Positions 1 through 64,000 of a DNA stretch of 64,000 nucleotides are shown in pieces (position 1 is the stretch's first letter; every line of letters starts with the position of its first letter). The position numbers were made by a program, and so were the translations under genes. Origin of the DNA: Spirulina major PCC 6313 (GTDB taxonomy: Bacteria; Cyanobacteriota; Cyanobacteriia; Cyanobacteriales; Spirulinaceae); assembly GCF_001890765.1 (NCBI RefSeq), contig NZ_KV878783.1, positions 4,802,771-4,866,770 of the forward strand. The letters run 5' to 3'. The notes beneath the pieces are model-generated. The model saw nothing but the letters and a program-made list of their open reading frames with translations. It searched no databases and was not told the origin of the DNA.

Positions 1-1
1 G

Positions 2-1321
2 GTGTTGCCCCGCAGTACAGCAGAAGTGGCGGCGGCGGTGCAGATTTGCGATCGCCATGATCTCCCCTGGGTGGCACGGGGAGCCGGAACCGGGCTATCG
101 GGCGGCGCTCTCCCCTTGGCCAACGGCGTGCTGATCGTCATGGCCCAAATGAACCGCATCCTCAACATCGACTACGCCAACCAGCGCGTCACCGTCCAAC
201 CCGGCGTGATTAACAACTGGGTCACCCAAGCCGTCAGCGGCGCAGGCTTCTACTATGCCCCCGACCCCTCCAGCCAAATCATCTGCTCCATCGGCGGCAA
301 TGTGGCGGAAAATTCCGGCGGCGTTCACTGTCTTAAATACGGCGTGACCACTAACCATGTGCTCGAACTCACCGTCGTCACCACCAGCGGCGAGATCGTC
401 CAATTGGGGGGGATGGCTCCGGAAATGCCCGGCTATGACCTGATGGGGGTGTTGATCGGCTCCGAGGGAACCCTCGGCGTGGCGACGGAAATCACCCTGC
501 GGATTTTGAAAACCCCAGAGGCGATCGCTGTCCTCCTGGCCGACTTCGACAGCATCGAAGCGGCGGGCGAAGCGGTCACCGCGATCATCAGTGCGGGGAT
601 CATTCCAGCAGGGATGGAAATGATGGACAACCTGAGCATTAACGCCGTCGAGGATGTGGTGGCCTTGGGCTGCTATCCCCGCGATGCCGGGGCGATTTTG
701 CTCGTGGAATTGGATGGGTTGACGGTGGAAGTGGAGGGCAATGTGGCGCGGGTGGGGGAACTCTGTCGCCAGGCGGGGGCGCGATCGCTCACCGTCGCCA
801 CCGACCCCGAACAACGCCTCAAACTCTGGAAGGGTCGCAAAGCCACCTTCGCCGCAGCCGGGCAAATGAGTCCTAACTACTTCGTCCAAGACGGCGTAGT
901 GCCCCGTACCCAACTGGCGAAAGTGTTGCGGGAAATTGAGGCATTGAGTGAGCGATCGGGCTACCGGATCGCCAATGTCTTCCACGCCGGAGACGGGAAC
1001 TTACACCCCTTAATTCTCTACGATCAAGCCATTCCGGGAGCCTTCGCCGATGTGGAAGAAATCGGCGCGGAAATCCTCCGCCTTTGTGTCCAAGCCGGGG
1101 GCAGTCTGTCGGGCGAGCATGGTATCGGGGCGGATAAAAATTGCTACATGCCGGAAATGTTCACCCCCACGGATTTGGAGACGATGCAATATGTGCGATC
1201 GGCCTTCAATCCCAAGGGGTTAGCGAATCCGGGCAAACTCTTCCCCACCCCTCAACAATGCGGCGATCGCGCCAACCGTCTCCAAGGCCTGCCCCCCATT
1301 GAAGGCGCAGAACTTTTTTAG
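2..1321 (+). CDS. glcD: Glycolate oxidase/dehydrogenase FAD subunit GlcD, 5' end outside the window
   Basis: Oxidises glycolate to glyoxylate in photorespiration with a bound FAD; works with GlcE and GlcF-type partners at the membrane. The 439 visible residues open inside the FAD-binding type 4 domain: the glycine-rich ARGAGTGLSGG motif is at about 24-34, and APDPSS followed by GGNVAENSGG binds the FAD pyrophosphate. The C-terminal FAD-oxidase domain has HAGDGNLHP near 328 and SGEHGIG near 369. GlcD proteins are usually about 490 residues, and the reading frame is open to the edge, so roughly 50 N-terminal residues lie upstream; the GTG at position 2 is probably not the start. D-lactate dehydrogenase is the main alternative. 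A glcE homologue sits far away at 45.8 kb. Confidence 0.88.
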   Translation: MLPRSTAEVAAAVQICDRHDLPWVARGAGTGLSGGALPLANGVLIVMAQMNRILNIDYANQRVTVQPGVINNWVTQAVSGAGFYYAPDPSSQIICSIGGNVAENSGGVHCLKYGVTTNHVLELTVVTTSGEIVQLGGMAPEMPGYDLMGVLIGSEGTLGVATEITLRILKTPEAIAVLLADFDSIEAAGEAVTAIISAGIIPAGMEMMDNLSINAVEDVVALGCYPRDAGAILLVELDGLTVEVEGNVARVGELCRQAGARSLTVATDPEQRLKLWKGRKATFAAAGQMSPNYFVQDGVVPRTQLAKVLREIEALSERSGYRIANVFHAGDGNLHPLILYDQAIPGAFADVEEIGAEILRLCVQAGGSLSGEHGIGADKNCYMPEMFTPTDLETMQYVRSAFNPKGLANPGKLFPTPQQCGDRANRLQGLPPIEGAELF

Positions 1322-1384
1322 GATAGTTCAAATGATGACATTTTTGAGATTGACGGAGGAAACAACTCAAGGTGCGTTGTGACC

Positions 1385-2608
1385 CTACGAAGAGGTAGGA
1401 GTTTGCGATTGACAGGTTAAGAGCGGCTTCATTGACAAGGCAAAACCCGCTGTTGCTAAGGTTAAAAAGCCAGTGACCCAAAATGGCGCACTATAATTAA
1501 TACTCACTAAAATCCCGGCAAATGCTGGCCCCAATGCATTTGAAATACTTAAATAGGATGAATTGATCCCTTGCACCGCCCCCTGTTCTGTTTCTTCGCT
1601 ATTGAACGACAAAATTGTGCTGATCATCGGCATGGGAAAAGAATTAAAAACCCCTAATAATACCGCCCCTAGGACAAAGCCGCCCAAGGTGGGAAAGAGG
1701 GGAATGATAAAAAAGACAAGCGCACGACCTGCGATCGCATTCACCAAAATATCCGCCACATTAAACCGCTGCGTTAACGGCTTCACCGCAAACACCTGAG
1801 TCAGCACCCCCACCACCCCCACCAGCGTAAACATCACCGCCAAACTCTTGGCATCTTGTTGCAACACCTTCAAGAAAAACGGCTGAAATGCAAAGGTAAA
1901 AATCGTAAAAGTAAACCCACTAAAAAACGTCAATAAAAACACTGGCCCCAACTTTGGCCGCGTCATCGCCTGGAAAATGCGACCAAACCCAAACATCTGC
2001 CATCCCCACTGCATTGGCTCGCGTTTTTTCAAGGTTTCCGGCAACACTACCCAGGCTAAAATCGCAGCAATGAACGCCATCATCGCCCCGGCAAAAAAGC
2101 TCATTCCCAAGGGGGTCACCCCCGGAAAGGTCGGTAATGTTTGCGCCACATAACTAATCGCTGGGCCCGTCACAAATCCCAACCGAAACGCCGCATCAAA
2201 CAACCCAAAAGCCCGCGCCCGATTTTCAGGGGTTGTAGTATCACTAATTACGGCCTGGGCAATGGACATATTTCCCCCAGTTAAGCCATCGAAAATTCGC
2301 GCCACAAACAGCAGCCATGCCACAGTTGTAAAGCTAGCGATCGCATTCGCCAAAACAGTACCAAATAGGCTCAAAATCAAGAGTGGTTTACGTCCCATGC
2401 CATCGGACATACGCCCTAAAATTGGCGTAGCTAAAAACTGCGAAACGGCAAAACTCGTCGTGAGTAAACTGGCTTGAAAATCACTGAGTCCAAAGGTTTT
2501 CGCATAGGGATAAAGAATCGGAATAATAATTGTAAAACTGACAGAATTAATAAACGCAATCAGTGCAATAATCCAAAATCGCAGCGGTAATCGATTAGCA
2601 TTTGACAT
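1385..2608 (-). CDS. MFS transporter, drug-efflux type (TetA-like)
   Basis: A 407-residue inner-membrane transporter of the major facilitator superfamily with about 12 hydrophobic segments. The diagnostic loop 2-3 motif A reads GRMSDGMGRKP at residues 65-75, as in proton-driven drug exporters of the TetA/Bcr group. The substrate cannot be read from sequence. The gene is monocistronic and convergent with glcD (63 bp apart). Its upstream side carries a MITE-like palindromic repeat at 2666-2760, which may have altered its promoter. Confidence 0.85.
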   Translation of the reverse strand: MSNANRLPLRFWIIALIAFINSVSFTIIIPILYPYAKTFGLSDFQASLLTTSFAVSQFLATPILGRMSDGMGRKPLLILSLFGTVLANAIASFTTVAWLLFVARIFDGLTGGNMSIAQAVISDTTTPENRARAFGLFDAAFRLGFVTGPAISYVAQTLPTFPGVTPLGMSFFAGAMMAFIAAILAWVVLPETLKKREPMQWGWQMFGFGRIFQAMTRPKLGPVFLLTFFSGFTFTIFTFAFQPFFLKVLQQDAKSLAVMFTLVGVVGVLTQVFAVKPLTQRFNVADILVNAIAGRALVFFIIPLFPTLGGFVLGAVLLGVFNSFPMPMISTILSFNSEETEQGAVQGINSSYLSISNALGPAFAGILVSINYSAPFWVTGFLTLATAGFALSMKPLLTCQSQTPTSS

Positions 2609-2665
2609 GAAAATCCGAAAGAGAACGTGGTATGATCTGAAGAAGAAAAATAGGATGATCCTGTT

Positions 2666-2760
2666 TATAGCGGATTGCGAAAAGATGAGAACGCGACTTC
2701 CCCCTTGAAAAGGGGGATTGAGGGGGATCTTTGTACCGCAATTTTATGAAAACCGCTATA
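2666..2760. repeat. MITE-like foldback element with TATAGCGG termini
   Basis: The 95-bp segment starts TATAGCGG and ends CCGCTATA, an exact 8-bp terminal inverted repeat. The similarity continues inward in broken form through ATTGCG and CGCAAT. The centre holds a hairpin with CCCCCTT/AAGGGGG arms. It lies between the divergent or convergent ends of the MFS and SDR genes and encodes nothing. Similar short foldback repeats are scattered through many cyanobacterial genomes; a mobile origin is inferred. Confidence 0.6.
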
Positions 2761-2865
2761 GGCATGAATCAATCCCTTCTGAAGATATAATAAAGCCAAC
2801 AAAACAGGAGATCAAAACAATTGTCTCATCTCCTGGGGTGATGTTGAGCAGGACTGAATTAATGA

Positions 2866-3570
2866 CTAGAGAAATAAGTGGCTTTCGGGTTGGATATTGA
2901 TTTCTAAGGGAATCGCAGCGGGTTCCACTTGCAGGGCATGGACGATCGCATTTGCTGCCGTTTCTGGGCTTAATAATTTGGTGCGATCCACCTTCAACCC
3001 CGCCTGATTCCAAAACGGCGTATTCACTCCCCCAAAATAACAAAGCGTGAATTTCACCCCATACCGTTTCAATTCATCGGCGAGACATTTACTCATACCC
3101 ACTGCCCCATATTTCGAGGCACAATAGGCCGTTGCTGTGATCATCGGATGCTTACCCAAAATGCCGATCACGTTGCAAATATGCCCCGCCTTTTGCCCCT
3201 TCATCACATTTGCCGCACTTTGGCAAGTATAGAACAAGCCTTTTAAATTCAAGTCCAGCATTGCATCAAAATCCGCTGGCTCTAACTTGTTAAACTGCTT
3301 CATCACCCCCGCCCCGGCTGCATTCACGAGGACATCAATCCGCCCAAATTCCGCGACGGCTTGGCTCATCAACCGTTCAACCTGGGCACGATCCGTGATA
3401 TCCGTGGGGATCGTCAAAACTGGATGAGGGAGAGTTTCGGCGATCGCCTCAAGGCGATCGCGACTCCGGGCCGCCAAGACTAAATTCGCACCCAGGGGGG
3501 CCAACTGTTGGGCCACAGCCGCCCCAATCCCCCCAGTAGCGCCAACGATGACAACGGTTCGATTCTTCAT
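2866..3570 (-). CDS. Short-chain dehydrogenase/reductase (SDR)
   Basis: A 234-residue classical SDR that should use NAD(P)H. The Rossmann motif GATGGIG is at 10-16, NAAGAG near 83-88, and the catalytic pair YxxxK is Y149/K153. Where most SDRs have the catalytic serine (about 13 residues before the tyrosine, in an N-S-S-x-x-G context) this protein reads NVIGILG, so the serine appears to be glycine. It may be catalytically altered or use another residue. A 10-bp inverted repeat 15 bases upstream of the start looks like an operator. Substrate unknown. Confidence 0.85.
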   Translation of the reverse strand: MKNRTVVIVGATGGIGAAVAQQLAPLGANLVLAARSRDRLEAIAETLPHPVLTIPTDITDRAQVERLMSQAVAEFGRIDVLVNAAGAGVMKQFNKLEPADFDAMLDLNLKGLFYTCQSAANVMKGQKAGHICNVIGILGKHPMITATAYCASKYGAVGMSKCLADELKRYGVKFTLCYFGGVNTPFWNQAGLKVDRTKLLSPETAANAIVHALQVEPAAIPLEINIQPESHLFL

Positions 3571-3584
3571 AACAATGCTTAATA

Positions 3585-3613
3585 TTTCGTTACATTCATA
3601 GAGTGTAACGAAA
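3585..3613. promoter_or_regulatory. 10-bp inverted repeat upstream of the SDR gene, probable operator
   Basis: TTTCGTTACA at 3585-3594 and TGTAACGAAA at 3604-3613 are exact inverted repeats separated by 9 bases. The nearer arm ends 15 bases upstream of the SDR start codon. A third half site, CGTTAC, follows at about 3622. The spacing and symmetry suit a dimeric TetR- or MarR-type repressor, but no regulator gene is adjacent. Confidence 0.5.
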
Positions 3614-3652
3614 TTTGATCTCGTTACTTGGCAGAGCTAAGTAATGCCAATT

Positions 3653-3718
3653 GGAGGCTCTGCCTCCTCTCCAGGCGGCGAAGCCGCTCAAGGCGAATGT
3701 CACGGCAGAGCCATGACA
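3653..3718. repeat. Cluster of three small hairpin repeats with GAA/TCT loops
   Basis: Three tiny palindromes follow one another: GGAGGC-TCT-GCCTCC (3653-3667), GCGGC-GAA-GCCGC (3675-3687) and TGTCA...TGACA (3698-3718). They resemble the small dispersed repeats known from cyanobacterial genomes and have the same GAA-loop design as the insertion in the tnpB gene at 5289-5312. A variant hairpin GCGGGCA-aga-TGCCCGC lies at 3794-3810. No gene was found in 3571-3925. Confidence 0.55.
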
Positions 3719-3925
3719 CGAGGGGAAATGTACGACGGAATCTTGATTTTGACGGGGTGAGAGTATCCTACTTCCTATTTTGTCTGAATCCCAGCGGGCA
3801 AGATGCCCGCACTACAGACTATGGATTAGGCGGCTCGTGCCAATGGGAAAAAAGGGGGACGGCCGAAAAAGACTAAACCCCGACAACCCCACCCCGACGA
3901 GTAGGGGCATAGTCTCCATGCCCTC

Positions 3926-4368
3926 TTACGACTCTATCTGATCCGGCTCAACGGGGACATCTTCATACACAGCGGGGATCGTGATTTCTAGATCGATGCT
4001 GTGGAGTCGGAAGGGCGATCGCGCCTCATCATAGCGTTCATATCGCCAGGCTTGATCCTCACGGCGAAAAATTTCTACACGCTGATATTGAGTGCTCACT
4101 AACACATATTCTTCAAGACTCGCCAAGGCTTGATAATCACTAAGTTTATCCCCCCGATCAAACTTTTCCGTACTTTCTAATAGTACCTCAATGATTAATT
4201 TAGGAAAACATTTATAAGTTTGAGTTTCTTGATCTCTTTGGTCACACGTTATAAATAAATCCGGATAATAAAAACGATTTTTTACCTCGATTCTGACCTT
4301 CAGAGCAGCAAAATAAACCCGACAATCCATTCCTCTAAGATGATTATGAATCAGGGCGACGAGATTAC
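3926..4368 (-). pseudogene. Uma2-family endonuclease-like gene, 5' end cut by an IS608-like insertion
   Basis: Uma2 proteins have a PD-(D/E)XK nuclease-like fold and are abundant in cyanobacteria; their role is unknown. From SGNLVALIHNHLRG onward this reads as a normal Uma2, with the core YYPDLFITC and PKLIIEVL, the strand carrying the acidic active-site residues, then YQALASLEEYVLV. The usual 50-60 N-terminal residues (the EYKSEYxxGE region) are missing. The open frame instead continues to 4441 through the left end of the transposon, giving an artificial N-terminus. The junction is exactly the TTAC site at 4365-4368. The remainder is not found on the far side of the element. Confidence 0.7.
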
Positions 4369-4470
4369 CTGAATAGACGATAGCTTGAAAGCCCTGTGGC
4401 TTTAGCCCAGGGATGAAAAGCAACGGCGGCTTTAGCCGCATTCTTACGCCAGATATGCTAGAATAAGGGG

Positions 4471-5665
4471 ATGATTGTACTTGAGTTCAAAGCACGGGTA
4501 AAGCCTGCCCAGGCTACCGCTATAGACGACGCTATCCGGACATCTCAGTTTGTCCGTAATAAGGCGTTGCGCTATTGGATGGATAGCCAAGATGTGGGCA
4601 AATACGACCTTAGCAAGCTCTGCAAAGCGTTAGCTGAGGAGTTTCCCTTTGCTAAGAAACTCAATTCCATGGCGCGTCAGGCTTCAGCAGAACGGGCCTG
4701 GAGTTCCATCAGTCGCTTCTATGAGTATGGCAAAAAGGGTATTAAGCCCGTAGGATTTCCCAAGTTCAAGAAGCATTCCCGCCTCGGTGGAGTACAAAAC
4801 CTCTGGCTGGAAACTACTGGGGCCGAAGCGCATCAAATTCACCGATGGCTTCGGGATTGGGGAATTGCGGTTGATCGGCACCTACGATCTGGCACGCTAT
4901 GACGAATCCCTGATTAAGCGAGTTCGCCTCGTTCGTCGTGCTGATGGCTACTATGTTCAGTTCTGCATCCAGGTTAATGTTCAGGTGCAGAGTGAGCCAA
5001 GTCAAAAAGCTGTTGGCCTCGACCTCGGTTTGCGGTATTTTATCGCTGCCAGCGATGGCACTGTGGTGGAAACGCCGCAGTTCTATCGTAAGTCTGAAAA
5101 GCGGTTAAACAGAGCCAATCGGCAGAAGTCCAGAAAGTACCGCAAGGGGGCAAAACCACAGTCAAGGAACTATCACAAGGCCAGGAACCGGTACGCCCGG
5201 AAGCATTTAAGGGTAAGTAGGCAACGTAATGAGTGGGCGAAGAGCATCGCCTACTGCGTCATCCAATCTAACGATTTGGTTGCTTATGTTGGCGAAGCCT
5301 GCACGAAGTGCATAGATTTAAATATAAAAGGGTTGGTTCGCAATCGGCATCTGGCTAAGTCGATTAGTGATGCGGGATGGTCAACGTTTCGCCGTTGGTT
5401 GGAGTATTTTGGTAGGAAATATGGGAAGGCAACGGTGGCCGTTCCTCCCCACTATACGAGCCAGGATTGCTCAAACTGCGGCAAGCGGGTACATAAGGCA
5501 CTCTCAGTCAGAACCCATCACTGTCCGCATTGCGGCTATGAGGCTGACCGAGATGTGAATGCTGCCATCAACATCCTGCGCCTTGGACTCACTACCGTGG
5601 GGCACACGGGAAGTTATACGCTTGGGGAGATTGGGCCTCTGGCTGAGTTGGAGCAATCCTGCTGA
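4471..5665 (+). pseudogene. tnpB: RNA-guided nuclease TnpB, frameshifted
   Basis: TnpB is the RuvC-type, omega-RNA-guided nuclease of IS200/IS605 elements. The N-terminal frame (4471-4783) gives MIVLEFKARVKP through GFPKFKKHSR; the rest continues in another frame as SVEYKTSGWKL. One extra C at 4782-4783 explains the break. RuvC-I is intact (VGLDLGLRYF), as are the zinc finger CSNCG...CPHCG and RuvC-III DRDVNAA. RuvC-II normally reads YEDL; here a net 24-nt insertion (5289-5312) replaces the glutamate context with VGEACTKCI. Two independent lesions make this copy very probably inactive. Apart from them it would be about 400 residues, normal for TnpB. Confidence 0.85.
5289..5312. repeat. 24-nt double-hairpin small dispersed repeat inside tnpB
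   Basis: TT followed by GGC-GAA-GCC (5291-5299) and TGCAC-GAA-GTGCA (5300-5312): two perfect mini-palindromes in tandem, each with a GAA loop. The related copies at 7.9 and 54.4 kb read straight through this point (VAQEDLN, VASEDLN), so the segment is an insertion. Its length is a multiple of three, so the frame is kept. It matches the style of the very small mobile repeats described in Nostoc. Confidence 0.65.
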
Positions 5666-5751
5666 GTTAAGTCCGGTCGATGAACCCAGAATCCCCGTCG
5701 CTTCAGCGCGGGGAGTGTCAAACTGCTAAAGGTGCAAATTATCACAGACCT

Positions 5752-6894
5752 ATGGCAACGCGATCGCACAGTGTCGGAATCATCGGCGGGGGTCAATTGG
5801 CCTGGATGCTCGCCCTCGAAGCCCAGCCCCTGGGGTTAGACTTGATTGTCCAAACCCCCAGCCCGGATGATCCGGCCGTGGGGACGGTGAGCGATGCGAT
5901 TTTCGCGGCTATTGATGACGCGGCCGCAACGGAACTGTTGAGCGATCGCACCACCGTAATCACCTTTGAAAATGAATTTATCGACCTCGACGCGCTGCAA
6001 CCGTTGAGCGATCGCGGTGTTTGTTTTCGCCCCGGTTTGCACGCCCTGCGCCCCTTGGTAGATAAATACGACCAACGCCAAACTTTTCATGATCTTGGCC
6101 TCCCTACGCCGCGCTTCAGTTTACCCAGCACCATCGAGCAAATCACCGCTGACTATGGCTTCCCCCTCGTCCTCAAAGCCCGCCGTTACGGATACGATGG
6201 GCGCGGCACATTCATCGTCAAAACCGCCGCCGAACTCGCCAAACTCTGGCAGGGCTGGAATCATACGGATTTGCTGATCGAGGCGTTTGTGCCCTTTGAG
6301 CGAGAATTGGCGGTGATGGCGGCGCGGAGTGTGACCGGGGAAGTGCAGGTTTATCCAGTGGTGGAAACGCAGCAGGTGGATCAAGTCTGTCGGCGGGTTT
6401 TCGCCCCGGCCCCCATTGATTTCACGATTCAAACCCAAGTGGAACAGATCGCCACGACCCTGTTAACGGCCCTCGATGTGGTGGGGATTTTCGGGATTGA
6501 ATTGTTCCTCACCGACGACGGGCAAGTGTTAGTTAATGAAATCGCGCCCCGCACCCATAATTCTGGGCATTACACCCTCAATGCTTGTGATGTATCGCAA
6601 TTTTCGATGCAGTTGCGGGCGGTGACGGGGCAGGCCTTGCCGTCGCCGCGCTGGACTTGTGCCGGGGCGGTGATGGTGAATTTATTGGGGTTTGAAACGT
6701 CGCGATCGCCGTATCAAGCCCAGCGAGACGCGATCGCACAAATTCCCGGCGCGTCGGTGTGGTGGTATGGTAAACCCGAATCCCGACCGGGACGAAAACT
6801 AGGCCATGTGACGGTCTGTTTAACGGCGGAGACCTTGGATCAAGGCGAGGCGATCGCGACTCAGATCGAACACCTCTGGCAGGGAACGCCGTGA
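5752..6894 (+). CDS. purK: 5-(carboxyamino)imidazole ribonucleotide synthase PurK
   Basis: ATP-dependent carboxylation of AIR to N5-CAIR in purine synthesis. A 380-residue ATP-grasp enzyme. The N-terminal motif is SVGIIGGGQLAWMLA; the ATP-grasp lid reads PLVLKARRYGYDGRGTF; metal and ATP ligands are in IELFLTDDGQVLVNEIAPRTHNSGHYT (split motif, E and N conserved). The ATG at 5752 is chosen because an in-frame extension to 5680 would start within the transposon's right end. Only 30 bases separate that end from the ATG, so the native promoter was probably displaced and expression may depend on the element. Confidence 0.93.
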   Translation: MATRSHSVGIIGGGQLAWMLALEAQPLGLDLIVQTPSPDDPAVGTVSDAIFAAIDDAAATELLSDRTTVITFENEFIDLDALQPLSDRGVCFRPGLHALRPLVDKYDQRQTFHDLGLPTPRFSLPSTIEQITADYGFPLVLKARRYGYDGRGTFIVKTAAELAKLWQGWNHTDLLIEAFVPFERELAVMAARSVTGEVQVYPVVETQQVDQVCRRVFAPAPIDFTIQTQVEQIATTLLTALDVVGIFGIELFLTDDGQVLVNEIAPRTHNSGHYTLNACDVSQFSMQLRAVTGQALPSPRWTCAGAVMVNLLGFETSRSPYQAQRDAIAQIPGASVWWYGKPESRPGRKLGHVTVCLTAETLDQGEAIATQIEHLWQGTP

Positions 6895-6946
6895 AGATTA
6901 TCCTCATCCCCAGCCCTGCTCCTACGGGAAGACGGGAGTCAGCAAA

Positions 6947-6968
6947 GCCCTCTCCCACGGGAGAGGGC
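6947..6968. terminator. Strong GC hairpin after purK
   Basis: GCCCTCTCCC and GGGAGAGGGC form an exact 10-bp stem with a 2-base loop, 52 bases after the purK stop and 22 bases before the next ATG. There is no T-run, so it is either a weak terminator or an RNA-processing/stability hairpin. The sequence type (CCCTCTCCC..GGGAGAGGG) is a widespread bacterial repeat. Confidence 0.4.
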
Positions 6969-6989
6969 TGAGTGAGGGCATGAACCAGC

Positions 6990-7571
6990 ATGAACCCCCA
7001 CACGATCAAAATCGGTCGCCATCTCACCCTGACGGAATTCTGCACCTGCACCCAGACCTACCGCGCCCACGCCAACCACATCAACCCCTATCCCGCCAAT
7101 CCCGACGCATCGATCGCCGCCCTCCAAGCCTTGGGAGAAACCCTCATCGACCCGATCATCGACCACTACGGCCGGGATCGGTTTCAACTCACCTATGGAT
7201 TTTGTTCAACCGATTTAAGGAAATTCCTCCACCGCACCAACCCGCAAACAGGTCTTAAAAATGGCCGCATTGATCCCAGCCGCGATCAACACATGGCCCA
7301 CGAACGGAATCAGCGGGGGCGGTATTGGTGCGATCGCCTCGGAGCGGCCTGTGATTTTCGGATTCTCGATGTAGCGAGCGATCGCGTCATTGATTGGATA
7401 CTCGCCGCGCAACTCCCCTTTGATTCCCTCTATTTTTATGGATGCGATCGTCCCCTCCACCTCAGCCACGGCCCCCAACAAAAACGCGCCATCTGGGCCT
7501 TCACCCCCCAAAACACACCCACCCGCAAGAACCTAGACCCCTGGCTCCGTCTCGCCCGCGAGATCCCTTAA
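6990..7571 (+). CDS. M15-peptidase-like protein of unknown role
   Basis: 193 residues, no signal peptide, so apparently cytoplasmic. The layout resembles the D-Ala-D-Ala carboxypeptidase M15_3 fold: a first region LTYGFCSTDLRKFL, then DQHMAHERN, RLGAACDF and CDRPLHLSHGP. The H in DQH, the D in ACDF and the H in PLHLS could be the three zinc ligands. It has seven or so cysteines/histidines around CTCTQTY near the N-terminus, unusual for M15. A degenerate second copy of its 3' end lies at 10171-10260 against the methyltransferase gene, which suggests the two genes were once convergent neighbours. Function uncertain; a nuclease-associated or peptidase role is inference. Confidence 0.55.
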   Translation: MNPHTIKIGRHLTLTEFCTCTQTYRAHANHINPYPANPDASIAALQALGETLIDPIIDHYGRDRFQLTYGFCSTDLRKFLHRTNPQTGLKNGRIDPSRDQHMAHERNQRGRYWCDRLGAACDFRILDVASDRVIDWILAAQLPFDSLYFYGCDRPLHLSHGPQQKRAIWAFTPQNTPTRKNLDPWLRLAREIP

Positions 7572-7663
7572 AACCCGCTATCGTCCAATCACCCAATGGC
7601 TCTTAACAGTTATCCTATTCTGAGATCATACTTAGCCTGATTAATGCTCTTTTCCTTACTTAC

Positions 7664-8125
7664 GAAAATAGTGCGGGAGTCTGAAAGCCCCGTCAATTGA
7701 TTGCGGGGATGAAAGACGACACGAGCGACTTGAGTCGCCCTCCTTGGGCCAGTCGTGTTAGGCTAATTATCTTGAATTTCAAACGTCCAAGAACGATCAC
7801 AAGGCTAAAAACCGACAGGCCTGGAAGCAGTTAAGGGTAAGCAGGCAGCGGAATGAGTGGGCGGATTGCCGACTGCGTCATCCAATCTAACGATTTGGTC
7901 GCCCAGGAAGACTTGAATGTGAACGGGTTGGTCTGCGATCGGCATCGGGCTGAGTCGATAGTGAAGCGGGTTTGTATCCTGCGCCTTGGACTAACTACCG
8001 TGGGGCACAGGGGAAGTTATCCGCTTGGGGAGATTAGACCTCTGGCTGGGTTGGAGCAATCCGGCTCGGTTAAGTCCGGTGGATGAACCCAGAATCCCCA
8101 TCGCTGTCTTCGCGGGAAGTGTCAA
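7664..8125 (+). mobile_element. tnpB-deleted IS608-like derivative, copy B
   Basis: 462 bp between TTAC (7660-7663) and the terminal TCAA (8122-8125). The left end has the palindrome GCCCCGTCAATT..ATTGCGGGG. The middle keeps shreds of tnpB: QAWKQLRVSRQRNEWA, CVIQSNDLVAQEDLNV, RLGLTTVGH. The zinc-finger and much of the RuvC coding sequence are deleted. The last roughly 125 bases match copy A closely. Copy D at 54155 has the same deletion endpoints, so the deleted form itself has spread. Confidence 0.75.
7853..8086 (+). pseudogene. tnpB remnant in copy B
   Basis: The open frame starts VIQSNDLVAQEDLNVNGL, which is the RuvC-II region of TnpB with its glutamate (QEDL), and jumps after RHRAES to CILRLGLTTVGHRGSY, the end of TnpB. 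About 240 bases containing the zinc finger and RuvC-III are gone. It cannot encode a nuclease. The same chimeric frame is present at 54344-54574. Confidence 0.7.
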
Positions 8126-9360
8126 TTCTTGACAAGATCTTCAAATAATCTGACATATTTTTCAGCTTGTAAATGGAGACTAAATTTTTGAATCGCTTTG
8201 ATCCGTGCATTAGCGACTAGATTCACCAATCGATCTGAATCCGATAAAATCCAGGCAATTCCTTGGGCTAAATCTTCAACACTGTAGGGTTGAGCCAGAT
8301 AGCCCGTGTGTTGATGGTCAATAATATCCATCAAGCCCGTCGCATTAAAGGCCGCAACTGGTGTACCACAAGCCAAGGCTTCTGATGCTGTCTGGCCAAA
8401 GGATTCTTGGAGGGAAGGGACAATCATGACATCGCCCGCAGAATAGATCAGCGATAAAGATAAGTCATCATGGAAGTGTCCCAGATAATGCACTTTGAAT
8501 CCTAAGTCAATCGGTTTTTCCGGAGCCGATGCCCCAAATACAGCCACTTCCACATCTGCCGCCATTTCCGTGTAACTGAGCTTGCGCAACGCATCTACGA
8601 GTAAGTCAAATCCTTTCCGTTTGTCCGACGTTGCCGCTAAAGCACCAAACACAATGATTTTCTTATCTTGGGGTAGATTAAGCACTTGGCGAGCTATTGA
8701 TTTCTCATGAGGTCGATAGATCTCCGTATCTAAGCAAAAAGGAATGGTTTCCACCCTTAAGTTTTTAAACAAAGCACTAGCTTTTACACACTGGGTCATC
8801 CAGTGACTGGGTGTAACAATCGTCAAATTAAGAGATTGCCAAGCTTGATGTTTTCGTTGCCAAATTTGTCGCGAGAGATCCTGTTCACAGTTGCTGTTAA
8901 GTTGAGGGCAGTTACCACAGAATTCTTGATAGCGATCGCAACCGGCACTGTAATGACATCCTCCGGTCATCGGCCACATATCTTGTAACGTCCAAACCAG
9001 CGGTTGTTTGAACAGTTTTAAAGTTTCAATCCGAAGAAATCCATTAGCGATCCAATGCATATTGATAATATCAGGATTGATCGCCTGCACAGATGAGGCG
9101 ATCGCATCGGGAAACCATTGAGAAGAAAACAGAGTGCGATCGCGATTGGGATATTTTCGCAATGGCAAATTGTTCATCACCGGCCCTAACTTGGTTAATG
9201 CACTTCGTTGGACAAAAACGTCCTTATTTTGGCTCAACTTCGCTCGAACCACCATCTTAGATGTGACTCCGATAGATTGAAAACCAGCATGCAAACGATA
9301 TGCCGATCGCGCTGCTCCTCCTTCCATATCCGAGGTACTTACAATTAAAGGATAGATCAT
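8122..9360 (-). CDS. Glycosyltransferase family 4
   Basis: 412 residues, cytoplasmic or membrane-associated, expected to transfer a sugar from a nucleotide donor during polysaccharide synthesis. N-terminal MIYPLIVSTSDMEGGAARSAYRL is the acceptor-side Rossmann start; TLQDMWPMTGGCHYSAGCDRYQ and CGNCPQL form the cysteine-rich insert typical of a WcaI-like GT4 subgroup; the donor-site E-x7-E is ESFGQTASE. ATG 9360 is preferred over the TTG at 9405. The stop codon TGA lies inside the TCAA end of element B, so the insertion has cut the extreme 3' end. No other polysaccharide genes are adjacent; the surrounding DNA is AT-richer than the rest of the window. Confidence 0.85.
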   Translation of the reverse strand: MIYPLIVSTSDMEGGAARSAYRLHAGFQSIGVTSKMVVRAKLSQNKDVFVQRSALTKLGPVMNNLPLRKYPNRDRTLFSSQWFPDAIASSVQAINPDIINMHWIANGFLRIETLKLFKQPLVWTLQDMWPMTGGCHYSAGCDRYQEFCGNCPQLNSNCEQDLSRQIWQRKHQAWQSLNLTIVTPSHWMTQCVKASALFKNLRVETIPFCLDTEIYRPHEKSIARQVLNLPQDKKIIVFGALAATSDKRKGFDLLVDALRKLSYTEMAADVEVAVFGASAPEKPIDLGFKVHYLGHFHDDLSLSLIYSAGDVMIVPSLQESFGQTASEALACGTPVAAFNATGLMDIIDHQHTGYLAQPYSVEDLAQGIAWILSDSDRLVNLVANARIKAIQKFSLHLQAEKYVRLFEDLVKN

Positions 9361-9477
9361 TTTAATCTTGCCACCAGATACATATACGTCATTACATCGA
9401 CTCAAACGATAAAACGGCTCTTCACTAGAATTGACGTTTGAACAGAAAGAACGAGAAAATCGAGCAGAAGCCAGGAT

Positions 9478-9530
9478 CTATGGCGATCCTAAATCAATTT
9501 TAGATCTAATATCTCCATCAACAATGGGTT
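9478..9530. repeat. Degraded copy of the 92-bp ATAGCRATCCTA repeat
   Basis: TATGGCGATCCTAAATCAA, then AGATCTAATATCTCCATCAACAA, matches the left half of the repeat at 9676-9766 with several changes. Its right half is not recognisable. It lies upstream of the glycosyltransferase gene in non-coding DNA. Confidence 0.45.
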
Positions 9531-9675
9531 CGATTATATTGTTGTTTAATCTAACTTTAGATTGGTGAAGTTAATTGATTAGGGTTGTTTTTGCGAGAAC
9601 CCAATGTTACAAAAAAACACCTGGACATCATATACAGCTAGGTTTTAGAGGTTTTCCTCAAAGCTCAATCATTCC

Positions 9676-9766
9676 ATAGCGATTCTAAATCAATCGGAGA
9701 TCTTATCTCCTCATCAACAAGGGGTTTAAGCCCCTTGCATGTTCATGAATCAAATAGGATTGCTAT
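9676..9766 (-). repeat. 92-bp class palindromic repeat, uninterrupted copy
   Basis: Begins ATAGCGATTCTAAATC and ends AATAGGATTGCTAT, so the ends are inverted repeats. The middle has an AAGGGGTTTAAGCCCCTT palindrome. The reverse complement matches the two outer arms of 27109-27302, where a 101-bp element interrupts the central palindrome. Confidence 0.7.
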
Positions 9767-10170
9767 ATTTTGTCACCCAAGAAGCTGGCTTTAGGGCGAG
9801 GGGGCATTTTAGAAATAATGATGCCTTCCTACTTAGCATAACTTCAAATAGTGAGAATCAAGGCTTAAACAGAACCTGAAATTCTTTGATATCTAAATAT
9901 AGAGTAAGTCCTAGCTATAGAAGAGATTCATGATCCTATGCCAATTTGTCTCATGATCCTATGCCAATTTGTCTCGTTTTCTCTCCGTCTGTCGTCAAAC
10001 AGGGAGGAAGTGAGCGATGTATCCCCAGTACCACCCCAATTTTTGCCGTCATGATAGGCGGCAAGACCGGAGCCAGTGGGGATTTTTGCAATAGTTGAAC
10101 CCCTTTTTTGGTGGGTGATGCCTCAGTATATCGATAAAAAACTAAAAAAGGATACGAGGAGAGGGTGCGA
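9767..10170. other. Non-coding stretch with a 23-bp tandem duplication
   Basis: No convincing gene was found between the repeat at 9766 and the M15-like remnant. It holds an exact tandem duplication, CATGATCCTATGCC plus AATTTGTCT, at 9929-9951 and 9952-9974. HIP1 sites are nearly absent and the composition is AT-rich, both unlike flanking genes, which suggests decayed or acquired DNA. Confidence 0.5.
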
Positions 10171-10260
10171 TCGCCCTCTAGGCCTTCACCCCCCAAGGAA
10201 CCCCCACTCGCAAGGGCCTAGACCCCTTCTGTCTCGCCCGTGAGATCCCGTGAAGCCCGC
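10171..10260 (+). pseudogene. Degenerate duplicate of the 3' end of the M15-like gene
   Basis: Read on the plus strand it gives stop-AFTPQGTPTRKGLDPFCLAREIP-stop, against AFTPQNTPTRKNLDPWLRLAREIP at the end of the gene at 6990-7571. DNA similarity runs about 90 bases, from CGCC.TCT.GGCC to the CCCGCT after the stop. The W codon before AFTP has become TAG. It overlaps the last 36 bases of the methyltransferase gene on the other strand. Confidence 0.75.
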
Positions 10261-12314
10261 TGACGGCGGCGGATCTGGGCCTTTAAAACCTTGAGTTGAT
10301 AGGGGTCGGCATCCTTGCGCCAGACGAGGCGATAGCCGCGCAACGCTGTGCAATGTTCTGCCAAGTGCCGCTCCCAGGCGCTGCGGGTGTAGATCGCGGC
10401 CACATTATCGAGGAGACCCCATTGGCGTTCTTGGTCGCTGAGGGTTTTGAATTTGGCGTAGTCGGGGTAGTCGGGGGTGAGGAGTTGTTCTTTTTGGTGG
10501 AGGATGGGCGGGTCATCGGTGCGATCGCAGTCGCGATATTTCACCTGGAGATCGCGCAAATCGATTTGCATACTGGTGTGGAGGAGGGGGTGGGGAACGC
10601 GATCGAAGTCGGGATAGGTGAGATAGGTGATTTTGGGTTGGGTGAAGTGGAATTTTACGACGGTGGCTTCATCAGGGCGGCCAATGGTGCGGGAGGCGCA
10701 GCCCTCAAGGAGACGGAGCAGGGGGGATAACTGTTCGAGAGCGGAAATATGCACCCAGAGAGAATTCGGACGTTGTTGACCGATCGCACTCTGACGGCCC
10801 TGTTCTTGAATGATGTCTAAATTACCGACGCTCATTAACATCACATCAGCGGCGGCGCAGGCCTGTTGATAGGTTCCAAACAGGGCTTTGATATCCTGCT
10901 GCATCGGGGCGGGGAGGGCGCGGAATTTGGGGCGATCGCTGAAATGAGTGAGAGCAAGATAGACGAGTAAATCGTGGCGGCGTTGGGTGGCGATCGCATC
11001 CCACGCCGCTGCATCGGTGGCCTGGGTGATGACCTGAAACGCCCGTTTAATCGTGCGAAATTCTGATGTGATCGCCTCCCATTGCTGCGGCTCTAACTCC
11101 TCCCGTTGGGGTAACCGGCCCCGCTCCGTCATAAAATCCATCACCGGCTGTAACAGGGTTTGATAATCCTCAAACCGCTTCACCGTTGCGTGAATTCGGG
11201 GCGTTTTCACCCGCGATCGAAAGCGCGATCGCCGGAACAATTCCGCCTGACGTTCATCGCGAAACACCGCATAAATCCCTAGCGCGATCGGGATCGCGTC
11301 CACTGCCAACACCTGATCAATGTAGTGTTTAAGTTCGGTTTGGTCGTAGTACTTCTGAAACGTGTTGCGGCTGGTGATAATCCCATCTTCGTAGGCAATC
11401 AGGCCCCGCGTCCGGTCTTGGATCAACACCTGCGCCGCCACAATCAATACCGATCGCGCTAACTCCCACGCTGTCGCCAAGGCCTGCCGCCGTTCCTGGG
11501 GGTCTTCAATCACGTTGATAATGTAGCCAAGGTTGACCACATCAGCCGGGATCAGCGGGGTATCGGGGGCGTAATAGGGGTCATATCCGATGCTCTCGTA
11601 GCCGCGATCGCCCACAAACTGCACATCCGTCCCATGGCCACAGCCATAATCCAAAAACCGACAACCCGGCGAAAATAGCCCCGCTTCCAACGCTAACCGC
11701 ACCGGTTTTGAGAGGGCATTTCGTTTAATCGCGGCGCGGTGGCGATCGATCTGCGGCAGGGCGGTTTTGGGTTGGGTGGGGGTGAGGGTGCAGGCCAGGG
11801 CGTGGTTGTGGATTTCGAGATGTTGGGCGCGGAGGCGTTTTTCCCAGTTGAGGAGCGTGCCGATCTGCCGGGCATCGTTAAATAGGCCCAGGGTTTCCTG
11901 TTGGCGGGTGAGGTGGGCGAAGCGTTCCGCGTCGGGATGGTCGGGGGCGATAAAGGTTTCTTTGCGGTGGAGGATCGGCGGGTTGGCACTGTCGGCATAG
12001 TCGCGGTACTGCAACGCTCCGGTGGTGAGGATGACTTGGGTACTGGCGACAAGGCGGGGATGGGGGTCGCGCTCAAAGTTGGGGTAATGCAGGTAGGAGA
12101 TGCGGGGCGTGTCGTAGTGAAATTTAACGAGGGTGTAGGGATAATCCGGGGTTAGACAACTCTGGGCGTGGCGTTCATAGGCTTGCAGGCAGGGGTCAAG
12201 GTGCGCGATCGCACTGCGATGCACATATAGAGCATTGGGCAACGCTTTCCCCACGGTGCTCTGTTGACACCATTGCACAATTTCAGCCAGAGGAATGAGA
12301 TCAGCCTGGTTCAC
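10218..12314 (-). CDS. DNA phosphorothioation-associated putative methyltransferase (TIGR04096-type)
   Basis: 698 residues. A SAM-dependent methyltransferase core at about 185-350 carries the motif I FLDYGCGHGTD (220-230) and a GYDPYY strand-2 end. It is flanked by two copies of the same domain: 22-161 and 509-651. Both have NALYVH/NSLWVH, VKFHYDTPRISYLHYPNF/VKFHFTQPKITYLTYPDF, PHPRL/PHPLL, YRDY/YRDC, NPPILHRKE/DPPILHQKE. The family is named for its frequent link to dnd DNA-sulphur genes, but no dnd gene is present here. The C-terminal residues DLTGETEGV are encoded antisense to the M15-like remnant. Family recognised from memory; the target of methylation is unknown. Confidence 0.7.
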   Translation of the reverse strand: MNQADLIPLAEIVQWCQQSTVGKALPNALYVHRSAIAHLDPCLQAYERHAQSCLTPDYPYTLVKFHYDTPRISYLHYPNFERDPHPRLVASTQVILTTGALQYRDYADSANPPILHRKETFIAPDHPDAERFAHLTRQQETLGLFNDARQIGTLLNWEKRLRAQHLEIHNHALACTLTPTQPKTALPQIDRHRAAIKRNALSKPVRLALEAGLFSPGCRFLDYGCGHGTDVQFVGDRGYESIGYDPYYAPDTPLIPADVVNLGYIINVIEDPQERRQALATAWELARSVLIVAAQVLIQDRTRGLIAYEDGIITSRNTFQKYYDQTELKHYIDQVLAVDAIPIALGIYAVFRDERQAELFRRSRFRSRVKTPRIHATVKRFEDYQTLLQPVMDFMTERGRLPQREELEPQQWEAITSEFRTIKRAFQVITQATDAAAWDAIATQRRHDLLVYLALTHFSDRPKFRALPAPMQQDIKALFGTYQQACAAADVMLMSVGNLDIIQEQGRQSAIGQQRPNSLWVHISALEQLSPLLRLLEGCASRTIGRPDEATVVKFHFTQPKITYLTYPDFDRVPHPLLHTSMQIDLRDLQVKYRDCDRTDDPPILHQKEQLLTPDYPDYAKFKTLSDQERQWGLLDNVAAIYTRSAWERHLAEHCTALRGYRLVWRKDADPYQLKVLKAQIRRRQRASRDLTGETEGV

Positions 12315-12344
12315 GGTACGAAATTTCCGGATCTGTATCGGGTT

Positions 12345-12420
12345 TCATTCTACGCAACAGCGAGCCAGAAGCTCGCATTACCGAAGACTAACGCAGTACT
12401 GTGAGCCTCTGGCTCACAGA
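12345..12420. repeat. Pair of GCGAGC/GTGAGCC hairpin repeats
   Basis: GCGAGC-cagaa-GCTCGC at 12360-12376 and TGTGAGCC-tct-GGCTCACA at 12400-12418, between two minus-strand genes. The first belongs to a hairpin family also found at 27198, 29652, 33126 and 60467, each beside a GTAATG or GTAGTG-like flank. Confidence 0.5.
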
Positions 12421-12475
12421 TCCAAAAGCCGATCCTCATCATTTGCATTGAGGCCATTAGTCCGGAGTCCATCTG

Positions 12476-12736
12476 TTAGGCGTGGCGGTTGGCTTCTTCT
12501 TGGAGCCATGCATCCGTCGGTTGGCCGTCTTTGCGGCGCAGTTCGATTTCCACGGCGATCACTTGGTCGGAGCCGGGCGGGGCGGGGTGTTGATGGAAGA
12601 TGACATCATAGTCGGCGGGGTCTTCCTTGCGTTCCCGGAGCCAGTCGTGGACTTTGGTTTCCACGAAGAAGGTTTGATTTTGCTCAAACATGCGGGTGAT
12701 CTGCATTTGGAGGGTATAGGGATTGATTCGGGACAT
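12476..12736 (-). CDS. Small hypothetical protein
   Basis: 86 residues from the ATG at 12736 (an in-frame ATG at 12751 adds five residues). Sequence features: MSRINPYTLQMQITRMFEQ, then the acidic and aromatic stretch TKVHDWLRERKEDPADYDVIFHQHP, and IAVEIELRRKDG near the end. No signal peptide, membrane segment or cysteine. I do not recognise a family. It lies between the methyltransferase and the cyclase on the same strand, 40 bases from the cyclase stop, and could be part of either unit. Confidence 0.55.
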   Translation of the reverse strand: MSRINPYTLQMQITRMFEQNQTFFVETKVHDWLRERKEDPADYDVIFHQHPAPPGSDQVIAVEIELRRKDGQPTDAWLQEEANRHA

Positions 12737-12776
12737 GGCGATCGCAAACATGAACGTTACTCGTCCATTGTAGGCA

Positions 12777-14006
12777 TTAGGTTGCCATCAATTGCCAGAT
12801 GGTGAGGGGGTCTTGTTTGCCTTTGACGGTGATCGGGGTCAGGGGCTGGACGGCGAGATCAGGGGCGGTGTGATAGACGGCATCGGAGAGGGTGATGTGA
12901 CCGGCGGGGGTGGCGGATTCGAGGCGTTTGGCGGTGTTGACGGTGTCGCCAATTACGGTATAGGTGCGCAGATCTTGGCTGCCAAAAAACCCCTCCATCA
13001 CCGGGCCACAATGGACGGCACAGCCTGCGCCGAGACCGTGGGGAGCGAGGCAGGCATGGGACTGATCGCGCATGGCTTGGGCGGCGGCGATACCCTGGGC
13101 GGGGGTGGCGTAGATCGCCATAATTTCATCTCCGGTGAAGCTAACGCGGATCGGGTCGTGGGCAGCGGCGGCGGGTTCGACGGCGTAGTAGTAGGCGTTG
13201 AGGACATGGGCGATCGCATCGGGTTCGTGCTGTTCACACCAGCGGGTAAAGCCGCGAATATCCATGAAAATAATCGTGCGGTTTTGGAGGGTAAGGGCGA
13301 CAGCGTCGGGATTGTTCACGGCTTGATTGACGGCATAGGCTCCGATGCCCCATTCGGCGAACTGTTGGAGCGATCGCGCTGTTTCCCGTAACTGCCGCTG
13401 CTGCCGGCTCACCTGCAAATTTCGCAACCCCAAAAACAGCCCAATCAACACCACACTCCCCAAAAAGTAGCGATGGCTATGGCTATTCACCATCATCTGG
13501 AGATCGTTCCAGGTCACATGACCCTCTGGCTCCACCTGAACGACCAGATAAAACGCCTGGATCATCAACGTCCGCACCACACTTTCGAGGGGAATGAGCA
13601 GACCATCAGACTGGGGCCAGACTTGGGTGCGGAGATGCTGGGAAACGGCGATCGCCAACGAAGCCCCCCAAAACACCAGATGGCTGAAATCCGTAAAAAA
13701 AGCCCAACCATCCAAGGGCACATCCAGCACCGTATAGACCCCCACCCCGATCAAATTTCCCCAAAACCGCTGGGCCGTCGGTCGGGACAAGTACCACGCC
13801 TGAATCGATACGGCGAAGATGAGCAGGTATTCCGGCGGATGGGTGAGGTACACCCGCCACCCATCGACAATCAATTCCGCTAACCCCTTGAGCACCAAAA
13901 AATGGCCGCTATTGGTGAGCAATTCACGAATAAAAGCCTGAAAACGTGTGCCTTCGAGCTTGACCGTGAGATGATCGTGAATTTTTGGGGAGTTGATCCT
14001 GCGCAT
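12777..14006 (-). CDS. Membrane-anchored class III adenylate/guanylate cyclase
   Basis: 409 residues. The N-terminal half has about five hydrophobic segments (around 33-50, 58-72, 82-120, 140-157, 178-196), then a short linker and the cyclase domain from about 240. Metal-binding aspartates are D249 (IFMDIRGFT) and D293 (SFTGDEIMA); the nucleotide-binding end has TYTVIGDTVNTAKRLE with the transition-state Asn and Arg. It therefore looks catalytically complete. ATP versus GTP preference was not decided. No CHASE or HAMP domain was seen, so the membrane part itself may sense the signal. Monocistronic. Confidence 0.88.
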   Translation of the reverse strand: MRRINSPKIHDHLTVKLEGTRFQAFIRELLTNSGHFLVLKGLAELIVDGWRVYLTHPPEYLLIFAVSIQAWYLSRPTAQRFWGNLIGVGVYTVLDVPLDGWAFFTDFSHLVFWGASLAIAVSQHLRTQVWPQSDGLLIPLESVVRTLMIQAFYLVVQVEPEGHVTWNDLQMMVNSHSHRYFLGSVVLIGLFLGLRNLQVSRQQRQLRETARSLQQFAEWGIGAYAVNQAVNNPDAVALTLQNRTIIFMDIRGFTRWCEQHEPDAIAHVLNAYYYAVEPAAAAHDPIRVSFTGDEIMAIYATPAQGIAAAQAMRDQSHACLAPHGLGAGCAVHCGPVMEGFFGSQDLRTYTVIGDTVNTAKRLESATPAGHITLSDAVYHTAPDLAVQPLTPITVKGKQDPLTIWQLMAT

Positions 14007-14079
14007 AGTTACCGATGGGGATTGCTTCTCACTTCACGGTAGCTGCATCCTGATCGGGTGAGTTTAGCCGATGGACAAT

Positions 14080-14628
14080 TTAGGTAGAACGTCGCCGCTG
14101 CCGAACAATTCCCGTCATCCGAATGCCTGTAATTAACAAAATGATTAACCCCACTCCCACCAACAGTACATAGATCGGGTGCAGAATCGTCCCAAAGTAA
14201 CGGCCTTCGTGGATGCTGAGAAAAATGCCCACTTGATCATAGTCCAGGCCGAACCAGGTACGGGCGAGGCGGTAGATGATGCCGGTGGTGGCGCTGAGGA
14301 TGAGGGGAAGAAGGGCGATCGCACCCACGATCCGATGCCAGCGGCGATCGGTCTGTTTCGCCGGTCGTCCCCACAGTTGCTTTGTCATCATCCCGCCAGT
14401 GACAATCAAGCCCAGCAGCCCCACCCCCATCAGCAGCACATAGACCGGCACGAGGGGCTTTCCTAAAAACTCCCCTTGGTGGATGATCATCAGCCAGTCT
14501 TGGTGCGGCAGATTAAACCAGGCCCGCCCAACGCGATAAATCACACCAGTCAGGGCGGTGGCGAAGAGGGGAAGGAAAAAGATGGGTGCGATCGTGCGGT
14601 GGAATTTGCGAATTGTCGTGGGTTTCAT
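14080..14628 (-). CDS. PepSY-TM-like membrane protein with internal duplication
   Basis: 182 residues with four predicted membrane spans in two similar halves. Half 1: RKFHRTIAPIFFLPL, TGVIYRVGRAWF, IIHQGEFLGKP, PVYVLLMGVGLLGL. Half 2: RRWHRIVGAIALLPL, TGIIYRLARTWF, SIHEGRYFGTI, PIYVLLVGVGLIIL. Each half keeps one His at the first helix and one in H(Q/E)G, a pattern that could bind two haems or metals. Resembles the transmembrane region of PepSY-associated iron reductases. Role unproven. Confidence 0.7.
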   Translation of the reverse strand: MKPTTIRKFHRTIAPIFFLPLFATALTGVIYRVGRAWFNLPHQDWLMIIHQGEFLGKPLVPVYVLLMGVGLLGLIVTGGMMTKQLWGRPAKQTDRRWHRIVGAIALLPLILSATTGIIYRLARTWFGLDYDQVGIFLSIHEGRYFGTILHPIYVLLVGVGLIILLITGIRMTGIVRQRRRST

Positions 14629-14862
14629 GGGTGTTATGGGGGTGAGTCTAAAACGCTCGAATCCTACGCTCTAGAAATAGAGATCGTTACAGATGCAGTA
14701 GGCGGGAGAAGCCAGAAGCGTATACTTGTATCGCTGTCTGGAGTATGTCACAGAGTCAGAACAGCGGCGGGGTTACACCCATTCTCAAACAGCTACCCAT
14801 GCAATTGTGCAGGTAAGGGGCTGAGTCCCCTTGTTCTGTAGCCTGACTTGAGCGAATGGGGG

Positions 14863-15537
14863 TTAAAGTTCAACCCACTTCCGCAGCAGATTCGAGAGGG
14901 TTTTACTGAGGAGATCAAACTCAACGGTTTTGCCGTATTTTTCAAAGGTAGCGCGGCGCACGGTGTCCAGTTCAAAGAGGATTTCACGCTCTTGGGGATC
15001 GCGGACGAGACTTTGTACCCAAGTGACGGCGGCGAGGCGTATCCCGGTGGTGACGGCGGCGACATGGTGCAGCATCGTGGAGGGATACACCACCATCGAA
15101 CCGGCGGTAAGTTTAATCTGCTGCTCACCGAAGGCGGTGTCGAGGCAGAGTTCGCCGCCGGTATAGCTGTCAGGTTCGCTGAGAAAGAGAGTCAGGGATA
15201 CATCAGAACGGGTGCGATCGCGCCCCTTCCCCATCAGGGCATTATCGGTGTGGGTTCCGTAACTCATCCCCGGTTCATAGCGGCTGAACAGCAGCGGGCG
15301 GATCGTGTGGGGGCGAATGGCAGCCTGAAAGAGGGGATGGCGTTGGATGGCGGGTTTAACGAGCGATCGCAAGGTTTGCGCCTCGTCTGTTTTGCCGTCG
15401 ATTTGTTCGTTGGTCTTCACTAACTTGGCATAGCGCCCCGCTGTGATTTTCCCATCGACAAAGGATGCCGTCATTAAGGTGCGTTGCACGGTTTCCAACT
15501 CATCCGGAGTGAGAACATTTTCAATCGTTAAAATCAT
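14863..15537 (-). CDS. Fe(II)/2-oxoglutarate-dependent dioxygenase, PKHD-type (YbiX-like)
   Basis: 224 residues from ATG 15537 (15543 gives two more). The double-stranded beta-helix core has the iron-binding triad: HTD in GTHTDNALMG, and the distal His in TMLHHVAAVTTGIRLAAV, with the following Arg binding 2-oxoglutarate. GGELCLDTAFG precedes it, as in YbiX/PiuC. YbiX-type proteins are often iron-regulated; no Fur box was identified. The C-terminal helix bundle (FEKYGKTVEFDLLSKTLSNLLRKW) is also typical. Upstream neighbour is an acidic lipoprotein 50 bases away on the same strand. Confidence 0.88.
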   Translation of the reverse strand: MILTIENVLTPDELETVQRTLMTASFVDGKITAGRYAKLVKTNEQIDGKTDEAQTLRSLVKPAIQRHPLFQAAIRPHTIRPLLFSRYEPGMSYGTHTDNALMGKGRDRTRSDVSLTLFLSEPDSYTGGELCLDTAFGEQQIKLTAGSMVVYPSTMLHHVAAVTTGIRLAAVTWVQSLVRDPQEREILFELDTVRRATFEKYGKTVEFDLLSKTLSNLLRKWVEL

Positions 15538-15593
15538 CACCAATCAATACCATCCATCTCAAAACACGTTATTCAGCCCCTGCCCCCTTCGGT

Positions 15594-15953
15594 TTAGGAT
15601 TCGTAGCCTTCGCCCGCTTCGTCATCGTCATCATCATCGGACTCGTAGCCTTCGCCCGCTTCGTCATCGTAGTCATCATCGTAGTCATCATCATCGGACT
15701 CGTAGCCTTCGCCAGATTCGCCCTTTTCAGCATCCTTCGCCGCATCGGGGCTAGGGATGGTGGACTCGTTCGCCACCAAGGTCGCCGTTTGGGTTGGTTC
15801 AACCATGGCACGGGGGGCAGACTCTTGGGGCAATGCGCCGCCTTCTTCGCCACCATCTTCGGCGGGGGGCGGTGTCGTGCCACAGGCGGCGAGGCTGGTG
15901 GCCAAACCGAGGGACAAAAAGAGACTAACGGCTTTTGAGGTTGGGTGATTCAT
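15594..15953 (-). CDS. Lipoprotein with acidic tandem-repeat tail
   Basis: 119 residues from ATG 15953 (ATG 15959 also in frame). The N-terminus is a lipoprotein signal with lipobox LAAC, so the mature protein is acylated at Cys and membrane-anchored outside the cytoplasm. After a low-complexity linker the C-terminus holds GEGYES units separated by runs of D: GEGYES-DDDDYDDDYDDEA, GEGYES-DDDDDDEA, GEGYES. The DNA repeats (15600-15720) are near-identical, so copy number probably varies. Ca2+ or other cation binding is plausible but unproven. Confidence 0.65.
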   Translation of the reverse strand: MNHPTSKAVSLFLSLGLATSLAACGTTPPPAEDGGEEGGALPQESAPRAMVEPTQTATLVANESTIPSPDAAKDAEKGESGEGYESDDDDYDDDYDDEAGEGYESDDDDDDEAGEGYES

Positions 15954-16025
15954 GGTCATTATTGGTTGTTAGGTCGTTATGATTCAAGATGCCTGATAAA
16001 AGTAAAGAACTCGGAAAGGTCGCTA

Positions 16026-16979
16026 ATGTCACTCTCTCCCCCGCTGAGCCTCACGGTTGACCAGCCCGCACCCCGCCTGGATCGGTGGCTGGCGGATCAG
16101 ATTCCGGATCTGTCGCGATCGCGCCTCCAAAAACTCATCGAGCAGGGCCATGTGTCCCGCAACGACCAGCCCTGCACCAATAAAAAAACGGCCCTCAATG
16201 TGGGCGATCGCCTCACCGTCACGATTCCCCCCACCGAACCCCTCACCCTCACCCCCGAAGCCATCCCCCTCGATATCCTCTACGAAGATGAGGTCTTGAT
16301 CATCATCAACAAGCCCGCCGGGATGGTGGTGCATCCCTCCCCCGGCCACGATCGCGGCACGCTTGTCCATGCCCTGCTCCACCATTGCCAAGACTTAGCC
16401 GGGATTGGCGGGATTGAACGGCCGGGCATTGTCCATCGGTTAGATAAAGACACCAGCGGCGCGATCGTCGTGGCGAAAACCGATCATGCCCTCCAGCATC
16501 TTCAGCAGCAAATCAGAACCAAAACTGCCCAACGCCTCTATCACGGCATCGTCTACGGCGCACCCCAAGCGGAGCATGGCACGGTAGACGCGCCCATCGG
16601 ACGGCATCCGGCGGGGTTGAAAAAAATGGCGATCGCGGATCTCGAACGGGGGCGATCGGCCGTCACCCATTGGCAAGTGTTGGAACGGTTGGGCAACTAT
16701 ACCCTGCTGAAATTTCAACTCACCACGGGCCGCACCCACCAAATCCGCGTCCACCTCACCCACATCGGCCACCCACTCCTAGGCGATCCCCTCTACGGGC
16801 CAGGGCGAGCGATGGGGGTGAATTTAACCGGGCAGGCGTTGCACGCCCACCGCTTGAGTCTGGTGCATCCGGTGACGGGGGAGGCGATTGACGCGATCGC
16901 ACCTCGGCCCGCCCAATTTGAAACCCTGTTAACGGTGCTCAAACGACGAACCCACTCCCAAGGGGCCGGACGCGCCTAG
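16026..16979 (+). CDS. rluD: 23S rRNA pseudouridine synthase, RluD family
   Basis: 317 residues from ATG 16026 (an extension to 15945 is less likely because it overlaps the divergent lipoprotein start). An S4 RNA-binding domain covers about 17-66 ([21 protein letters not shown]). The catalytic motif [12 protein letters not shown] places the nucleophile at D140. [20 protein letters not shown] and [11 protein letters not shown] are further family motifs. RluD isomerises U1911/1915/1917 in helix 69; exact target here is inferred. The stop overlaps the convergent ABC ATPase stop by a few bases. Confidence 0.92.
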
Positions 16980-17779
16980 AGGATTTGCGAGAGGAATTGC
17001 TTGGTGCGATCGTGTTGAGGGTTGTTGAAGAAAACATCAGGGGGAGCTTCTTCGACGAGTTCACCATCCGCCATCAAGACGACGCGATCGGCCACTTCCC
17101 GCGCAAAGCCGACTTCGTGGGTCACACAAACCATGGTCATACCGTCGTCAGCCAGCGATCGCATCGTGTCGAGCACTTCCCGCACCATTTCCGGGTCAAG
17201 GGCGGAAGTGGGTTCATCAAAGAGCATGATCCGGGGTTGCATCGCCAAGGCGCGAGCGATCGCCACCCGTTGCTGCTGACCCCCGGACAGTTGCCCTGGA
17301 TATTTTCGCGCCTGTTCTAAAATTCCCACTTTTTCCAGGAGTTGCATGGCGTGGGCTTCGGCTTCCACTTTCTTGCGGCGACGCACCCAGATCGGCGCGA
17401 GGGTGACATTTTGCAACACGCTCAAATGGGGAAACAGGTTGAACTGTTGGAACACCATCCCCACTTCACGGCGGATCGCATCAATATTTTTTAAATCGTG
17501 GGATAGTTCAATGCCATCCACCATAATCGTCCCTTTTTGATAGGGTTCGAGGGCGTTAAAGGTGCGGATGAAGGTAGATTTTCCGGAACCCGATGGCCCC
17601 ATAATCACCACCACTTCACCTTTACGCACGGTCAAACTCACCCCGCGCAGGACGTGAAATTGGTTGCTGGCGTACCATTTCTGCACATCGGTGGCGACAA
17701 TCATCGCCTCAGCAGGTTTTTTCAGTTCAGCAGCGGGGGCGGTGTCAGAGGTTGGGTTTACCGAAGGGTTGCCAGTCAT
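16976..17779 (-). CDS. Polar amino-acid ABC transporter ATP-binding protein (GlnQ/BztD-like)
   Basis: 267 residues. Walker [11 protein letters not shown]-loop [12 protein letters not shown], signature [16 protein letters not shown], Walker [13 protein letters not shown], switch His in CVTHEVGFA. Family level is that of HisP/GlnQ/BztD amino-acid importers. The first 26 residues are a poorly conserved extension; ATG at codon 27 ([11 protein letters not shown]) is an alternative start. In most cyanobacteria the permease and binding-protein genes are upstream in an operon; here neither is adjacent, so the ATPase is either isolated or the operon is split. Confidence 0.9.
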
Positions 17780-17910
17780 GGAATCTCCTGTAGAAACATT
17801 GGGCAGCTTAAGGGGATTTTAGTTGACAATTTACATTACAACTGAATAATTGCTGACATTCTGGGGGCGATCGCATCAAATGTTCACCCGAATGTGTTGT
17901 GGGCCACGCT

Positions 17911-18330
17911 CTAAAATCCTCCTGCCTTAGGATAGTCCACCCCTGACCATTGGCCCGAAGCCACCCAAATACCGCCGTGTTGCTCCACTAGGGCGGGGCG
18001 CATCACATAGCCCCACACCCGGCCAAGGGGCTGGCCCCCAGGGGTGAACACTTCGATGTGTTGGCGATCGTATTCGTTTTGCTCCGGCGATCGCCCCTCC
18101 TCATAGGTCTCTAAGGGATCTAAGATCGCCAAAATATCAACCGCCTCGAACGTTAACAACACCCCCATAATCCGCTCCATGCCGTGGGTCATGGCGGGAT
18201 AGCCATAGGTCGGGAGGTGATAGAGCCGCCCCCAGGTGTAGGCGGGTTGGGCCCGGTGGGGGCGATCGCCACAATAGGCCTGATAATTGGCCTCGCCGGG
18301 CTTCAGTGTGCCGTAGACAAAGACTTGAAT
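17911..18330 (-). CDS. Gamma-glutamylcyclotransferase-like protein (AIG2/GGCT fold)
   Basis: 139 residues from ATG 18330 (frame open to 18360). Begins MIQVFVYGTLKPGE, the YGTL phosphate/carboxylate loop that defines the GGCT/AIG2 fold; the fold's glutamate may be in TYEEG. Typical activity is release of 5-oxoproline from gamma-glutamyl amino acids, but cyanobacterial members are uncharacterised. Monocistronic with a 140-bp divergent gap to the M16 peptidase. Confidence 0.8.
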   Translation of the reverse strand: MQVFVYGTLKPGEANYQAYCGDRPHRAQPAYTWGRLYHLPTYGYPAMTHGMERIMGVLLTFEAVDILAILDPLETYEEGRSPEQNEYDRQHIEVFTPGGQPLGRVWGYVMRPALVEQHGGIWVASGQWSGVDYPKAGGF

Positions 18331-18471
18331 CATTGCCACCTCAATTGAACAATCTTCCAAAAATTAGGGCCGTAATTCTAGATTTTGTATCAGATTCATC
18401 AAATCCACCACCGCACCCCGGCTAAGATAGTGAGGTTAATACGGCGTTAAAGTGTGGCTATTTTTTAGTTA

Positions 18472-19755
18472 TTGAGTCTTTTGCAACAACTCTCTGCACC
18501 GCAAACCCATTCCGCGTTTCCCGCCGACGTGATTCGGCTGCCTAATGGTCTGACCATTATTCATCAGCCCTTGCCCGTCACCCCAGTCGTGGCGGTGGAT
18601 GTTTGGGTCAAAGCCGGGGCCACCACCGAGCCGGATTCCTGGCACGGGATGGCCCACTTTCTAGAGCATATGGTGTTCAAAGGCAGTGATCAGGTTGCGC
18701 CGGGAGAATTTGACTGGATCATTGAAGCCAGCGGTGGGGCCACCAATGCCGCCACGAGTCACGATTATGCCCATTTTTTCATCACCACAGCGGCGCAATA
18801 CCTTCCCCAAACCCTGCCCTATTTTGCGGATATCCTCCTCCATGCGGTGATTGACGATACGGAATTTGGGCGTGAAATGGATGTGGTGATTGAGGAGATT
18901 CGGGGCTGCCAGGATGATCCCGATTGGCTGGGGTTTCAAGCCCTCTGTGAAACGGTGTATGGGGATTCACCCTATGGCCGTTCGATTTTAGGCACGGAAG
19001 CCCAAGTGCGGGAGCGATCGCCCCAGCAAATGCGCTGTTTTCACCAGACCCATTACCAACCGGAAAACATGACGGTGGTGATCGTCGGCGGGGTGGAACG
19101 GGAAACCGCGATCGCCCTGATCAGCGAGGCCTTTGGTTCCTTTGCGGTGCGATCGGAATGTCCCCCGTTAACCACCCATCCGCTGCCCCATCTCGAAAAA
19201 ATTACCCGCACCGAACTCCGATTACCGCGCCTCGAACAGGCCCGCCTCTTACTGGCTTGGACGGCTCCGGGGGTGGATTTGATGGATGTGGGGATTGGCT
19301 TGGATATGCTGTCGGTGCTGTTGGCGGGGGGGCGATCGTCGCGGCTCGTTCGGGATCTGCGAGAAGAGGCGCAATGTGTGTGGGATGTGGGGAGTGAATT
19401 TTCCCTGCAAAAGAACGCGAGCTTATTAACGATCAATGCCTGGCTCGATGATGCACAGTTGCCGGACGTTGAAGCGATGATCCAAGACCACCTCCATCAC
19501 CTCCAAACCACACCAATGAGCAGGGCGGAACTGAACCGGATTAAACGGTTGCTCTGTAATGACTATGCCTTTTCGACGGAAACACCGGCCCAACTGGCGG
19601 GGCTTTATGGCTACTACAACACGATCGCCCAAGCGGAACTCGCGGTGACCTATGCTGAAAGAATCCAACGGATGACCCCGGACATTCTCCAGCAGATCGC
19701 CCAAGACTATCTCAAGCCGGATTGCTATGCGGTGACGGTGATGCGATCGCTCTAA
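18472..19755 (+). CDS. M16 zinc peptidase, catalytic subunit
   Basis: 427 residues from a TTG start; no in-frame ATG precedes the conserved region. The inverted zinc motif HFLEH is at 62-66, with the third ligand Glu downstream in EEIRG. Two M16 beta-alpha domains are visible, the second near TRTELRLPRLEQARLLL. It is followed 43 bases later by a second M16 gene that lacks the motif, the usual catalytic/non-catalytic pair of PqqF/processing-protease type. Substrate unknown. Part of a two-gene operon. Confidence 0.9.
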   Translation: MSLLQQLSAPQTHSAFPADVIRLPNGLTIIHQPLPVTPVVAVDVWVKAGATTEPDSWHGMAHFLEHMVFKGSDQVAPGEFDWIIEASGGATNAATSHDYAHFFITTAAQYLPQTLPYFADILLHAVIDDTEFGREMDVVIEEIRGCQDDPDWLGFQALCETVYGDSPYGRSILGTEAQVRERSPQQMRCFHQTHYQPENMTVVIVGGVERETAIALISEAFGSFAVRSECPPLTTHPLPHLEKITRTELRLPRLEQARLLLAWTAPGVDLMDVGIGLDMLSVLLAGGRSSRLVRDLREEAQCVWDVGSEFSLQKNASLLTINAWLDDAQLPDVEAMIQDHLHHLQTTPMSRAELNRIKRLLCNDYAFSTETPAQLAGLYGYYNTIAQAELAVTYAERIQRMTPDILQQIAQDYLKPDCYAVTVMRSL

Positions 19756-19798
19756 ACGTCCCCAGTTTGTGATCCTACCCCCATCTTTTTAGTTCCCT

Positions 19799-21061
19799 AT
19801 GTCGGCCCAACCCTTAACTCAAGCCCGTTTAGCCAACGGGATTACCGTAATCGCAGTGGAAAATAATGCGGCGGATATTGTGGCGGCGCGGTGTTTTGTG
19901 CGGGCGGGAGGACGGTGGGAAGCTCCGGCTCAAAGTGGGATTTCCCATCTCCTTTCGGCGGTGATGACCAAAGGCACAACGACCCTATCCTCGGCGGACA
20001 TTGCCGACCGGGTGGAGTCCACCGGGGCCAACATGGGGACGGATGTATCGGCGGACTATTTTGTCCTCAGTTTGAAAACCGTGACGGCGGATTTTCCGGC
20101 GATGCTCCAGTTGGCGGCGGACTTGTTGCGATCGCCCAGCTTCCCCCCGGACGAAGTCCAACTCGAACGCCAACTCACCCTCCAAAACATCCGCGCTCAA
20201 CAGGAACGCCCCTTTAGCCTTGCCTTTCAACAACTGCGCACCGCTATGTATGCCGGCCATCCCTACGGCGGCTCCATGCTCGGCACACCGGAAACCATCC
20301 AAACCCTCACCCCGGAAGCTCTTCATGCTTACCATCGCACCTACTTTCGCCCCGATAATATGGTGATCAGCTTGTGCGGGCGGATTGTGCGGGAAGATGC
20401 GATCGCCCAAATCGAAGCCATTTTTGGCAATTGGACTGCCCCCCCTGCCGTGATCCCCCTGCCCCCTGTTCCCACCATCACCCCCCAACCCGGCTGCCAC
20501 ATCATCCCCCAAGACACCCAGCAATCCATCGTCATGCTCGGCTACGCCGCCCCTTCCGTCCACAGCACCACCGACTACATCCCCCTCAAGGTAATTAACA
20601 CCTACCTCGGCAGCGGCTTATCCAGTCGCCTCTTTGTGGAACTGCGGGAAAAACAGGGACTCGCCTACGATGTTTCCGCCTTTTATCCCACCCGCTACCA
20701 CCAATCCCAATTTGTCGCCTACATGGGCACGGCCCCCGAAAACACCCAAATCGCCGTTGATTGCCTCCACCGAGAACTGAAACGTCTCTGCGAGGTGGTG
20801 CTCAATCCCGAAGACCTCCAAGCCTCGAAAAATAAACTCCTGGGTCAATACGCCCTCGGCAAACAAACCAACGCTGAAATTGCCCAGCTTTTCGGCTGGT
20901 ATCAAATCATTGATCTCGGCGTGGACTTTGATCAACAGTTTCAAGATGCCGTCAATGCCGTCACCCTAGAGGACTTGCAAACCATTGCCCAACGCTATTT
21001 CACAACGCCCTATCTGTCGATCATTGGCCCGGCAACCCAAGTCAGCACCGTTGTTTTCTAA
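19799..21061 (+). CDS. M16 family protein, non-catalytic partner
   Basis: 420 residues. At the position of HXXEH it reads HLLSA (50-54), so zinc cannot bind. The C-terminal R/Y pair typical of non-catalytic subunits is in LSSRLFVELREKQGLAYDVSAFY (R and Y conserved). It probably forms a closed heterodimer chamber with the product of the upstream gene. Stop TAA overlaps the convergent histidine kinase gene by 4 bases. Confidence 0.9.
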   Translation: MSAQPLTQARLANGITVIAVENNAADIVAARCFVRAGGRWEAPAQSGISHLLSAVMTKGTTTLSSADIADRVESTGANMGTDVSADYFVLSLKTVTADFPAMLQLAADLLRSPSFPPDEVQLERQLTLQNIRAQQERPFSLAFQQLRTAMYAGHPYGGSMLGTPETIQTLTPEALHAYHRTYFRPDNMVISLCGRIVREDAIAQIEAIFGNWTAPPAVIPLPPVPTITPQPGCHIIPQDTQQSIVMLGYAAPSVHSTTDYIPLKVINTYLGSGLSSRLFVELREKQGLAYDVSAFYPTRYHQSQFVAYMGTAPENTQIAVDCLHRELKRLCEVVLNPEDLQASKNKLLGQYALGKQTNAEIAQLFGWYQIIDLGVDFDQQFQDAVNAVTLEDLQTIAQRYFTTPYLSIIGPATQVSTVVF

Positions 21062-24000
21062 GCTCTGCCGAATCCTGCTGGGGGATTACCGGGCTGTGGG
21101 GGGGATTGTCGGAGGGGCAATTTAATCCAAAAACAGGTTTGACCCGGTTGGCTGGTGCAGGTCAATTGACCTTGATGATTTTCGGTGATGATTTGGTAGC
21201 TGATCGATAATCCTAACCCTGTCCCTTTGCCGATCGCCTTGGTGGTAAAGAAGGGGTCAAAGAGGCGGGCTTGGGCTTCTGAGGTGATGCCGGAACCGTT
21301 GTCGATAATGGCGATCGTGATGCCGTCCGCTTCGGGGCGGGTGACGATGCGAATCTTGCTAGGGTCGGCTTGAATGGCGGCGTGGGAACGGTTCTGATCG
21401 CGCTCCTCTAGGGCATCGATGGCATTCACCAGCAGATTCATAAATACCTGATTTAACTGGCCGGCGTAGCAGTTAATCAGGGGCAATGCGCCGTAGTCTT
21501 TGATGACGGCGATCGCAGGTCGGGCCTCACTGGCCCGCAGTCGAGTCTGCAAAATCATCAAGGTGCTATCAATGCCGTCGTGAATATTGACATCTTTAAT
21601 TTCCGACTCATCCAGCCGGGAAAAGGTGCGCAGGGATTGGACAATGGCGCGGATGCGCTCGGTTCCCACCCGCATTGATTGGAGCAGGTGTTGAAAATCC
21701 GTTTTCAGAAACTCCAGATCCAGGTCTTCGATCAAGTCGGCAATCTCAGGCTGGGGATCGGGATAGTGGTGCTGATAGGCATTGACCAGTTGAATCAGGC
21801 CGGCGCTGTATTCATCCGCATGGGCGAGGTTGCCATGGATAAAGTTGACCGGATTGTTGATTTCGTGGGCGACCCCGGCCACCAATTGCCCCAGGCTCGA
21901 CATTTTTTCACTTTGCACGAGCCGTAGTTGAGTCCGTTGCAATTCTGCGAGGGCGGCGGCGGCTTCGGCGGCTTTGGTTTGGCTTTGGGCGAGGAGGCTG
22001 GCTTGGGTGAGGGCGATCGCTAATTGTCCCACCACCGCTTCGAGCAGTTCCACCTCATCATCTAGCCACGGCCGCACCCCTTGACTTTGGGTACAGGCAA
22101 ACACCCCGTAGCGATCGCCCACCTCATCCCACACCGGCAAAACCAACATTGAACGATTTCCCAAACCCTGCAACATCGACCGAACCCTCGGATCATCAAC
22201 AGCGCTCGTATCATCTAAACGAACAATGCGCCGCTGCAAAATCAAATCCGAAAGACTGCCAAACGCCGCCACAGGATGCCGCCCCACCAAACTCGGTAAG
22301 CCCGGTATCACCACTTCAGTCACCACCTCCCAATAGTGACTTTCGTCAATGTCCAGATACCAAGCAAAATGACAACGGTCTACCTTTAGAAAGGCTTGGA
22401 TATCCCGCACACTGGTGTTGAGAATATGATCAAGATGGAGGGTTAACGAGTGGCGAATCTGTTGCGTCAGTTGGTTGAGGAGTTGTTCACGATCGGCCTG
22501 TTGTTGAATCTGGGCGGCGGATTCCCGGAGCGCGATCTCGGCGTTTTTCATCTCAGTGATATTCAAGACTGACCCCAACAGGCCGATACAGTGGCCCTCT
22601 CCATCTCGCCAGATACTCCCGTTGGCGCGAATCCATTCGACCCCTCCCGTCGGTGTGAGCACGCGATGCTCAATACTGTAGTCGGTTTCTGTGGCGAGGG
22701 CTTGCTCTACCGCTGCGAGGGTTGCGTCCAGATCGTCCGGATGGATGAGGGCAACATAGTCTTTAAAGGTGCGGCCCAAGAGTCCCACCTCTAGGCCAAA
22801 GACACGTTCAACGGCACTCGACCAAAACACATCGTTCGTGCAGCGGTTCCAGCGCCAACAGCCAAGTTTCCCGGCTTCCAGGGTGGTTTGAAGGAGAGCG
22901 TCTTTTTCACGGAGGGCGGCTTCCACTTCCTTGAGGCTGGTGATGTCCCGCGCCACAATGACCACTGTATTTTCTTGCTGGGGGGCAATGATCGAGTCAA
23001 AATAGACGATGCGATCGCCCAACGGCAAACTATAATCCATGCGCACCAATTCTTGGGTATCAACCGCTTGTTGGATATACGCCAAAAAGAAGTCCGCCAG
23101 ATCCACCGGAAAAATCTCATGGAGGGTTCTACCAATGGAGGTCTCCGCCGGTTGATACAGCAGCGGCGCACTACTGGAGGCAATTTTGAGGTAGCGACCG
23201 TCCCGATCCATGACGAGGATCACATCTTGAATCGCGCTAAACAAGGCCAGCAATTCAGCGCGGGATTCTCGCAGTTCTTCTTCTGCGGCTTTGCGATCGT
23301 CAATATCGGCCATCGTTCCCAACATCCGATGGGCTTGACCCGTTTCATCCCTGAAGAAAATCCCCCGATCTTCCACATAGATATAACTGCCATCCCGCCG
23401 CCGCAGCCGATAATCCATATTGTAGGGACGACCCGCCGCCATACAGTCATTCAACAGGCTGAGGGTTTTTTCGCGATCGTCGGGGTGAATCCACTGCGCC
23501 CAATCCTGAGCATTAAACGTTTTAAACGCATCGGGCGGATGACCCGTCATCGCCTCCATGGCTCCCATCCAACGAATGTTTCCGCTGGCAATGTTGTAGT
23601 CGTAGATCAGTTGTCCCGTCTGTTCACAGACGCTTTGAAAGCGCTGTTCACTGTCCACGAGGGCGATTTCTGCCTGTTTACGGGCCGTAATTTCCACAAT
23701 TAAGCCATCCCAAACGATCGCACCCTCGGCGGTGCGCTCTGGTTTGGAGAGGAGTTCAACCCATTTGAGTTGCCCCGAAGGGGTGATGATCCGGTGTTCA
23801 TATTGGGCCCGTTCTAGGGTTTGGGCAGTGGTGGTAATCAGCGTTTGTAGCCCCGGTAAGTCGTCAGGATGGACATAACTAAACGCCGTGATAAAGGATT
23901 CGGGTTCGAGTTCATACAGATCCCGACACCCCTCGGAAACATAGGGGAAACGATAGGTTCCGTCGGCATCCATCCGAAATTGATAGATGACCCCTGGTAA

Positions 24001-24198
24001 ATTCGCCGCCACCCGTTGAAGCCGTAGCTGGCTGGCTTCTAGCTCGCGGGTGCGCTCCTCAATCGTGGATCGGAGGTCTTCGGTGAGTCTGTGCCAGGAA
24101 AGGGCTTGGGTTTGGGCGGCGAGTTGCTCGCGTAGGGCGGCGTTTTCAGCTTCGAGAGCGGCAATGCGCTGGCGATCGCCTTGAATGTCTGGAGACAT
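21058..24198 (-). CDS. Cytoplasmic multi-PAS/GAF sensor histidine kinase
   Basis: 1046 residues with no transmembrane helix. Order: N-terminal coiled coil (about 8-65), four PAS domains (about 65-180, 183-310, 318-430, 430-555; the second to fourth each end in a PAC-like FRDETGQAHRMLGTMADI type strand), a GAF domain (about 575-735), then the HisKA domain with GVAHEINNPVNF near 776 and HATPase_c (NLLVNAIDAL, DNGSGI, GTGLGLSIS). No receiver domain is fused and no response regulator is adjacent. Signal unknown; the GAF lacks an obvious bilin-binding cysteine. Confidence 0.9.
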   Translation of the reverse strand: MSPDIQGDRQRIAALEAENAALREQLAAQTQALSWHRLTEDLRSTIEERTRELEASQLRLQRVAANLPGVIYQFRMDADGTYRFPYVSEGCRDLYELEPESFITAFSYVHPDDLPGLQTLITTTAQTLERAQYEHRIITPSGQLKWVELLSKPERTAEGAIVWDGLIVEITARKQAEIALVDSEQRFQSVCEQTGQLIYDYNIASGNIRWMGAMEAMTGHPPDAFKTFNAQDWAQWIHPDDREKTLSLLNDCMAAGRPYNMDYRLRRRDGSYIYVEDRGIFFRDETGQAHRMLGTMADIDDRKAAEEELRESRAELLALFSAIQDVILVMDRDGRYLKIASSSAPLLYQPAETSIGRTLHEIFPVDLADFFLAYIQQAVDTQELVRMDYSLPLGDRIVYFDSIIAPQQENTVVIVARDITSLKEVEAALREKDALLQTTLEAGKLGCWRWNRCTNDVFWSSAVERVFGLEVGLLGRTFKDYVALIHPDDLDATLAAVEQALATETDYSIEHRVLTPTGGVEWIRANGSIWRDGEGHCIGLLGSVLNITEMKNAEIALRESAAQIQQQADREQLLNQLTQQIRHSLTLHLDHILNTSVRDIQAFLKVDRCHFAWYLDIDESHYWEVVTEVVIPGLPSLVGRHPVAAFGSLSDLILQRRIVRLDDTSAVDDPRVRSMLQGLGNRSMLVLPVWDEVGDRYGVFACTQSQGVRPWLDDEVELLEAVVGQLAIALTQASLLAQSQTKAAEAAAALAELQRTQLRLVQSEKMSSLGQLVAGVAHEINNPVNFIHGNLAHADEYSAGLIQLVNAYQHHYPDPQPEIADLIEDLDLEFLKTDFQHLLQSMRVGTERIRAIVQSLRTFSRLDESEIKDVNIHDGIDSTLMILQTRLRASEARPAIAVIKDYGALPLINCYAGQLNQVFMNLLVNAIDALEERDQNRSHAAIQADPSKIRIVTRPEADGITIAIIDNGSGITSEAQARLFDPFFTTKAIGKGTGLGLSISYQIITENHQGQLTCTSQPGQTCFWIKLPLRQSPPQPGNPPAGFGRA

Positions 24199-24224
24199 AC
24201 GATTGAGGATAGCGGAGGTGGCCT

Positions 24225-25112
24225 TTATCTTAACGTGATTACTCGTTGGGCTAAACGTAACTTGGCGGAGCGCGATCGCCGGTTGTCCTGTTTTTCATCG
24301 GCTTGGGCCACGATCGGCTTTTTGGTCACAATTTGCAACAGTTCTGACCCCCGAAACGCATATTTCACAATCCGATCTTCGAGGCTGTGAAAACTGATGA
24401 TCGCGATTCGTCCCTCCGGTTTTAACCAATGGGTTGCCCGATCTAAAAACAGCGCGAGGGAATCCAATTCGGTATTCACTGCAATCCGCAACGCTTGAAA
24501 GACACGGGTGGCGGGATGGATGCGACCATGGCGACATTGGGGCGGAATCGCATTCATAATCACGTCCACTAGATCTGTGGTGGTGTGCAGAGGGCGACGG
24601 GCCACGATCGCCCGCGCAATCCGTTTAGAAAACCGCTCTTCGCCATATTCAGAGAAAATCCGCACTAACTCCACTTCCGAGCGATGGTTAATGATCTCCG
24701 CCGCTGTCACCCCTTGCCCCTGATCCATGCGCATATCCAAAGGCGCGGCGTGCTGAAAACTAAAACCCCGCTCCGGGCGATCCAGTTGCGGCGAACTCAC
24801 CCCCAAATCCGCCAAAATGCCGTCAAATTGCCCAGCCTGGCCGGGATAGTCGGCAAAATTGCCCTGCCAAAACTGCACCGAGGCGGGGAGGTGGGCTTGG
24901 GCAGCGGCGATCGCAGCCTCATCCCGATCAATCGCCGTCAATTGCACCGCATCCGCCGCCGCCAAAATCAGCCCACTATGGCCCCCACCGCCCACCGTCG
25001 CATCCAAATAATGCCCCCCAGGGCGCACATTCAGCCCCGCGAGCACCTCCCGGCTTAAAACCGAGATATGGTGAAAGGCGAGATCCGGTAACTCGTTGCG
25101 ATCGTCCGTCAT
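24225..25112 (-). CDS. rsmH: 16S rRNA m4C1402 methyltransferase RsmH
   Basis: N4-methylates C1402 in the ribosomal P site using SAM. 295 residues from ATG 25112. SAM motif [12 protein letters not shown], then [10 protein letters not shown]; the target-loop motif is [17 protein letters not shown], and [17 protein letters not shown] is the C-terminal family signature. The start is set by translational coupling: TGATG joins the upstream ABC gene stop to this ATG. The open frame further upstream to 25169 would lie inside the ABC gene. Not in a dcw cluster, as is usual in cyanobacteria. Confidence 0.95.
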
Positions 25113-25759
25113 CACACTGCCGCTGGCGTGAGGGTAATCGGTTCGAGGCGACCCTGGGCAATTTGCCAACTGTGATCTGCGATCGCCGCCATATCCCCCG
25201 CATCATGGGTCACCACCAACAGCGTCCAATGGGCTTTTAACTTCTGCAACAGCCGCACCAACTGCTGCCGCATCGACCAATCCAGCCCCGCCGTCGGCTC
25301 ATCCAAAAGCAAAATATTCGGTTGGCGAATCAGTTGCACCGCCAACGCCAAGCGCCGCTGTTGCCCGCCGCTGAGGTTATTCGGGGAAGTGCTGAGGGAG
25401 AGATGATCTAGTCCCACTTCCTGTAATGCCGCGTGAATCTGTTCGCTGATCAACTCCGGATGACCCAAGCGCAACTCTTCAAACAGGGTGTTGCCGCAAA
25501 AATGCCGCTCCGGAAACTGGAACACTAGACCCGCTAAATATTGCAATTCATAGCTATCAAGAACTTGGGTTCCCCATTGCACTACCCCGCTGGTATGTTC
25601 CGCCAGACCGGCTAAAATTTCGAGCAAGGTGGACTTTCCCGACCCACTCGGCCCCACCACCAGCCCTAATTTTTGGGGCGGCAGTTCTAAATTAATCCTA
25701 TGCAGAATCGGATTCGGTGCGGCGGGGGGATGGTAGGACAAGTCGCGCAAATGCAGCAT
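25112..25759 (-). CDS. ABC transporter ATPase, EcfA/CbiO-like
   Basis: 215 residues, a minimal ATPase. Walker [10 protein letters not shown], signature [15 protein letters not shown], Walker [13 protein letters not shown], switch His VTHDAGDMA. Short length, and [15 protein letters not shown] after the Q-loop, resemble ECF/cobalt-type ATPases and the related plastid ABCI proteins. No T or S component is next to it. Overlaps rsmH by the stop/start TGATG, so the two are probably cotranscribed. Confidence 0.85.
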
Positions 25760-25908
25760 GGTGGCGAGGATAAGGCACAGTTCTACGGTATCACTTTCGG
25801 AACTTGTCGGATCAGGCGACCGTCAGAGAACCCAACCCAAACAGCTTTGTGATCCCTAGGGGCTGTTGAATTCACCACACTTTTTCATTCAATTTAGGAC
25901 GAAATCCG

Positions 25909-26919
25909 ATGATCATGAACCGTTTACGCCAACGTGGTTTGGCAATAGTTTCATCCTCAATTTTACTGGTGAGCTTAGGCAGTACGGCGGCTTGGGCGGG
26001 TGATCCGTTTCGGGGCGATCGCAACCCTAGCAATATTGGCGATCATACCGAAGCGGCGTTTGAAGCGATTTTCGCCGAGGGAAACTATCGCGCCGCCCTC
26101 CACCATATCCAAATGGCCTTGCGGACGGAAGGGAGCGATCCCCTCGCTCCGGCGATTCGTGCCTCCCTAGCCTATAACTTGGATAGTGATTTGGAGACGA
26201 TGCAACAATACGCCGAAGCAACGAAGACGGCGGCCCAAGCTCTTCTCGATCGCCCCAATGTCTCCCCCCAAGACCAAATTCGCGGCAATCTCTACCTCGC
26301 AGCGGGGACGTTTCTTGATGGGGTCTATACCTGGGAGAACGACAAGGACTATGTCTCAGCGGCGTTGACGGTGCAGGAAGTCTTTCGCTATATCAATGCA
26401 GCGGAACGCATTGATGATGAAGCAGACTTGAATGATCCGGAGTTGAACCTGGTCAAGGGCTATATTGAGTTGCTGCTGTCGGTGAATTTGCCGATGTCCA
26501 GCCCGGAAAATGCGATCGCGCAATTCGAGGCCAGTGCCCGACCGCGCTATTTAGTCGATCGGGGGATTGCGATCGCCTATCGTGACATTGGCTATAAAGC
26601 CGGGAAAGCCGAAGATGCCACCAAGGCCCGCAACGCCTACCGCAACGCCCTCAATCATGTCAATAACAGCCTCGACGCAACCCCCGGTAACCCCGAACTC
26701 CTTTACCTCAAAGCCCAAATCCTCCACGAACTGGGCAAAGTCAATCAGGGCGTGGCCAAACAAGACCCCACCCCTAGCGATGTGGCTCAGGTCGAAGAAG
26801 CCTTAGATCTCTTCAACCAAGCCCTTGCCGCACGGGCGCAATTGCCTGTGAGTTTGCCGGGTCAAATCGAGCGCGAGCGCAATATTGCCCAAACCTGGCT
26901 GAATACCCACGGCAACTAG
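25909..26919 (+). CDS. Exported helical-repeat (TPR-like) protein
   Basis: 336 residues. N-terminal signal peptide with likely cleavage at AWA|GD (around residue 31). The mature part is all-helical: repeated units such as NYRAALHHIQMALRTEG, TMQQYAEATKTAAQALLDR, ATKARNAYRNALNHVNNSLD and VEEALDLFNQALAAR suggest TPR-type repeats. Expected in the periplasm; no enzymatic motif. ATG 25915 is an equally good start. Followed by a large repeat island and a strong bidirectional terminator. Confidence 0.65.
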   Translation: MIMNRLRQRGLAIVSSSILLVSLGSTAAWAGDPFRGDRNPSNIGDHTEAAFEAIFAEGNYRAALHHIQMALRTEGSDPLAPAIRASLAYNLDSDLETMQQYAEATKTAAQALLDRPNVSPQDQIRGNLYLAAGTFLDGVYTWENDKDYVSAALTVQEVFRYINAAERIDDEADLNDPELNLVKGYIELLLSVNLPMSSPENAIAQFEASARPRYLVDRGIAIAYRDIGYKAGKAEDATKARNAYRNALNHVNNSLDATPGNPELLYLKAQILHELGKVNQGVAKQDPTPSDVAQVEEALDLFNQALAARAQLPVSLPGQIERERNIAQTWLNTHGN

Positions 26920-26938
26920 GTCACGGCATACCGGAATC

Positions 26939-27000
26939 GGTGGGTTACGGCGGCTTACTAGATTGCAGTGATGGCAAGATTTCAAGCCGCCTAACCCACC
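26939..27000. repeat. Inverted repeat with GGTGGGTTACGGCGGCTT arms
   Basis: The left arm at 26939-26956 pairs with AAGCCGCCTAACCCACC at 26984-27000, apart from one or two mismatches, with a 27-base loop. It begins 20 bases after the preceding gene and can act as a transcript end; there is no T-run. First of three repeats in a row. Confidence 0.6.
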
Positions 27001-27005
27001 CTATT

Positions 27006-27105
27006 GGACTATTTCAGCTAAAATAGTTCAATAGGATTTGGATATTTTTTGCATTGTAGAGGATTTCAGCGATTTTCTAATACACAGCTTTAGCTGAAAT
27101 AGTCC
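27006..27105. repeat. 100-bp element with exact 17-bp terminal inverted repeats
   Basis: GGACTATTTCAGCTAAA (27006-27022) and TTTAGCTGAAATAGTCC (27089-27105) are perfect inverted repeats around 66 AT-rich bases without coding capacity. The structure is that of a MITE. It directly abuts the nested repeat starting at 27109. Confidence 0.65.
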
Positions 27106-27108
27106 ACC

Positions 27109-27302
27109 ATAGCAATCCTATTGGATTCATGAACAGGCAAGGGGCTTATGGAGGTTAACTATTTAATCCGGTAATTGAAAAAGGCTCTAAACCTCTAGCG
27201 AGCAAGATGCTCGCATTACGGAATTACCGGATTATTTCCGTAAGTTTCATAAGCCCCTTGTTGATGAGGAGATCAGATCTCCGATTGATTTAGGATCGCT
27301 AT
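27109..27302. repeat. 92-bp palindromic repeat interrupted by a 101-bp element
   Basis: Outer ends ATAGCAATCCTA and TAGGATCGCTAT are inverted repeats with one mismatch. Positions 27109-27148 and 27250-27302 together match the reverse complement of 9676-9766. The break falls in the central GGGGCTTA/TAAGCCCC palindrome. Confidence 0.75.
27149..27249. repeat. 101-bp foldback repeat, copy 1 (inserted in another repeat)
   Basis: Runs from TGGAGGTTAAC to AAGTTTCA. Inner 12-bp exact inverted repeats AATCCGGTAATT and AATTACCGGATT flank a hairpin GCGAGCA-aga-TGCTCGC (27198-27214). A second copy of the same length, with a few base changes, is at 33077-33177 in a different flank, which fixes both ends. 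Confidence 0.75.
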
Positions 27303-27322
27303 ACTACACCTCCACGCAAGCT

Positions 27323-27357
27323 AAACCCCCCCCGATTGTGCGATCGGGGGGGTTTTT
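27323..27357. terminator. Bidirectional rho-independent terminator
   Basis: AAACCCCCCCCGAT pairs with ATCGGGGGGGTTTTT around a 6-base loop; T-run on the plus strand, A-run on the left. It separates the exported TPR-like gene (plus) from the channel gene (minus), so it can serve both. Confidence 0.85.
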
Positions 27358-27404
27358 AAGAGGAATGCGAGGACTGCACATTCATGGTGATTCAGGATTA
27401 ATGA

Positions 27405-29021
27405 TTAGTCATGACGTTTGAAATCTTCTAACCAGTTGCGGGTTTGTTCGGCGGCAATATCGCGGCCACCGAGACCAAAGGCGAGGGCAACGGCGACAGC
27501 GATCGCACCCCCCAGCAAGCCAAAGGCCAGATTCACAATATCCGGCGCAATGCCCATCTGACGCAACGCCATTGCCGACACGAAAATAATGATCGCAATC
27601 CGCGCCGCATGACCTGCAATCCGCGCTTGGCGATTGCCGGAACTGGTGATCAGCGTGAAGGCAAAGTTGGACAAATACAAACCAATGGCAAAGACCACAA
27701 CACCCACTAACACCTTCCCGGCAATCAGCATCACACCGCCCACCAACTCGGTCAAAGCATCAATGGCGAGAATGTCCACCGCCGTTAGGGTTGCGATCAA
27801 CATCACCGCAATTAAGACCACCGTGCCGATCAGTTCCGACGGCGTGCGAGCGGGGGTTTTCACTCCTTCGGCTTCGGTTCCGGCTTCATCTTGGACAGGA
27901 GGGGCAGGGGTGGCGGCAAACCCCAGCCATTCCATCACGTTGTTGAAGCCCATGCCGGTTAACAAACTGGTGACCAGTTCAGAAATATAGCTGCCGCCAA
28001 TATAGGCAAGGGTCAACACCACCGCCGCCGTGAAAATTTGCGGCAATGTGCCGAGGATGTCTTCGAGCATGGCGATCGCAGGTTCAGAAATGGCGCTGAT
28101 TTGCAATGCATTCAACGCCGAAATCGTCACCGGCAACAGCACCAACACATACACCACCGTGCCGAGAATCCAAGACAATTTGCGCGAATCTTCGCCACCA
28201 TCTAAGCCGAACTTGTTGCCGAGGCGATCGGTTCCCGTGGCGGCTAGTAAATTCGTCACCACGCGGCGCACCACTTGGGCAATCAGCCAGCCCACAAAGG
28301 CAATCAACACCGCCGCAAAAACATTGGGCAAGATGGCCAGCAGTTGATTCAGCATGTCCTGGATCGGAACGAGGGTTCCTTCGAGTTGCAACGTGCTGAG
28401 AACCGAGGGCAAGAAGAGCAAGAAGATGAACCAATACAGCGTATTGCCAATGGTTTCTGCTAACGAAAACTCACTGTCTTCGCCGGTTTGTTGTCCAAGG
28501 CGCTCATCCAGTTGCACTGTCCGCAAGGCTCGCAACACAATGATTCGCACCAGAGTTGCCAGGAGCCATGCCACCGCCAGCAGAATCGCTGCACCGCCCA
28601 CTTGGGGCAAGAAGCGCGTCACTTCTTCAAGGAGGGATTGCAGCGGTTGAGAGACTTGCTGCAATTCCAGGGTTTCCAGGGCGGCAATGACGGCAAATAA
28701 AATTACGACCCAGTGGATAAACTCGGCCACCCATTTTTCAATTGGCGGTGCTTCTCCTTCGCCATGGCCGGTAATCCAGGCCGCGATTTGGTTGTCAATT
28801 TGGGTTTGATCGAGGAGTTTTTTGGTGAGCGATCGCAATGCGACAGCGATGATCCAGCCAATGAGGAGAATCAGAACCGCTCGCACCAGGTTCAGCACAG
28901 ATGTTCCGATATTTTCTCCGACGGCAGCAAACATTTGATCCGCCCAGTTGGGCAGGGCGATGGGCGTTTGGGCCGGCATCGCCGTCCATGGAGCGATGTC
29001 GTGGATCGGAATTGATTTCAT
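27405..29021 (-). CDS. Mechanosensitive-type channel protein with conserved TM-helix repeats (CmpX-like)
   Basis: 538 residues from ATG 29021 (29027 is in frame). About 11-12 hydrophobic helices in repeated modules, each a helix followed by a charged amphipathic segment: GWIIAVALRSLTKKLLDQTQ, AWLLATLVRIIVLRALRT, GWLIAQVVRRVVTNLLAATG, YISELVTSLLTGMG, FAIGLYLSNFAFTLITSSG. This is the TM_helix repeat family related to MscS. It lacks a clear MscS beta domain, so gating is uncertain. Inner membrane or thylakoid. Monocistronic. Confidence 0.8.
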   Translation of the reverse strand: MKSIPIHDIAPWTAMPAQTPIALPNWADQMFAAVGENIGTSVLNLVRAVLILLIGWIIAVALRSLTKKLLDQTQIDNQIAAWITGHGEGEAPPIEKWVAEFIHWVVILFAVIAALETLELQQVSQPLQSLLEEVTRFLPQVGGAAILLAVAWLLATLVRIIVLRALRTVQLDERLGQQTGEDSEFSLAETIGNTLYWFIFLLFLPSVLSTLQLEGTLVPIQDMLNQLLAILPNVFAAVLIAFVGWLIAQVVRRVVTNLLAATGTDRLGNKFGLDGGEDSRKLSWILGTVVYVLVLLPVTISALNALQISAISEPAIAMLEDILGTLPQIFTAAVVLTLAYIGGSYISELVTSLLTGMGFNNVMEWLGFAATPAPPVQDEAGTEAEGVKTPARTPSELIGTVVLIAVMLIATLTAVDILAIDALTELVGGVMLIAGKVLVGVVVFAIGLYLSNFAFTLITSSGNRQARIAGHAARIAIIIFVSAMALRQMGIAPDIVNLAFGLLGGAIAVAVALAFGLGGRDIAAEQTRNWLEDFKRHD

Positions 29022-29124
29022 AGTCAATAGTTTTACTCAAGCGTCAATTTGAGGCCATTACACCATTGATTCCGGTGGAATGCAGCTATTGTTGATATTT
29101 GCTCATGTTTTCACCGGTTTTGGT

Positions 29125-29595
29125 TTAATCCGTCTCCCATTGGGTATAGGGATGATCTACCAAATAGGCGTTGTAATAGCGTCGATCTTCTGATACCTCT
29201 GGGCCAATCCAGGGGGGTAGGGCGATCGCTTGCTCTGGGGTGTCGAGTTCGACTTCTGCCAAGATTAAGCCTTGATTGTCGCCGAGAAATTCATCCACTT
29301 CCCAGATGAGGCCCGCGTTGGGGATTTTGTAGCGAATTTTGGTGATCAAGGGGCGATCGCACAGTTGCGCTAACAAGTCTTCAGCATCCTCTAGGGGAAT
29401 GGCATATTCACATTCCAACCGTGCAATCCCCACCGATGCCCCTTTGATCGTCAGCCACGCCTGATCCCCGGCTATGCGAACCCGAACGGTGCGATCGCCG
29501 CGACAAATATACCCCTGGCAATATTGTTTGCCCGTTGCCCCCTCGCGCCATGCATCCGTGCTAACTAAAAACTTGCGCTCAATTTCTGTAGCCAT
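29125..29595 (-). CDS. CYTH-domain protein (triphosphate tunnel metalloenzyme)
   Basis: 156 residues. Opening ATEIERKFLV carries the ExExK signature. Inside: RTVRVRI, AWLTIKG, RLECEYAIPL, WEVDEFLG and AEVELD supply the alternating basic and acidic tunnel residues. Bacterial stand-alone CYTH proteins usually hydrolyse inorganic triphosphate; class IV adenylate cyclase activity is possible but less likely. Complete and of usual length. Same strand as the channel gene upstream of it but separated by 97 bases. Confidence 0.9.
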   Translation of the reverse strand: MATEIERKFLVSTDAWREGATGKQYCQGYICRGDRTVRVRIAGDQAWLTIKGASVGIARLECEYAIPLEDAEDLLAQLCDRPLITKIRYKIPNAGLIWEVDEFLGDNQGLILAEVELDTPEQAIALPPWIGPEVSEDRRYYNAYLVDHPYTQWETD

Positions 29596-29651
29596 GGGCC
29601 GAAACTCTCAAAAACAGAATGAGTATTTTACTACCTGGAATCCGCTGTAGT

Positions 29652-29668
29652 GCGAGCTTCTCGCTCGC
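29652..29668. repeat. GCGAGC-ttctc-GCTCGC hairpin repeat
   Basis: Exact 6-bp arms flanked by GTAGT on the left and TACC on the right. Same family as hairpins at 12360, 27198, 33126 and 60467. It lies between two minus-strand genes. Confidence 0.5.
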
Positions 29669-29723
29669 TACCCTGACGGAGAGAGGGATCAGATGATGTC
29701 GGCACAAGCTGTAAGGGGATGGA

Positions 29724-30953
29724 TTAGGCCGGGGGCCAAGTGGCGAGGAGGTCTTCAAGGGCGATCGCCATGTGTGTCCAATGGGTTCCCCCCTGACAAA
29801 AAACAATGTAAGGCTCCCGCAGCGGTCCATCCGCCGATAATTCCGCCGTACTGCCATCCACAAACGTCCCCCCCGCCATCACTAGCTCGCTCTCGTAGCC
29901 CGGCATCGCGGCGGGTACGGGATCAACGTAGGAATCAATGGGCGATCGCTGTTGGATGGCGCGACAAAAGGCGATCAACTGCTGGGGGCTGCCCAGTTGG
30001 ATCGCCTGGATCACATCCCGGCGGGGAACCATTGGCAGCGGGTTCACCGGATAGCCCAGTTGATCAAACACATAAGCCACCAAGTGACTACTTTTAAGCG
30101 CCTCCCCCACCATCTGCGGTGCGAGGAATAGCCCCTGAAAGAGCAAGCGATTCAAATTCAAGCTCGACCCGCCCTCGCTGCCAATCCCCGGAGCCGTCAG
30201 CCGACAGGCGGCCTGTTCTACCAAATCCGCCCGACCGGCCACATAGCCGCCCGTGGGGGCGATCGTGCCGCCCAGATTTTTAATCAACGACCCGGCGATG
30301 AGATCCGCCCCCACCGCAGGCGGTTCCTGGGATTCGATCAGTTCGCCATAGCAGTTATCCACAAAGCAGATCACATCCGGATTCTGCCGTTTCACCATTT
30401 CGACGATGCGGCCAATCTCGGCGATGTTGAGGCTGTCACGCCAGGCATAGCCGCACGATCGCTGAATCAACACCAACCGCGTCTGGGGCTGAATCGCGGT
30501 GCTGAGACTGTCCCAATCAATGCCGCCGGCGGGGGTGAGGTCGAGTTGACGGTAGGTAATGCCCCATTCTGCGAGCGATCCCTGACCTGTGCCCCGCGTG
30601 CCGATCACTTCTTCAAGGGTGTCGTAGGGCGCACCCGCTACGGCGAGCAGTTCATCCCCCGGTCGCAGTACGCCAAACAGGGCCGTGGCGATCGCATGGG
30701 TTCCGGACACGAATTGAACGCGGGCGATCGCCGCCTCCGCATCCAGCACCCCCGCGAAAACCTGATCCAAGATTTCCCGACCGAGATCCCCATGGCCATA
30801 GCCATTGACTCCGGCGAAATGATGCGCCCCCACCCGCTGCGATCGAAAAATCTTAAGAACTTTTTCAAGATTCAGCTTGACCTGAGCGTCAATTCCCGAA
30901 AAGATCGGGAAGAGTGCTTTTTCTGCTTTGTTCAACACCCCTAAGCTGTCCAT
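29724..30953 (-). CDS. PLP-dependent lyase, methionine gamma-lyase/aluminium-resistance (YnbB) family
   Basis: 409 residues of fold-type I PLP enzyme. GSLIKNLGGTIAPTGGYVAG contains the presumed PLP lysine; FVDNCYGE carries the cofactor aspartate; FVSGTHAIATALFGVLRPGD is the phosphate loop. The family is annotated as aluminium resistance or Met gamma-lyase-like, with no firm physiological substrate. Divergent from the desaturase desC across 100 bp. Confidence 0.85.
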   Translation of the reverse strand: MDSLGVLNKAEKALFPIFSGIDAQVKLNLEKVLKIFRSQRVGAHHFAGVNGYGHGDLGREILDQVFAGVLDAEAAIARVQFVSGTHAIATALFGVLRPGDELLAVAGAPYDTLEEVIGTRGTGQGSLAEWGITYRQLDLTPAGGIDWDSLSTAIQPQTRLVLIQRSCGYAWRDSLNIAEIGRIVEMVKRQNPDVICFVDNCYGELIESQEPPAVGADLIAGSLIKNLGGTIAPTGGYVAGRADLVEQAACRLTAPGIGSEGGSSLNLNRLLFQGLFLAPQMVGEALKSSHLVAYVFDQLGYPVNPLPMVPRRDVIQAIQLGSPQQLIAFCRAIQQRSPIDSYVDPVPAAMPGYESELVMAGGTFVDGSTAELSADGPLREPYIVFCQGGTHWTHMAIALEDLLATWPPA

Positions 30954-31053
30954 TTCTCTTCTGAGAATTGCATTTCCAATCGCAAGCCAGTGTAAATCTG
31001 CGCTATGTTCAGCATAAGGTTATTCTGTATCGTTTCGTTTTTGAGATTTTTGC

Positions 31054-31887
31054 ATGACACTCGTTTCTCCACAAAAAATGCCTTTGAACTGGCTTAATAT
31101 CTGGTACGTGGCCCTCATTCACATTGGTGCACTTTTTGCCTTTGTGCCTGGTACTTTTAGCTGGAACGCTGTCGGCGTGATGCTTCTCTTGCACTGGGTG
31201 ACTGGTGGCTTGGGAATCACCCTGGGCTGGCATCGCCTCGTGAGCCATCGCAGTTTCAAAGCTCCCAAGTGGCTGGAATATTTTTTCGTCTTCTGTGGTA
31301 CTCTTGCCTGCCAGGGTGGCGTGATCCAATGGGTTGGACTTCATCGCTACCATCACCTTTATTCTGATAAGTCCCGCGATCCCCATGATTCTAGCCGTGG
31401 CTTCTTCTGGAGTCATATGGGTTGGATGTTCTATCGTGTGGAAATGGAGCCGGAAGTTCCTCGGATCACGAAAGACATTAAAGATGATCCAGTCTATCAG
31501 TTCCTACATAACTATTTCGTGCCGATTCAAGCTGTCCTAGGGTTAGTGCTCTACGCTTTGGGCGGTTGGCCCTTCGTCGTCTGGGGTATTTTTGTGCGCC
31601 TGATTGTGGTGATGCACTGCACTTGGTTTGTCAATAGTGCAACCCATATGTTTGGTTACCGCACCTTTGATTCTGATGACAAGTCCCGCAATTGCTGGTG
31701 GGTGGCGCTCGTGACCTACGGTGAAGGCTGGCACAATAATCACCATGCCTATCAATATTCCGCACAGCACGGGATTAAGTGGTGGGAATTGGATCTGACT
31801 TGGGCGATTATCCGGATGTTGCGCTTTTTAGGGCTGGCAACGGATGTGAAGCTCATCCCCCAAGAGGTGCTCGACTCCAAAGAGTAG
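31054..31887 (+). CDS. desC: Delta-9 acyl-lipid fatty acid desaturase
   Basis: Introduces a cis double bond at C9 of lipid-bound acyl chains, with ferredoxin as electron donor. 277 residues and four membrane helices. Three histidine boxes bind the di-iron centre: HRLVSH (60-65), HRYHH (97-101) and GEGWHNNHH (near 230). The size and boxes match cyanobacterial DesC. A terminator-like stem separates it from the next gene, a second membrane desaturase. Confidence 0.9.
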   Translation: MTLVSPQKMPLNWLNIWYVALIHIGALFAFVPGTFSWNAVGVMLLLHWVTGGLGITLGWHRLVSHRSFKAPKWLEYFFVFCGTLACQGGVIQWVGLHRYHHLYSDKSRDPHDSSRGFFWSHMGWMFYRVEMEPEVPRITKDIKDDPVYQFLHNYFVPIQAVLGLVLYALGGWPFVVWGIFVRLIVVMHCTWFVNSATHMFGYRTFDSDDKSRNCWWVALVTYGEGWHNNHHAYQYSAQHGIKWWELDLTWAIIRMLRFLGLATDVKLIPQEVLDSKE

Positions 31888-31928
31888 CGTTTGGCGATAG
31901 TTGAAAAAATTACTTTTAAAATCAAAAG

Positions 31929-31963
31929 GTGAACTTGAGATAACTCAGGTTCATCTATTTTTT
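31929..31963 (+). terminator. Terminator between the two desaturase genes
   Basis: GAACTTGAG and CTCAGGTTC form a 9-bp stem (one G-T pair) with an ATAA loop, followed by ATCTATTTTTTT. The next gene's Shine-Dalgarno AGGAGG overlaps its tail at 31965-31970, so read-through would be regulated or partial. Confidence 0.75.
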
Positions 31964-31976
31964 TAGGAGGTGTATT

Positions 31977-33047
31977 GTGGGGCAATGGGCGATCTCTGTT
32001 AACCAATCTCAGGCACGGGAGGCGATCGCCGCTCATATCGCATCTCTCCGCGTCGTGGGACAAGACTTTGGCGATGTTTCCCCCTGGCCGGGATTGCTGC
32101 GGTGTCTGGTTTTGGGCGGGATGTGTTTGGGGGCGGTGGTGTTGGCCTGGCAGAGTCCGGGCTGGACGGGGTTTTTAGGTTGGACGGTATTGGGGGCGAT
32201 CGCCTACGGATTTTGGCTCGTTTGCACCCATGACGGCATTCACCACACCCTCACCGGCTGGGTCTGGTTTGATGAACTCATGTCCCGGCTGATCTCCTGG
32301 CCGATTCTCTGGGGCGTGGGAACCTACAGCGCCCTGCACCGTTTTCACCACAGTTGGAACGGCATTAACCTCGCCGACCCGGAGCGGGTGCAGTGGACTC
32401 TTGATGAATATCAAGCAGCCGGGCCGATCCAACAATGGTATGTGCGCCATCAGTGGGCCATTGATTGCTTCGGAACCGGTTCATTGGGGCTGATTTTTAA
32501 TGTGTTTCAGAAAGGGTGGCGGCATCGTCAAGATCAACTCGTGCGGCAACAGTTAGTGCTCGATGTCGCAGGGATGATCGCCCTGCACAGCCTGCTTTTG
32601 ATTGCGGTCATTCGTGGGGGGGCTGGCTGGCGTTATCTGGTGTTTTGGCTGGTGGTGGAGCGGATTGTGGGGGTGATGATGCAGGCGCGGGATCATCTCG
32701 AACATTATGGCCTGTGGCAGCAAGGCATCAACCATCAATTCACCCAACTCGCCGCCTCCCGCAACGTAGCAACCACCCCCATCGTGAATTGGCTCATGGG
32801 TGGCTTGCCCTATCACGCGCTGCACCATGCCTTCCCGCAGATTCCCTTTTATGCGCTGCCGGAGGCCGATCGCCGCGTCCGCGAGATTCTCGGTGAGGTT
32901 GCCCCGATGACCTGCGATCGCGGCTATTGGCGCACCGCGATCCGCCTGAGTCAAAACCCGGCGGTGATTGGCCCCCAAAACGAACAGATTGCGATCGCGC
33001 CCCCTACCTTTACCCATCGCCCCAAGCCCAACCCGCCAGGGATTTAA
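31977..33047 (+). CDS. Membrane fatty-acid-desaturase-superfamily protein
   Basis: 356 residues from a GTG start preceded by AGGAGG at 31965-31970. Membrane di-iron boxes: HDGIHH, HRFHHSW, and ALHHAFP near 275-280. RDHLEHYG also places His on the cytoplasmic side. The box spacing is unlike DesA/B/C/D and unlike CrtR/CrtW, so the substrate (acyl lipid or carotenoid) is not clear. Possibly regulated together with desC. Confidence 0.75.
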   Translation: MGQWAISVNQSQAREAIAAHIASLRVVGQDFGDVSPWPGLLRCLVLGGMCLGAVVLAWQSPGWTGFLGWTVLGAIAYGFWLVCTHDGIHHTLTGWVWFDELMSRLISWPILWGVGTYSALHRFHHSWNGINLADPERVQWTLDEYQAAGPIQQWYVRHQWAIDCFGTGSLGLIFNVFQKGWRHRQDQLVRQQLVLDVAGMIALHSLLLIAVIRGGAGWRYLVFWLVVERIVGVMMQARDHLEHYGLWQQGINHQFTQLAASRNVATTPIVNWLMGGLPYHALHHAFPQIPFYALPEADRRVREILGEVAPMTCDRGYWRTAIRLSQNPAVIGPQNEQIAIAPPTFTHRPKPNPPGI

Positions 33048-33056
33048 ATCCCTGGC
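33035..33056. terminator. Perfect 22-bp palindrome at the 3' end of the second desaturase
   Basis: GCCAGGGATTT/AAATCCCTGGC is a perfect palindrome that includes the stop codon TAA at 33045-33047. A potential hairpin in the transcript; such GGGATTTAAATCCC palindromes are common repeats in cyanobacteria. Confidence 0.5.
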
Positions 33057-33076
33057 TCATTGTAAAAGTAGGCTAA

Positions 33077-33177
33077 TGGAGGTTAACGATTTAATCCGGT
33101 CATTGAAAAAGGCTCTAAACCTCTAGTGAGCAAGGTGCTCGCATTACGGAATTACCGGATTATTTCCTTAAGTTTCA
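33077..33177. repeat. 101-bp foldback repeat, copy 2
   Basis: Same ends (TGGAGGTTAAC, AAGTTTCA) and internal inverted repeats as copy 1 at 27149-27249, with a few base changes. Flanks differ completely. The remaining intergenic DNA to 33395 shows no gene; a TATAAC at about 33355 could be a -10 element for the MFS gene. Confidence 0.75.
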
Positions 33178-33395
33178 TCCGCCCACTTATGACCGAACCT
33201 ATTTGTACGGGTTGATGTTCTTAGCCGTCGTGGGCATCTCATTTACCACACTTTCACCCCAACAGCATCCCCAACGGACGCAAGGCGAAGGGGTACATCC
33301 TCCTCTTGCCCTCTCGCCGCATCAGGGTATGATGAAGGGCACAAACATGAAGTTTTATAACATTTTTACGCCCTAATTGGTGCATTTGTTCGCTT

Positions 33396-34607
33396 ATGCA
33401 GGTTATCACCGCCCCCTCTCCGCCCTCTCCACAATCCCCCAAGCAGTCCTACCGTTGGCAAGTTTATGTGTTGATTGCGGCGGGCTGTTTAACGACCATG
33501 ACTGGCGGGGTGGTGTCGCCGGTGTTGCCGGAGATGGTGCAGGAACTGTCCCTGTCGCCGCAATGGGCAGGAACCTTGGTCAGTATTCACGCCTTGGCGA
33601 TCGCCCTCTTCACGCCCCTGTTTGGTCTCCTGGCGGATCGGATCGGGAAGCGCACGGTGCTATTGCCGGCCCTCTTGCTCTATGCCCTGTTTGGGGTGGC
33701 GGGGGCTTGGATGAATACCCTGCCCCTGTTGCTGATGGTGCGGGTCTTGCTGGGCATGAGCAGCGCCGCGATCGCTGCCGCCAGTATTGGTCTGTTGAGT
33801 ACGATTTTTGAAGGGGCGGAGCGATCGCGCATGCTCGGCTACGCCACCAGCGCCATGACCATCGCCAGCATCATGATTCCCATCGTCGGCGGCTGGATTG
33901 GGGCCACCGAATGGCGCTACGCTTTTTATCTCTACGGGTTCGGCCTTCCGACCGCCATCCTCGCCATCTTGATGATCCGCGAACCCCAAAAACGCAGCGG
34001 TGGATTGATTGACCTCGACCAAAACGATCTCCTCTTCACAACTCTCCGCCGCCCCAGCACCCTGATGCTCTACGGCACGATCGCAGCAGCGGCGGCGATC
34101 GTCTATACCGTCGTCATCTACACCCCCCTTTACCTCAAAGACATCATCGATGCCGGCCCCGCCCTCAATGGGTCAGTGCTGGGCATTCGGGCGATCGGAG
34201 CAGCTCTGATGTCTGCCTTTGCCGCTAGTCGTCTTGCCCGCCGCTTCGGAACCCAACGGACGATCGCGACCGGCTTCATCACCATGGCGTTCACCCTGCT
34301 GACGATTCCCCTCCTCAACCAACTCCAATGGATTGTCCCCGCTGCGGTGCTCTTCGGCATGGGCTTCGGGATTACCATTCCCAACATTTACGACCTGCTG
34401 GCCGGGTTGGCCCCCGAAGAAGTCCGCGCCACGGTGTTAGCCGTGGGCACAGGGGCGAACTCCCTTGGTCAATTTCTCTCGCCGCTGTTGTTGGGGCCGA
34501 TTTGGAATGGTCTCGGCTTAACCTCGGTGTTTTATAGTGCAGGGGCGATCGCACTCCTGATTGGCCTTAGAATTGCCCTGCGCCCTCTCTATCGTCTGTC
34601 GGCTTAA
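33396..34607 (+). CDS. MFS transporter (drug:H+ antiporter-like)
   Basis: 403 residues with about 12 hydrophobic segments. Motif A-type loop is LLADRIGKR after the second helix; motif C-like [15 protein letters not shown] in helix 1 and [14 protein letters not shown] in helix 4. Similar to multidrug or small-molecule exporters (Bcr/AraJ). Substrate unknown. Next gene starts 74 bases later on the same strand. Confidence 0.85.
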
Positions 34608-34681
34608 TCTCGCTCAGATTGAAGCAGGTAAAGGGCTTTAGCCCCTGCCCACGGCTGGAGCAACACACCCCTGAAGTTTTA

Positions 34682-35653
34682 ATGCACTACTCGTTCATCA
34701 TTCCGGTCTACAACGAAGAGAGTACCCTGCCCGAACTGGTGCGGCGTTTAACCGAGTTAGCCGATCGCCTCGATGCCCCCTGTGAATTTCTGTTTGTGGA
34801 CGATGGCAGCAGCGATCGCACCCTGCCCCTGCTGCGCCAAACCCACACCCAAGACCCCCGCTTCTGTTATCTCAGCTTTGCCCGCAATTTCGGCCATCAA
34901 TTGGCCGTCACCGCTGGGTTAAACCACGTCAGCGGCGATGTGATCACCGTCCTCGATGGCGATCTCCAAGACCCGCCGGAACTGGTGATCGAAATGATCG
35001 ACCAATGGCGAGCCGGCTATCAAGTCGTCTACGCCCAACGCATTAAACGCCATCAAGAACATTGGCTCAAACGCTTCTACGCTTATCTGTTTTATCGCCT
35101 CTTAAAACGCTTGGCGGATGTAGATATTCCCACGGATACCGGCGATTTTTGCTTGATGGATCGGCAAGTGGTAGATGTGTTCAACGCCATGCCGGAACGC
35201 AATCGCTATCTGCGCGGCCTGCGGGCCTGGATTGGGTTTAAACAGACGGCGGTGCAGTTTGAGCGAGATTCACGGTTTGCGGGCGATCGCAAATACACCT
35301 TCCGCAAATCCTTTTCCCTCGCCCTCAATGGTTTAGTCTCCTTCTCCCGCGTCCCCCTCCGCCTCGCCACCTACACCGGCCTCCTCGCCGGTCTCTTTTC
35401 CTTGTTGATGGCCGGTCTCGTTTTCTATTGGCGGTTTTTCGGTGCAGGCAATCCCCTCGTGGGCATCGCGGCAATCATGATCGCCGTGTTCTTCCTCGGT
35501 GCGGTGCAGTTGGTCAGCATCGGCATTCTGGGTGAATACATCGGCCGCATCTATGAAGAAGTGAAAGGCCGCCCCCTCTATATTTTGTCTGAAGTGGCAG
35601 GGGTTGAGGGGGTGCGATCGGCTACACAGCCCACCTCCACCACTGAAGGTTGA
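34682..35653 (+). CDS. Glycosyltransferase family 2, GtrB/DPM1-like
   Basis: 323 residues from ATG 34682; the frame further upstream runs through a GGGCTTTAGCCC repeat and is not conserved. GT2 motifs: [29 protein letters not shown] (DxD-like), [12 protein letters not shown]. Two C-terminal transmembrane helices (about 235-258 and 268-292). Such enzymes load a sugar onto undecaprenyl or dolichyl phosphate at the inner membrane. Sugar not predictable. Convergent with leuB. Confidence 0.9.
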
Positions 35654-35718
35654 AAAATCCACCATTCAAGGGCGCAAGCATTGCACCCCTACGCAACACT
35701 GCCCAAAACCGGCCAACC

Positions 35719-35747
35719 GGTTTGGGCGGATGCAATCCGCCCAAACC
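35719..35747. terminator. Hairpin between GT2 and leuB
   Basis: GGTTTGGGCGGAT and ATCCGCCCAAACC form an exact 13-bp stem with a GCA loop. It begins 2 bases past the leuB stop and 66 past the GT2 stop, so it can end both transcripts, although no T-run follows. Confidence 0.6.
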
Positions 35748-35749
35748 GC

Positions 35750-36847
35750 TCAGGGTGCGCTAACCGACAACGCCTTCAGCAATGCTTCACCCATCGCCTG
35801 ACAGCCCACTAGATTCATTCCCTCCGACAGAATATCCCCGGTGCGATAACCCTGATCCAACACCGTGATCACCGCCGCTTCGAGGCTATCCGCCGCCGCC
35901 GGTTGATCGAGGGCATAACGGAGCATCATCGCGGCGCTGAGGACTTGGGCGAGGGGGTTCGCCTTGTCTTCGCCTGCAATATCCGGGGCGGAACCGTGGA
36001 CGGGTTCAAAAACGCCCGGTTTGCCCGGTGCGCCGAGACTGGCCGAGGGTAACATCCCGATGCTGCCCGTGAGCATTGCCGCCGCATCGGAGAGAATGTC
36101 GCCGAAGAGGTTACCTGTGACGATGGTGTCGAACTGTTTTGGGGCGCGGACGAGTTGCATTGCAGCGTTGTCTACATAGAGGTGGGACAGTTCCACATCG
36201 GGATATTGGGGGGCCATGGCAATGATGCGATCGCGCCACAATTGCGACACATCCAATACATTCGCCTTATCCACTGAGCAGAGTTTTCCACCCCGTTTTT
36301 GCGCTGTTTCAAACCCCACTTGAGCGATGCGGTCAATCTCCGCTTCCGTGTAGGCCATGGTGTTAACACCGCGTTTTTCGCCGCTTTCGGTGCTAAAGAT
36401 GCCTTTAGGCTGGCCAAAATACACACCGCCCGTCAATTCCCGGACGACCATAATATCCACCCCTTCGACAATTTCCCGCTTCAAGCTCGACGCATCAATC
36501 AATTGGGGCAAAATCGTCGCCGGGCGCAGGTTGGCGAAGAGATCCAGCCCAGCGCGCAGGCCGAGCAGCCCCGTTTCCGGGCGTTGATGCCGGGGGAGGT
36601 TGTCCCATTTATAGCCGCCGATCGCTGCTAACAGCACCGCATCACTTCCTTGGCATTGCTTCAGCGTCTCATCGGGGAGAGGATTACCCGTTGCATCGAT
36701 CGCTGCGCCGCCGATCAAGGCTTCACTGAAGGTAAATTGCAGATCAAAACGGGGCGCGATCGCGTTTAAAACATCGAGGGTTACGGCCATAATTTCAGGG
36801 CCAATCCCATCCCCAGGGAGCAAGGTGATCCGGTACTGTTGCGTCAT
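35750..36847 (-). CDS. leuB: 3-isopropylmalate dehydrogenase LeuB
   Basis: Oxidative decarboxylation of 3-isopropylmalate to 2-oxo-isocaproate in leucine synthesis, with NAD+. 365 residues, normal length. [11 protein letters not shown] opens the fold; [12 protein letters not shown] binds substrate; [27 protein letters not shown] holds the metal aspartates; [18 protein letters not shown] is the NAD specificity region (split motif). Monocistronic; an IS608-like derivative lies upstream at 37011. Confidence 0.96.
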
Positions 36848-37010
36848 GGTATCTGTTCGGTTGACTGCGGTGCGATCCTTGATGATACCCTAGCGCGAGC
36901 GATCGCCAAACCCTTCAGAGTCGCAGTGGGTCGGGTTTCGACGACCCTCAACCCTCGGACGGAGAATTAATTGTGAACCTACCCACAGGCGGTCAATCTG
37001 TTGACATTCC
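36848..37010. other. leuB upstream region
   Basis: 163 bases between the leuB start and the IS608-like right end. They must hold the leuB promoter. No T-box, leader peptide or other attenuation signal is evident. Confidence 0.3.
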
Positions 37011-37292
37011 CCGCGAAGACAGCAACGGGGATTCTTGGTTCATCGACCGGACTTAACCGAGCCGGATTGGTCCAACCCCGCCAGAGGTCTAATCTCCCCA
37101 AGCGTATAACTTCCCCTGTGCCCCAATGCTTCCAGGCCTGTTGGTTTTTAGCCTTGTGATCGTTCCTAGACGTTTGCAATCCAAGATAATCAGCCTAACA
37201 CCACTGGCTCAAGGAGGGCGACTAAATTCGCTCGTGTCGTCTTTCATCCCCGTCAATTTATTGCGGGGATGAAAGACTCCCGCACTATTTTC
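37011..37292 (-). mobile_element. tnpB-less IS608-like derivative, copy C
   Basis: 282 bp. Read on the minus strand it starts after TTAC (complement of 37293-37296) and ends TCAA (complement of 37011-37014). Left-end palindrome and roughly 125 bases of right end are kept; nearly the whole tnpB is gone, the break being after QAWKH at the join to GGGGCACAGGGG. The right-end hairpin reads AATCCCCG..CGGGGAAT, longer paired than in other copies. Confidence 0.75.
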
Positions 37293-37384
37293 GTAAATAA
37301 TCCTGAAGGGTGAAGCGTTGTCGGGTCAGAGTCATCAGTTTAAGGGATGAAGATAGCACCATTTTAACAAGACATCGCTCCCCT

Positions 37385-37408
37385 AAAAAAAGCCACGTTA
37401 CCGTGGCT
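37385..37408 (-). terminator. Rho-independent terminator of the exported-protein cluster
   Basis: On the minus strand AGCCACG-GTAA-CGTGGCT is followed by TTTTTTT. It lies about 35 bases past the stop of the last gene of the cluster. Confidence 0.85.
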
Positions 37409-37443
37409 GTTCAGCACTTTCGTGAGATGGGGAAAATCAACAC

Positions 37444-38133
37444 TTAAAAACGGGTCGTGCCGCCCGATCGCGGCACCGTGACCGTTGTTTCATCGAAACA
37501 GGGAATCACACCACCCGCCAAAATGGTCACATCATCAAAATCATCATCGGAGATCTCTACCTCTACGGCTCCCGATGGACGCACCCGGCCTTCGCCATCA
37601 TCTTCCCAGCCCATCAAGATCCCGTTGCCATCATCCAACGCCCCGCGAAAATTCACCGCATTGACATTGGTGGAGGTAAAGGTCGTAATGTAGCGGTTTT
37701 CCGTCGCGGTATAGACATCCATGTAAAACACATAGGGAGTATTCGCCCGGAACAGATACTCAATGATTAACGAGCCTTCGCCGTTGGAGCGCGATGCCAC
37801 CAAATTCGCCCCTGGACTATTCACCGGGCGCACCGTACCGCCCGCCACTGTGCCGCGATAATCGGTGAAACTGGTGATCCCAAAATCATCGTAGGGTTTG
37901 ACCTCTTCAAAGAGCGGAATTTTCGTGGCTGAGGTGTCGGGGTTCATCATCACCCCCACCACGCCTCGGTTTGCGCCTTGGGTGGAGCGAATTTCAAACT
38001 CGACGATCGTATCTTCGGAAAATTGAATAACGCGGTTATTGAGGCGCGTTTGGGCTTGGGTGGGCAACCCGGCCAATACGCCCAATCCTGCGGCCAGAAT
38101 CACCATGGCCCATTGCTTACATTGTTGAAACAT
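37444..38133 (-). CDS. Exported protein with DUF4114-like end
   Basis: 229 residues. Signal peptide ends near TQAQ (about residue 28). Mature part is beta-rich: NNRVIQFSEDTIVEFEIRSTQG, YLFRANTPYVFYMDVYTATENRY. The end LMGWEDDGEG...ISDDDFDDVTI resembles the acidic signature of DUF4114 (often Ca-linked extracellular proteins); this link is tentative. Third gene of a minus-strand cluster after an inter-gene hairpin. Role unknown. Confidence 0.6.
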   Translation of the reverse strand: MFQQCKQWAMVILAAGLGVLAGLPTQAQTRLNNRVIQFSEDTIVEFEIRSTQGANRGVVGVMMNPDTSATKIPLFEEVKPYDDFGITSFTDYRGTVAGGTVRPVNSPGANLVASRSNGEGSLIIEYLFRANTPYVFYMDVYTATENRYITTFTSTNVNAVNFRGALDDGNGILMGWEDDGEGRVRPSGAVEVEISDDDFDDVTILAGGVIPCFDETTVTVPRSGGTTRF

Positions 38134-38161
38134 CTTGCATCTACTCCTTAGCTATTCTGTG

Positions 38162-38180
38162 GGGTGGGTATTGCCCACCC
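38162..38180 (-). promoter_or_regulatory. Inter-gene hairpin within the exported-protein cluster
   Basis: GGGTGGG-TATTG-CCCACCC lies in the 118-bp gap between the second and third genes. No T-run, so it may set differential mRNA stability rather than termination. Confidence 0.4.
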
Positions 38181-38251
38181 TGCCAAATCTGAACAATTGA
38201 GGAACGTTAACGAGGCCGGTGCGATCGCACCTCGTCCCGACAAACCGCGAG

Positions 38252-38650
38252 CTACCAAATCAAGAAATCGGGATTGCCGTATTCTTCTTCGATGGCGGTC
38301 ACTTCCTGCCGTAGGGTAATGCTCTCCCGTTCCAGTTCGATCAGACGCGCACAAGCTGGGGGAAGAGGCTTGCTAGCGTTGGGAGAATCGGGGCGGGCGT
38401 AGCGGCGGGGGCCGCTGTCGTCGTCCAAGGCTGCATTACAGGAGAGATAGACGGTTTCGGATTCGTCGTTAAACAGTTCAATGCGATTGATCAGGTCTTG
38501 AATTTCCGGCGCATCCACATCAAAAATAGGCGAGTTATTGTTCCATACCTGCGTGCCGGTGATGTCCCCTTGGCTGACGTTTTGGGCTTGGGCTGGGGCC
38601 GCAACCCCCGCCAGAATCAGTAAACCAAACCAAAAAATAAAGCGTTGCAT
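38252..38650 (-). CDS. Small exported protein of unknown function
   Basis: 132 residues. Signal peptide with cleavage near AQAQ|N (about residue 23). Two cysteines (SCNAAL and PPACARL) could pair in the periplasm. The region between (DDDSGPRRYARPD) is polar; the end is helical (LIELERESITLRQEVTAIEEEYG), perhaps a short coiled coil. I recognise no family. 18 bases after the barrel gene, so cotranscribed and probably coupled with it. Confidence 0.6.
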   Translation of the reverse strand: MQRFIFWFGLLILAGVAAPAQAQNVSQGDITGTQVWNNNSPIFDVDAPEIQDLINRIELFNDESETVYLSCNAALDDDSGPRRYARPDSPNASKPLPPACARLIELERESITLRQEVTAIEEEYGNPDFLIW

Positions 38651-38668
38651 GGTGAATTATCTCCTCAC

Positions 38669-40093
38669 TTAAAAGCGAAATGCCGTGCCTAAACCAATCA
38701 CAAAACGAGCGGCGCGGCCGTCGTTGGTGGTGACGATGTCGCGGACGGCGGGGGTGATGGTAATGGGCAGATTTTTAAAGGGAGCAATGGAAAGGCCTAA
38801 GCCCAGATCCTGGCCCGTCCATTCCGCGATAAAGCTCACTGGACGAGCGACCCGCAGGGCCATATTCCCAAAGACGTTGATATTGTTATCACCGACAAAG
38901 GCGGCTCCGTTGGATCGGTATTGGTTGTTACCCACCCCAGCGGTGACGGCGAGGCGGCTGAAGGGGTCATCAAGGGAATCGGTGAGGCGGAAGACTTTGG
39001 TGGCAACGCCGTAGAGGGATTGCTCGAAGTCGTTGCGGCCAATGTTGAGGAAACCATTCCAACCGGCAGCGATGGACAGGTCATCGGCAATGCGGCGATG
39101 GACTTTCGCATTGAAACCCCCCTCGCCAAAGTTGTCATTGTTGGCAAAGACGTAGGACAGTTCCACACCGACGGCTTCGGAGGCATCCCCTAAACCGATA
39201 CCGAGACCGCCGTTAAAGAGGGAGCCGCTGGCATCGGGACGGACGGCGGATTGGTAGTTGGCGTTGAGGAAAACGGTGTTGTTGTCTGCGCCGTAACCGA
39301 CGGGAATGTAGATGCTCATCGCGGGGGATGAGACAAATTTTTTCGATTCGGGGACTTCGACGGCTTCGAGGGGTCGGGGTTCGTAGCAGTTGACGCGGCC
39401 AGCCTGGGCGAGCAGCATGGTGGGGCTGGCGGTTTCGGTGGCGTTGGCTTCGATCGCACCTTCGCATTGTTTGGGTAATGCGGCGGTGTCGATCGCGTCT
39501 AGTTCCATTGCGGCGGTTTCTAACTGGAATTGGGATTCTGGGTTTAGTTCCGGACGGATGGAGGTGGAGCGGGCGGCCAATTGTGGCGGCGCGGCGGCTT
39601 GGGTTTGGAGGGCGGCGGCTCCGGTGGTTGCTGCGCCTTGATGGGTTTGATAATCGGCCAGGGCTACGGTTTCCGGGGCCGGAGCGATCGCATCGGGTTG
39701 GGTTGCGAGCGAGGCGATCGGGTCTGGAGTTTCAGGCGCACTTGCTTCGGCCACAGGCGCGATCGCTTCAGTGGCTGGGGGTGCGATCGCTACCGATTCA
39801 GATGCCGTAAACTCCGGCAAGGGCTGGGCCGTGGCAATTTCAAGCGGAGCCCCATCAGCAGTAGCCGATGCAAACTCGATCGCTTGGGCATGAAATTCAG
39901 GTTGGCTCGGTTGGCTCCGCTGGGCGGCCTGGGTCACGTCCAAGCCAAGTTGAGGTTGAATGGACTGATCAACGGTGCGATCGCCTGCGGTCAAGGCATC
40001 AAGATCTTGGGGTGAAATGCCCTCGTTTGCTTGAGCACTCAGAGTCGGCAGCAGGGGCAAAACCGAGAGAAGGGCAATGTCAGTAACACGCAT
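38669..40093 (-). CDS. Probable outer-membrane beta-barrel with Ala/Pro-rich N-terminal region
   Basis: 474 residues. Signal peptide near LLPTLSAQA; then about 220 residues of low-complexity A/E/P/Q sequence; then a beta-rich C-terminal half from SSPAMSIYIPVGYG that alternates polar and hydrophobic residues and ends in ...GLGTAFRF. A terminal aromatic Phe after alternating residues is the outer-membrane barrel (BAM) signal. Size of the barrel part is about 230 residues, small for a porin. First gene of a three-gene exported cluster. Function unknown. Confidence 0.6.
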   Translation of the reverse strand: MRVTDIALLSVLPLLPTLSAQANEGISPQDLDALTAGDRTVDQSIQPQLGLDVTQAAQRSQPSQPEFHAQAIEFASATADGAPLEIATAQPLPEFTASESVAIAPPATEAIAPVAEASAPETPDPIASLATQPDAIAPAPETVALADYQTHQGAATTGAAALQTQAAAPPQLAARSTSIRPELNPESQFQLETAAMELDAIDTAALPKQCEGAIEANATETASPTMLLAQAGRVNCYEPRPLEAVEVPESKKFVSSPAMSIYIPVGYGADNNTVFLNANYQSAVRPDASGSLFNGGLGIGLGDASEAVGVELSYVFANNDNFGEGGFNAKVHRRIADDLSIAAGWNGFLNIGRNDFEQSLYGVATKVFRLTDSLDDPFSRLAVTAGVGNNQYRSNGAAFVGDNNINVFGNMALRVARPVSFIAEWTGQDLGLGLSIAPFKNLPITITPAVRDIVTTNDGRAARFVIGLGTAFRF

Positions 40094-40251
40094 ACGTTTT
40101 CCTCACACAAGTGGGTATTGGAAACCATTGCCTGACTTAGAGAAGTTGCAGTGGTCAGTTCAATTTACGAAGGCTCACCGCAACCATCCGGATGTGATCC
40201 CCCCAGAGACCTCCCTCACCCCACAAATCCGCCCTTTGGCTCATCGTAGAA

Positions 40252-41910
40252 TTACTTAAACTGGCCCCCCGATCGCCAAATACTCACAATCAACCCAAAC
40301 CCCAAAAATGTCGCCGCCCCAAACAACACTGCACTAATAATCGACAGTTGCGGAATCGGCGTATTCCGAGCAATCAACGCCGCCCCGATCAACAACGACC
40401 CAACGACAATACTATAAGCCAGCCGATTGGCGGAATTTTCTAAACTTTTCCGGACAGAACTTAACTCCCGAATTTTCAAATTCCATTGCAAGGTTTCCGA
40501 ACTGACGCGATCGAGAATCACCTCCATTTGCCGGGGACTTTGTAACGCCAGGGATTTTAAATCCAGCGCGATCCGTAACCCGGTTTGCAGGGGATCATCC
40601 CCTAGTAATTGACGGCTAAATAAATCCGTCATCAATGGTTTAAATTCATCGAGCAAATTCACATCTGGATAGAAACCCCGCGCCACTCCTTCTAGGTTTG
40701 CCAAACTTTTCGCATAGAGTCCCATATTACCCGGCAGCTTAATTTTGTTGTTGCGGGCGACTTGGAGAATTTCGTAAAAAGCTTCGCTGAAATTAATATT
40801 GGAGAGGCTGATGTTGTAATATTTGCGCAGCATCCGGTCAAAATCAATTTCAAGACGGGCCAGATCCACCGGCTGCGAAGATTCCGACAGATCCAGGGTG
40901 AGTTGGCTACAGCGTTTCGCGTCGATATTGACGATCGCAAGCAACAATTCCACCAAAATCGACTGGGTGCGCGGGTCAAGGCGGCCAATCATGCCACAGT
41001 CGATCAAGGCGACGCGATCGCTCTGTAAATAGAAAATATTGCCCGGATGGGGATCAGCATGGAAAAACCCATCAATATACATCTGCTGGAAAAATGCCCG
41101 AAACAGCAGGGTTGCGATCTGCTGGCGGCGGCGCAAATCCCCCCCCGTCTTGCCATCCGCCGGATGAATCTCCGCATCTAAGATCGGCTTCCCTTCCAGC
41201 CACTCCATCACCAGCAGCTTTTCCGTCGTCAGGCTTTTATAAATCGCCGGAATTACCAACTGCCGCGCATCAAACCAACGACTCTGGGCTAAATTACGCC
41301 GCAGTTGTTCGGTATAGGCAGCCTCTTTGGTGAAATCTAATTCCGCCTTCAGAGCCGAGGTGAATTCATCGGCGAGGGACACAATATCGTAGTCTTGGCC
41401 GAATTCCGTGGCGGAAACGAGTTCAGCGATCGCTTTAATCAGTGCCGTATCTTGGCGGACAATTTTTTCAATGCCCGGCCGCTGCACCTTCATGGCCACT
41501 TCTTGGCCGTTGTTGAGGGTAGCGCGATAGATTTGGGCGATGGAACCAGCCGCGATCGGGGTGGTGTTGATCGTGGCGAACACCTCATCAAGGGGTTTCG
41601 AGAGTTGCTGCCGGATCAGGGATTCCACATCTTTCCAGGGTACGGTGGGCACTTTGGCCTGGAGCGCAGTGAGGGCTTCGATATAGCTTGGCGGCATCAA
41701 GTCTGGGCGCGTGCTGAGGAGTTGCCCTAACTTGACATAGACCGGGCCGAGTTCAACGAGGATATTACGGAGGGCTTCGGGGGGCGGAATTTGGGGTTCT
41801 TCTTTCGTACCGCCGGTGAGCAATCCACGCATATAGCCCCAGCCGTTACCCAGCACGATTTCTAAAATTTCACGCTGGCGGGACGTATTTTGGGTTAAGG
41901 CAAGAACCAT
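40252..41910 (-). CDS. UbiB/ABC1-family atypical kinase
   Basis: 552 residues. KxGQ motif in YVKLGQLLSTRPDLMP; A-rich loop AAGSIAQIYRA; catalytic-loop HADPHPGNIF; metal Asp in LIDCGMIGRL. Two C-terminal transmembrane helices (about 503-540). UbiB-like proteins support isoprenoid quinone synthesis, in cyanobacteria plastoquinone or tocopherol. Full length, all key residues present. Monocistronic. Confidence 0.92.
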   Translation of the reverse strand: MVLALTQNTSRQREILEIVLGNGWGYMRGLLTGGTKEEPQIPPPEALRNILVELGPVYVKLGQLLSTRPDLMPPSYIEALTALQAKVPTVPWKDVESLIRQQLSKPLDEVFATINTTPIAAGSIAQIYRATLNNGQEVAMKVQRPGIEKIVRQDTALIKAIAELVSATEFGQDYDIVSLADEFTSALKAELDFTKEAAYTEQLRRNLAQSRWFDARQLVIPAIYKSLTTEKLLVMEWLEGKPILDAEIHPADGKTGGDLRRRQQIATLLFRAFFQQMYIDGFFHADPHPGNIFYLQSDRVALIDCGMIGRLDPRTQSILVELLLAIVNIDAKRCSQLTLDLSESSQPVDLARLEIDFDRMLRKYYNISLSNINFSEAFYEILQVARNNKIKLPGNMGLYAKSLANLEGVARGFYPDVNLLDEFKPLMTDLFSRQLLGDDPLQTGLRIALDLKSLALQSPRQMEVILDRVSSETLQWNLKIRELSSVRKSLENSANRLAYSIVVGSLLIGAALIARNTPIPQLSIISAVLFGAATFLGFGLIVSIWRSGGQFK

Positions 41911-42046
41911 ACAGTTAAGTCGGCGGAATAAAAAGCAGCGGCGAGAAACCTGATCCTCACCTGCCTATTGTTTTAGCGTGTTTTCAGGGGGGTTTGGGGG
42001 AGCTTGGGAAATATCGAGGGCTGGGGGCGATCGCTCCACACAGGAT

Positions 42047-42910
42047 TTACTGCTCTAGGGTGTCTAGACCGACCGCCGTAGTCGCCTGACGCAGTTCCCA
42101 CACCTTGAGCAAAATCATATATTCATAAAACGCCTGCAACACACACCAGGTAAACCCCGCCCGCCCATCCCAAATTCCCCCCAAGAGAAAATACATATAC
42201 AAAAACCGGAGCAAGGGGCGGAACGGTAAGCGCAGGGATAGATCTTTGAGGGCGCGTCGTCGCACAACTTCCGAGGAGCCAGACAGGAGATCGCGCCAAT
42301 TGATTTCACCCTGTTGTAACTGTTTGATGGTTTCGCGGGCTTCGTCGGTGGAGTAGCGGTTATGTTTTTCAAACCAACGGCTGAAGCCTTTGCCGCTGGT
42401 GTAGTGGGGATAGGTGGCGGCGAGAAACGCTGTGGGGCCGTCGCACACTTCGCGTTCGGTGTGGCCGTAGTCGTCGAACCAAACCCGGTCTTTGCGAAAG
42501 AGGCGCATTTGGTAGCGCGGGTATTGGGTGCAACGTCGAATCCAGCGGTTCATGAACAGCACCTGTTCGGCGGCATAGTAGCCGATGTACTGGTCTTGCT
42601 GGGTGGCTTGGGCGCATTCGGCGTAAAGTTCGGGGGTCATCCGTTCGTCGGCTTCGAGGATGTAAACCCAGGGGTGGGCGGTTTCAACAGTGCGAAGCAT
42701 CCAGGTGCGTTGCTGGCCGTGGCTGGCGAAGGGGTGCTGGACGAGGCGCACGGGGTGGCCTTGGGCGATGTATTGCTCCGCGATCGCCACGGTTTGATCG
42801 GTACTGAAGGAATCAACGATGATCACATCATCACTGTGGGGCAGGATGGAATCGAGACAGGGGCCGATCTCCGATTCCTCGTTATAGGTCAGGATATAAA
42901 CTGAAAACAT
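42047..42910 (-). CDS. Glycosyltransferase family 2 (WaaE/KdtX-like)
   Basis: 287 residues from ATG 42910 (frame to 42919). FSVYILTYNEESEIGPCLDSI and VIIVDSFSTDQT are the donor-binding strand and the acidic motif; ILEADERMTPEL contains the metal-binding acidic residues. RWFEKHNRYS and a hydrophobic end near 240-275 are typical of the lipopolysaccharide-core group. Together with the HpsJ-like gene next to it, an extracellular polysaccharide role is inferred. Confidence 0.88.
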   Translation of the reverse strand: MFSVYILTYNEESEIGPCLDSILPHSDDVIIVDSFSTDQTVAIAEQYIAQGHPVRLVQHPFASHGQQRTWMLRTVETAHPWVYILEADERMTPELYAECAQATQQDQYIGYYAAEQVLFMNRWIRRCTQYPRYQMRLFRKDRVWFDDYGHTEREVCDGPTAFLAATYPHYTSGKGFSRWFEKHNRYSTDEARETIKQLQQGEINWRDLLSGSSEVVRRRALKDLSLRLPFRPLLRFLYMYFLLGGIWDGRAGFTWCVLQAFYEYMILLKVWELRQATTAVGLDTLEQ

Positions 42911-43056
42911 CGCAATCACGTCAAAGGGGGTGCGATCGCACCCCAGCCAGCTCCATCAACTTCAAATCATCAGTGATCTTGGCATGATCCCGATGGGGTG
43001 ACGATAGGCACAGGACGACCATCACCCCGTCACGCCATCGCCAGCCCGATCAGACC

Positions 43057-43827
43057 CTAGCGTCGTCGGCCACCACCGCCGCCACCGCCGGCCAGGCTCC
43101 GAAAGCCCATGCCGCCAATAACTAAATAGCCCACTGACAGCAACAAGCTACTCGCCCCGATCCGGAAACCGGATTTAAAGGCATTTAACTGGGCTTGATT
43201 TTCCGCTTCTTGGCGCTGCTCTTCGAGTTGGGTTCGGGCTTCATCAGCCCGTTGGGTGACGGCATCGGGATTGCCTTTCAACTCTTCAATTTGCTGGCGG
43301 ATAGTTTGTAATTGTTCAAGCTGGGCTCCTTCCACTTGGCCGCTCGCGATCGCTGCATCCAACTCTTGAATCCGAGCCTCATCTCCCAACAACTGCGTCA
43401 CCTGCTCCAACTGACCCTCAATTTGAGTTTCAGCCTGGGTCGCACTTTGTTCGATCTGCTGCATCGCTTGGGTTCTCGCCCGACTCAGGTTACTGATATG
43501 CACCGGAACCAGCAATAAAAACACCAAGCCCAAAACCGCCGCCAAAACAAATGACCAAAAGCGCAAATCCGTGAAGGAAATTTTGCTCGCTTGGCCCGCG
43601 CCCATATTTTCTGCCAACCAATAGCCTGTCAACAGAAAAGCAATCCCAATCATGGGGATCACACCACGGTCAACAAATTGATTGGTAAACGCAATCTGCC
43701 AGTCTTGATTGAGGGGGCTAAAGGGAATCAACAGCACAACATAGTCGACCAGCGACGACACAATCAAAATGACCCCAACAACCTTTAAGGCAAGGGATGA
43801 AAAGAAAGAAAATGCAGGGTTACTCAT
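43057..43827 (-). CDS. hpsJ: HpsJ-like membrane protein
   Basis: 256 residues from ATG 43827 (in-frame ATG at 43851). Transmembrane helices at about 10-32, 46-70, 80-100 and 210-235. A long coiled coil (about 110-205, QQIEQSATQAETQIEGQLEQ and so on) lies between helices 3 and 4. The end is GGGGGGGRRR. HpsJ proteins belong to hormogonium polysaccharide loci of filamentous cyanobacteria. Family call from memory. 147 bases before the GT2 gene on the same strand. Confidence 0.65.
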   Translation of the reverse strand: MSNPAFSFFSSLALKVVGVILIVSSLVDYVVLLIPFSPLNQDWQIAFTNQFVDRGVIPMIGIAFLLTGYWLAENMGAGQASKISFTDLRFWSFVLAAVLGLVFLLLVPVHISNLSRARTQAMQQIEQSATQAETQIEGQLEQVTQLLGDEARIQELDAAIASGQVEGAQLEQLQTIRQQIEELKGNPDAVTQRADEARTQLEEQRQEAENQAQLNAFKSGFRIGASSLLLSVGYLVIGGMGFRSLAGGGGGGGRRR

Positions 43828-44045
43828 CGCAAATGGGTTCCGTGTCTCCAAACAGAGAAAATTCAGTCCGCAATATCAATCGTGATTGACACAAATGACA
43901 GTGACAAACAGTATTTCTAGATTACTAATGACTATGATGCCATTAGAAATACCAGGCTATCATTTTAAAGGATTCCCGTTCACAGATTGGCGATGATCTT
44001 CACAGGACAGGCGATTCCTTCACGCTTCGTTACGTTTTGTATCAA

Positions 44046-44654
44046 TCAATACCCTTCCCAGCGATTCAACGGCACACAGTCCAAGTCAAGTTGATCGAAC
44101 GCCCGCGCCACGACAAAATCCACCAGGTCTTCAATGGTCTGGGGATGGTGATACCAGGCCGGAATCGCGGGGACAATCCGCGCCCCGGCTTCGGCGAGGG
44201 CGGTTAAGTTGCGCAGATGAATCAAGCTAAAGGGGGTTTCGCGGGGCACGATGATCAACCGCCGTCCTTCCTTGAGTTGCACATCGGCGGCCCGTTCGAG
44301 CAAGTCCGAGCTTAGACCCTGGGCAATCTTCGCCACGGTGCTCATACTACAGGGCATGACGATCATGCCGTGGGTGCGAAAGGAACCGCTGGCGATCGCC
44401 GCTCCCACATTGCCCCAACGATGACAACGGAGCATCCCTGCGGTGGGAACTCCAGCCTGTTCGCGCCAAAAGAGAGCTTGTTCCTCCGGCTCAGGGGGCA
44501 CACGGGTATTCATTTCCGCCTGCCAGACGAGGAAAGAAGATTTTGAAGCCACAAGATCTACGGTATAGTCTGCCGTGAGCAAGTGTTTGAGGGCCCGCAC
44601 GGCGTAGATGAGGCCGCTGGCTCCACTAATGCCCAGAATGAGAGATTGGGTCAT
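44046..44654 (-). CDS. ubiX: Flavin prenyltransferase UbiX
   Basis: 202 residues. Makes prenylated FMN for UbiD-type decarboxylases. LGISGASGLIYAVRAL is the flavin-binding opening; CSMSTVAKIAQGL holds the conserved serine motif; RRLIIVPRETPFSLIHLRNL is the phosphate-binding signature. Normal length. 12 bases after the MinD-like gene, so probably cotranscribed. No ubiD is present in the window. Confidence 0.95.
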   Translation of the reverse strand: MTQSLILGISGASGLIYAVRALKHLLTADYTVDLVASKSSFLVWQAEMNTRVPPEPEEQALFWREQAGVPTAGMLRCHRWGNVGAAIASGSFRTHGMIVMPCSMSTVAKIAQGLSSDLLERAADVQLKEGRRLIIVPRETPFSLIHLRNLTALAEAGARIVPAIPAWYHHPQTIEDLVDFVVARAFDQLDLDCVPLNRWEGY

Positions 44655-44666
44655 AACGGGTTGGAA

Positions 44667-45428
44667 TTAGGGCAGGATGCTGCGGGCAATTTTGGCGATG
44701 GTTTGGGAAATGGGATGGTCGGGGTAGCGTTGCACAAAGACCCCTTCACTACCCAGGATCATCATCTCATCGGAATGGGGTAAAATTCCCCCAACAGGAT
44801 TGCCGTAAATGCTTTCCACCCGTTTTTTGAGATCATCAAAGTCAAAGGTTTGGGGGACTTTATTGACCACCATGAGAATTTGTGGCACGTTCAAGCGTTG
44901 GGCAACATCGACGGTGACGGCAGTGCCTTGAAAGTCTTGATGGTCGGGACGCAGAATCAAGACCAAAATATCGGAAATGGTGATCGAAAGCAGGGTTTCT
45001 TCGTTGAGGCCGGGGTGGGTGTCAATGAAGAGATAGTCGAGGTTGAGGGCCTCAATCAGGTCTTGGAAACCGTCGTTGAGGAGTCCCACGTCGTATCCTT
45101 CGCGCAGGACGCGGGCAATTTCTCCGGCTTTGACACTGGAGGGAACGAGGTAGACACGGCTACGACTGGGAATGTCACCGGCGATGACGGCGGTAACATC
45201 ATGGGCTGTTTCTTCAATTTTGCAATGCCCCCAGAGATAGTCATTAAGGCAGGGGCTCAGGGTTTCCTCGGCATATCCGAAGAGGACGTGAATCCCTGGT
45301 GATTGGATGTCTGTGTCAACAATGCCCACGCGGTATCCGTGGCTTGCCACTGCGATCGCCAGGTTAGCTGTGGTGTTGGATTTACCCGTGCCACCTCGGT
45401 AGGAATGAACAGAAACAATCTGGGACAT
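44667..45428 (-). CDS. MinD/ParA-family P-loop ATPase
   Basis: 253 residues. Deviant Walker A SYRGGTGKSNTTANLA; switch I VDTDIQSPGIHVLFG; Walker B DYLFIDTHPGL. It lacks the C-terminal amphipathic membrane-targeting helix of true MinD, so it is an orphan ParA-like protein rather than division MinD. Role in positioning a cargo is inference. Coupled to ubiX downstream, an association without obvious meaning. Confidence 0.8.
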   Translation of the reverse strand: MSQIVSVHSYRGGTGKSNTTANLAIAVASHGYRVGIVDTDIQSPGIHVLFGYAEETLSPCLNDYLWGHCKIEETAHDVTAVIAGDIPSRSRVYLVPSSVKAGEIARVLREGYDVGLLNDGFQDLIEALNLDYLFIDTHPGLNEETLLSITISDILVLILRPDHQDFQGTAVTVDVAQRLNVPQILMVVNKVPQTFDFDDLKKRVESIYGNPVGGILPHSDEMMILGSEGVFVQRYPDHPISQTIAKIARSILP

Positions 45429-45768
45429 AGCGTTTGGACAGCGGAGTTGCAGTTAACTGCTAGTGTAGGCTACTGCTGAGATTTTGCTGTATTTTTTCAG
45501 GGGTTTTTAGCGGGATGGAGAAATATCTGAAGGCGATTTTTTCCATGGGGACAGAGGGGATGAGGCGGGGGAAACGGTGGCGGGGATTGTCCGATTGAAC
45601 GCGATGCCGCCCCTGGCTGGGGAGGCCAGTGATAGGATAATTGAGCGATGCACTGCAACCGGCGGACTCGCACCGTGATCGGTTCGGGTCGGGTTGGGGG
45701 TGCGATCGCGGGGCACTGTCCCCACTCAACCCCTGAAAATTTTGATCGTGACTTGTTTAAGGGTGTGT
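45429..45768. other. Divergent promoter region between the MinD-like gene and glcE
   Basis: 340 bases with no gene supported. Contains HIP1 and a short imperfect palindrome around 45606-45632 (GCCGCCCCTGGCTGGGGAGGCC-like, GC-rich). Start signals for both flanking genes must lie here. Confidence 0.4.
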
Positions 45769-47037
45769 ATGGCTGATTCTCTACCGTTGATAGCTGATCT
45801 TGACCGTGTTGATGAATCAACGGTGGCTCCTCCGTGGCGCGATCGCCTCACGGCCCTCGATCTCACCCCGCCGCAACTCCTTTTTCCCCAAACCCTCCCC
45901 GCCCTCCAAGCGGTGATCCGCCATCTCCACCACAGCGGCGGCACGATGCGACCCTGTGGCATGGGCACAAAACTGACCTGGGGCGGGATTGGCCCACCGG
46001 TGGACTATCTCGTCAGTGATGCCGCGCTGCATCGCATCATCGATCATGCCGTGGGGGATTTGACGATCACCGTCGAAGCGGGAATTTCCCTCGCCGCCGT
46101 TCAAGCCCATCTCGCCCCCACGGGTCAGTTTCTCCCCCTCGATCCGGCCTATCCAGACCAGGCGACCCTGGGCGGCATTGTGGCGACGGCGGATGCGGGG
46201 AGTTGGCGACAGCGGTACGGGGGGGTGCGGGATCTGCTGTTGGGGATGACGATGGTGCGGGCGGATGGGGCGATCGCGAAAGCCGGGGGACGGGTGGTGA
46301 AAAATGTGGCGGGCTATGACTTGATGAAGCTGCTGACGGGGTCCTTTGGCACGTTGGGTATGGTGGCAGAGTTGACCTTTCGCACCTATCCCCTGCCGGA
46401 AACTACGGCGACGCGAATCCTGACGGGATCAACGGAGGCGATCGCCGCCACCACCCAAACCCTGTTAAACTCCACCCTCACGCCGGTACGCTTGGATCTG
46501 TTGAACGGCTTGCTGATGCGGGCTGGGGGGGGACGGGGCGCGTTAGGTCTGGGGGTAGAATTCGCCAGTATTGCGGCCAGTGTGGCGGTGCAGCTTGACC
46601 AATTGGACGCGATCGCCACTCAACAGGGCCTAACGATCACCACCCCAGCCCCCGATTTTTGGGACACCCTCACCGCCACGGTGCGCACTCCCGCCCACAG
46701 TGACGCGATCACGGCGCGGTTTGGTGTCTTGCCGACGGCGTTACCAGATCTGTTGGCGAATCTGCCCACGACAGCGATCGCCCTCGGCAACGGTGGCAGC
46801 GGTCTCGGTTTTTGCCAATTTCCCGCCGGGATCACAGCGGATCAACTGCGGCGGGTGCGGCGACAATGCGCACAGCAGCGGGGCTTCTTCACCCTCCTTG
46901 ATGCTCCGGCGGCCCTCAAACACACCATCGATCCGTGGGGCTATCCGGGCAATGCGATCGCCCTAATGCGCCAAGTCAAACAGAGCTTTGATCCTCAAAA
47001 CGGCTTCAGTCCCGGCATCTTTGTAGACGGCATCTAA
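45769..47037 (+). CDS. glcE: Glycolate oxidase subunit GlcE (FAD-binding)
   Basis: 422 residues from ATG 45769; the frame upstream is not conserved. FAD_binding_4 domain: GMGTKLTWGG (about 64-73), LDPAYPDQATLGGIVATADAGSW, VKNVAGYDLMKLLTGSFGTLG. The short C-terminal domain lacks the metal/substrate residues of GlcD, as expected for GlcE. Partner for the GlcD encoded 44 kb away. Monocistronic. Confidence 0.85.
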   Translation: MADSLPLIADLDRVDESTVAPPWRDRLTALDLTPPQLLFPQTLPALQAVIRHLHHSGGTMRPCGMGTKLTWGGIGPPVDYLVSDAALHRIIDHAVGDLTITVEAGISLAAVQAHLAPTGQFLPLDPAYPDQATLGGIVATADAGSWRQRYGGVRDLLLGMTMVRADGAIAKAGGRVVKNVAGYDLMKLLTGSFGTLGMVAELTFRTYPLPETTATRILTGSTEAIAATTQTLLNSTLTPVRLDLLNGLLMRAGGGRGALGLGVEFASIAASVAVQLDQLDAIATQQGLTITTPAPDFWDTLTATVRTPAHSDAITARFGVLPTALPDLLANLPTTAIALGNGGSGLGFCQFPAGITADQLRRVRRQCAQQRGFFTLLDAPAALKHTIDPWGYPGNAIALMRQVKQSFDPQNGFSPGIFVDGI

Positions 47038-47051
47038 GGCCAGGCGCGAGC

Positions 47052-48404
47052 TTAAGCGGGGTCTAACGCCGCCGTCACCGCCGGATCTTCATCTAACAAC
47101 CAAATCCCCGACGCGATCTTCGGTTGATGCACCGCTAGATTCATCCCCTGCTGTAACCCAAACACCAGCAAAACCAACGTCTCCGCCAATTTCGGATCAA
47201 ACCGCTTCCCGGCTTGGGCTTGACAGATGGCCAGGGCATCCTGGAACGGTTGGTCACGCTCCGCATCCCTCGCATGGAGCACAGCCTGTTGAAACTGCGC
47301 CACGATCGCTAAAATTCTCGACTCCAACGGAATTGCATCATAGGCTAGCCCGTCCGGTCTGCCCGACCCGTCCCACGCCTCGGCTTGGTGGGTAATGATT
47401 TGGCTAATCGCTTGCAGTTGGGGCATGATCCGCAACACTGCCGCTTTGGGGAGAATCCCCTGTTTCGCGAACGCTTGATGCTGGGCTTCGGTTTGAAGCT
47501 CACCCAGGGGCGCATTCCCGGTGAGGGGAGCGAGGCGATGGAGCAACCCAGCCAGGCGCAACCGTTTAATCTGCCAGGCCGGGAGATCCAAGAGTTGCCC
47601 CATGGTTTCGGCCAAGGTCGCCACTTCGCCGGCGGCGTTGGGATTATTCACATCGGCCTGATCAATGAGTTGAGCCATGCGCAGGAACGCTTGCATCTCA
47701 TTGGACAGAAGATTGTCATGGAGGATGGGACTGGGTTGGGTGGTGCTCGATTGGCTGTCTTGGAGGGCTTGCACCACATTCATTACCACGGTATTGAGGT
47801 CATCGCGCTGACATGAGCCAAAGTCCTGGGTCATGGTGGTGAGTTGTTGGCCCCAGTGGTTGGCTAGGGTGGGGTTGTAGGCGTGAATATGAGCGATCGC
47901 TAATTGCAGCGTTTCATGCACTAAGTTCGACTCGAACGTCCAAAACCCATAGAATTTTCGCTCTAGATCGTCCTGGGGTTGGCCCGCCTCGCCATAGTCA
48001 GCCTCGGAGAGTTCTTGACATAGCACCATGGCGCTATAGGTGGGGGATAGGATGATTAAGTGCCATTCTTGGGCAACGGGATCATCGGTGGTGAGTTCGA
48101 TAATGTCTACATTGTCCTGGGCGGCGGTGGAATGCTCGACAAACCCGGAGTCAGCGGCGACGAGGATGGCGATCTGGCTGGATTTTTGGGCGATCGCCGC
48201 ATAGCGTTCGGCTTCTTGGGCGTACCATTTACCCTGCTGAAATGCTGCCATGATCAGGGGAGGGTGCTCCGATTCAAGGACAAAATCTTCGAGGGCGTGG
48301 CACAGGGCAATCAAAGTATTTTTGTAATACACCCCTAAGTTAATCGGATGACCTGTGTTTTGGTGGGCCGTACAAAGTTTTTCGAGCAGTGAGCCTGAGC
48401 GCAT
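47052..48404 (-). CDS. DICT sensory domain plus HD-like output protein
   Basis: 450 residues, cytoplasmic. N-terminal DICT domain (about 18-155: INLGVYYKNTLIALCHALEDF, YAAIAQKSSQIAILVA, WHLIILSPTYSAMVLC). C-terminal half is HD-GYP-like: RLRLAGLLHRLAPL and HQAEAWDGSGRPDGL. The catalytic HD is not clear at the expected place, and the GYP is replaced by RPD, so c-di-GMP hydrolysis is doubtful. A regulatory role in light or redox signalling is common for DICT proteins. Confidence 0.8.
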   Translation of the reverse strand: MRSGSLLEKLCTAHQNTGHPINLGVYYKNTLIALCHALEDFVLESEHPPLIMAAFQQGKWYAQEAERYAAIAQKSSQIAILVAADSGFVEHSTAAQDNVDIIELTTDDPVAQEWHLIILSPTYSAMVLCQELSEADYGEAGQPQDDLERKFYGFWTFESNLVHETLQLAIAHIHAYNPTLANHWGQQLTTMTQDFGSCQRDDLNTVVMNVVQALQDSQSSTTQPSPILHDNLLSNEMQAFLRMAQLIDQADVNNPNAAGEVATLAETMGQLLDLPAWQIKRLRLAGLLHRLAPLTGNAPLGELQTEAQHQAFAKQGILPKAAVLRIMPQLQAISQIITHQAEAWDGSGRPDGLAYDAIPLESRILAIVAQFQQAVLHARDAERDQPFQDALAICQAQAGKRFDPKLAETLVLLVFGLQQGMNLAVHQPKIASGIWLLDEDPAVTAALDPA

Positions 48405-48617
48405 AATAAACCGACACTATATAACAACAAAAAAACGAGATATTTGTAAATGTTCAAGAGCAGTGATGAGCGTAATCGGGACGATCGCACCGCTGTGAAT
48501 GAGGGCACAGGCTTCGTATCACCACCCCCACTATCCTCCACCATCATGCCTTGTGATCAATAATCTTATCGAGAATTATGACGTGATCCGGTGCTGGAAG
48601 GTTCAGGGTTGCCCTCT
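48405..48617. other. Gap upstream of the DICT gene
   Basis: 213 bases with no gene or repeat supported; AT-rich TATATAACAAC just upstream of the DICT start is a plausible promoter. Confidence 0.3.
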
Positions 48618-48779
48618 CTACACTTCCGGTTGGCGATCGGTTTGGGGTAAATTGGGCGATCGCTGAATATCCCGATAGTCGTAACCACGGTGTTCTAAAT
48701 GATTGACAAACTGATCGGGGTGGGAGGGCTTGGGTGGGTCGGATTGGCGTTGTTTTTTGCGTTTGGCGTTACGTCCCAT
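48618..48779 (-). CDS. 53-residue basic hypothetical protein
   Basis: Starts ATG (complement of 48777-48779) with MGRNAKRKKQRQSDPPKP, then HPDQFVNHLEHRGYDYRDI and ends QRSPNLPQTDRQPEV. The Lys/Arg-rich head and tidy central helix look like a real small cyanobacterial protein, and the opening resembles nucleic-acid-binding tails. No promoter or partner was identified. Length is near the limit where chance frames occur. Confidence 0.5.
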   Translation of the reverse strand: MGRNAKRKKQRQSDPPKPSHPDQFVNHLEHRGYDYRDIQRSPNLPQTDRQPEV

Positions 48780-48927
48780 GGTGGTGGGTAATCCGTTGTG
48801 ATTGGGGTGCGATCGCGAGAATTTGGAGATATGTTAACCTAGCTTCAGCCTCGATCTAGCTAAACGCAGCAATCGTTTACAGAGCAAGGGGTACGAAACG
48901 CAATTCTTAACTTTTTGGTGTGAGTCA

Positions 48928-51477
48928 ATGTCGAAACTAGTCGGTCATCTCCTTCAAACGGCTCCGTTTGTTCTGGCAGCCTCATTCGTAACCCATCAGG
49001 GGACTGCCGCAGCCACCCCCAACCCAGTCATCGATGAACTTGAGTCTTCAGATCATGTGGCGATCGCGCCTGACGATTGGCAAGCGGCAACCCCACCCGT
49101 ACCGAATCCTGAACTAGATTTACGTGACCCCGCTCCCGTTGCTGCGGATTCAGCACCGGTCACCTTCGCCGCCGATCCCCTGCTTCAATCAGAAGGGCTA
49201 CCGGCGAACATCCCAGCCCCCGTCGCAGCGGCGGCAGTCGCTGAACCCGAATTTGTTGAACCGGCTGAAACAACAGAGTTTGCTGAACCTGAATTTGTTG
49301 AACCGGCTGAAACAACGGAATTTGCTGCACCTGAATTTGTTGAACCGGCTGAAACAACGGAATTTGCTGCACCTGAATTTGTTGAACCGGCTGAAACGAC
49401 AGAATTTGCTGCACCCGAATTTGTTGAACCGGCGGAAACGACAGAATTTGCTGCACCCACAACCGACAGTGTTGATGCAGAACCCACGGTTGTCTTAGAA
49501 CCCGCAGAGAATTCCCTAGATCCCAGGGTTGCGGTGGAGCCAGTGGCCCCGATCTCTGCATGGGATCGCGCACCGGTTCCCGCTGCGATGCCAACCCCAG
49601 GGATGGATGAGGAGGGCGCGAAGTTTGCTCCAGATCTAGCGGTGCAAACGGCTTCAGAGTCCGTTGAAAGTTTAGACGAATTAGATTATGACGGGGTGAT
49701 TGAGGGGGTGGAATGGATTGTCCCTGCGACGATTCCCACCGCAACACCGCTAGAACAGACCGACAGTCAAAGCACCCCGACGGAATCCCTCGCCCCGTCG
49801 CAGTCGCCTCAATTGCCCTTGGATGTGCTGGAGTTGACCCCGATTCCGGGCTTAGATGCCCCTACCCCCGATACAACTCTAGATGAGCTTGAAACCGAGG
49901 GCATGGATGAAGCGATCGCACAACCTTCCGTCGATCAACTCCTCCAAGAAATCAATCAATACAGCACCGAAGACACCAACAACAATTTGGGTCAAGGAGT
50001 CACCGATGCGTCGCAATTCCGAGATGTGTTCCCCACAGATTGGGCCTACACCGCCTTGGATGACCTCGTGCGTCGCTATGACTGCATCAAAGGCTATCCC
50101 GATGGGTCATTCCGGGGGAATCGTGCCCTGAGTCGCTATGAATTTGCCGCCGGTTTAAACGCCTGTGTGCAGCAAATTGAGCGGATTATCGCCGAAACCA
50201 CCTCCGAATTGGCCACCCGTGCCGATCTTGAAGTGATGCAACGGTTAGTCCAAGAGTTTGAACCGGAATTAGCGACGATCAGTGCGCGGGTGGACGACCT
50301 TGAAGGCCGGGTGGCGTTTCTCGAAGAGCACCAATTTTCCACCACTACCAAACTCAACGCTGAAGTCCTCTTTGCCGTTAATGGTATTTTTCCGAATTCC
50401 GATGACTACGACACCAACGGTGACGGGGTGACGGAACTCGCTACAGATAACGATGCGGTGTTTCAAAACCGGGTTCGTCTCAATTTAGACACTTCCTTTA
50501 CCGGGCGCGATCGCCTCCGGACTCGCCTCCAAGCCGGGAACGTCACCAACTGGAGCGGTATCTACGGCCGCGATGGTGTGACTTACGAAACCCGCTACGG
50601 CTTCCAAACCAACACTAACAACGCTGTGGAAGTGAGCACCCTCGCCTACCTCTTCCCCGTTGGTGAAAAAGGGACGGCGCAAGTGTTCGCCAACTCCGTC
50701 GGCATGGATGATTTACTGTCGCCAATCAACCCTTTCAACTCCTCTGGCGGTGGTTCCATTTCTCGGTTTGGGCAATTTAACCCGATTTTGCGCGTGGGCG
50801 GCCAGAACCAAGGCTTGGGCCTGTCCTATCAACTCACCGATCAGTTTGATGTGTCCGTTGGCTACACCACGGGGGATGGTAATAACCCCACTGTGGGCAT
50901 TTTTGACGGTTCCTATGCGCTGGGGGGACAGGTGAAGTATGCGAGCGATCGCGTCTCGGCGGCGTTGGTTTATCTCAACAGCTACAACCTTAGCGGGCAA
51001 GGCCTCAGCCACAGCACCGGCAGCGTTGCCAGTAACTTAATTTCCCCCAATCATACCGTTTCCGCCGATAACTTCGGGGCAGAACTCCTGATCCGACCCA
51101 GTGACTCCCTGTTTGTCGGGGGTTGGGTTGGTTTTAGTAAAGCCACTGTCAATAACGTCGGCAATGCTGATGTGTGGAATTTTGCCGTCACTGTTGGCCT
51201 CGAAGATGTGGGCGGCGAAGGGAACCTCTTAGGGTTTGTCGTGGGTCAACAGCCCCGCCTCCTCGACAGTAATACCGCTGTGACGGATGCCGTGTTGGGC
51301 AGTGCATCGGGCAGCGGCGATTTGGACATTGGCTATCATTTAGAGGCGTTCTATCGATTCGCGGTAAATGAGCGCATTGATATTACGCCCGGTGTGATCT
51401 GGTTAACGAACCCTGGCCACAACGATGCGAACAATGACGTGATTGCCGCCACGATTCGCACCCGTTTCCGGTTCTAG
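48928..51477 (+). CDS. Iron-uptake porin: SLH domain plus OprB-type barrel, with N-terminal repeats
   Basis: 849 residues, larger than the usual 500-600. Signal-like start (1-28). Then 280-odd acidic residues of low complexity with five tandem 14-residue repeats EFVEPAETTEFAAP (49249-49458). SLH domain near 365-415 (DVFPTDWAYTALDDLVRRY, KGYPDGSFRG, SRYEFAAGLNAC). Coiled coil (about 415-470) spans the periplasm. Barrel from about 475 to the terminal ...IRTRFRF. Such porins anchor the outer membrane to peptidoglycan and let inorganic ions, including iron, pass. Confidence 0.88.
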   Translation: MSKLVGHLLQTAPFVLAASFVTHQGTAAATPNPVIDELESSDHVAIAPDDWQAATPPVPNPELDLRDPAPVAADSAPVTFAADPLLQSEGLPANIPAPVAAAAVAEPEFVEPAETTEFAEPEFVEPAETTEFAAPEFVEPAETTEFAAPEFVEPAETTEFAAPEFVEPAETTEFAAPTTDSVDAEPTVVLEPAENSLDPRVAVEPVAPISAWDRAPVPAAMPTPGMDEEGAKFAPDLAVQTASESVESLDELDYDGVIEGVEWIVPATIPTATPLEQTDSQSTPTESLAPSQSPQLPLDVLELTPIPGLDAPTPDTTLDELETEGMDEAIAQPSVDQLLQEINQYSTEDTNNNLGQGVTDASQFRDVFPTDWAYTALDDLVRRYDCIKGYPDGSFRGNRALSRYEFAAGLNACVQQIERIIAETTSELATRADLEVMQRLVQEFEPELATISARVDDLEGRVAFLEEHQFSTTTKLNAEVLFAVNGIFPNSDDYDTNGDGVTELATDNDAVFQNRVRLNLDTSFTGRDRLRTRLQAGNVTNWSGIYGRDGVTYETRYGFQTNTNNAVEVSTLAYLFPVGEKGTAQVFANSVGMDDLLSPINPFNSSGGGSISRFGQFNPILRVGGQNQGLGLSYQLTDQFDVSVGYTTGDGNNPTVGIFDGSYALGGQVKYASDRVSAALVYLNSYNLSGQGLSHSTGSVASNLISPNHTVSADNFGAELLIRPSDSLFVGGWVGFSKATVNNVGNADVWNFAVTVGLEDVGGEGNLLGFVVGQQPRLLDSNTAVTDAVLGSASGSGDLDIGYHLEAFYRFAVNERIDITPGVIWLTNPGHNDANNDVIAATIRTRFRF
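49249..49458 (+). repeat. Five 42-bp tandem repeats in the porin gene
   Basis: Each unit encodes EFVEPAETTEFA(A/E)P. Units 2 to 5 differ by few, mostly silent, bases (CAACGG/CGACAG), so they were recently duplicated. Frame is preserved by the multiple-of-three length. Confidence 0.85.
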
Positions 51478-51492
51478 TTCTTGATCACACCT

Positions 51493-51750
51493 TTACCATT
51501 TCAACACCGCCGCGTCGATCCCCTCTTCGCGGCGGATTTTGCTGTCGGCTTCAAACCAGGTGATGATTTGCGCGGGGGTGAGGTCTGCGATCGCCACTTC
51601 ATAATCCGCCGCAATCTTCACCAACAGTCGGAGAGATGAAATCGTCAACCGCGTTAAAAATTTCTCTGGTGTTGATAACAAAGCCGCATCCACAGCAGCA
51701 GATTCATCAGGGCTTAAAAATTGGGTTCCGGGTTGTTGAGGGCTTGGCAT
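51493..51750 (-). CDS. Small conserved-looking hypothetical protein
   Basis: 85 residues from ATG 51750 (51756 adds two). SPDESAAVDAALLSTPEKFLTRLTISSLRLLVKIAADY then LTPAQIITWFEADSKIRREEGIDAAVLKW. Predicted helical, acidic, cytoplasmic, without cysteine. I recognise no named family. Convergent with the porin gene; 94 bases beyond the Crp-like gene. Confidence 0.55.
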   Translation of the reverse strand: MPSPQQPGTQFLSPDESAAVDAALLSTPEKFLTRLTISSLRLLVKIAADYEVAIADLTPAQIITWFEADSKIRREEGIDAAVLKW

Positions 51751-51850
51751 AATCAAACGTCAGGGTTTGCAGGGTATTTTAAACTCTAAACCTTTGAAAC
51801 GCTAAACCATCACCGCCCAGAATCGTCACTCTAGCGCGATCGCGCCGCCC

Positions 51851-52534
51851 TTAAACCCGACCCGCTAAATGGCTCAACTGCTTCAGATTGACAATACATA
51901 AACTCCGCTGCTGCTCGTCAAGTTCCACCCAGCTTTTACTGTGGAGTTTTTCAAGGATTTGGCGCACCTCATCGGCGGTCGTGTCGGAAATTTGCGCCAG
52001 ATCACTATCGGGAACCCGAAGGATCTCGGTGCCTTTTGCCGTGGGTTGGCCATAGTTTTCTGCGAGCATCACCAGCATTTTCGCCAGTTTGATCGCGGGG
52101 GGTTGGTTGCGCAGTTGAAAGCGAATATTGGAGTGGCGCAGGCGTTGCACCATGAGTTGCAACATCCGGTGATGGAGTTGGGGGTCTTTAAAGAGGGTTT
52201 GGATGAAGCGTTGGGCGGAGACGCTGAGGAGTTCGACGGGACAGAGGGCAACCACATCAGTGGAGCGGGGCGATTCATCGAGGATCGCCATTTCCCCAAA
52301 GAAGTCCCCCCGGCCCATGACGGCGAGGGTGATCGCATCTTCGCCCGCCAAACGGCGAACTTTAACCCAACCGGAGACAATGAAGTAGACTGCGTTTCCC
52401 CAGGCATCTTCCATTAATACCGCCCGGTCGCGGGGATAGCTGTGCTTGACGGCAACGGAGAGCAGCCATTCGAGGGTTTCGGGACTGGCGGTATTAAATA
52501 GGGGGAAAAGCTCGCTAAAAGCTTTGATCTCCAT
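51851..52534 (-). CDS. Crp/Fnr-family transcription regulator
   Basis: 227 residues. Cyclic-nucleotide-binding-like domain (about 10-120) with the phosphate-binding cassette FFGEMAILDESPRSTDVVA; the R and S needed for cAMP are present. Dimer helix around 125-150. HTH near 175-205 (DSDLAQISDTTADEVRQILEKL). It is not NtcA by its HTH. Divergent from the histidine kinase gene across 138 bases, so it may regulate itself and the kinase. Confidence 0.88.
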   Translation of the reverse strand: MEIKAFSELFPLFNTASPETLEWLLSVAVKHSYPRDRAVLMEDAWGNAVYFIVSGWVKVRRLAGEDAITLAVMGRGDFFGEMAILDESPRSTDVVALCPVELLSVSAQRFIQTLFKDPQLHHRMLQLMVQRLRHSNIRFQLRNQPPAIKLAKMLVMLAENYGQPTAKGTEILRVPDSDLAQISDTTADEVRQILEKLHSKSWVELDEQQRSLCIVNLKQLSHLAGRV

Positions 52535-52672
52535 GAAGACTTATCGGGTTCAAGATGCTTTTAATCTTATCACCTGGTACTAAGCTTGCGAGATCTGGAT
52601 TGCGGTGAGGGGGAGGGAGGCGATCGCACTGACAGATTGCGCTAGATTGGAACGATAAATGGGGATCTCACC

Positions 52673-53926
52673 ATGGGCGATCGCTTTCAAGAACGGTCGT
52701 TTCGGCTGTTGCTGTATTTGGAATGGATTTTATTGGGGATTGCAATTATCGCCGCCCTGTCAATCCGCCACCCGCCGCCGATGATGCTGGGGGGACTGCG
52801 ACCGGGCCCGCCGCCGCCCCGTGACTTACCTTGGGCGGTGCTGGGCTGCATTGTGGTGTTGGGGGGGTTGGGGTTGCGCTTGCCGACGGGATCGCTGGCA
52901 GTGAAAATTCTCTACACGATCGCAGGATTTAGCCTCAGTTGGTTAACGGTGTCTTTGGGGGGGCGGGGTAATACGGTGTTTTCGGCGCTGCTGTTGGTGG
53001 TGGTGTTGCGGGCCTGTGTGTTGTTTCCCTGGCGGGGGCGGATCGTGACGGCGATCGCGGCCTATGGGGGGTTTGTGTTGCTGTTGTGGCGACGGGTGCA
53101 ACATTTTGCGATGCGGGGGGACAGGCTGGGGCGATCGCTCGATACCCTGCAACAACAGCAATTTTTAACCAGTTTGACGATTAACGCGGCGTTGCTCTAT
53201 GGCTTGGTGTTGCTGTTTGTGATGCTCCTCGTGGGGGCGGTGCTCTCAGAACGGGAAAGCCGCGAGGCCTTGCTGATGGCCAATACTCGCCTGCGTCGCT
53301 ATGCTCTGCTCATTGAAAACCAAGCCATGCTCCAAGAACGGAGCCGCATCGCCCGCGAAATGCACGATTCCGTCGGCCATGCCCTCACCGCCCAAAGCAT
53401 TCAACTGGAAAATGCGGCACTCTCGTACTGCCAAGGCGACCCGGAACAGGGCCAAACCCACCTCAGCGCGGCGCGACAATTGGGTAAAGATGCGCTGCGG
53501 GATGTGCGGCAGTCGGTGGCATCGCTGCAAACAAGTCCGATCCAGGGGCGATCGCTCCCCCAGGCCGTGCAAGCGTTGGCGGATAATTTCACCCAAACAA
53601 CCCAAATCTCGGTGGAGTTGGCGATCGCCCCCCTCAAAACCATTCCCCCTGAACTCAACACCGCCCTCTATCGCCTCGTCCAAGAAGCCCTCACCAATAT
53701 CACCCGCTACAGCGCCGCTTCCCAAGTCCAGATCAGCCTCACCGCCGCGCCGGGCCAGATCAGCTTGACGATCGCGGACAATGGCCGAGGGTTTGATCAA
53801 CGCCAAAACACCACAGGCTTCGGGCTACGGAGTATGCGCGATCGCATCGAAGCGATCGGCGGCCAGTTTCAGATCCACAGTGAACCGGGTCAAGGCTGCA
53901 CGATTCGCGCCCTCATTCCCCGCTAA
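52673..53926 (+). CDS. Membrane sensor histidine kinase, NarX/DesK type
   Basis: 417 residues. N-terminal half: about five hydrophobic helices (15-35, 55-75, 80-105, 108-132, 165-195). Dimerisation/phosphoacceptor (HisKA_3) motif REMHDSVGHALTAQS near 228-242. HATPase_c with LVQEALTNITRYS and DNGRGF, GLRSMRDR. The usual LuxR-type response regulator next to such kinases is missing; the gene is followed by non-coding DNA and IS remnants. Possibly the partner was lost or is elsewhere. Confidence 0.88.
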   Translation: MGDRFQERSFRLLLYLEWILLGIAIIAALSIRHPPPMMLGGLRPGPPPPRDLPWAVLGCIVVLGGLGLRLPTGSLAVKILYTIAGFSLSWLTVSLGGRGNTVFSALLLVVVLRACVLFPWRGRIVTAIAAYGGFVLLLWRRVQHFAMRGDRLGRSLDTLQQQQFLTSLTINAALLYGLVLLFVMLLVGAVLSERESREALLMANTRLRRYALLIENQAMLQERSRIAREMHDSVGHALTAQSIQLENAALSYCQGDPEQGQTHLSAARQLGKDALRDVRQSVASLQTSPIQGRSLPQAVQALADNFTQTTQISVELAIAPLKTIPPELNTALYRLVQEALTNITRYSAASQVQISLTAAPGQISLTIADNGRGFDQRQNTTGFGLRSMRDRIEAIGGQFQIHSEPGQGCTIRALIPR

Positions 53927-54154
53927 GCGATCGCCCCGACGACCCAAAACCACAGAATACCGGTGTTTTAGCCTTTTTTACGGATTGATTCAGTGTCGCC
54001 CCACTGCATCAAAAGCGACTGGACAAGTTTGAGGCGGTGATTCCCCTCGGATATGGCTCCAATCCGTCAGCGAATGAGAGAGAAGAGGCGCGATCGCATT
54101 CCCTGTGCTGCGATCCCTTGGTCGGGGGAAGCATGGTGCGATCGCCTGCGTTAC

Positions 54155-54613
54155 GAAAATAGTGCGGGAGTCTGAAAGCCCCGTCAATTGATTGCGGGGA
54201 TGAAAGACGACACGAGCGACGTTAGTCGCCCTCCTTGGGGCAGTGGTGTTGGGCTGGTTATATTGGATTTCAAACGTCCAAGAACGATCACAAGGCTAAA
54301 AATCGACAGGCCTGGAAGCATTTCAGGGTAAGCAGGCAGCATAATGAGTGGGCGGATTGCCTGCGTCATCCAATCTAACGATTTGGTTGCCTCGGAAGAC
54401 TTGAATGTGAACGGGTTAGTCTGGGATCGGCATCGGGCTGAGTCGGTAGTGAAGCAGGTTTGTATCCTGCGCCTTGGACTAACTACCGTGGGGCACAGGG
54501 GACGTTATCCGCTTGGGGAGATTAGACCTCTGGCGGGGTTGGAGCAATCCGGCTCGGTTAAGTCCGGTCGATGAACCCAGAATCCCCGTCGCTGTCTTCG
54601 CGGGGAGTGTCAA
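54155..54613 (+). mobile_element. tnpB-deleted IS608-like derivative, copy D
   Basis: 459 bp from after TTAC (54151-54154) to TCAA (54610-54613). Same deletion structure and very similar sequence as copy B, including the chimeric RHRAES..CILRLGL join, but with its own small changes (for example a short deletion near 54359). Flanks differ from B, so the deleted element moved as a unit. Confidence 0.75.
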
Positions 54614-54928
54614 CCTATCGATCGACCAGGGTTCGCAGCGGATCTTCTGGGGAAATGTTGGGGCCGACACCGCGAAAATTTTGGGTTTTTGTTTACCAAA
54701 ATTCATGGGTCTAGAGCAACGTCCTGCCAGGACGGCTTCTTATTGTTTATGATTAGCGTAGCGGATAGGGTAATCAACCGCTTTAAAAACCCGATGCTAC
54801 CTAACTCGTAGCGACTGAACCTTGGAAATTGAATCTATGGGGTTCTACTTCATTGTTCTAGACCTCCCTGCAAGTAGGTAAAAGATTCACAGGGACTAGA
54901 CGAATCAGTTTTTGGCAAATATTGCTGC
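54614..54928. other. Non-coding DNA between two IS608-like right ends
   Basis: No gene supported. A TTAC at 54693-54696 followed 24 bases later by hairpin CGTCCTG-CCAGGACG might be the left end of remnant E, but the left-end sequence does not match copies A-D. The rest is AT-rich and featureless. Confidence 0.3.
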
Positions 54929-55086
54929 CAATCCAAACAAACTTTGGAGCAATCCAACTACGGTGGGGCACACCGAAAGTAACGCTTGGGGAGAGAACCA
55001 CCTCTATGTAGGACTTCGCAAGGAATCCTAGGTAAGTGGACTCGGTGAGCCAAGAATCCCCGTGCCTTTAGGCCGGGAAGTGTCAA
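54929..55086 (+). mobile_element. 3' remnant of an IS608-like element, copy E
   Basis: ATTGCTGCCAATCC then TTGGAGCAATCCAACTACGG and GGGGCACACC align with the tnpB end NAAINILRLGLTTVGHTG. The right end follows with AGAATCCCCG..CCGGGAAGTGTCAA and the terminal TCAA at 55083-55086. More divergent than A-D, so an older insertion. It lies 163 bases upstream of the protease start. Confidence 0.6.
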
Positions 55087-55249
55087 AGTGTTAAGAGAGA
55101 AGCGGATCAAGTCTACGGTGCTTGAAGGATTCACAGGTTGGTTTGCAACCATTCAAACCCAGTTTCTGTGGATGTTCAGCCGGGGGAATCTTTCCAACCG
55201 TGTTGCTAAGGAGTCGGTTCTCTCACTCCATTTATTGCGATCGCTGTCC

Positions 55250-56461
55250 ATGAATTACCCGCTCAAACAACTGAGTCTGTATCTAGGCCTACTCCTCGTC
55301 GGGGGGGGCGTTGGTGTGGTGGGTCATCGTGCCTTGATGGCCCCACCGGAACCCGTGGTCATCGAACGCCCCGCCCCCATCACCCCCACAGCGACCCTCT
55401 CCACCACCCCCACCGCCCCCATCCCCACGGCTGCCCCCGACAACATCAACTTCATCGCCGCAGCAGTGCAGCGAGTCGGGCCGGCCGTGGTGCGGATTGA
55501 TGCCGGTGGAGCTTTCTCCAACCCATCCCCATCCCCTGACTCCGAAACGCAACCCTTTTTCCGACGCTTTTTCCGCGATGATCCGCCCCCAGTTCGCCCC
55601 CCGATCCAACGGGGCACAGGTTCCGGGTTTATTCTCAGTGCCGATGGCCGCCTGATGACCAATGCCCATGTGGTAGAGGGGGCAGACTGGGTTAAAGTGA
55701 CCCTCAAAGATGGACGGACGGTGGATGGGCAAGTCGTGGGCCGTGATACCGTCACTGATATTGCGGTGATTAAAATTGAAGCCGAAGATCTGCCAACGGT
55801 GCAGTTGGGTCAATCGGAAACCTTAACCCCAGGGGAATGGGCGATCGCGATCGGTAATCCCCTCGGCCTGGATAATACCGTCACTGTCGGGATCATCAGC
55901 GCCCTTGATCGCTCCAGCAGCCAAGTGGGTGTGCCGGATAAACGGGTGAGCTTCATCCAAACCGATGCTGCGATTAATCCCGGCAACTCTGGCGGCCCCC
56001 TCCTCAATGCCCAGGGTGAGGTGATTGGGATGAACACCGCGATTCGGGCCGACGCCCAGGGCCTTGGCTTTGCCATCCCCATTGAAACGGCGACCCGGAT
56101 TGCGGATCAGCTCTTCGCCAGTGGCAGTGCTCAACATCCCTATCTTGGCATCCGGATGATGACCATTACCCCGGAAAGCCGGGCCGAATTTAACCAAAGC
56201 CCCAATGCGCCCTTCACCATTGAGCGCGACCAGGGGGTGATCGTGATGGGGGTGATTAATGGGTCACCAGCGGAACAGGCGGGGTTTGAGATGGGGGATA
56301 TTATTGTGCGTGTGGGCGAAACGGCGGTGATGACGGCGACGGATGTACAGCAGCAGGTGGAGCGGAGTGCGATCGGTGCACCGTTGGCGGTGGAGGTGGA
56401 GCGATCGCAGCGCACCGTATCCTTAACCGTGCGACCGGGTGCGTTTCCCAACAGCCCCTAA
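55250..56461 (+). CDS. HtrA/Deg-family serine protease (HhoA-like)
   Basis: 403 residues from ATG 55250; the frame upstream runs through remnant E. N-terminal hydrophobic anchor or signal (8-30), Pro/Thr linker, trypsin-like domain with triad H140 (TNAHVVEG), D170 (TVTDIAVIKI) and S247 (NPGNSGGP), one PDZ domain (about 300-395, VMGVINGSPAEQAGF). Acts in the periplasm or thylakoid lumen in protein quality control. Cyanobacteria have HhoA, HhoB and HtrA; which one this is cannot be settled here. Confidence 0.9.
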   Translation: MNYPLKQLSLYLGLLLVGGGVGVVGHRALMAPPEPVVIERPAPITPTATLSTTPTAPIPTAAPDNINFIAAAVQRVGPAVVRIDAGGAFSNPSPSPDSETQPFFRRFFRDDPPPVRPPIQRGTGSGFILSADGRLMTNAHVVEGADWVKVTLKDGRTVDGQVVGRDTVTDIAVIKIEAEDLPTVQLGQSETLTPGEWAIAIGNPLGLDNTVTVGIISALDRSSSQVGVPDKRVSFIQTDAAINPGNSGGPLLNAQGEVIGMNTAIRADAQGLGFAIPIETATRIADQLFASGSAQHPYLGIRMMTITPESRAEFNQSPNAPFTIERDQGVIVMGVINGSPAEQAGFEMGDIIVRVGETAVMTATDVQQQVERSAIGAPLAVEVERSQRTVSLTVRPGAFPNSP

Positions 56462-56467
56462 GTACCG

Positions 56468-57253
56468 ATGATCACCAGTCGCCAAAATCCCCTCGTCAAA
56501 GACCTGCGCCAACTGCACCGCAGCAAAATCCGCCGCCAACAGCAATGCCTCCTCCTCGAAGGCACACACCTCCTCGAAGTGGCGCTTCAGCAGGGCTATC
56601 CCCTTGAGGTGCTGTGCTATACCGAAGCGTGGCAGGGGAAATATCCACCATTGGCAGCGGCCGCCCAACGCCAAGCCTCCCGTACAGAAATAGTGAGCGA
56701 AACGGTGTTAGCCAGCATGGCGACGACGGTACATCCGGATGGTGTGGTGGCGATCCTAGATGATCATTACTTGCCTCGCCAGGCTGCGTCTCCCTTGCGT
56801 TTGGGGCTGTTGTTGGCGGCGATTCAAGATCCGGGTAATGTGGGGACGATGATTCGGACGGCGGCGGCGGCGGGTGCGGATGGCCTGTGGTTGGGGCCAG
56901 GCACAGCGGCGGCGGATCATCCGAAGGTGTTGCGGGCTTCGGCGGGGATGGCGTTGCGGTTTCCGGTGCTGCCGACGGCGGATGTGGGCGAGATGATCGC
57001 AACCCTCAAGCAGCAGGGTGTGGCGATCGTGGCGACGACGATGGGGGCGGATTGTGTCTATTGGGATTGGGATTGGCGATCGCCGAGTTTGATTGTGCTG
57101 GGCAATGAAGGCGCGGGGTTAGGTGACGAGATCCAGGCTTTGGCCGATGGGCAAGTCTCGATTCCCCAAACATCGGGAGTGGAATCGTTGAATGTAGCGA
57201 TCGCAGCGGGTCTACTGCTCTACGAAGCCCAGCGCCAACGCCGCAGCGCGTGA
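56468..57253 (+). CDS. TrmH/SpoU-family RNA 2'-O-methyltransferase
   Basis: 261 residues. N-terminal substrate-binding domain (SRQNPLVKDLRQLHRSKIRRQQQ). SPOUT domain motifs: LAAIQDPGNVGTMIRTAAAAG (motif 1, N and R), IVLGNEGAGL (motif 2), VSIPQTSGVESLNVAIAAGLLLYE (motif 3). Methylates a tRNA or 23S rRNA ribose; the target is unknown. Begins 6 bases after the protease stop, so the two form an operon. Confidence 0.92.
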   Translation: MITSRQNPLVKDLRQLHRSKIRRQQQCLLLEGTHLLEVALQQGYPLEVLCYTEAWQGKYPPLAAAAQRQASRTEIVSETVLASMATTVHPDGVVAILDDHYLPRQAASPLRLGLLLAAIQDPGNVGTMIRTAAAAGADGLWLGPGTAAADHPKVLRASAGMALRFPVLPTADVGEMIATLKQQGVAIVATTMGADCVYWDWDWRSPSLIVLGNEGAGLGDEIQALADGQVSIPQTSGVESLNVAIAAGLLLYEAQRQRRSA

Positions 57254-57353
57254 TCCGACCGCTGCCGTTTCTCCAAGACAATCAAAATCAATCATTACAA
57301 TGGAATGGGCCAGACGTGGTCTATGAAAATGTTTCTAATTAATACTTACGACT

Positions 57354-57611
57354 ATGGTTGATCCCAAAGACAACTTCATCTATCCCCGCGCGTCCTATCA
57401 AGGGCACTTTGAGCCGGGTAATCTCGTGTTTAATGCGAACTTGCAAGAATTTGCCCAACGGGTCAACTATATCTGCAACCTAGAAACAGCAGGCAAAATC
57501 TCATCCAATGATGCCTATGTGCAAATTAAAGACCTTTGGAAAACCCTGAAGCAAAGCTCGAAGGAACTGGGAATCTCGAAAAAATCTCCCCCCGATGAGC
57601 CGACGACTTAG
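57354..57611 (+). CDS. DUF7219-family small protein
   Basis: 85 residues: [62 protein letters not shown]. Widely conserved in cyanobacteria, function unknown. Small, cytoplasmic, helical. Its stop overlaps the stop of the minus-strand DUF2256 gene. Confidence 0.75.
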
Positions 57612-57784
57612 GGGTCTGGGGCTTCAGCATCTGTTGCCGCTGATGATCGACGGCGGCGACAGCGATCGCTACAATATTTCACCTCATCCCAACAGGTCGC
57701 CCATTTCTTACGCCAAGTGAACGGGCGATCGCACACGGGACAGATTTTTGAGGGGCGATCGGACGGGTTCCGTTGACGAGCCAT
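57608..57784 (-). CDS. DUF2256 zinc-binding small protein
   Basis: 58 residues. [16 protein letters not shown] then [16 protein letters not shown] gives a four- to five-Cys zinc site, and the whole is very basic. This is the DUF2256 pattern, found beside many genes and of unknown function. The ATG (complement of 57782-57784) overlaps the alternative queG start on the other strand (shared CATG), and the stop overlaps the DUF7219 stop. Missed by length cut-offs of 60 codons. Confidence 0.85.
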
Positions 57785-57836
57785 GGATTCAGACCCCGAT
57801 TTAACAACAGGCTCTTGCTATTCTATTCATTCCCCC

Positions 57837-58817
57837 ATGATCCCCGCTGCCTCCCTCACCGCCACCCAGGTTAAACAAGAAGCCCACCGCCTCGGATTTC
57901 ACCGAGTGGGGATCGCCGCCGTGGATGATGAGGCGGATCATGCCCGCCATGCCGCCCGTCTCCAGCAATGGCTCGCCCAGGGCTATCACGCCGAGATGGC
58001 CTGGATGGCCAACCCCAAACGCGCCCATATTCGCGACTATTGGCCCGAAGTCGCCGCCGTCATCGCCGTGGCCCTCAACTACTACACCCCCCACCAACAC
58101 GGCGATGATCCAGCGATCGGCAAAATCTCGCGCTACGGCTGGGGACGGGACTATCACCGCATTTTACAGCGTCGCCTCAAAGCCCTAAGCCGCTGGCTAG
58201 AATCCCAAGGGGAGGGCATCAAAACCCGCTACGCTGTCGATACCGCCCCGATTCAAGATAAGGTCTGGGCGGAGCGGGCGGGGTTGGGCTGGATTGGCAA
58301 ACATAGCAATGTGATCACCCGTGACTATGGCTCCTGGGTGTTTTTAGGAGAAGTGTTGATCAATGTGCCTTTAACCCCCGATGCGCCCCATAGCAACCAT
58401 TGCGGCACTTGTACCCGCTGTTTAGACGCTTGCCCAACGGGGGCGATCGCCGCCCCCTACGTCGTCGATGCCAACCGCTGCATCGCCTACCACACCATCG
58501 AAAACCGCGCCGCCACCCTCCCCGCCCATATCGCCCCACACCTCAACGGCTGGGTCGCCGGGTGCGACATCTGCCAAGACGTATGCCCCTGGAATCAACG
58601 CTTCGCCCAAACAACCGATGTCGCTGAATTTCACCCCTATCCCGACAACCTCGCCCCCGATCTCCCCAACCTCGCCCACCTCAGCGAAGCCGACTGGCAG
58701 CAACGCTTCCCCGCCTCCGCCCTGCGTCGGATTAAGCCCACCCAATGGCAGCGAAATGCCCGTGCTAATCTGGACAACAGGAGCGATCCTGATGCCCCCT
58801 TTTCCCCACCCCCATGA
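57837..58817 (+). CDS. queG: tRNA epoxyqueuosine reductase QueG
   Basis: Reduces epoxyqueuosine in tRNA to queuosine with cobalamin and two [4Fe-4S] clusters. 326 residues from ATG 57837 (frame to 57783). Clusters: [16 protein letters not shown] and [27 protein letters not shown] and [22 protein letters not shown] (split motif, D and G conserved) are substrate/cobalamin-side motifs. Stop overlaps the next gene's start (58814) by 4 bases, so translation is coupled to the HAD gene. Confidence 0.93.
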
Positions 58818-59464
58818 CCGAGCCGATCATTCTCTTCGACTTCGATGGCACGATCGCCGATACCCATCAAATGCTGATCGCTATTCTCAATCGCCTCGCT
58901 GATGAATTTGGCTATCCGCCCCTCAGCCCTGCCCAAGTGGAAACAATGCGGGGCCTCAGTTCCCAAGAAATTATTCGCCAGTCCCAAGTTTCAGTGTTTA
59001 AAATTCCATTTTTAATCCGCCGGGCCAAGGAAGAGGTACAGCGCACGATGCCCGACGTGTTGCCGATTCAGGGGATGGTGGCGGCCTTGCATGCCCTGGC
59101 GGCTGAGGGGTATCAATTGGCGATTTTGACCTCAAATTTTGAAGAAAATGTGCGGATTTTTCTAGAGCATCAGGCCCTAGATGGGCTGTTTCGTTGGGTG
59201 GATGCCGGGATGACGATTTTTGGCAAACATCGGATGATTCAGCGGGTGCAAGACCGCTATGGGGTGACGACGGCGGATCTGATTTATGTGGGGGATGAAA
59301 CCCGTGATATTGATGCCGCCCATCGCAGTGGGATTCCGGTGGTGTCGGTGACGTGGGGGTTTAATACCCGCGAAATTTTAGAAATTCATAATCCGGATCG
59401 GTTGATTGATGACCCGGCCCAGTTACAAGAGGCGATCGCCACCCTCTACAAAGAACGCATCTAG
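58814..59464 (+). CDS. HAD-superfamily hydrolase (phosphoglycolate-phosphatase-like)
   Basis: 216 residues. Motif [10 protein letters not shown] (D9 nucleophile, D11 acid), motif II Thr/Ser in LAILTSNF, motif III Lys in FGKHRM, motif [14 protein letters not shown]. Subfamily IA with a helical cap. Could act on 2-phosphoglycolate, the precursor of the glycolate used by GlcD/GlcE, but specificity cannot be told. Start overlaps queG stop (ATGA). Confidence 0.85.
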
Positions 59465-59556
59465 AATTGGTCAATTTCACTTGCTGCCTTGATCCGTCTG
59501 TCTGCAATTCTGCCGTTGGCTATACTAAAGCCAGTCGTTTATTTGCATCATTCGTC

Positions 59557-60327
59557 ATGGTTGCGACCCCCCTGCAATCCACCCTCACCTGGGAAAAGCT
59601 ACCCGATGACTTCGTGCTGCCCAATGATCCTGTGGATAATATCAATCAACCGGCGCTCGCGGCGGCCCTCACCGAAAGCCTCCAACTCGCGCAACGCCTA
59701 CCCGAAACCGCCTTCACTGCTACGAATTACGGCATCTGCGCCACCTTAAATCAAAAATTTGTCATCAAAGCTCCCGACTGGGTCTATGTCCCTGAAATCA
59801 CTGTGCCGCGATCAGACGTGGTACGCAGCTATACCCCCCATCTGCAAGGTGCGATCCCGACCCTCGTTTTAGAATTCCTCTCTGACACCGAAGGGGGTGA
59901 ATATTCCTCAAAAGCGAGCTATCCCCCCGGCAAATTTTTCTTTTACGAGCAAATCGTCCAAGTCCCCAACTACAGCATTTTCGATCCCGATGCAGGTCGC
60001 CTCGAACTCTATCGTTTCGACGACCAAAAACGCTATACATTGCAAACACCCAACGCAGATGGCCGGTTCTGGATACCAGAGATGCACCTATTTTTAGGGG
60101 TTTGGCAGGGAATGCGCGAGGGTCGGGATGGATATTGGTTGCGCTGGTGGGATCAGTCTGAAAATCTACTGTTATGGGGTGGAGAGTTAGTAGAGCAAGA
60201 ACGCCAACGAGCGGAGCAGGAATCCCGACGAGCGGAGCAGGAATCCCAACGAGCGGAGCAGGAACGCCAACGGGCAGAACGCTTAATGGCGCAACTCCGA
60301 GCGGCGGGGCTTGAACCGGAGTCTTAA
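59557..60327 (+). CDS. Uma2-family endonuclease-like protein with heptad-repeat tail
   Basis: 256 residues from ATG 59557 (frame to 59467). Uma2 core: WVYVPEITVPRSDVVRSYTPHLQG, TLVLEFLSDTEGGEYS, PGKFFFYEQIVQVPNYSIFD, where E/D residues would form the PD-(D/E)XK site. The last 45 residues are four heptads of EQE(R/S)QRA type encoded by 21-bp tandem repeats (60193-60276), a coiled coil common in large Uma2 families. A second, truncated Uma2 is at 3926. Confidence 0.8.
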   Translation: MVATPLQSTLTWEKLPDDFVLPNDPVDNINQPALAAALTESLQLAQRLPETAFTATNYGICATLNQKFVIKAPDWVYVPEITVPRSDVVRSYTPHLQGAIPTLVLEFLSDTEGGEYSSKASYPPGKFFFYEQIVQVPNYSIFDPDAGRLELYRFDDQKRYTLQTPNADGRFWIPEMHLFLGVWQGMREGRDGYWLRWWDQSENLLLWGGELVEQERQRAEQESRRAEQESQRAEQERQRAERLMAQLRAAGLEPES

Positions 60328-60554
60328 CAGAGATTCGTGGGTTCGCGAGGCTTTACCCTGTGGCGGATCTTGAATGGATCGCATCCTGATTGTTGAGCGA
60401 TCGCACCACAGACGGGATCAGGTGGTGAGACTGAGGGGATTGGGTTGTCATGTGAACTTCTGTCGTGCGAGCTTCTAGCTCGCTGCTTTTTCCCTCAACC
60501 CTGGTGTTACAAAACTTTATAATAAGGAAATTGTTCTGTTACTCTCCCCTAATT
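60328..60554. other. Intergenic region with hairpin repeat and promoter-like element
   Basis: Contains GCGAGC-ttcta-GCTCGC at 60467-60483 and a TATAAT at about 60519-60524 in the context ACTTTATAATAAGG, 30 bases upstream of the hydrolase GTG start, a likely -10 box. No gene supported. Confidence 0.45.
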
Positions 60555-61457
60555 GTGTCTATCCTCACTCCTGCTTCCCCTGTTGAGTCCGTTCCTGGTC
60601 AATATTGGACTTGGCGCGACTATCAAATCTATGCCGTCAAAGCGGGGGACAATCCCGATCGCCCGCCGTTATTGCTTGTCCATGGTTTTGGGGCATCAAC
60701 GGATCATTGGCGGCATAATATTGCCGAGTTGCAGGCTGATTTTGAAGTGTGGGCGATCGATCTATTGGGTTTTGGGCGATCGCAAAAACCCGCGATCGAA
60801 TACAGTGGTGACCTCTGGCGAGATCAACTTCACGACTTCATCACCGATGTGATCGGTCGTCCTGTGGTTCTGGCGGGGAATTCCCTCGGCGGCTACAGTG
60901 CCCTCTGTGTGGCTGCCCAACGCCCAGAATCGGCCCGCGGCCTGATCCTGCTCAACTGTGCGGGCCCCTTCACCGCACCACCGGACACGCCCCAACCTTC
61001 GGCGATTCAAACCGCGATCAGCAAAATCACCAAAACGGTGTTGCTCCAATCCTTTGCCAGCTTTTTTCTCTTCCAATACCTCCGCCGCCGCCGCATCATC
61101 CGCAAAACCCTCGAAAAGGTCTATCTCGATCAAACCGCTGTGACGGATCAACTCGTGGAGGATATTTATCGCCCGTCCTGCGATCGCGGCGCGTTGGATG
61201 TCTTTCGCTCCGTTTTTAAATCCCCCCAAGGCGAAAAAAATGACCTGCTGCTCAGTCAGATGCACTGTCCCCTCCTGATGTTGTGGGGTGAGGGTGATCC
61301 TTGGATGCGGGTCAGTGAGCGATCGCCCAAATTCCGCGCCGCCTATGCCAACCCGGATCACTACACCGAGCATTACCTCAACGCGGGCCACTGTCCCCAC
61401 GACGAAGCCCCCCACCAGGTCAACCCCCTGATCCGCGACTGGGTCAACACCCTCTAA
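60555..61457 (+). CDS. Alpha/beta hydrolase
   Basis: 300 residues from GTG 60555; the upstream in-frame region to 60465 crosses the hairpin repeat. LLLVHGFGASTDHWRHN is the oxyanion-side motif; nucleophile elbow GNSLGGYS (S); acid in LLMLWGEGDPWM; His in NAGHCPHDEAPH. Complete catalytic triad. Cytoplasmic. Substrate unknown; cyanobacterial relatives are called epoxide hydrolase or haloalkane-dehalogenase-like without proof. Confidence 0.88.
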   Translation: MSILTPASPVESVPGQYWTWRDYQIYAVKAGDNPDRPPLLLVHGFGASTDHWRHNIAELQADFEVWAIDLLGFGRSQKPAIEYSGDLWRDQLHDFITDVIGRPVVLAGNSLGGYSALCVAAQRPESARGLILLNCAGPFTAPPDTPQPSAIQTAISKITKTVLLQSFASFFLFQYLRRRRIIRKTLEKVYLDQTAVTDQLVEDIYRPSCDRGALDVFRSVFKSPQGEKNDLLLSQMHCPLLMLWGEGDPWMRVSERSPKFRAAYANPDHYTEHYLNAGHCPHDEAPHQVNPLIRDWVNTL

Positions 61458-61485
61458 CGTCCAGCGATGGCGAATGGAGAGCGGC

Positions 61486-62451
61486 TTAGAGTGCGGTGGC
61501 TTGCTCTAGTTGAGCGATCGCCGTCTTCAGGATCTTGGCTGATTTTTCGAGGGAAGCTTGTTCCGTTGTCGTCAGTTGACAGTCCACCACCCGCTCCACC
61601 CCATTCGCCGACACCATGGCAGGCACACTTAAACAAACCCCATCAAGACCAAACTCGCCGTGGAGTTGCGTCGAAACGGTCATGATGCGCTTTTCGCCTC
61701 GCAGCACGGCGGTCGCAATTTTCACCAACGCCATCCCAACCGCGAACCAGGTTGCGCCTTTATAGTCGATGATGTGGTAGGCCGAGTCGCGCACCTGCTG
61801 TTCAATAAGCTGCTGTTCTGCTGGCCAATCGGAGGGTGTCCCGTCAAGCTGGCGAAAGTCAGCGATCGGCACTCCGGCGATATTGGTCATCGACCAAGCC
61901 GCAAACTCGGAATCGCCATGTTCACCCAAAATGTAAGCATGGATGTTGTGAATATCAACGCCGCAGCGTTCACTGAGGAAATACCGAAACCGCGCACTAT
62001 CGAGTACCGTACCCGCTCCAAACACACGCCCTTTGGTCGTGCCGGCACTCGCGATCGCCACATGGGTCATAATATCCACCGGATTACTGACGATCAGCAT
62101 GACCGCGTTGGAATTTTGCGCGACGATATCCCCGACAATACGGCGCATAATCGCGGCGTTGCGTTGGAGCAGATTGAGGCGACTTTCTCCCGGTCGTTGG
62201 GTTGTGCCTGCGGTGATCACGATTAAATTTGCATCGCCGTAGTCGCGCACCGTACCGGCTTGAATTGTCACGGCTGGGAAAAAAGGCTTCCCGTGGGCGA
62301 GGTCAAGCACCTGTCCTTGTAGGAGTTCTGTGTTGGTATCAATCAGGGTAATCGTGTTCGCGAGGCCGGTTTGGGCCAGGGCATAGACAAAGGTGGAGCC
62401 GACAGCGCCAGCGCCGACAACGACAACTTTGCGTTGGGGAGATGAGGTCAT
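61486..62451 (-). CDS. ldh: L-lactate dehydrogenase
   Basis: Interconverts pyruvate and L-lactate with NADH. 321 residues. VVVVGAGAVGSTFVYAL NAD motif; specificity residue Q85 (AGTTQRPGESR), which marks LDH rather than malate dehydrogenase; R86 and R91 bind substrate; GEHGDSE contains the catalytic His. The regulatory fructose-bisphosphate residues were not assessed. Only some cyanobacteria carry L-LDH; many use D-LDH. Monocistronic. Confidence 0.92.
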   Translation of the reverse strand: MTSSPQRKVVVVGAGAVGSTFVYALAQTGLANTITLIDTNTELLQGQVLDLAHGKPFFPAVTIQAGTVRDYGDANLIVITAGTTQRPGESRLNLLQRNAAIMRRIVGDIVAQNSNAVMLIVSNPVDIMTHVAIASAGTTKGRVFGAGTVLDSARFRYFLSERCGVDIHNIHAYILGEHGDSEFAAWSMTNIAGVPIADFRQLDGTPSDWPAEQQLIEQQVRDSAYHIIDYKGATWFAVGMALVKIATAVLRGEKRIMTVSTQLHGEFGLDGVCLSVPAMVSANGVERVVDCQLTTTEQASLEKSAKILKTAIAQLEQATAL

Positions 62452-62576
62452 GGTGCTCGGTAAAGGGTTGTGCCTTAGCTATCTTAACGATGATTGTGGC
62501 AGGCTTGGGCACAGTGATTCATGACGATCGCTCGCCTCCGATGTTTTGCCGTAATCCTGGACAGGGACGCGATCGC

Positions 62577-63158
62577 TTACGCTGTGGGATTTTCCACCGC
62601 GAGCCACGGGGGGAGCGGCGCACTTTGTTCGCGGTGGGCCCAGTGGTGGTAATCGTGGAGCAGATGGGAGAGAATGCGCTGTTTGATCCGACCGAGGACA
62701 TTCTGAACCAGTCCCACCCCGGCTGTTTCGAGAACGGGAACCGGGGCGAGGAGGAAGAAGGGCGGCACATCCACGGACACCACCACATCGGCTCGTCCTT
62801 CGAGGTAGGTTTCGCCTTTGCGGTGAACGGGGATCAGCTTGCCTTTCAGTTCAAGACTAAAGCGATCGTTAATGTAGTCAATGCCGCGAATCTCACAATC
62901 GAGAGACCGGATACTCACAATGCCGTAGCTATCCGATTTCACCTCTAGGATCACCGTGGGCTGAAAATGATACAGATTGAGGAGGTTGAGGGGGTTGAGC
63001 TTGAGGCGGTAGCGATCGCCCCCTAACACTTCCATCAGTTTTGGGTTAGCGATCGCATTCACCAAGCGTTGTGGTTGCCGGAGATAGTGGTGAATCGGAA
63101 TACTCTCTTCCCGGACATGGAGGGTGACCGGCTCAGACGCTGCACAACGGATTTTCAT
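62577..63158 (-). CDS. DUF1997 protein
   Basis: 193 residues: CAASEPVTLHVREESIPIHHYLRQPQRLV, VLGGDRYRLKLNPL, VSVDVPPFFLLAPVPVLETAG, VLGRIKQRILSHL. This is the DUF1997 layout (SRPBCC-like lipid/pigment-binding fold), conserved in cyanobacteria and plastids; function unknown. Monocistronic; same strand as ldh but 125 bases away. Confidence 0.75.
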   Translation of the reverse strand: MKIRCAASEPVTLHVREESIPIHHYLRQPQRLVNAIANPKLMEVLGGDRYRLKLNPLNLLNLYHFQPTVILEVKSDSYGIVSIRSLDCEIRGIDYINDRFSLELKGKLIPVHRKGETYLEGRADVVVSVDVPPFFLLAPVPVLETAGVGLVQNVLGRIKQRILSHLLHDYHHWAHREQSAPLPPWLAVENPTA

Positions 63159-63280
63159 AAAGCAGGGCTATAGATGAGGATTTAATATTATTTTATTCAT
63201 CCTACTTTACATTTAGTGATTAGTCGCAACAAATTCCCCTCCCGCTAACCATCAGGAGCCGCAACCGAACGCCCAGCGGC

Positions 63281-63754
63281 TCATTCAGGCCCCGGTGCTG
63301 CCATCGGGGACAAGAGTTCGATATGCTCCAAATATTGCCAACATTGCGCCGGAACGAGCAAATCCGGGTCCTGTTGCAGTTCCGAGAGGTGAACCCAGCG
63401 GGCCTCTTTGGTTACACCGTTTTCCTCAAAGGGAATCACTGACTGTTGATAAAAGTTGGGATCGGTGAAGTCCGCCCGATAGAGTTGAATAATTTCATGG
63501 CCCGGTTTGCCTTCGTAGGTGAAAAGGCTTTCCACGCAGCCTAAATATTGGATATTACAGAGCGTGGCGTTGAGTTCTTCGGCAAACTCCCGCTCCAATG
63601 CTGCCGCACTGGTTTCGCCAAAATCCACACCCCCCCCCAAGGCGCGGTAAAAATTCCGCCCCGCGATCGCATCATGGCCCACTGACAGGAAAATGCGATC
63701 GTGGTCTTGAATTAAGGCCAAGGCAATCACTCGGATTTTCGCTTTTTTACCCAT
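63281..63754 (-). CDS. NUDIX hydrolase
   Basis: 157 residues from ATG 63754 (63775 in frame). Nudix box GGGVDFGETSAAALEREFAEEL complete in its key residues (G, E, REFAEE). Hydrolyses a nucleoside diphosphate linked to another group; the end (HEIIQLYRADFTDPNFY) does not identify the substrate. Monocistronic. Confidence 0.88.
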   Translation of the reverse strand: MGKKAKIRVIALALIQDHDRIFLSVGHDAIAGRNFYRALGGGVDFGETSAAALEREFAEELNATLCNIQYLGCVESLFTYEGKPGHEIIQLYRADFTDPNFYQQSVIPFEENGVTKEARWVHLSELQQDPDLLVPAQCWQYLEHIELLSPMAAPGPE

Positions 63755-63798
63755 GGAATTCTGTTTCACTCTCAACGACTCATTACAAAAAACTAGAA

Positions 63799-63996
63799 CT
63801 AATTGAACATTGCCGCGCTGGATTTTTCAACGGGCCAATCTTCGTTTTCACCCCCAAAAATCACTTGCCGGATGGCGATGTAGTCGTTGCTTAAATGGGT
63901 CAGGGCGTTGATTAAGATATCCAGGGCGATCGCATCACTCGTCCCCAAATCAAACCAACAGCGGCCCCAGGTTTGTAAATATTCAAACTCCCCCAT
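63799..63996 (-). CDS. Hypothetical protein, possibly continuing past the window edge
   Basis: 65 residues from ATG 63996: GEFEYLQTWGRCWFDLGTSDAIALDILINALTHLS, IRQVIFGGENEDWPVE. The coherent composition suggests a real cyanobacterial protein; only four bases precede the ATG in the window, so a longer form cannot be excluded. No family recognised. Confidence 0.5.
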   Translation of the reverse strand: MGEFEYLQTWGRCWFDLGTSDAIALDILINALTHLSNDYIAIRQVIFGGENEDWPVEKSSAAMFN

Positions 63997-64000
63997 ATTG

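What the first reader, a model, noticed from the sequence alone, without database searches (positions are those of the whole stretch)
5289..5312. A 24-nt double-hairpin repeat sits in the RuvC-II motif of tnpB
GGC-GAA-GCC plus TGCAC-GAA-GTGCA interrupts the conserved Y-E-D-L that the related remnants retain. The frame is kept (net +24) but the catalytic Glu context becomes VGEACTKCI. It matches the style of cyanobacterial very small dispersed repeats and shows such a repeat inactivating a nuclease without breaking its frame.
Basis: partly seen in the sequence, partly recalled or inferred. Interest (0 to 1): 0.6.

Follow-up and report, generated by a model that had tools for sequence, protein, structure and literature searches.

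The report
Tiny hairpin repeat in TnpB's active site
A 25-letter mobile hairpin repeat has split the code for the key catalytic residue of a transposon's RNA-guided DNA-cutting enzyme, and different repeats of the same kind have landed on exactly this letter in about ten lineages of the gene in other cyanobacteria.

Summary
The genome has seven near-full-length copies of this IS: four carry the insert at the same nucleotide, three are empty. The 24-mer has four copies here, all in this tnpB; a fifth place, outside this IS, shows compensatory hairpin changes.

It is not a one-off. In relatives at least four different repeat types, two with further repeats nested inside, occupy the same nucleotide. 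A tree of 123 tnpB rows needs 12 filled/empty changes, at least 10 on well-supported branches. A distant TnpB subfamily is hit at the same codon. Sites follow a rule, YG-N-A(G) to YG-[repeat]-A(G), which the Tyr-Glu-Asp codons TAYGAAGAY match. In 388 genomes the exact 24-mer occurs only at this site (9 of 9 places), suggesting spread from tnpB to tnpB.

Frame-keeping is not general: T3, T4 and nested forms break the frame, and the window copy has its own frameshift. Loss of nuclease activity is inferred, not shown.

The parts
5289..5313 (+). The inserted repeat, TTGGCGAAGCCTGCACGAAGTGCAT (25 nt replacing one base of the Glu codon, net +24; equally readable as 24 nt plus one substitution)
   Evidence: alignment of 4 filled and 3 empty copies; DNA fold
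5291..5299 (+). Hairpin 1, GGC-GAA-GCC (GNA loop)
5300..5312 (+). Hairpin 2, TGCAC-GAA-GTGCA (GNA loop); arms covary in other copies: TGCGC/GCGCA, TGTCC/GGACA, TACAC/GTGTA, TGCCC/GGGCA
   Evidence: variants
5285..5288 (+). Left half of the target, TATG: Tyr codon and the G that began the Glu codon
5314..5316 (+). Right half of the target, AGA
4471..5665 (+). tnpB, broken near 4782 by one extra base relative to the six sister copies; second part (4787-5665) holds OrfB_IS605 and Cas12f1-like_TNB domains
4369..5721 (+). The IS200/IS605-type element: follows TTAC (4365-4368) and ends in TGTCAA, as do all 7 copies
   Evidence: meaning of TTAC/TCAA as IS608-like cleavage sites is recalled
7786..8062 (+). 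Deleted relative of the IS; keeps Glu-Asp-Leu without the insert (QEDL)
54277..54550 (+). Deleted relative of the IS; keeps Glu-Asp-Leu without the insert (SEDL)

Best explanation
The feature is a member of a cyanobacterial class of very small mobile double-hairpin repeats (SDR-type) that insert at YG-N-A(G), replacing N. The Tyr/Val-Glu-Asp codons of RuvC-II in tnpB (TAYGAAGAY) supply such a target, so the catalytic Glu codon has been struck repeatedly, in about ten tnpB lineages and by at least four repeat types. The insert removes the codon of the nearly invariant Glu, which most likely kills the nuclease. IS copies persist and multiply all the same, because TnpB is not required for transposition by a transposase acting in trans (established knowledge of IS200/IS605, recalled). 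Once filled, the site also seems to spread between tnpB copies and species together with its particular repeat allele, by recombination or renewed insertion. Shown: insertion with empty sister sites, recurrence at one nucleotide, the target rule, the link of the exact 24-mer to this site in the genomes searched. Inferred: loss of cleavage, the enzyme that moves the repeats, how the allele spreads.
For: Filled and empty copies in one genome. Same nucleotide filled by T1, T2, T3, T4 and two nested forms. Tree: 12 filled/empty changes over 123 rows, at least 10 forced by starred branches; T1 alone 6. Same Glu codon hit in two genes of another TnpB subfamily in G093. Second site B in the same gene obeys the same join, AAG to [..CAT]AG. 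59 distinct T1-type sites: -1 G 57, -2 C/T 57, +1 A 55, +2 G 36. Concentration at site A: 10 of 14 double-hairpin events against 17 YGNAG targets, p about 7e-9; 5 of 7 using only T2/T3 lineages, p about 2e-4; adding 6 palindromic inserts of another repeat family, 10 of 20 (9e-7) and 5 of 13 (0.01) (event counts by eye). Covarying hairpin arms. Copies spread although broken: 7 tnpB places in G093 carry T4, which shifts the frame. T2- and T3-type repeats also occur outside tnpB.
Against: The tree is of the quick kind and several changes lie among recombining G000 copies, so the number of independent insertions is uncertain. The exact T1 24-mer was found nowhere but at this site, odd for a freely moving dispersed repeat. 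With inserts of another family counted, the unbiased subset gives only p 0.01 over YGNAG targets. Two of six repeat types (T2, T3) do not fold as a clean double hairpin in the DNA model. No enzyme is identified. dN/dS between filled copies (0.12-0.18) is hardly above that of empty ones (0.06-0.15), so no relaxed constraint is visible.
Confidence: 0.68

Rival explanations
1. Site-linked homing: the filled allele is copied from filled to empty tnpBs at this one site, by gene conversion or repair of a break in the Glu codon, rather than arriving each time by free transposition of a dispersed repeat.
For: 9 of 9 exact 24-mer places in 388 genomes are at this site, in diverged tnpBs of 5 genomes. 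The 25 nt are identical although the 30 nt to the right are only 0.47-0.67 alike. In G000 filled and empty copies intermix on the tree.
Against: No conversion tract is visible: the left 30 nt are alike (0.67-0.93), but as much so in empty rows (mean 0.85 over 98 of 107). Four or more different repeat types at the site need separate first insertions. T1-type relatives sit at many other YG-N-A sites.
Confidence: 0.25
2. Selection, not target choice: repeats land anywhere, and insertions at the catalytic codon are kept because they disarm the nuclease, in some cases leaving a full-length nuclease-dead TnpB that still binds DNA by RNA guide.
For: Intact frames through the insert in three G000 copies (397 aa), L067 (422 aa open frame) and L243; L081 has a 466-aa open frame that also contains a 135-nt insert. 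dN/dS of filled pairs stays low. Nuclease-dead RNA-guided TnpB relatives (TldR) exist (PMC13418256, abstract start seen in a listing).
Against: Many other changes would disarm TnpB, yet the same nucleotide is hit with the same join; the rule also holds at sites that are not active sites. Several fills break the frame, so no dead full-length protein is kept there.
Confidence: 0.12
3. The insert is tolerated: the V-G-E that T1 brings in frame replaces the lost Glu and TnpB stays active.
For: T1 gives V-G-E-A in frame in all T1 rows read; low dN/dS.
Against: The model of the filled window protein is poor at the insert (blocks of pLDDT 25-39; whole model 54.5, pTM 0.35), the empty relative L071 is confident through the Glu strand (about 89; 70.0, 0.64) (weak evidence, since the proteins differ elsewhere too). 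T2, T3 and T4 bring no such Glu at that place.
Confidence: 0.06
4. One old insertion inherited in tnpB, with loss or decay in the empty copies.
For: Same position everywhere.
Against: 107 of 123 rows empty and filled rows scattered; different repeat types at the site; exact loss would have to restore the replaced A.
Confidence: 0.02

Closest known systems
Small dispersed repeats SDR4/SDR5/SDR6 of Nostoc and relatives (Elhai et al. 2008, Genome Res. 18:1484; paper not held, recalled; cited in PMC4390886, passages seen)
   Same: 21-27 nt, shared two-hairpin structure with compensatory changes, nesting in each other, mobility inferred; PMC4390886 says SDR5 inserts between the third and fourth base of HIP1 (GCG|ATCGC), which also reads G|A
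   Different: Target here is the tnpB Glu codon, not HIP1; one base is replaced; one allele is tied to one site across species. Identity with a named SDR family was not tested
REP/REPIN elements moved by RAYT transposases (PMC3116915, PMC3733652, passages seen)
   Same: Short palindromic repeats, non-autonomous, some tagged GTAG
   Different: REPs there are described as mainly extragenic and tagged at one end; here two abutting GNA-loop hairpins, inside genes, without a GTAG tag. No RAYT was looked for
IS200/IS605 TnpB, e.g. ISDra2 (PDB 8bf8, 8exa)
   Same: Host gene of the insert; OrfB_IS605 and Cas12f1-like_TNB domains; TTAC and TCAA at the ends as recalled for IS608
   Different: Glu of RuvC-II interrupted
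TldR, nuclease-dead TnpB regulators (PMC13418256, listing only; otherwise recalled)
   Same: TnpB relative with a broken RuvC site
   Different: Here broken by an inserted mobile repeat in IS copies; no regulatory role shown

Membership tests
SDR-type small dispersed repeat (defining features recalled from Elhai 2008) | Length about 21-27 nt | tested here: met
   25 nt by comparison of filled and empty copies
SDR-type small dispersed repeat (defining features recalled from Elhai 2008) | Two-hairpin structure kept by compensatory changes | tested here: met
   T1 and its variants fold as a double hairpin, several arm pairs; T2 and T3 do not fold so in the DNA model
SDR-type small dispersed repeat (defining features recalled from Elhai 2008) | Dispersed at unrelated places in genomes | tested here: met
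   Family: 28 of 99 genomes, 59 distinct sites. In the window's own genome only 5 places, 4 of them one IS
SDR-type small dispersed repeat (defining features recalled from Elhai 2008) | Insertion shown by empty sites | tested here: met
   3 empty and 4 filled copies; 107 empty rows in relatives
SDR-type small dispersed repeat (defining features recalled from Elhai 2008) | Nesting of repeats in one another | tested here: met
   L106, L147; L207, L208
SDR5 proper | Found within HIP1 (GCGATCGC) | tested here: not met
   Target is TATGAAGAC; so not filed as SDR5
SDR4, SDR5 or SDR6 by sequence | Match to the published consensus | not tested
   Paper not held
IS200/IS605 TnpB (host gene) | OrfB and zinc-finger (TNB) domains | tested here: met
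   E 5.7e-18 and 2.1e-25
IS200/IS605 TnpB (host gene) | Intact RuvC Glu | tested here: not met
   Codon split in the window copy and 3 sisters; kept in 111 of 112 empty placements
TldR-like nuclease-dead TnpB | RNA-guided DNA binding without cleavage | not testable with these tools
   Needs bench work

The most novel reading that the evidence does not exclude
A 25-nt DNA element behaves as a miniature homing element of the tnpB catalytic codon: in its exact form it is confined to that site, it passes between diverged tnpBs and species with its letters unchanged, and it repeatedly switches an RNA-guided nuclease off, sometimes leaving a full-length nuclease-dead TnpB.
Probability: 0.22. Interest if true: 0.85.

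Novelty: new variant of a known kind. Interest (0 to 1): 0.6.

Why it matters
How elements of 20-30 nt move is an open question. A single nucleotide that has been filled in about ten lineages, with empty sisters about 95% identical in one genome, gives a concrete target rule and a natural test bed for the mechanism. It also suggests that the best conserved codons of a selfish nuclease can be a standing target for a still smaller selfish element.

Tried and rejected
Ancestral insert: rejected. Random insertion over tnpB: rejected, with the counts and their limits given under Best explanation; those counts are mine, by eye. I counted the G000 copies as one event. I left out of the 14 events six inserts of a different palindromic repeat family (in L144, L148, L141); one search repeats the test with them. 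Removal of the insert at RNA or ribosome level: considered, no support, not tested. Structure models: too poor at the insert for geometry. Rfam: no match in the window, L005 or L006. Viral contigs: 0 exact matches to a 28-mer. Plasmids: 20 records with a TnpB relative at E 1e-40, of which I opened 2; neither is filled at this site. Papers: the searches listed none on repeats in the RuvC-II codon, but Elhai 2008 is not held and may mention tnpB.

Full report
What is there. Window 5289-5312 is TTGGCGAAGCCTGCACGAAGTGCA, inside tnpB of an IS200/IS605-type element at 4369-5721. The window lies on contig C2 of a 5.05-Mb genome in 2 contigs. G002, of the same genus code, has a 26,188-base contig with the same interrupted tnpB as L107, from a 26,188-base contig of a MAG named Spirulina sp. 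S17.Bin059, so the organism is probably a Spirulina relative (inference).

Filled and empty copies. The genome has seven near-full-length copies of the IS. Four have the insert, three do not, and the join is exact: empty TATG-A-(A/G)GA, filled TATG-TTGGCGAAGCCTGCACGAAGTGCAT-AGA. So 25 nt replace one A, net +24. Three filled copies have an open 397-aa frame and the three empty ones 389 aa; the window copy has an extra base near 4782 and is broken for that reason too. All seven copies follow TTAC and end in TGTCAA, at different places, so filled copies have either moved or been converted since the insertion. The fifth repeat (C2:363291) has two compensatory changes and lies beside what reads like the end of another tnpB element (assignment by reading).

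The same nucleotide in other genomes. I placed both halves of the RuvC-II region on all loci then held. Of 144 placements (many are one place fetched several times), 112 have the 3-nt empty spacing and 32 are filled. The fills: T1 TTGGCGAAGCCTGCACGAAGTGCAT; T2 ATAGCGCAGCGTGCCCTCTGGGCAT (Scytonema RU_4_4); T3 TAGACGCG(A/G)AGCGGCG(C/T)GCCGAAGGC (Spirulina MAG, Okeania); T4 TTCGCGCAGCGTGCCGTAAGGCA (G093); and two nested forms (Brasilonema L106, Scytonema NIES-4073 L147). T2- and T3-type repeats also occur outside tnpB in G032, G029 and G048. Of the 80 loci, 77 could be placed and 7 are filled (L081, L106, L107, L141, L143, L147, L149); L148, cut at its contig end, shows T3 too. One of the six search peptides was taken from the insert, so L149 (T1) may be favoured; the T2 and T3 loci are not. 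In G093 two genes of another TnpB subfamily are split at the same Glu by TTGGCGAAGCCTGTCCGAAGGACAT. In one search (59 genomes, E 1e-25; list cut by the tool) most listed matches have the length of empty genes, so filled sites are a minority.

How often. On a tree of 123 distinct rows (quick method, insert left out) 107 rows are empty and 16 filled; the filled state needs 12 changes, at least 10 forced by well-supported branches; T1 alone needs 6. Several lie among the recombining G000 copies. I therefore speak of about ten lineages: G000, L107, L141, L147, L106, L081/L143, L048, L055/L149/L154, L067, L152. L152 and L067 are long branches, so their place is unsure.

Target rule. Site B, upstream in the same gene, has empty CGTG-AAG-AACACG (one example) and filled CGTG-[..CAT]-AGAACACG. 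In 59 distinct sites of T1-type repeats, from 69 loci looked at (the others did not fit the search expression or were duplicates), -1 is G in 57, -2 C or T in 57, +1 A in 55, +2 G in 36. By reading those rows, 8 are tnpB site B, 4 tnpB site A, 2 the right-end hairpin of an IS, 2 clearly the GNA loop of another T1 copy and 6 more a like loop of what seems a related repeat. 93 of 112 empty placements read GAAGAY at the Glu-Asp codons, which fits the rule; a GAG codon fits with +1 G, as in L220. That GCGAAGC is an extraordinarily stable DNA mini-hairpin is recalled; one search lists papers using it (listing only).

Allele and site. In 388 genomes of the order the exact 24-mer has 9 places in 5 genomes, all at tnpB site A; of the two one-mismatch places one is at site A (G196) and one is not in tnpB (G357). 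The 30 nt to the right of the site are 0.47-0.67 alike between T1 lineages, the 30 nt to the left 0.67-0.93; empty rows average 0.68 and 0.85 (98 of 107 rows). So short-tract conversion and repeated insertion of one allele both stay open.

Function. The Glu codon is kept in 111 of 112 empty placements, GTC in one, and is invariant in the 23 empty relatives I aligned. The motif aligns with solved TnpBs such as ISDra2 and 9yyg, the latter with an eight-residue gap at the insert; its catalytic role is recalled. Open frames through the insert: three G000 copies, L067, L243, and L081 with a further 135-nt insert; L055, L149, L154 and L143 have short frames for other reasons, L152 and L155 are cut short, and T3, T4 and the nested forms are broken by the insert itself. 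dN/dS: filled pairs without the window copy 0.12-0.18, empty pairs 0.06-0.15. AlphaFold: filled 54.5/0.35, empty relative 70.0/0.64. I judge the nuclease dead but have not shown it.

Literature. Elhai et al. 2008 could not be opened; what I say of it is recalled, apart from the SDR5-HIP1 sentence read in PMC4390886. Passages only were seen in PMC3116915, PMC3733652, PMC6513891 and PMC4919922; the last was off topic. After the required check I lowered the novel-case odds from 0.25 to 0.22 and the main confidence by little, because of the added control with other repeat families.

Noticed in passing
window 7786-8062, 54277-54550, 37064-37170 (-), and about 19 places in G000 matching the last 125-150 nt of the IS: Family of deleted relatives of this IS that keep a piece of tnpB around RuvC-II and the right end, many copies at 81-95% identity to the IS's last ~150 nt; looks like a non-autonomous element spread by the IS.
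   Followed up: partly
30 nt upstream of window 5288 and the same place in relatives: The stretch ATCCAATCTAACGATTTGGTGGCCTAT is unusually alike between diverged tnpBs at DNA level (mean 0.85, neighbouring windows 0.54-0.78).
   Followed up: no
L005 around 1501, L065, L068: T1-type repeats at the same place of an IS right-end-like hairpin (CTGTACC..GGTCA and CTGTACTC..GAGTCA) in three genomes, G000, G003 and G006.
   Followed up: partly
L246, L203, L204, L205, L214, L218, L222 (G093): Seven tnpB places carry T4 at site A within 100 nt of a T1-type repeat (site B where read); an IS with two repeats and a shifted frame has multiplied.
   Followed up: partly
L144, L141, L148 (Okeania SIO2F4): Other palindromic inserts in tnpB, such as GTAGGGGCGAAT..CGCCCCTAC, at several positions.
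   Followed up: no
L008 1376-1501 (G000:C2:1269733-1269858): The copy at 1.27 Mb has its left end split after 23 nt by about 100 nt of other DNA.
   Followed up: no
L259, Nostoc sp. UHCC 0926 plasmid pn1: tnpB with a 57-nt in-frame insert shortly after the RuvC-II motif.
   Followed up: no
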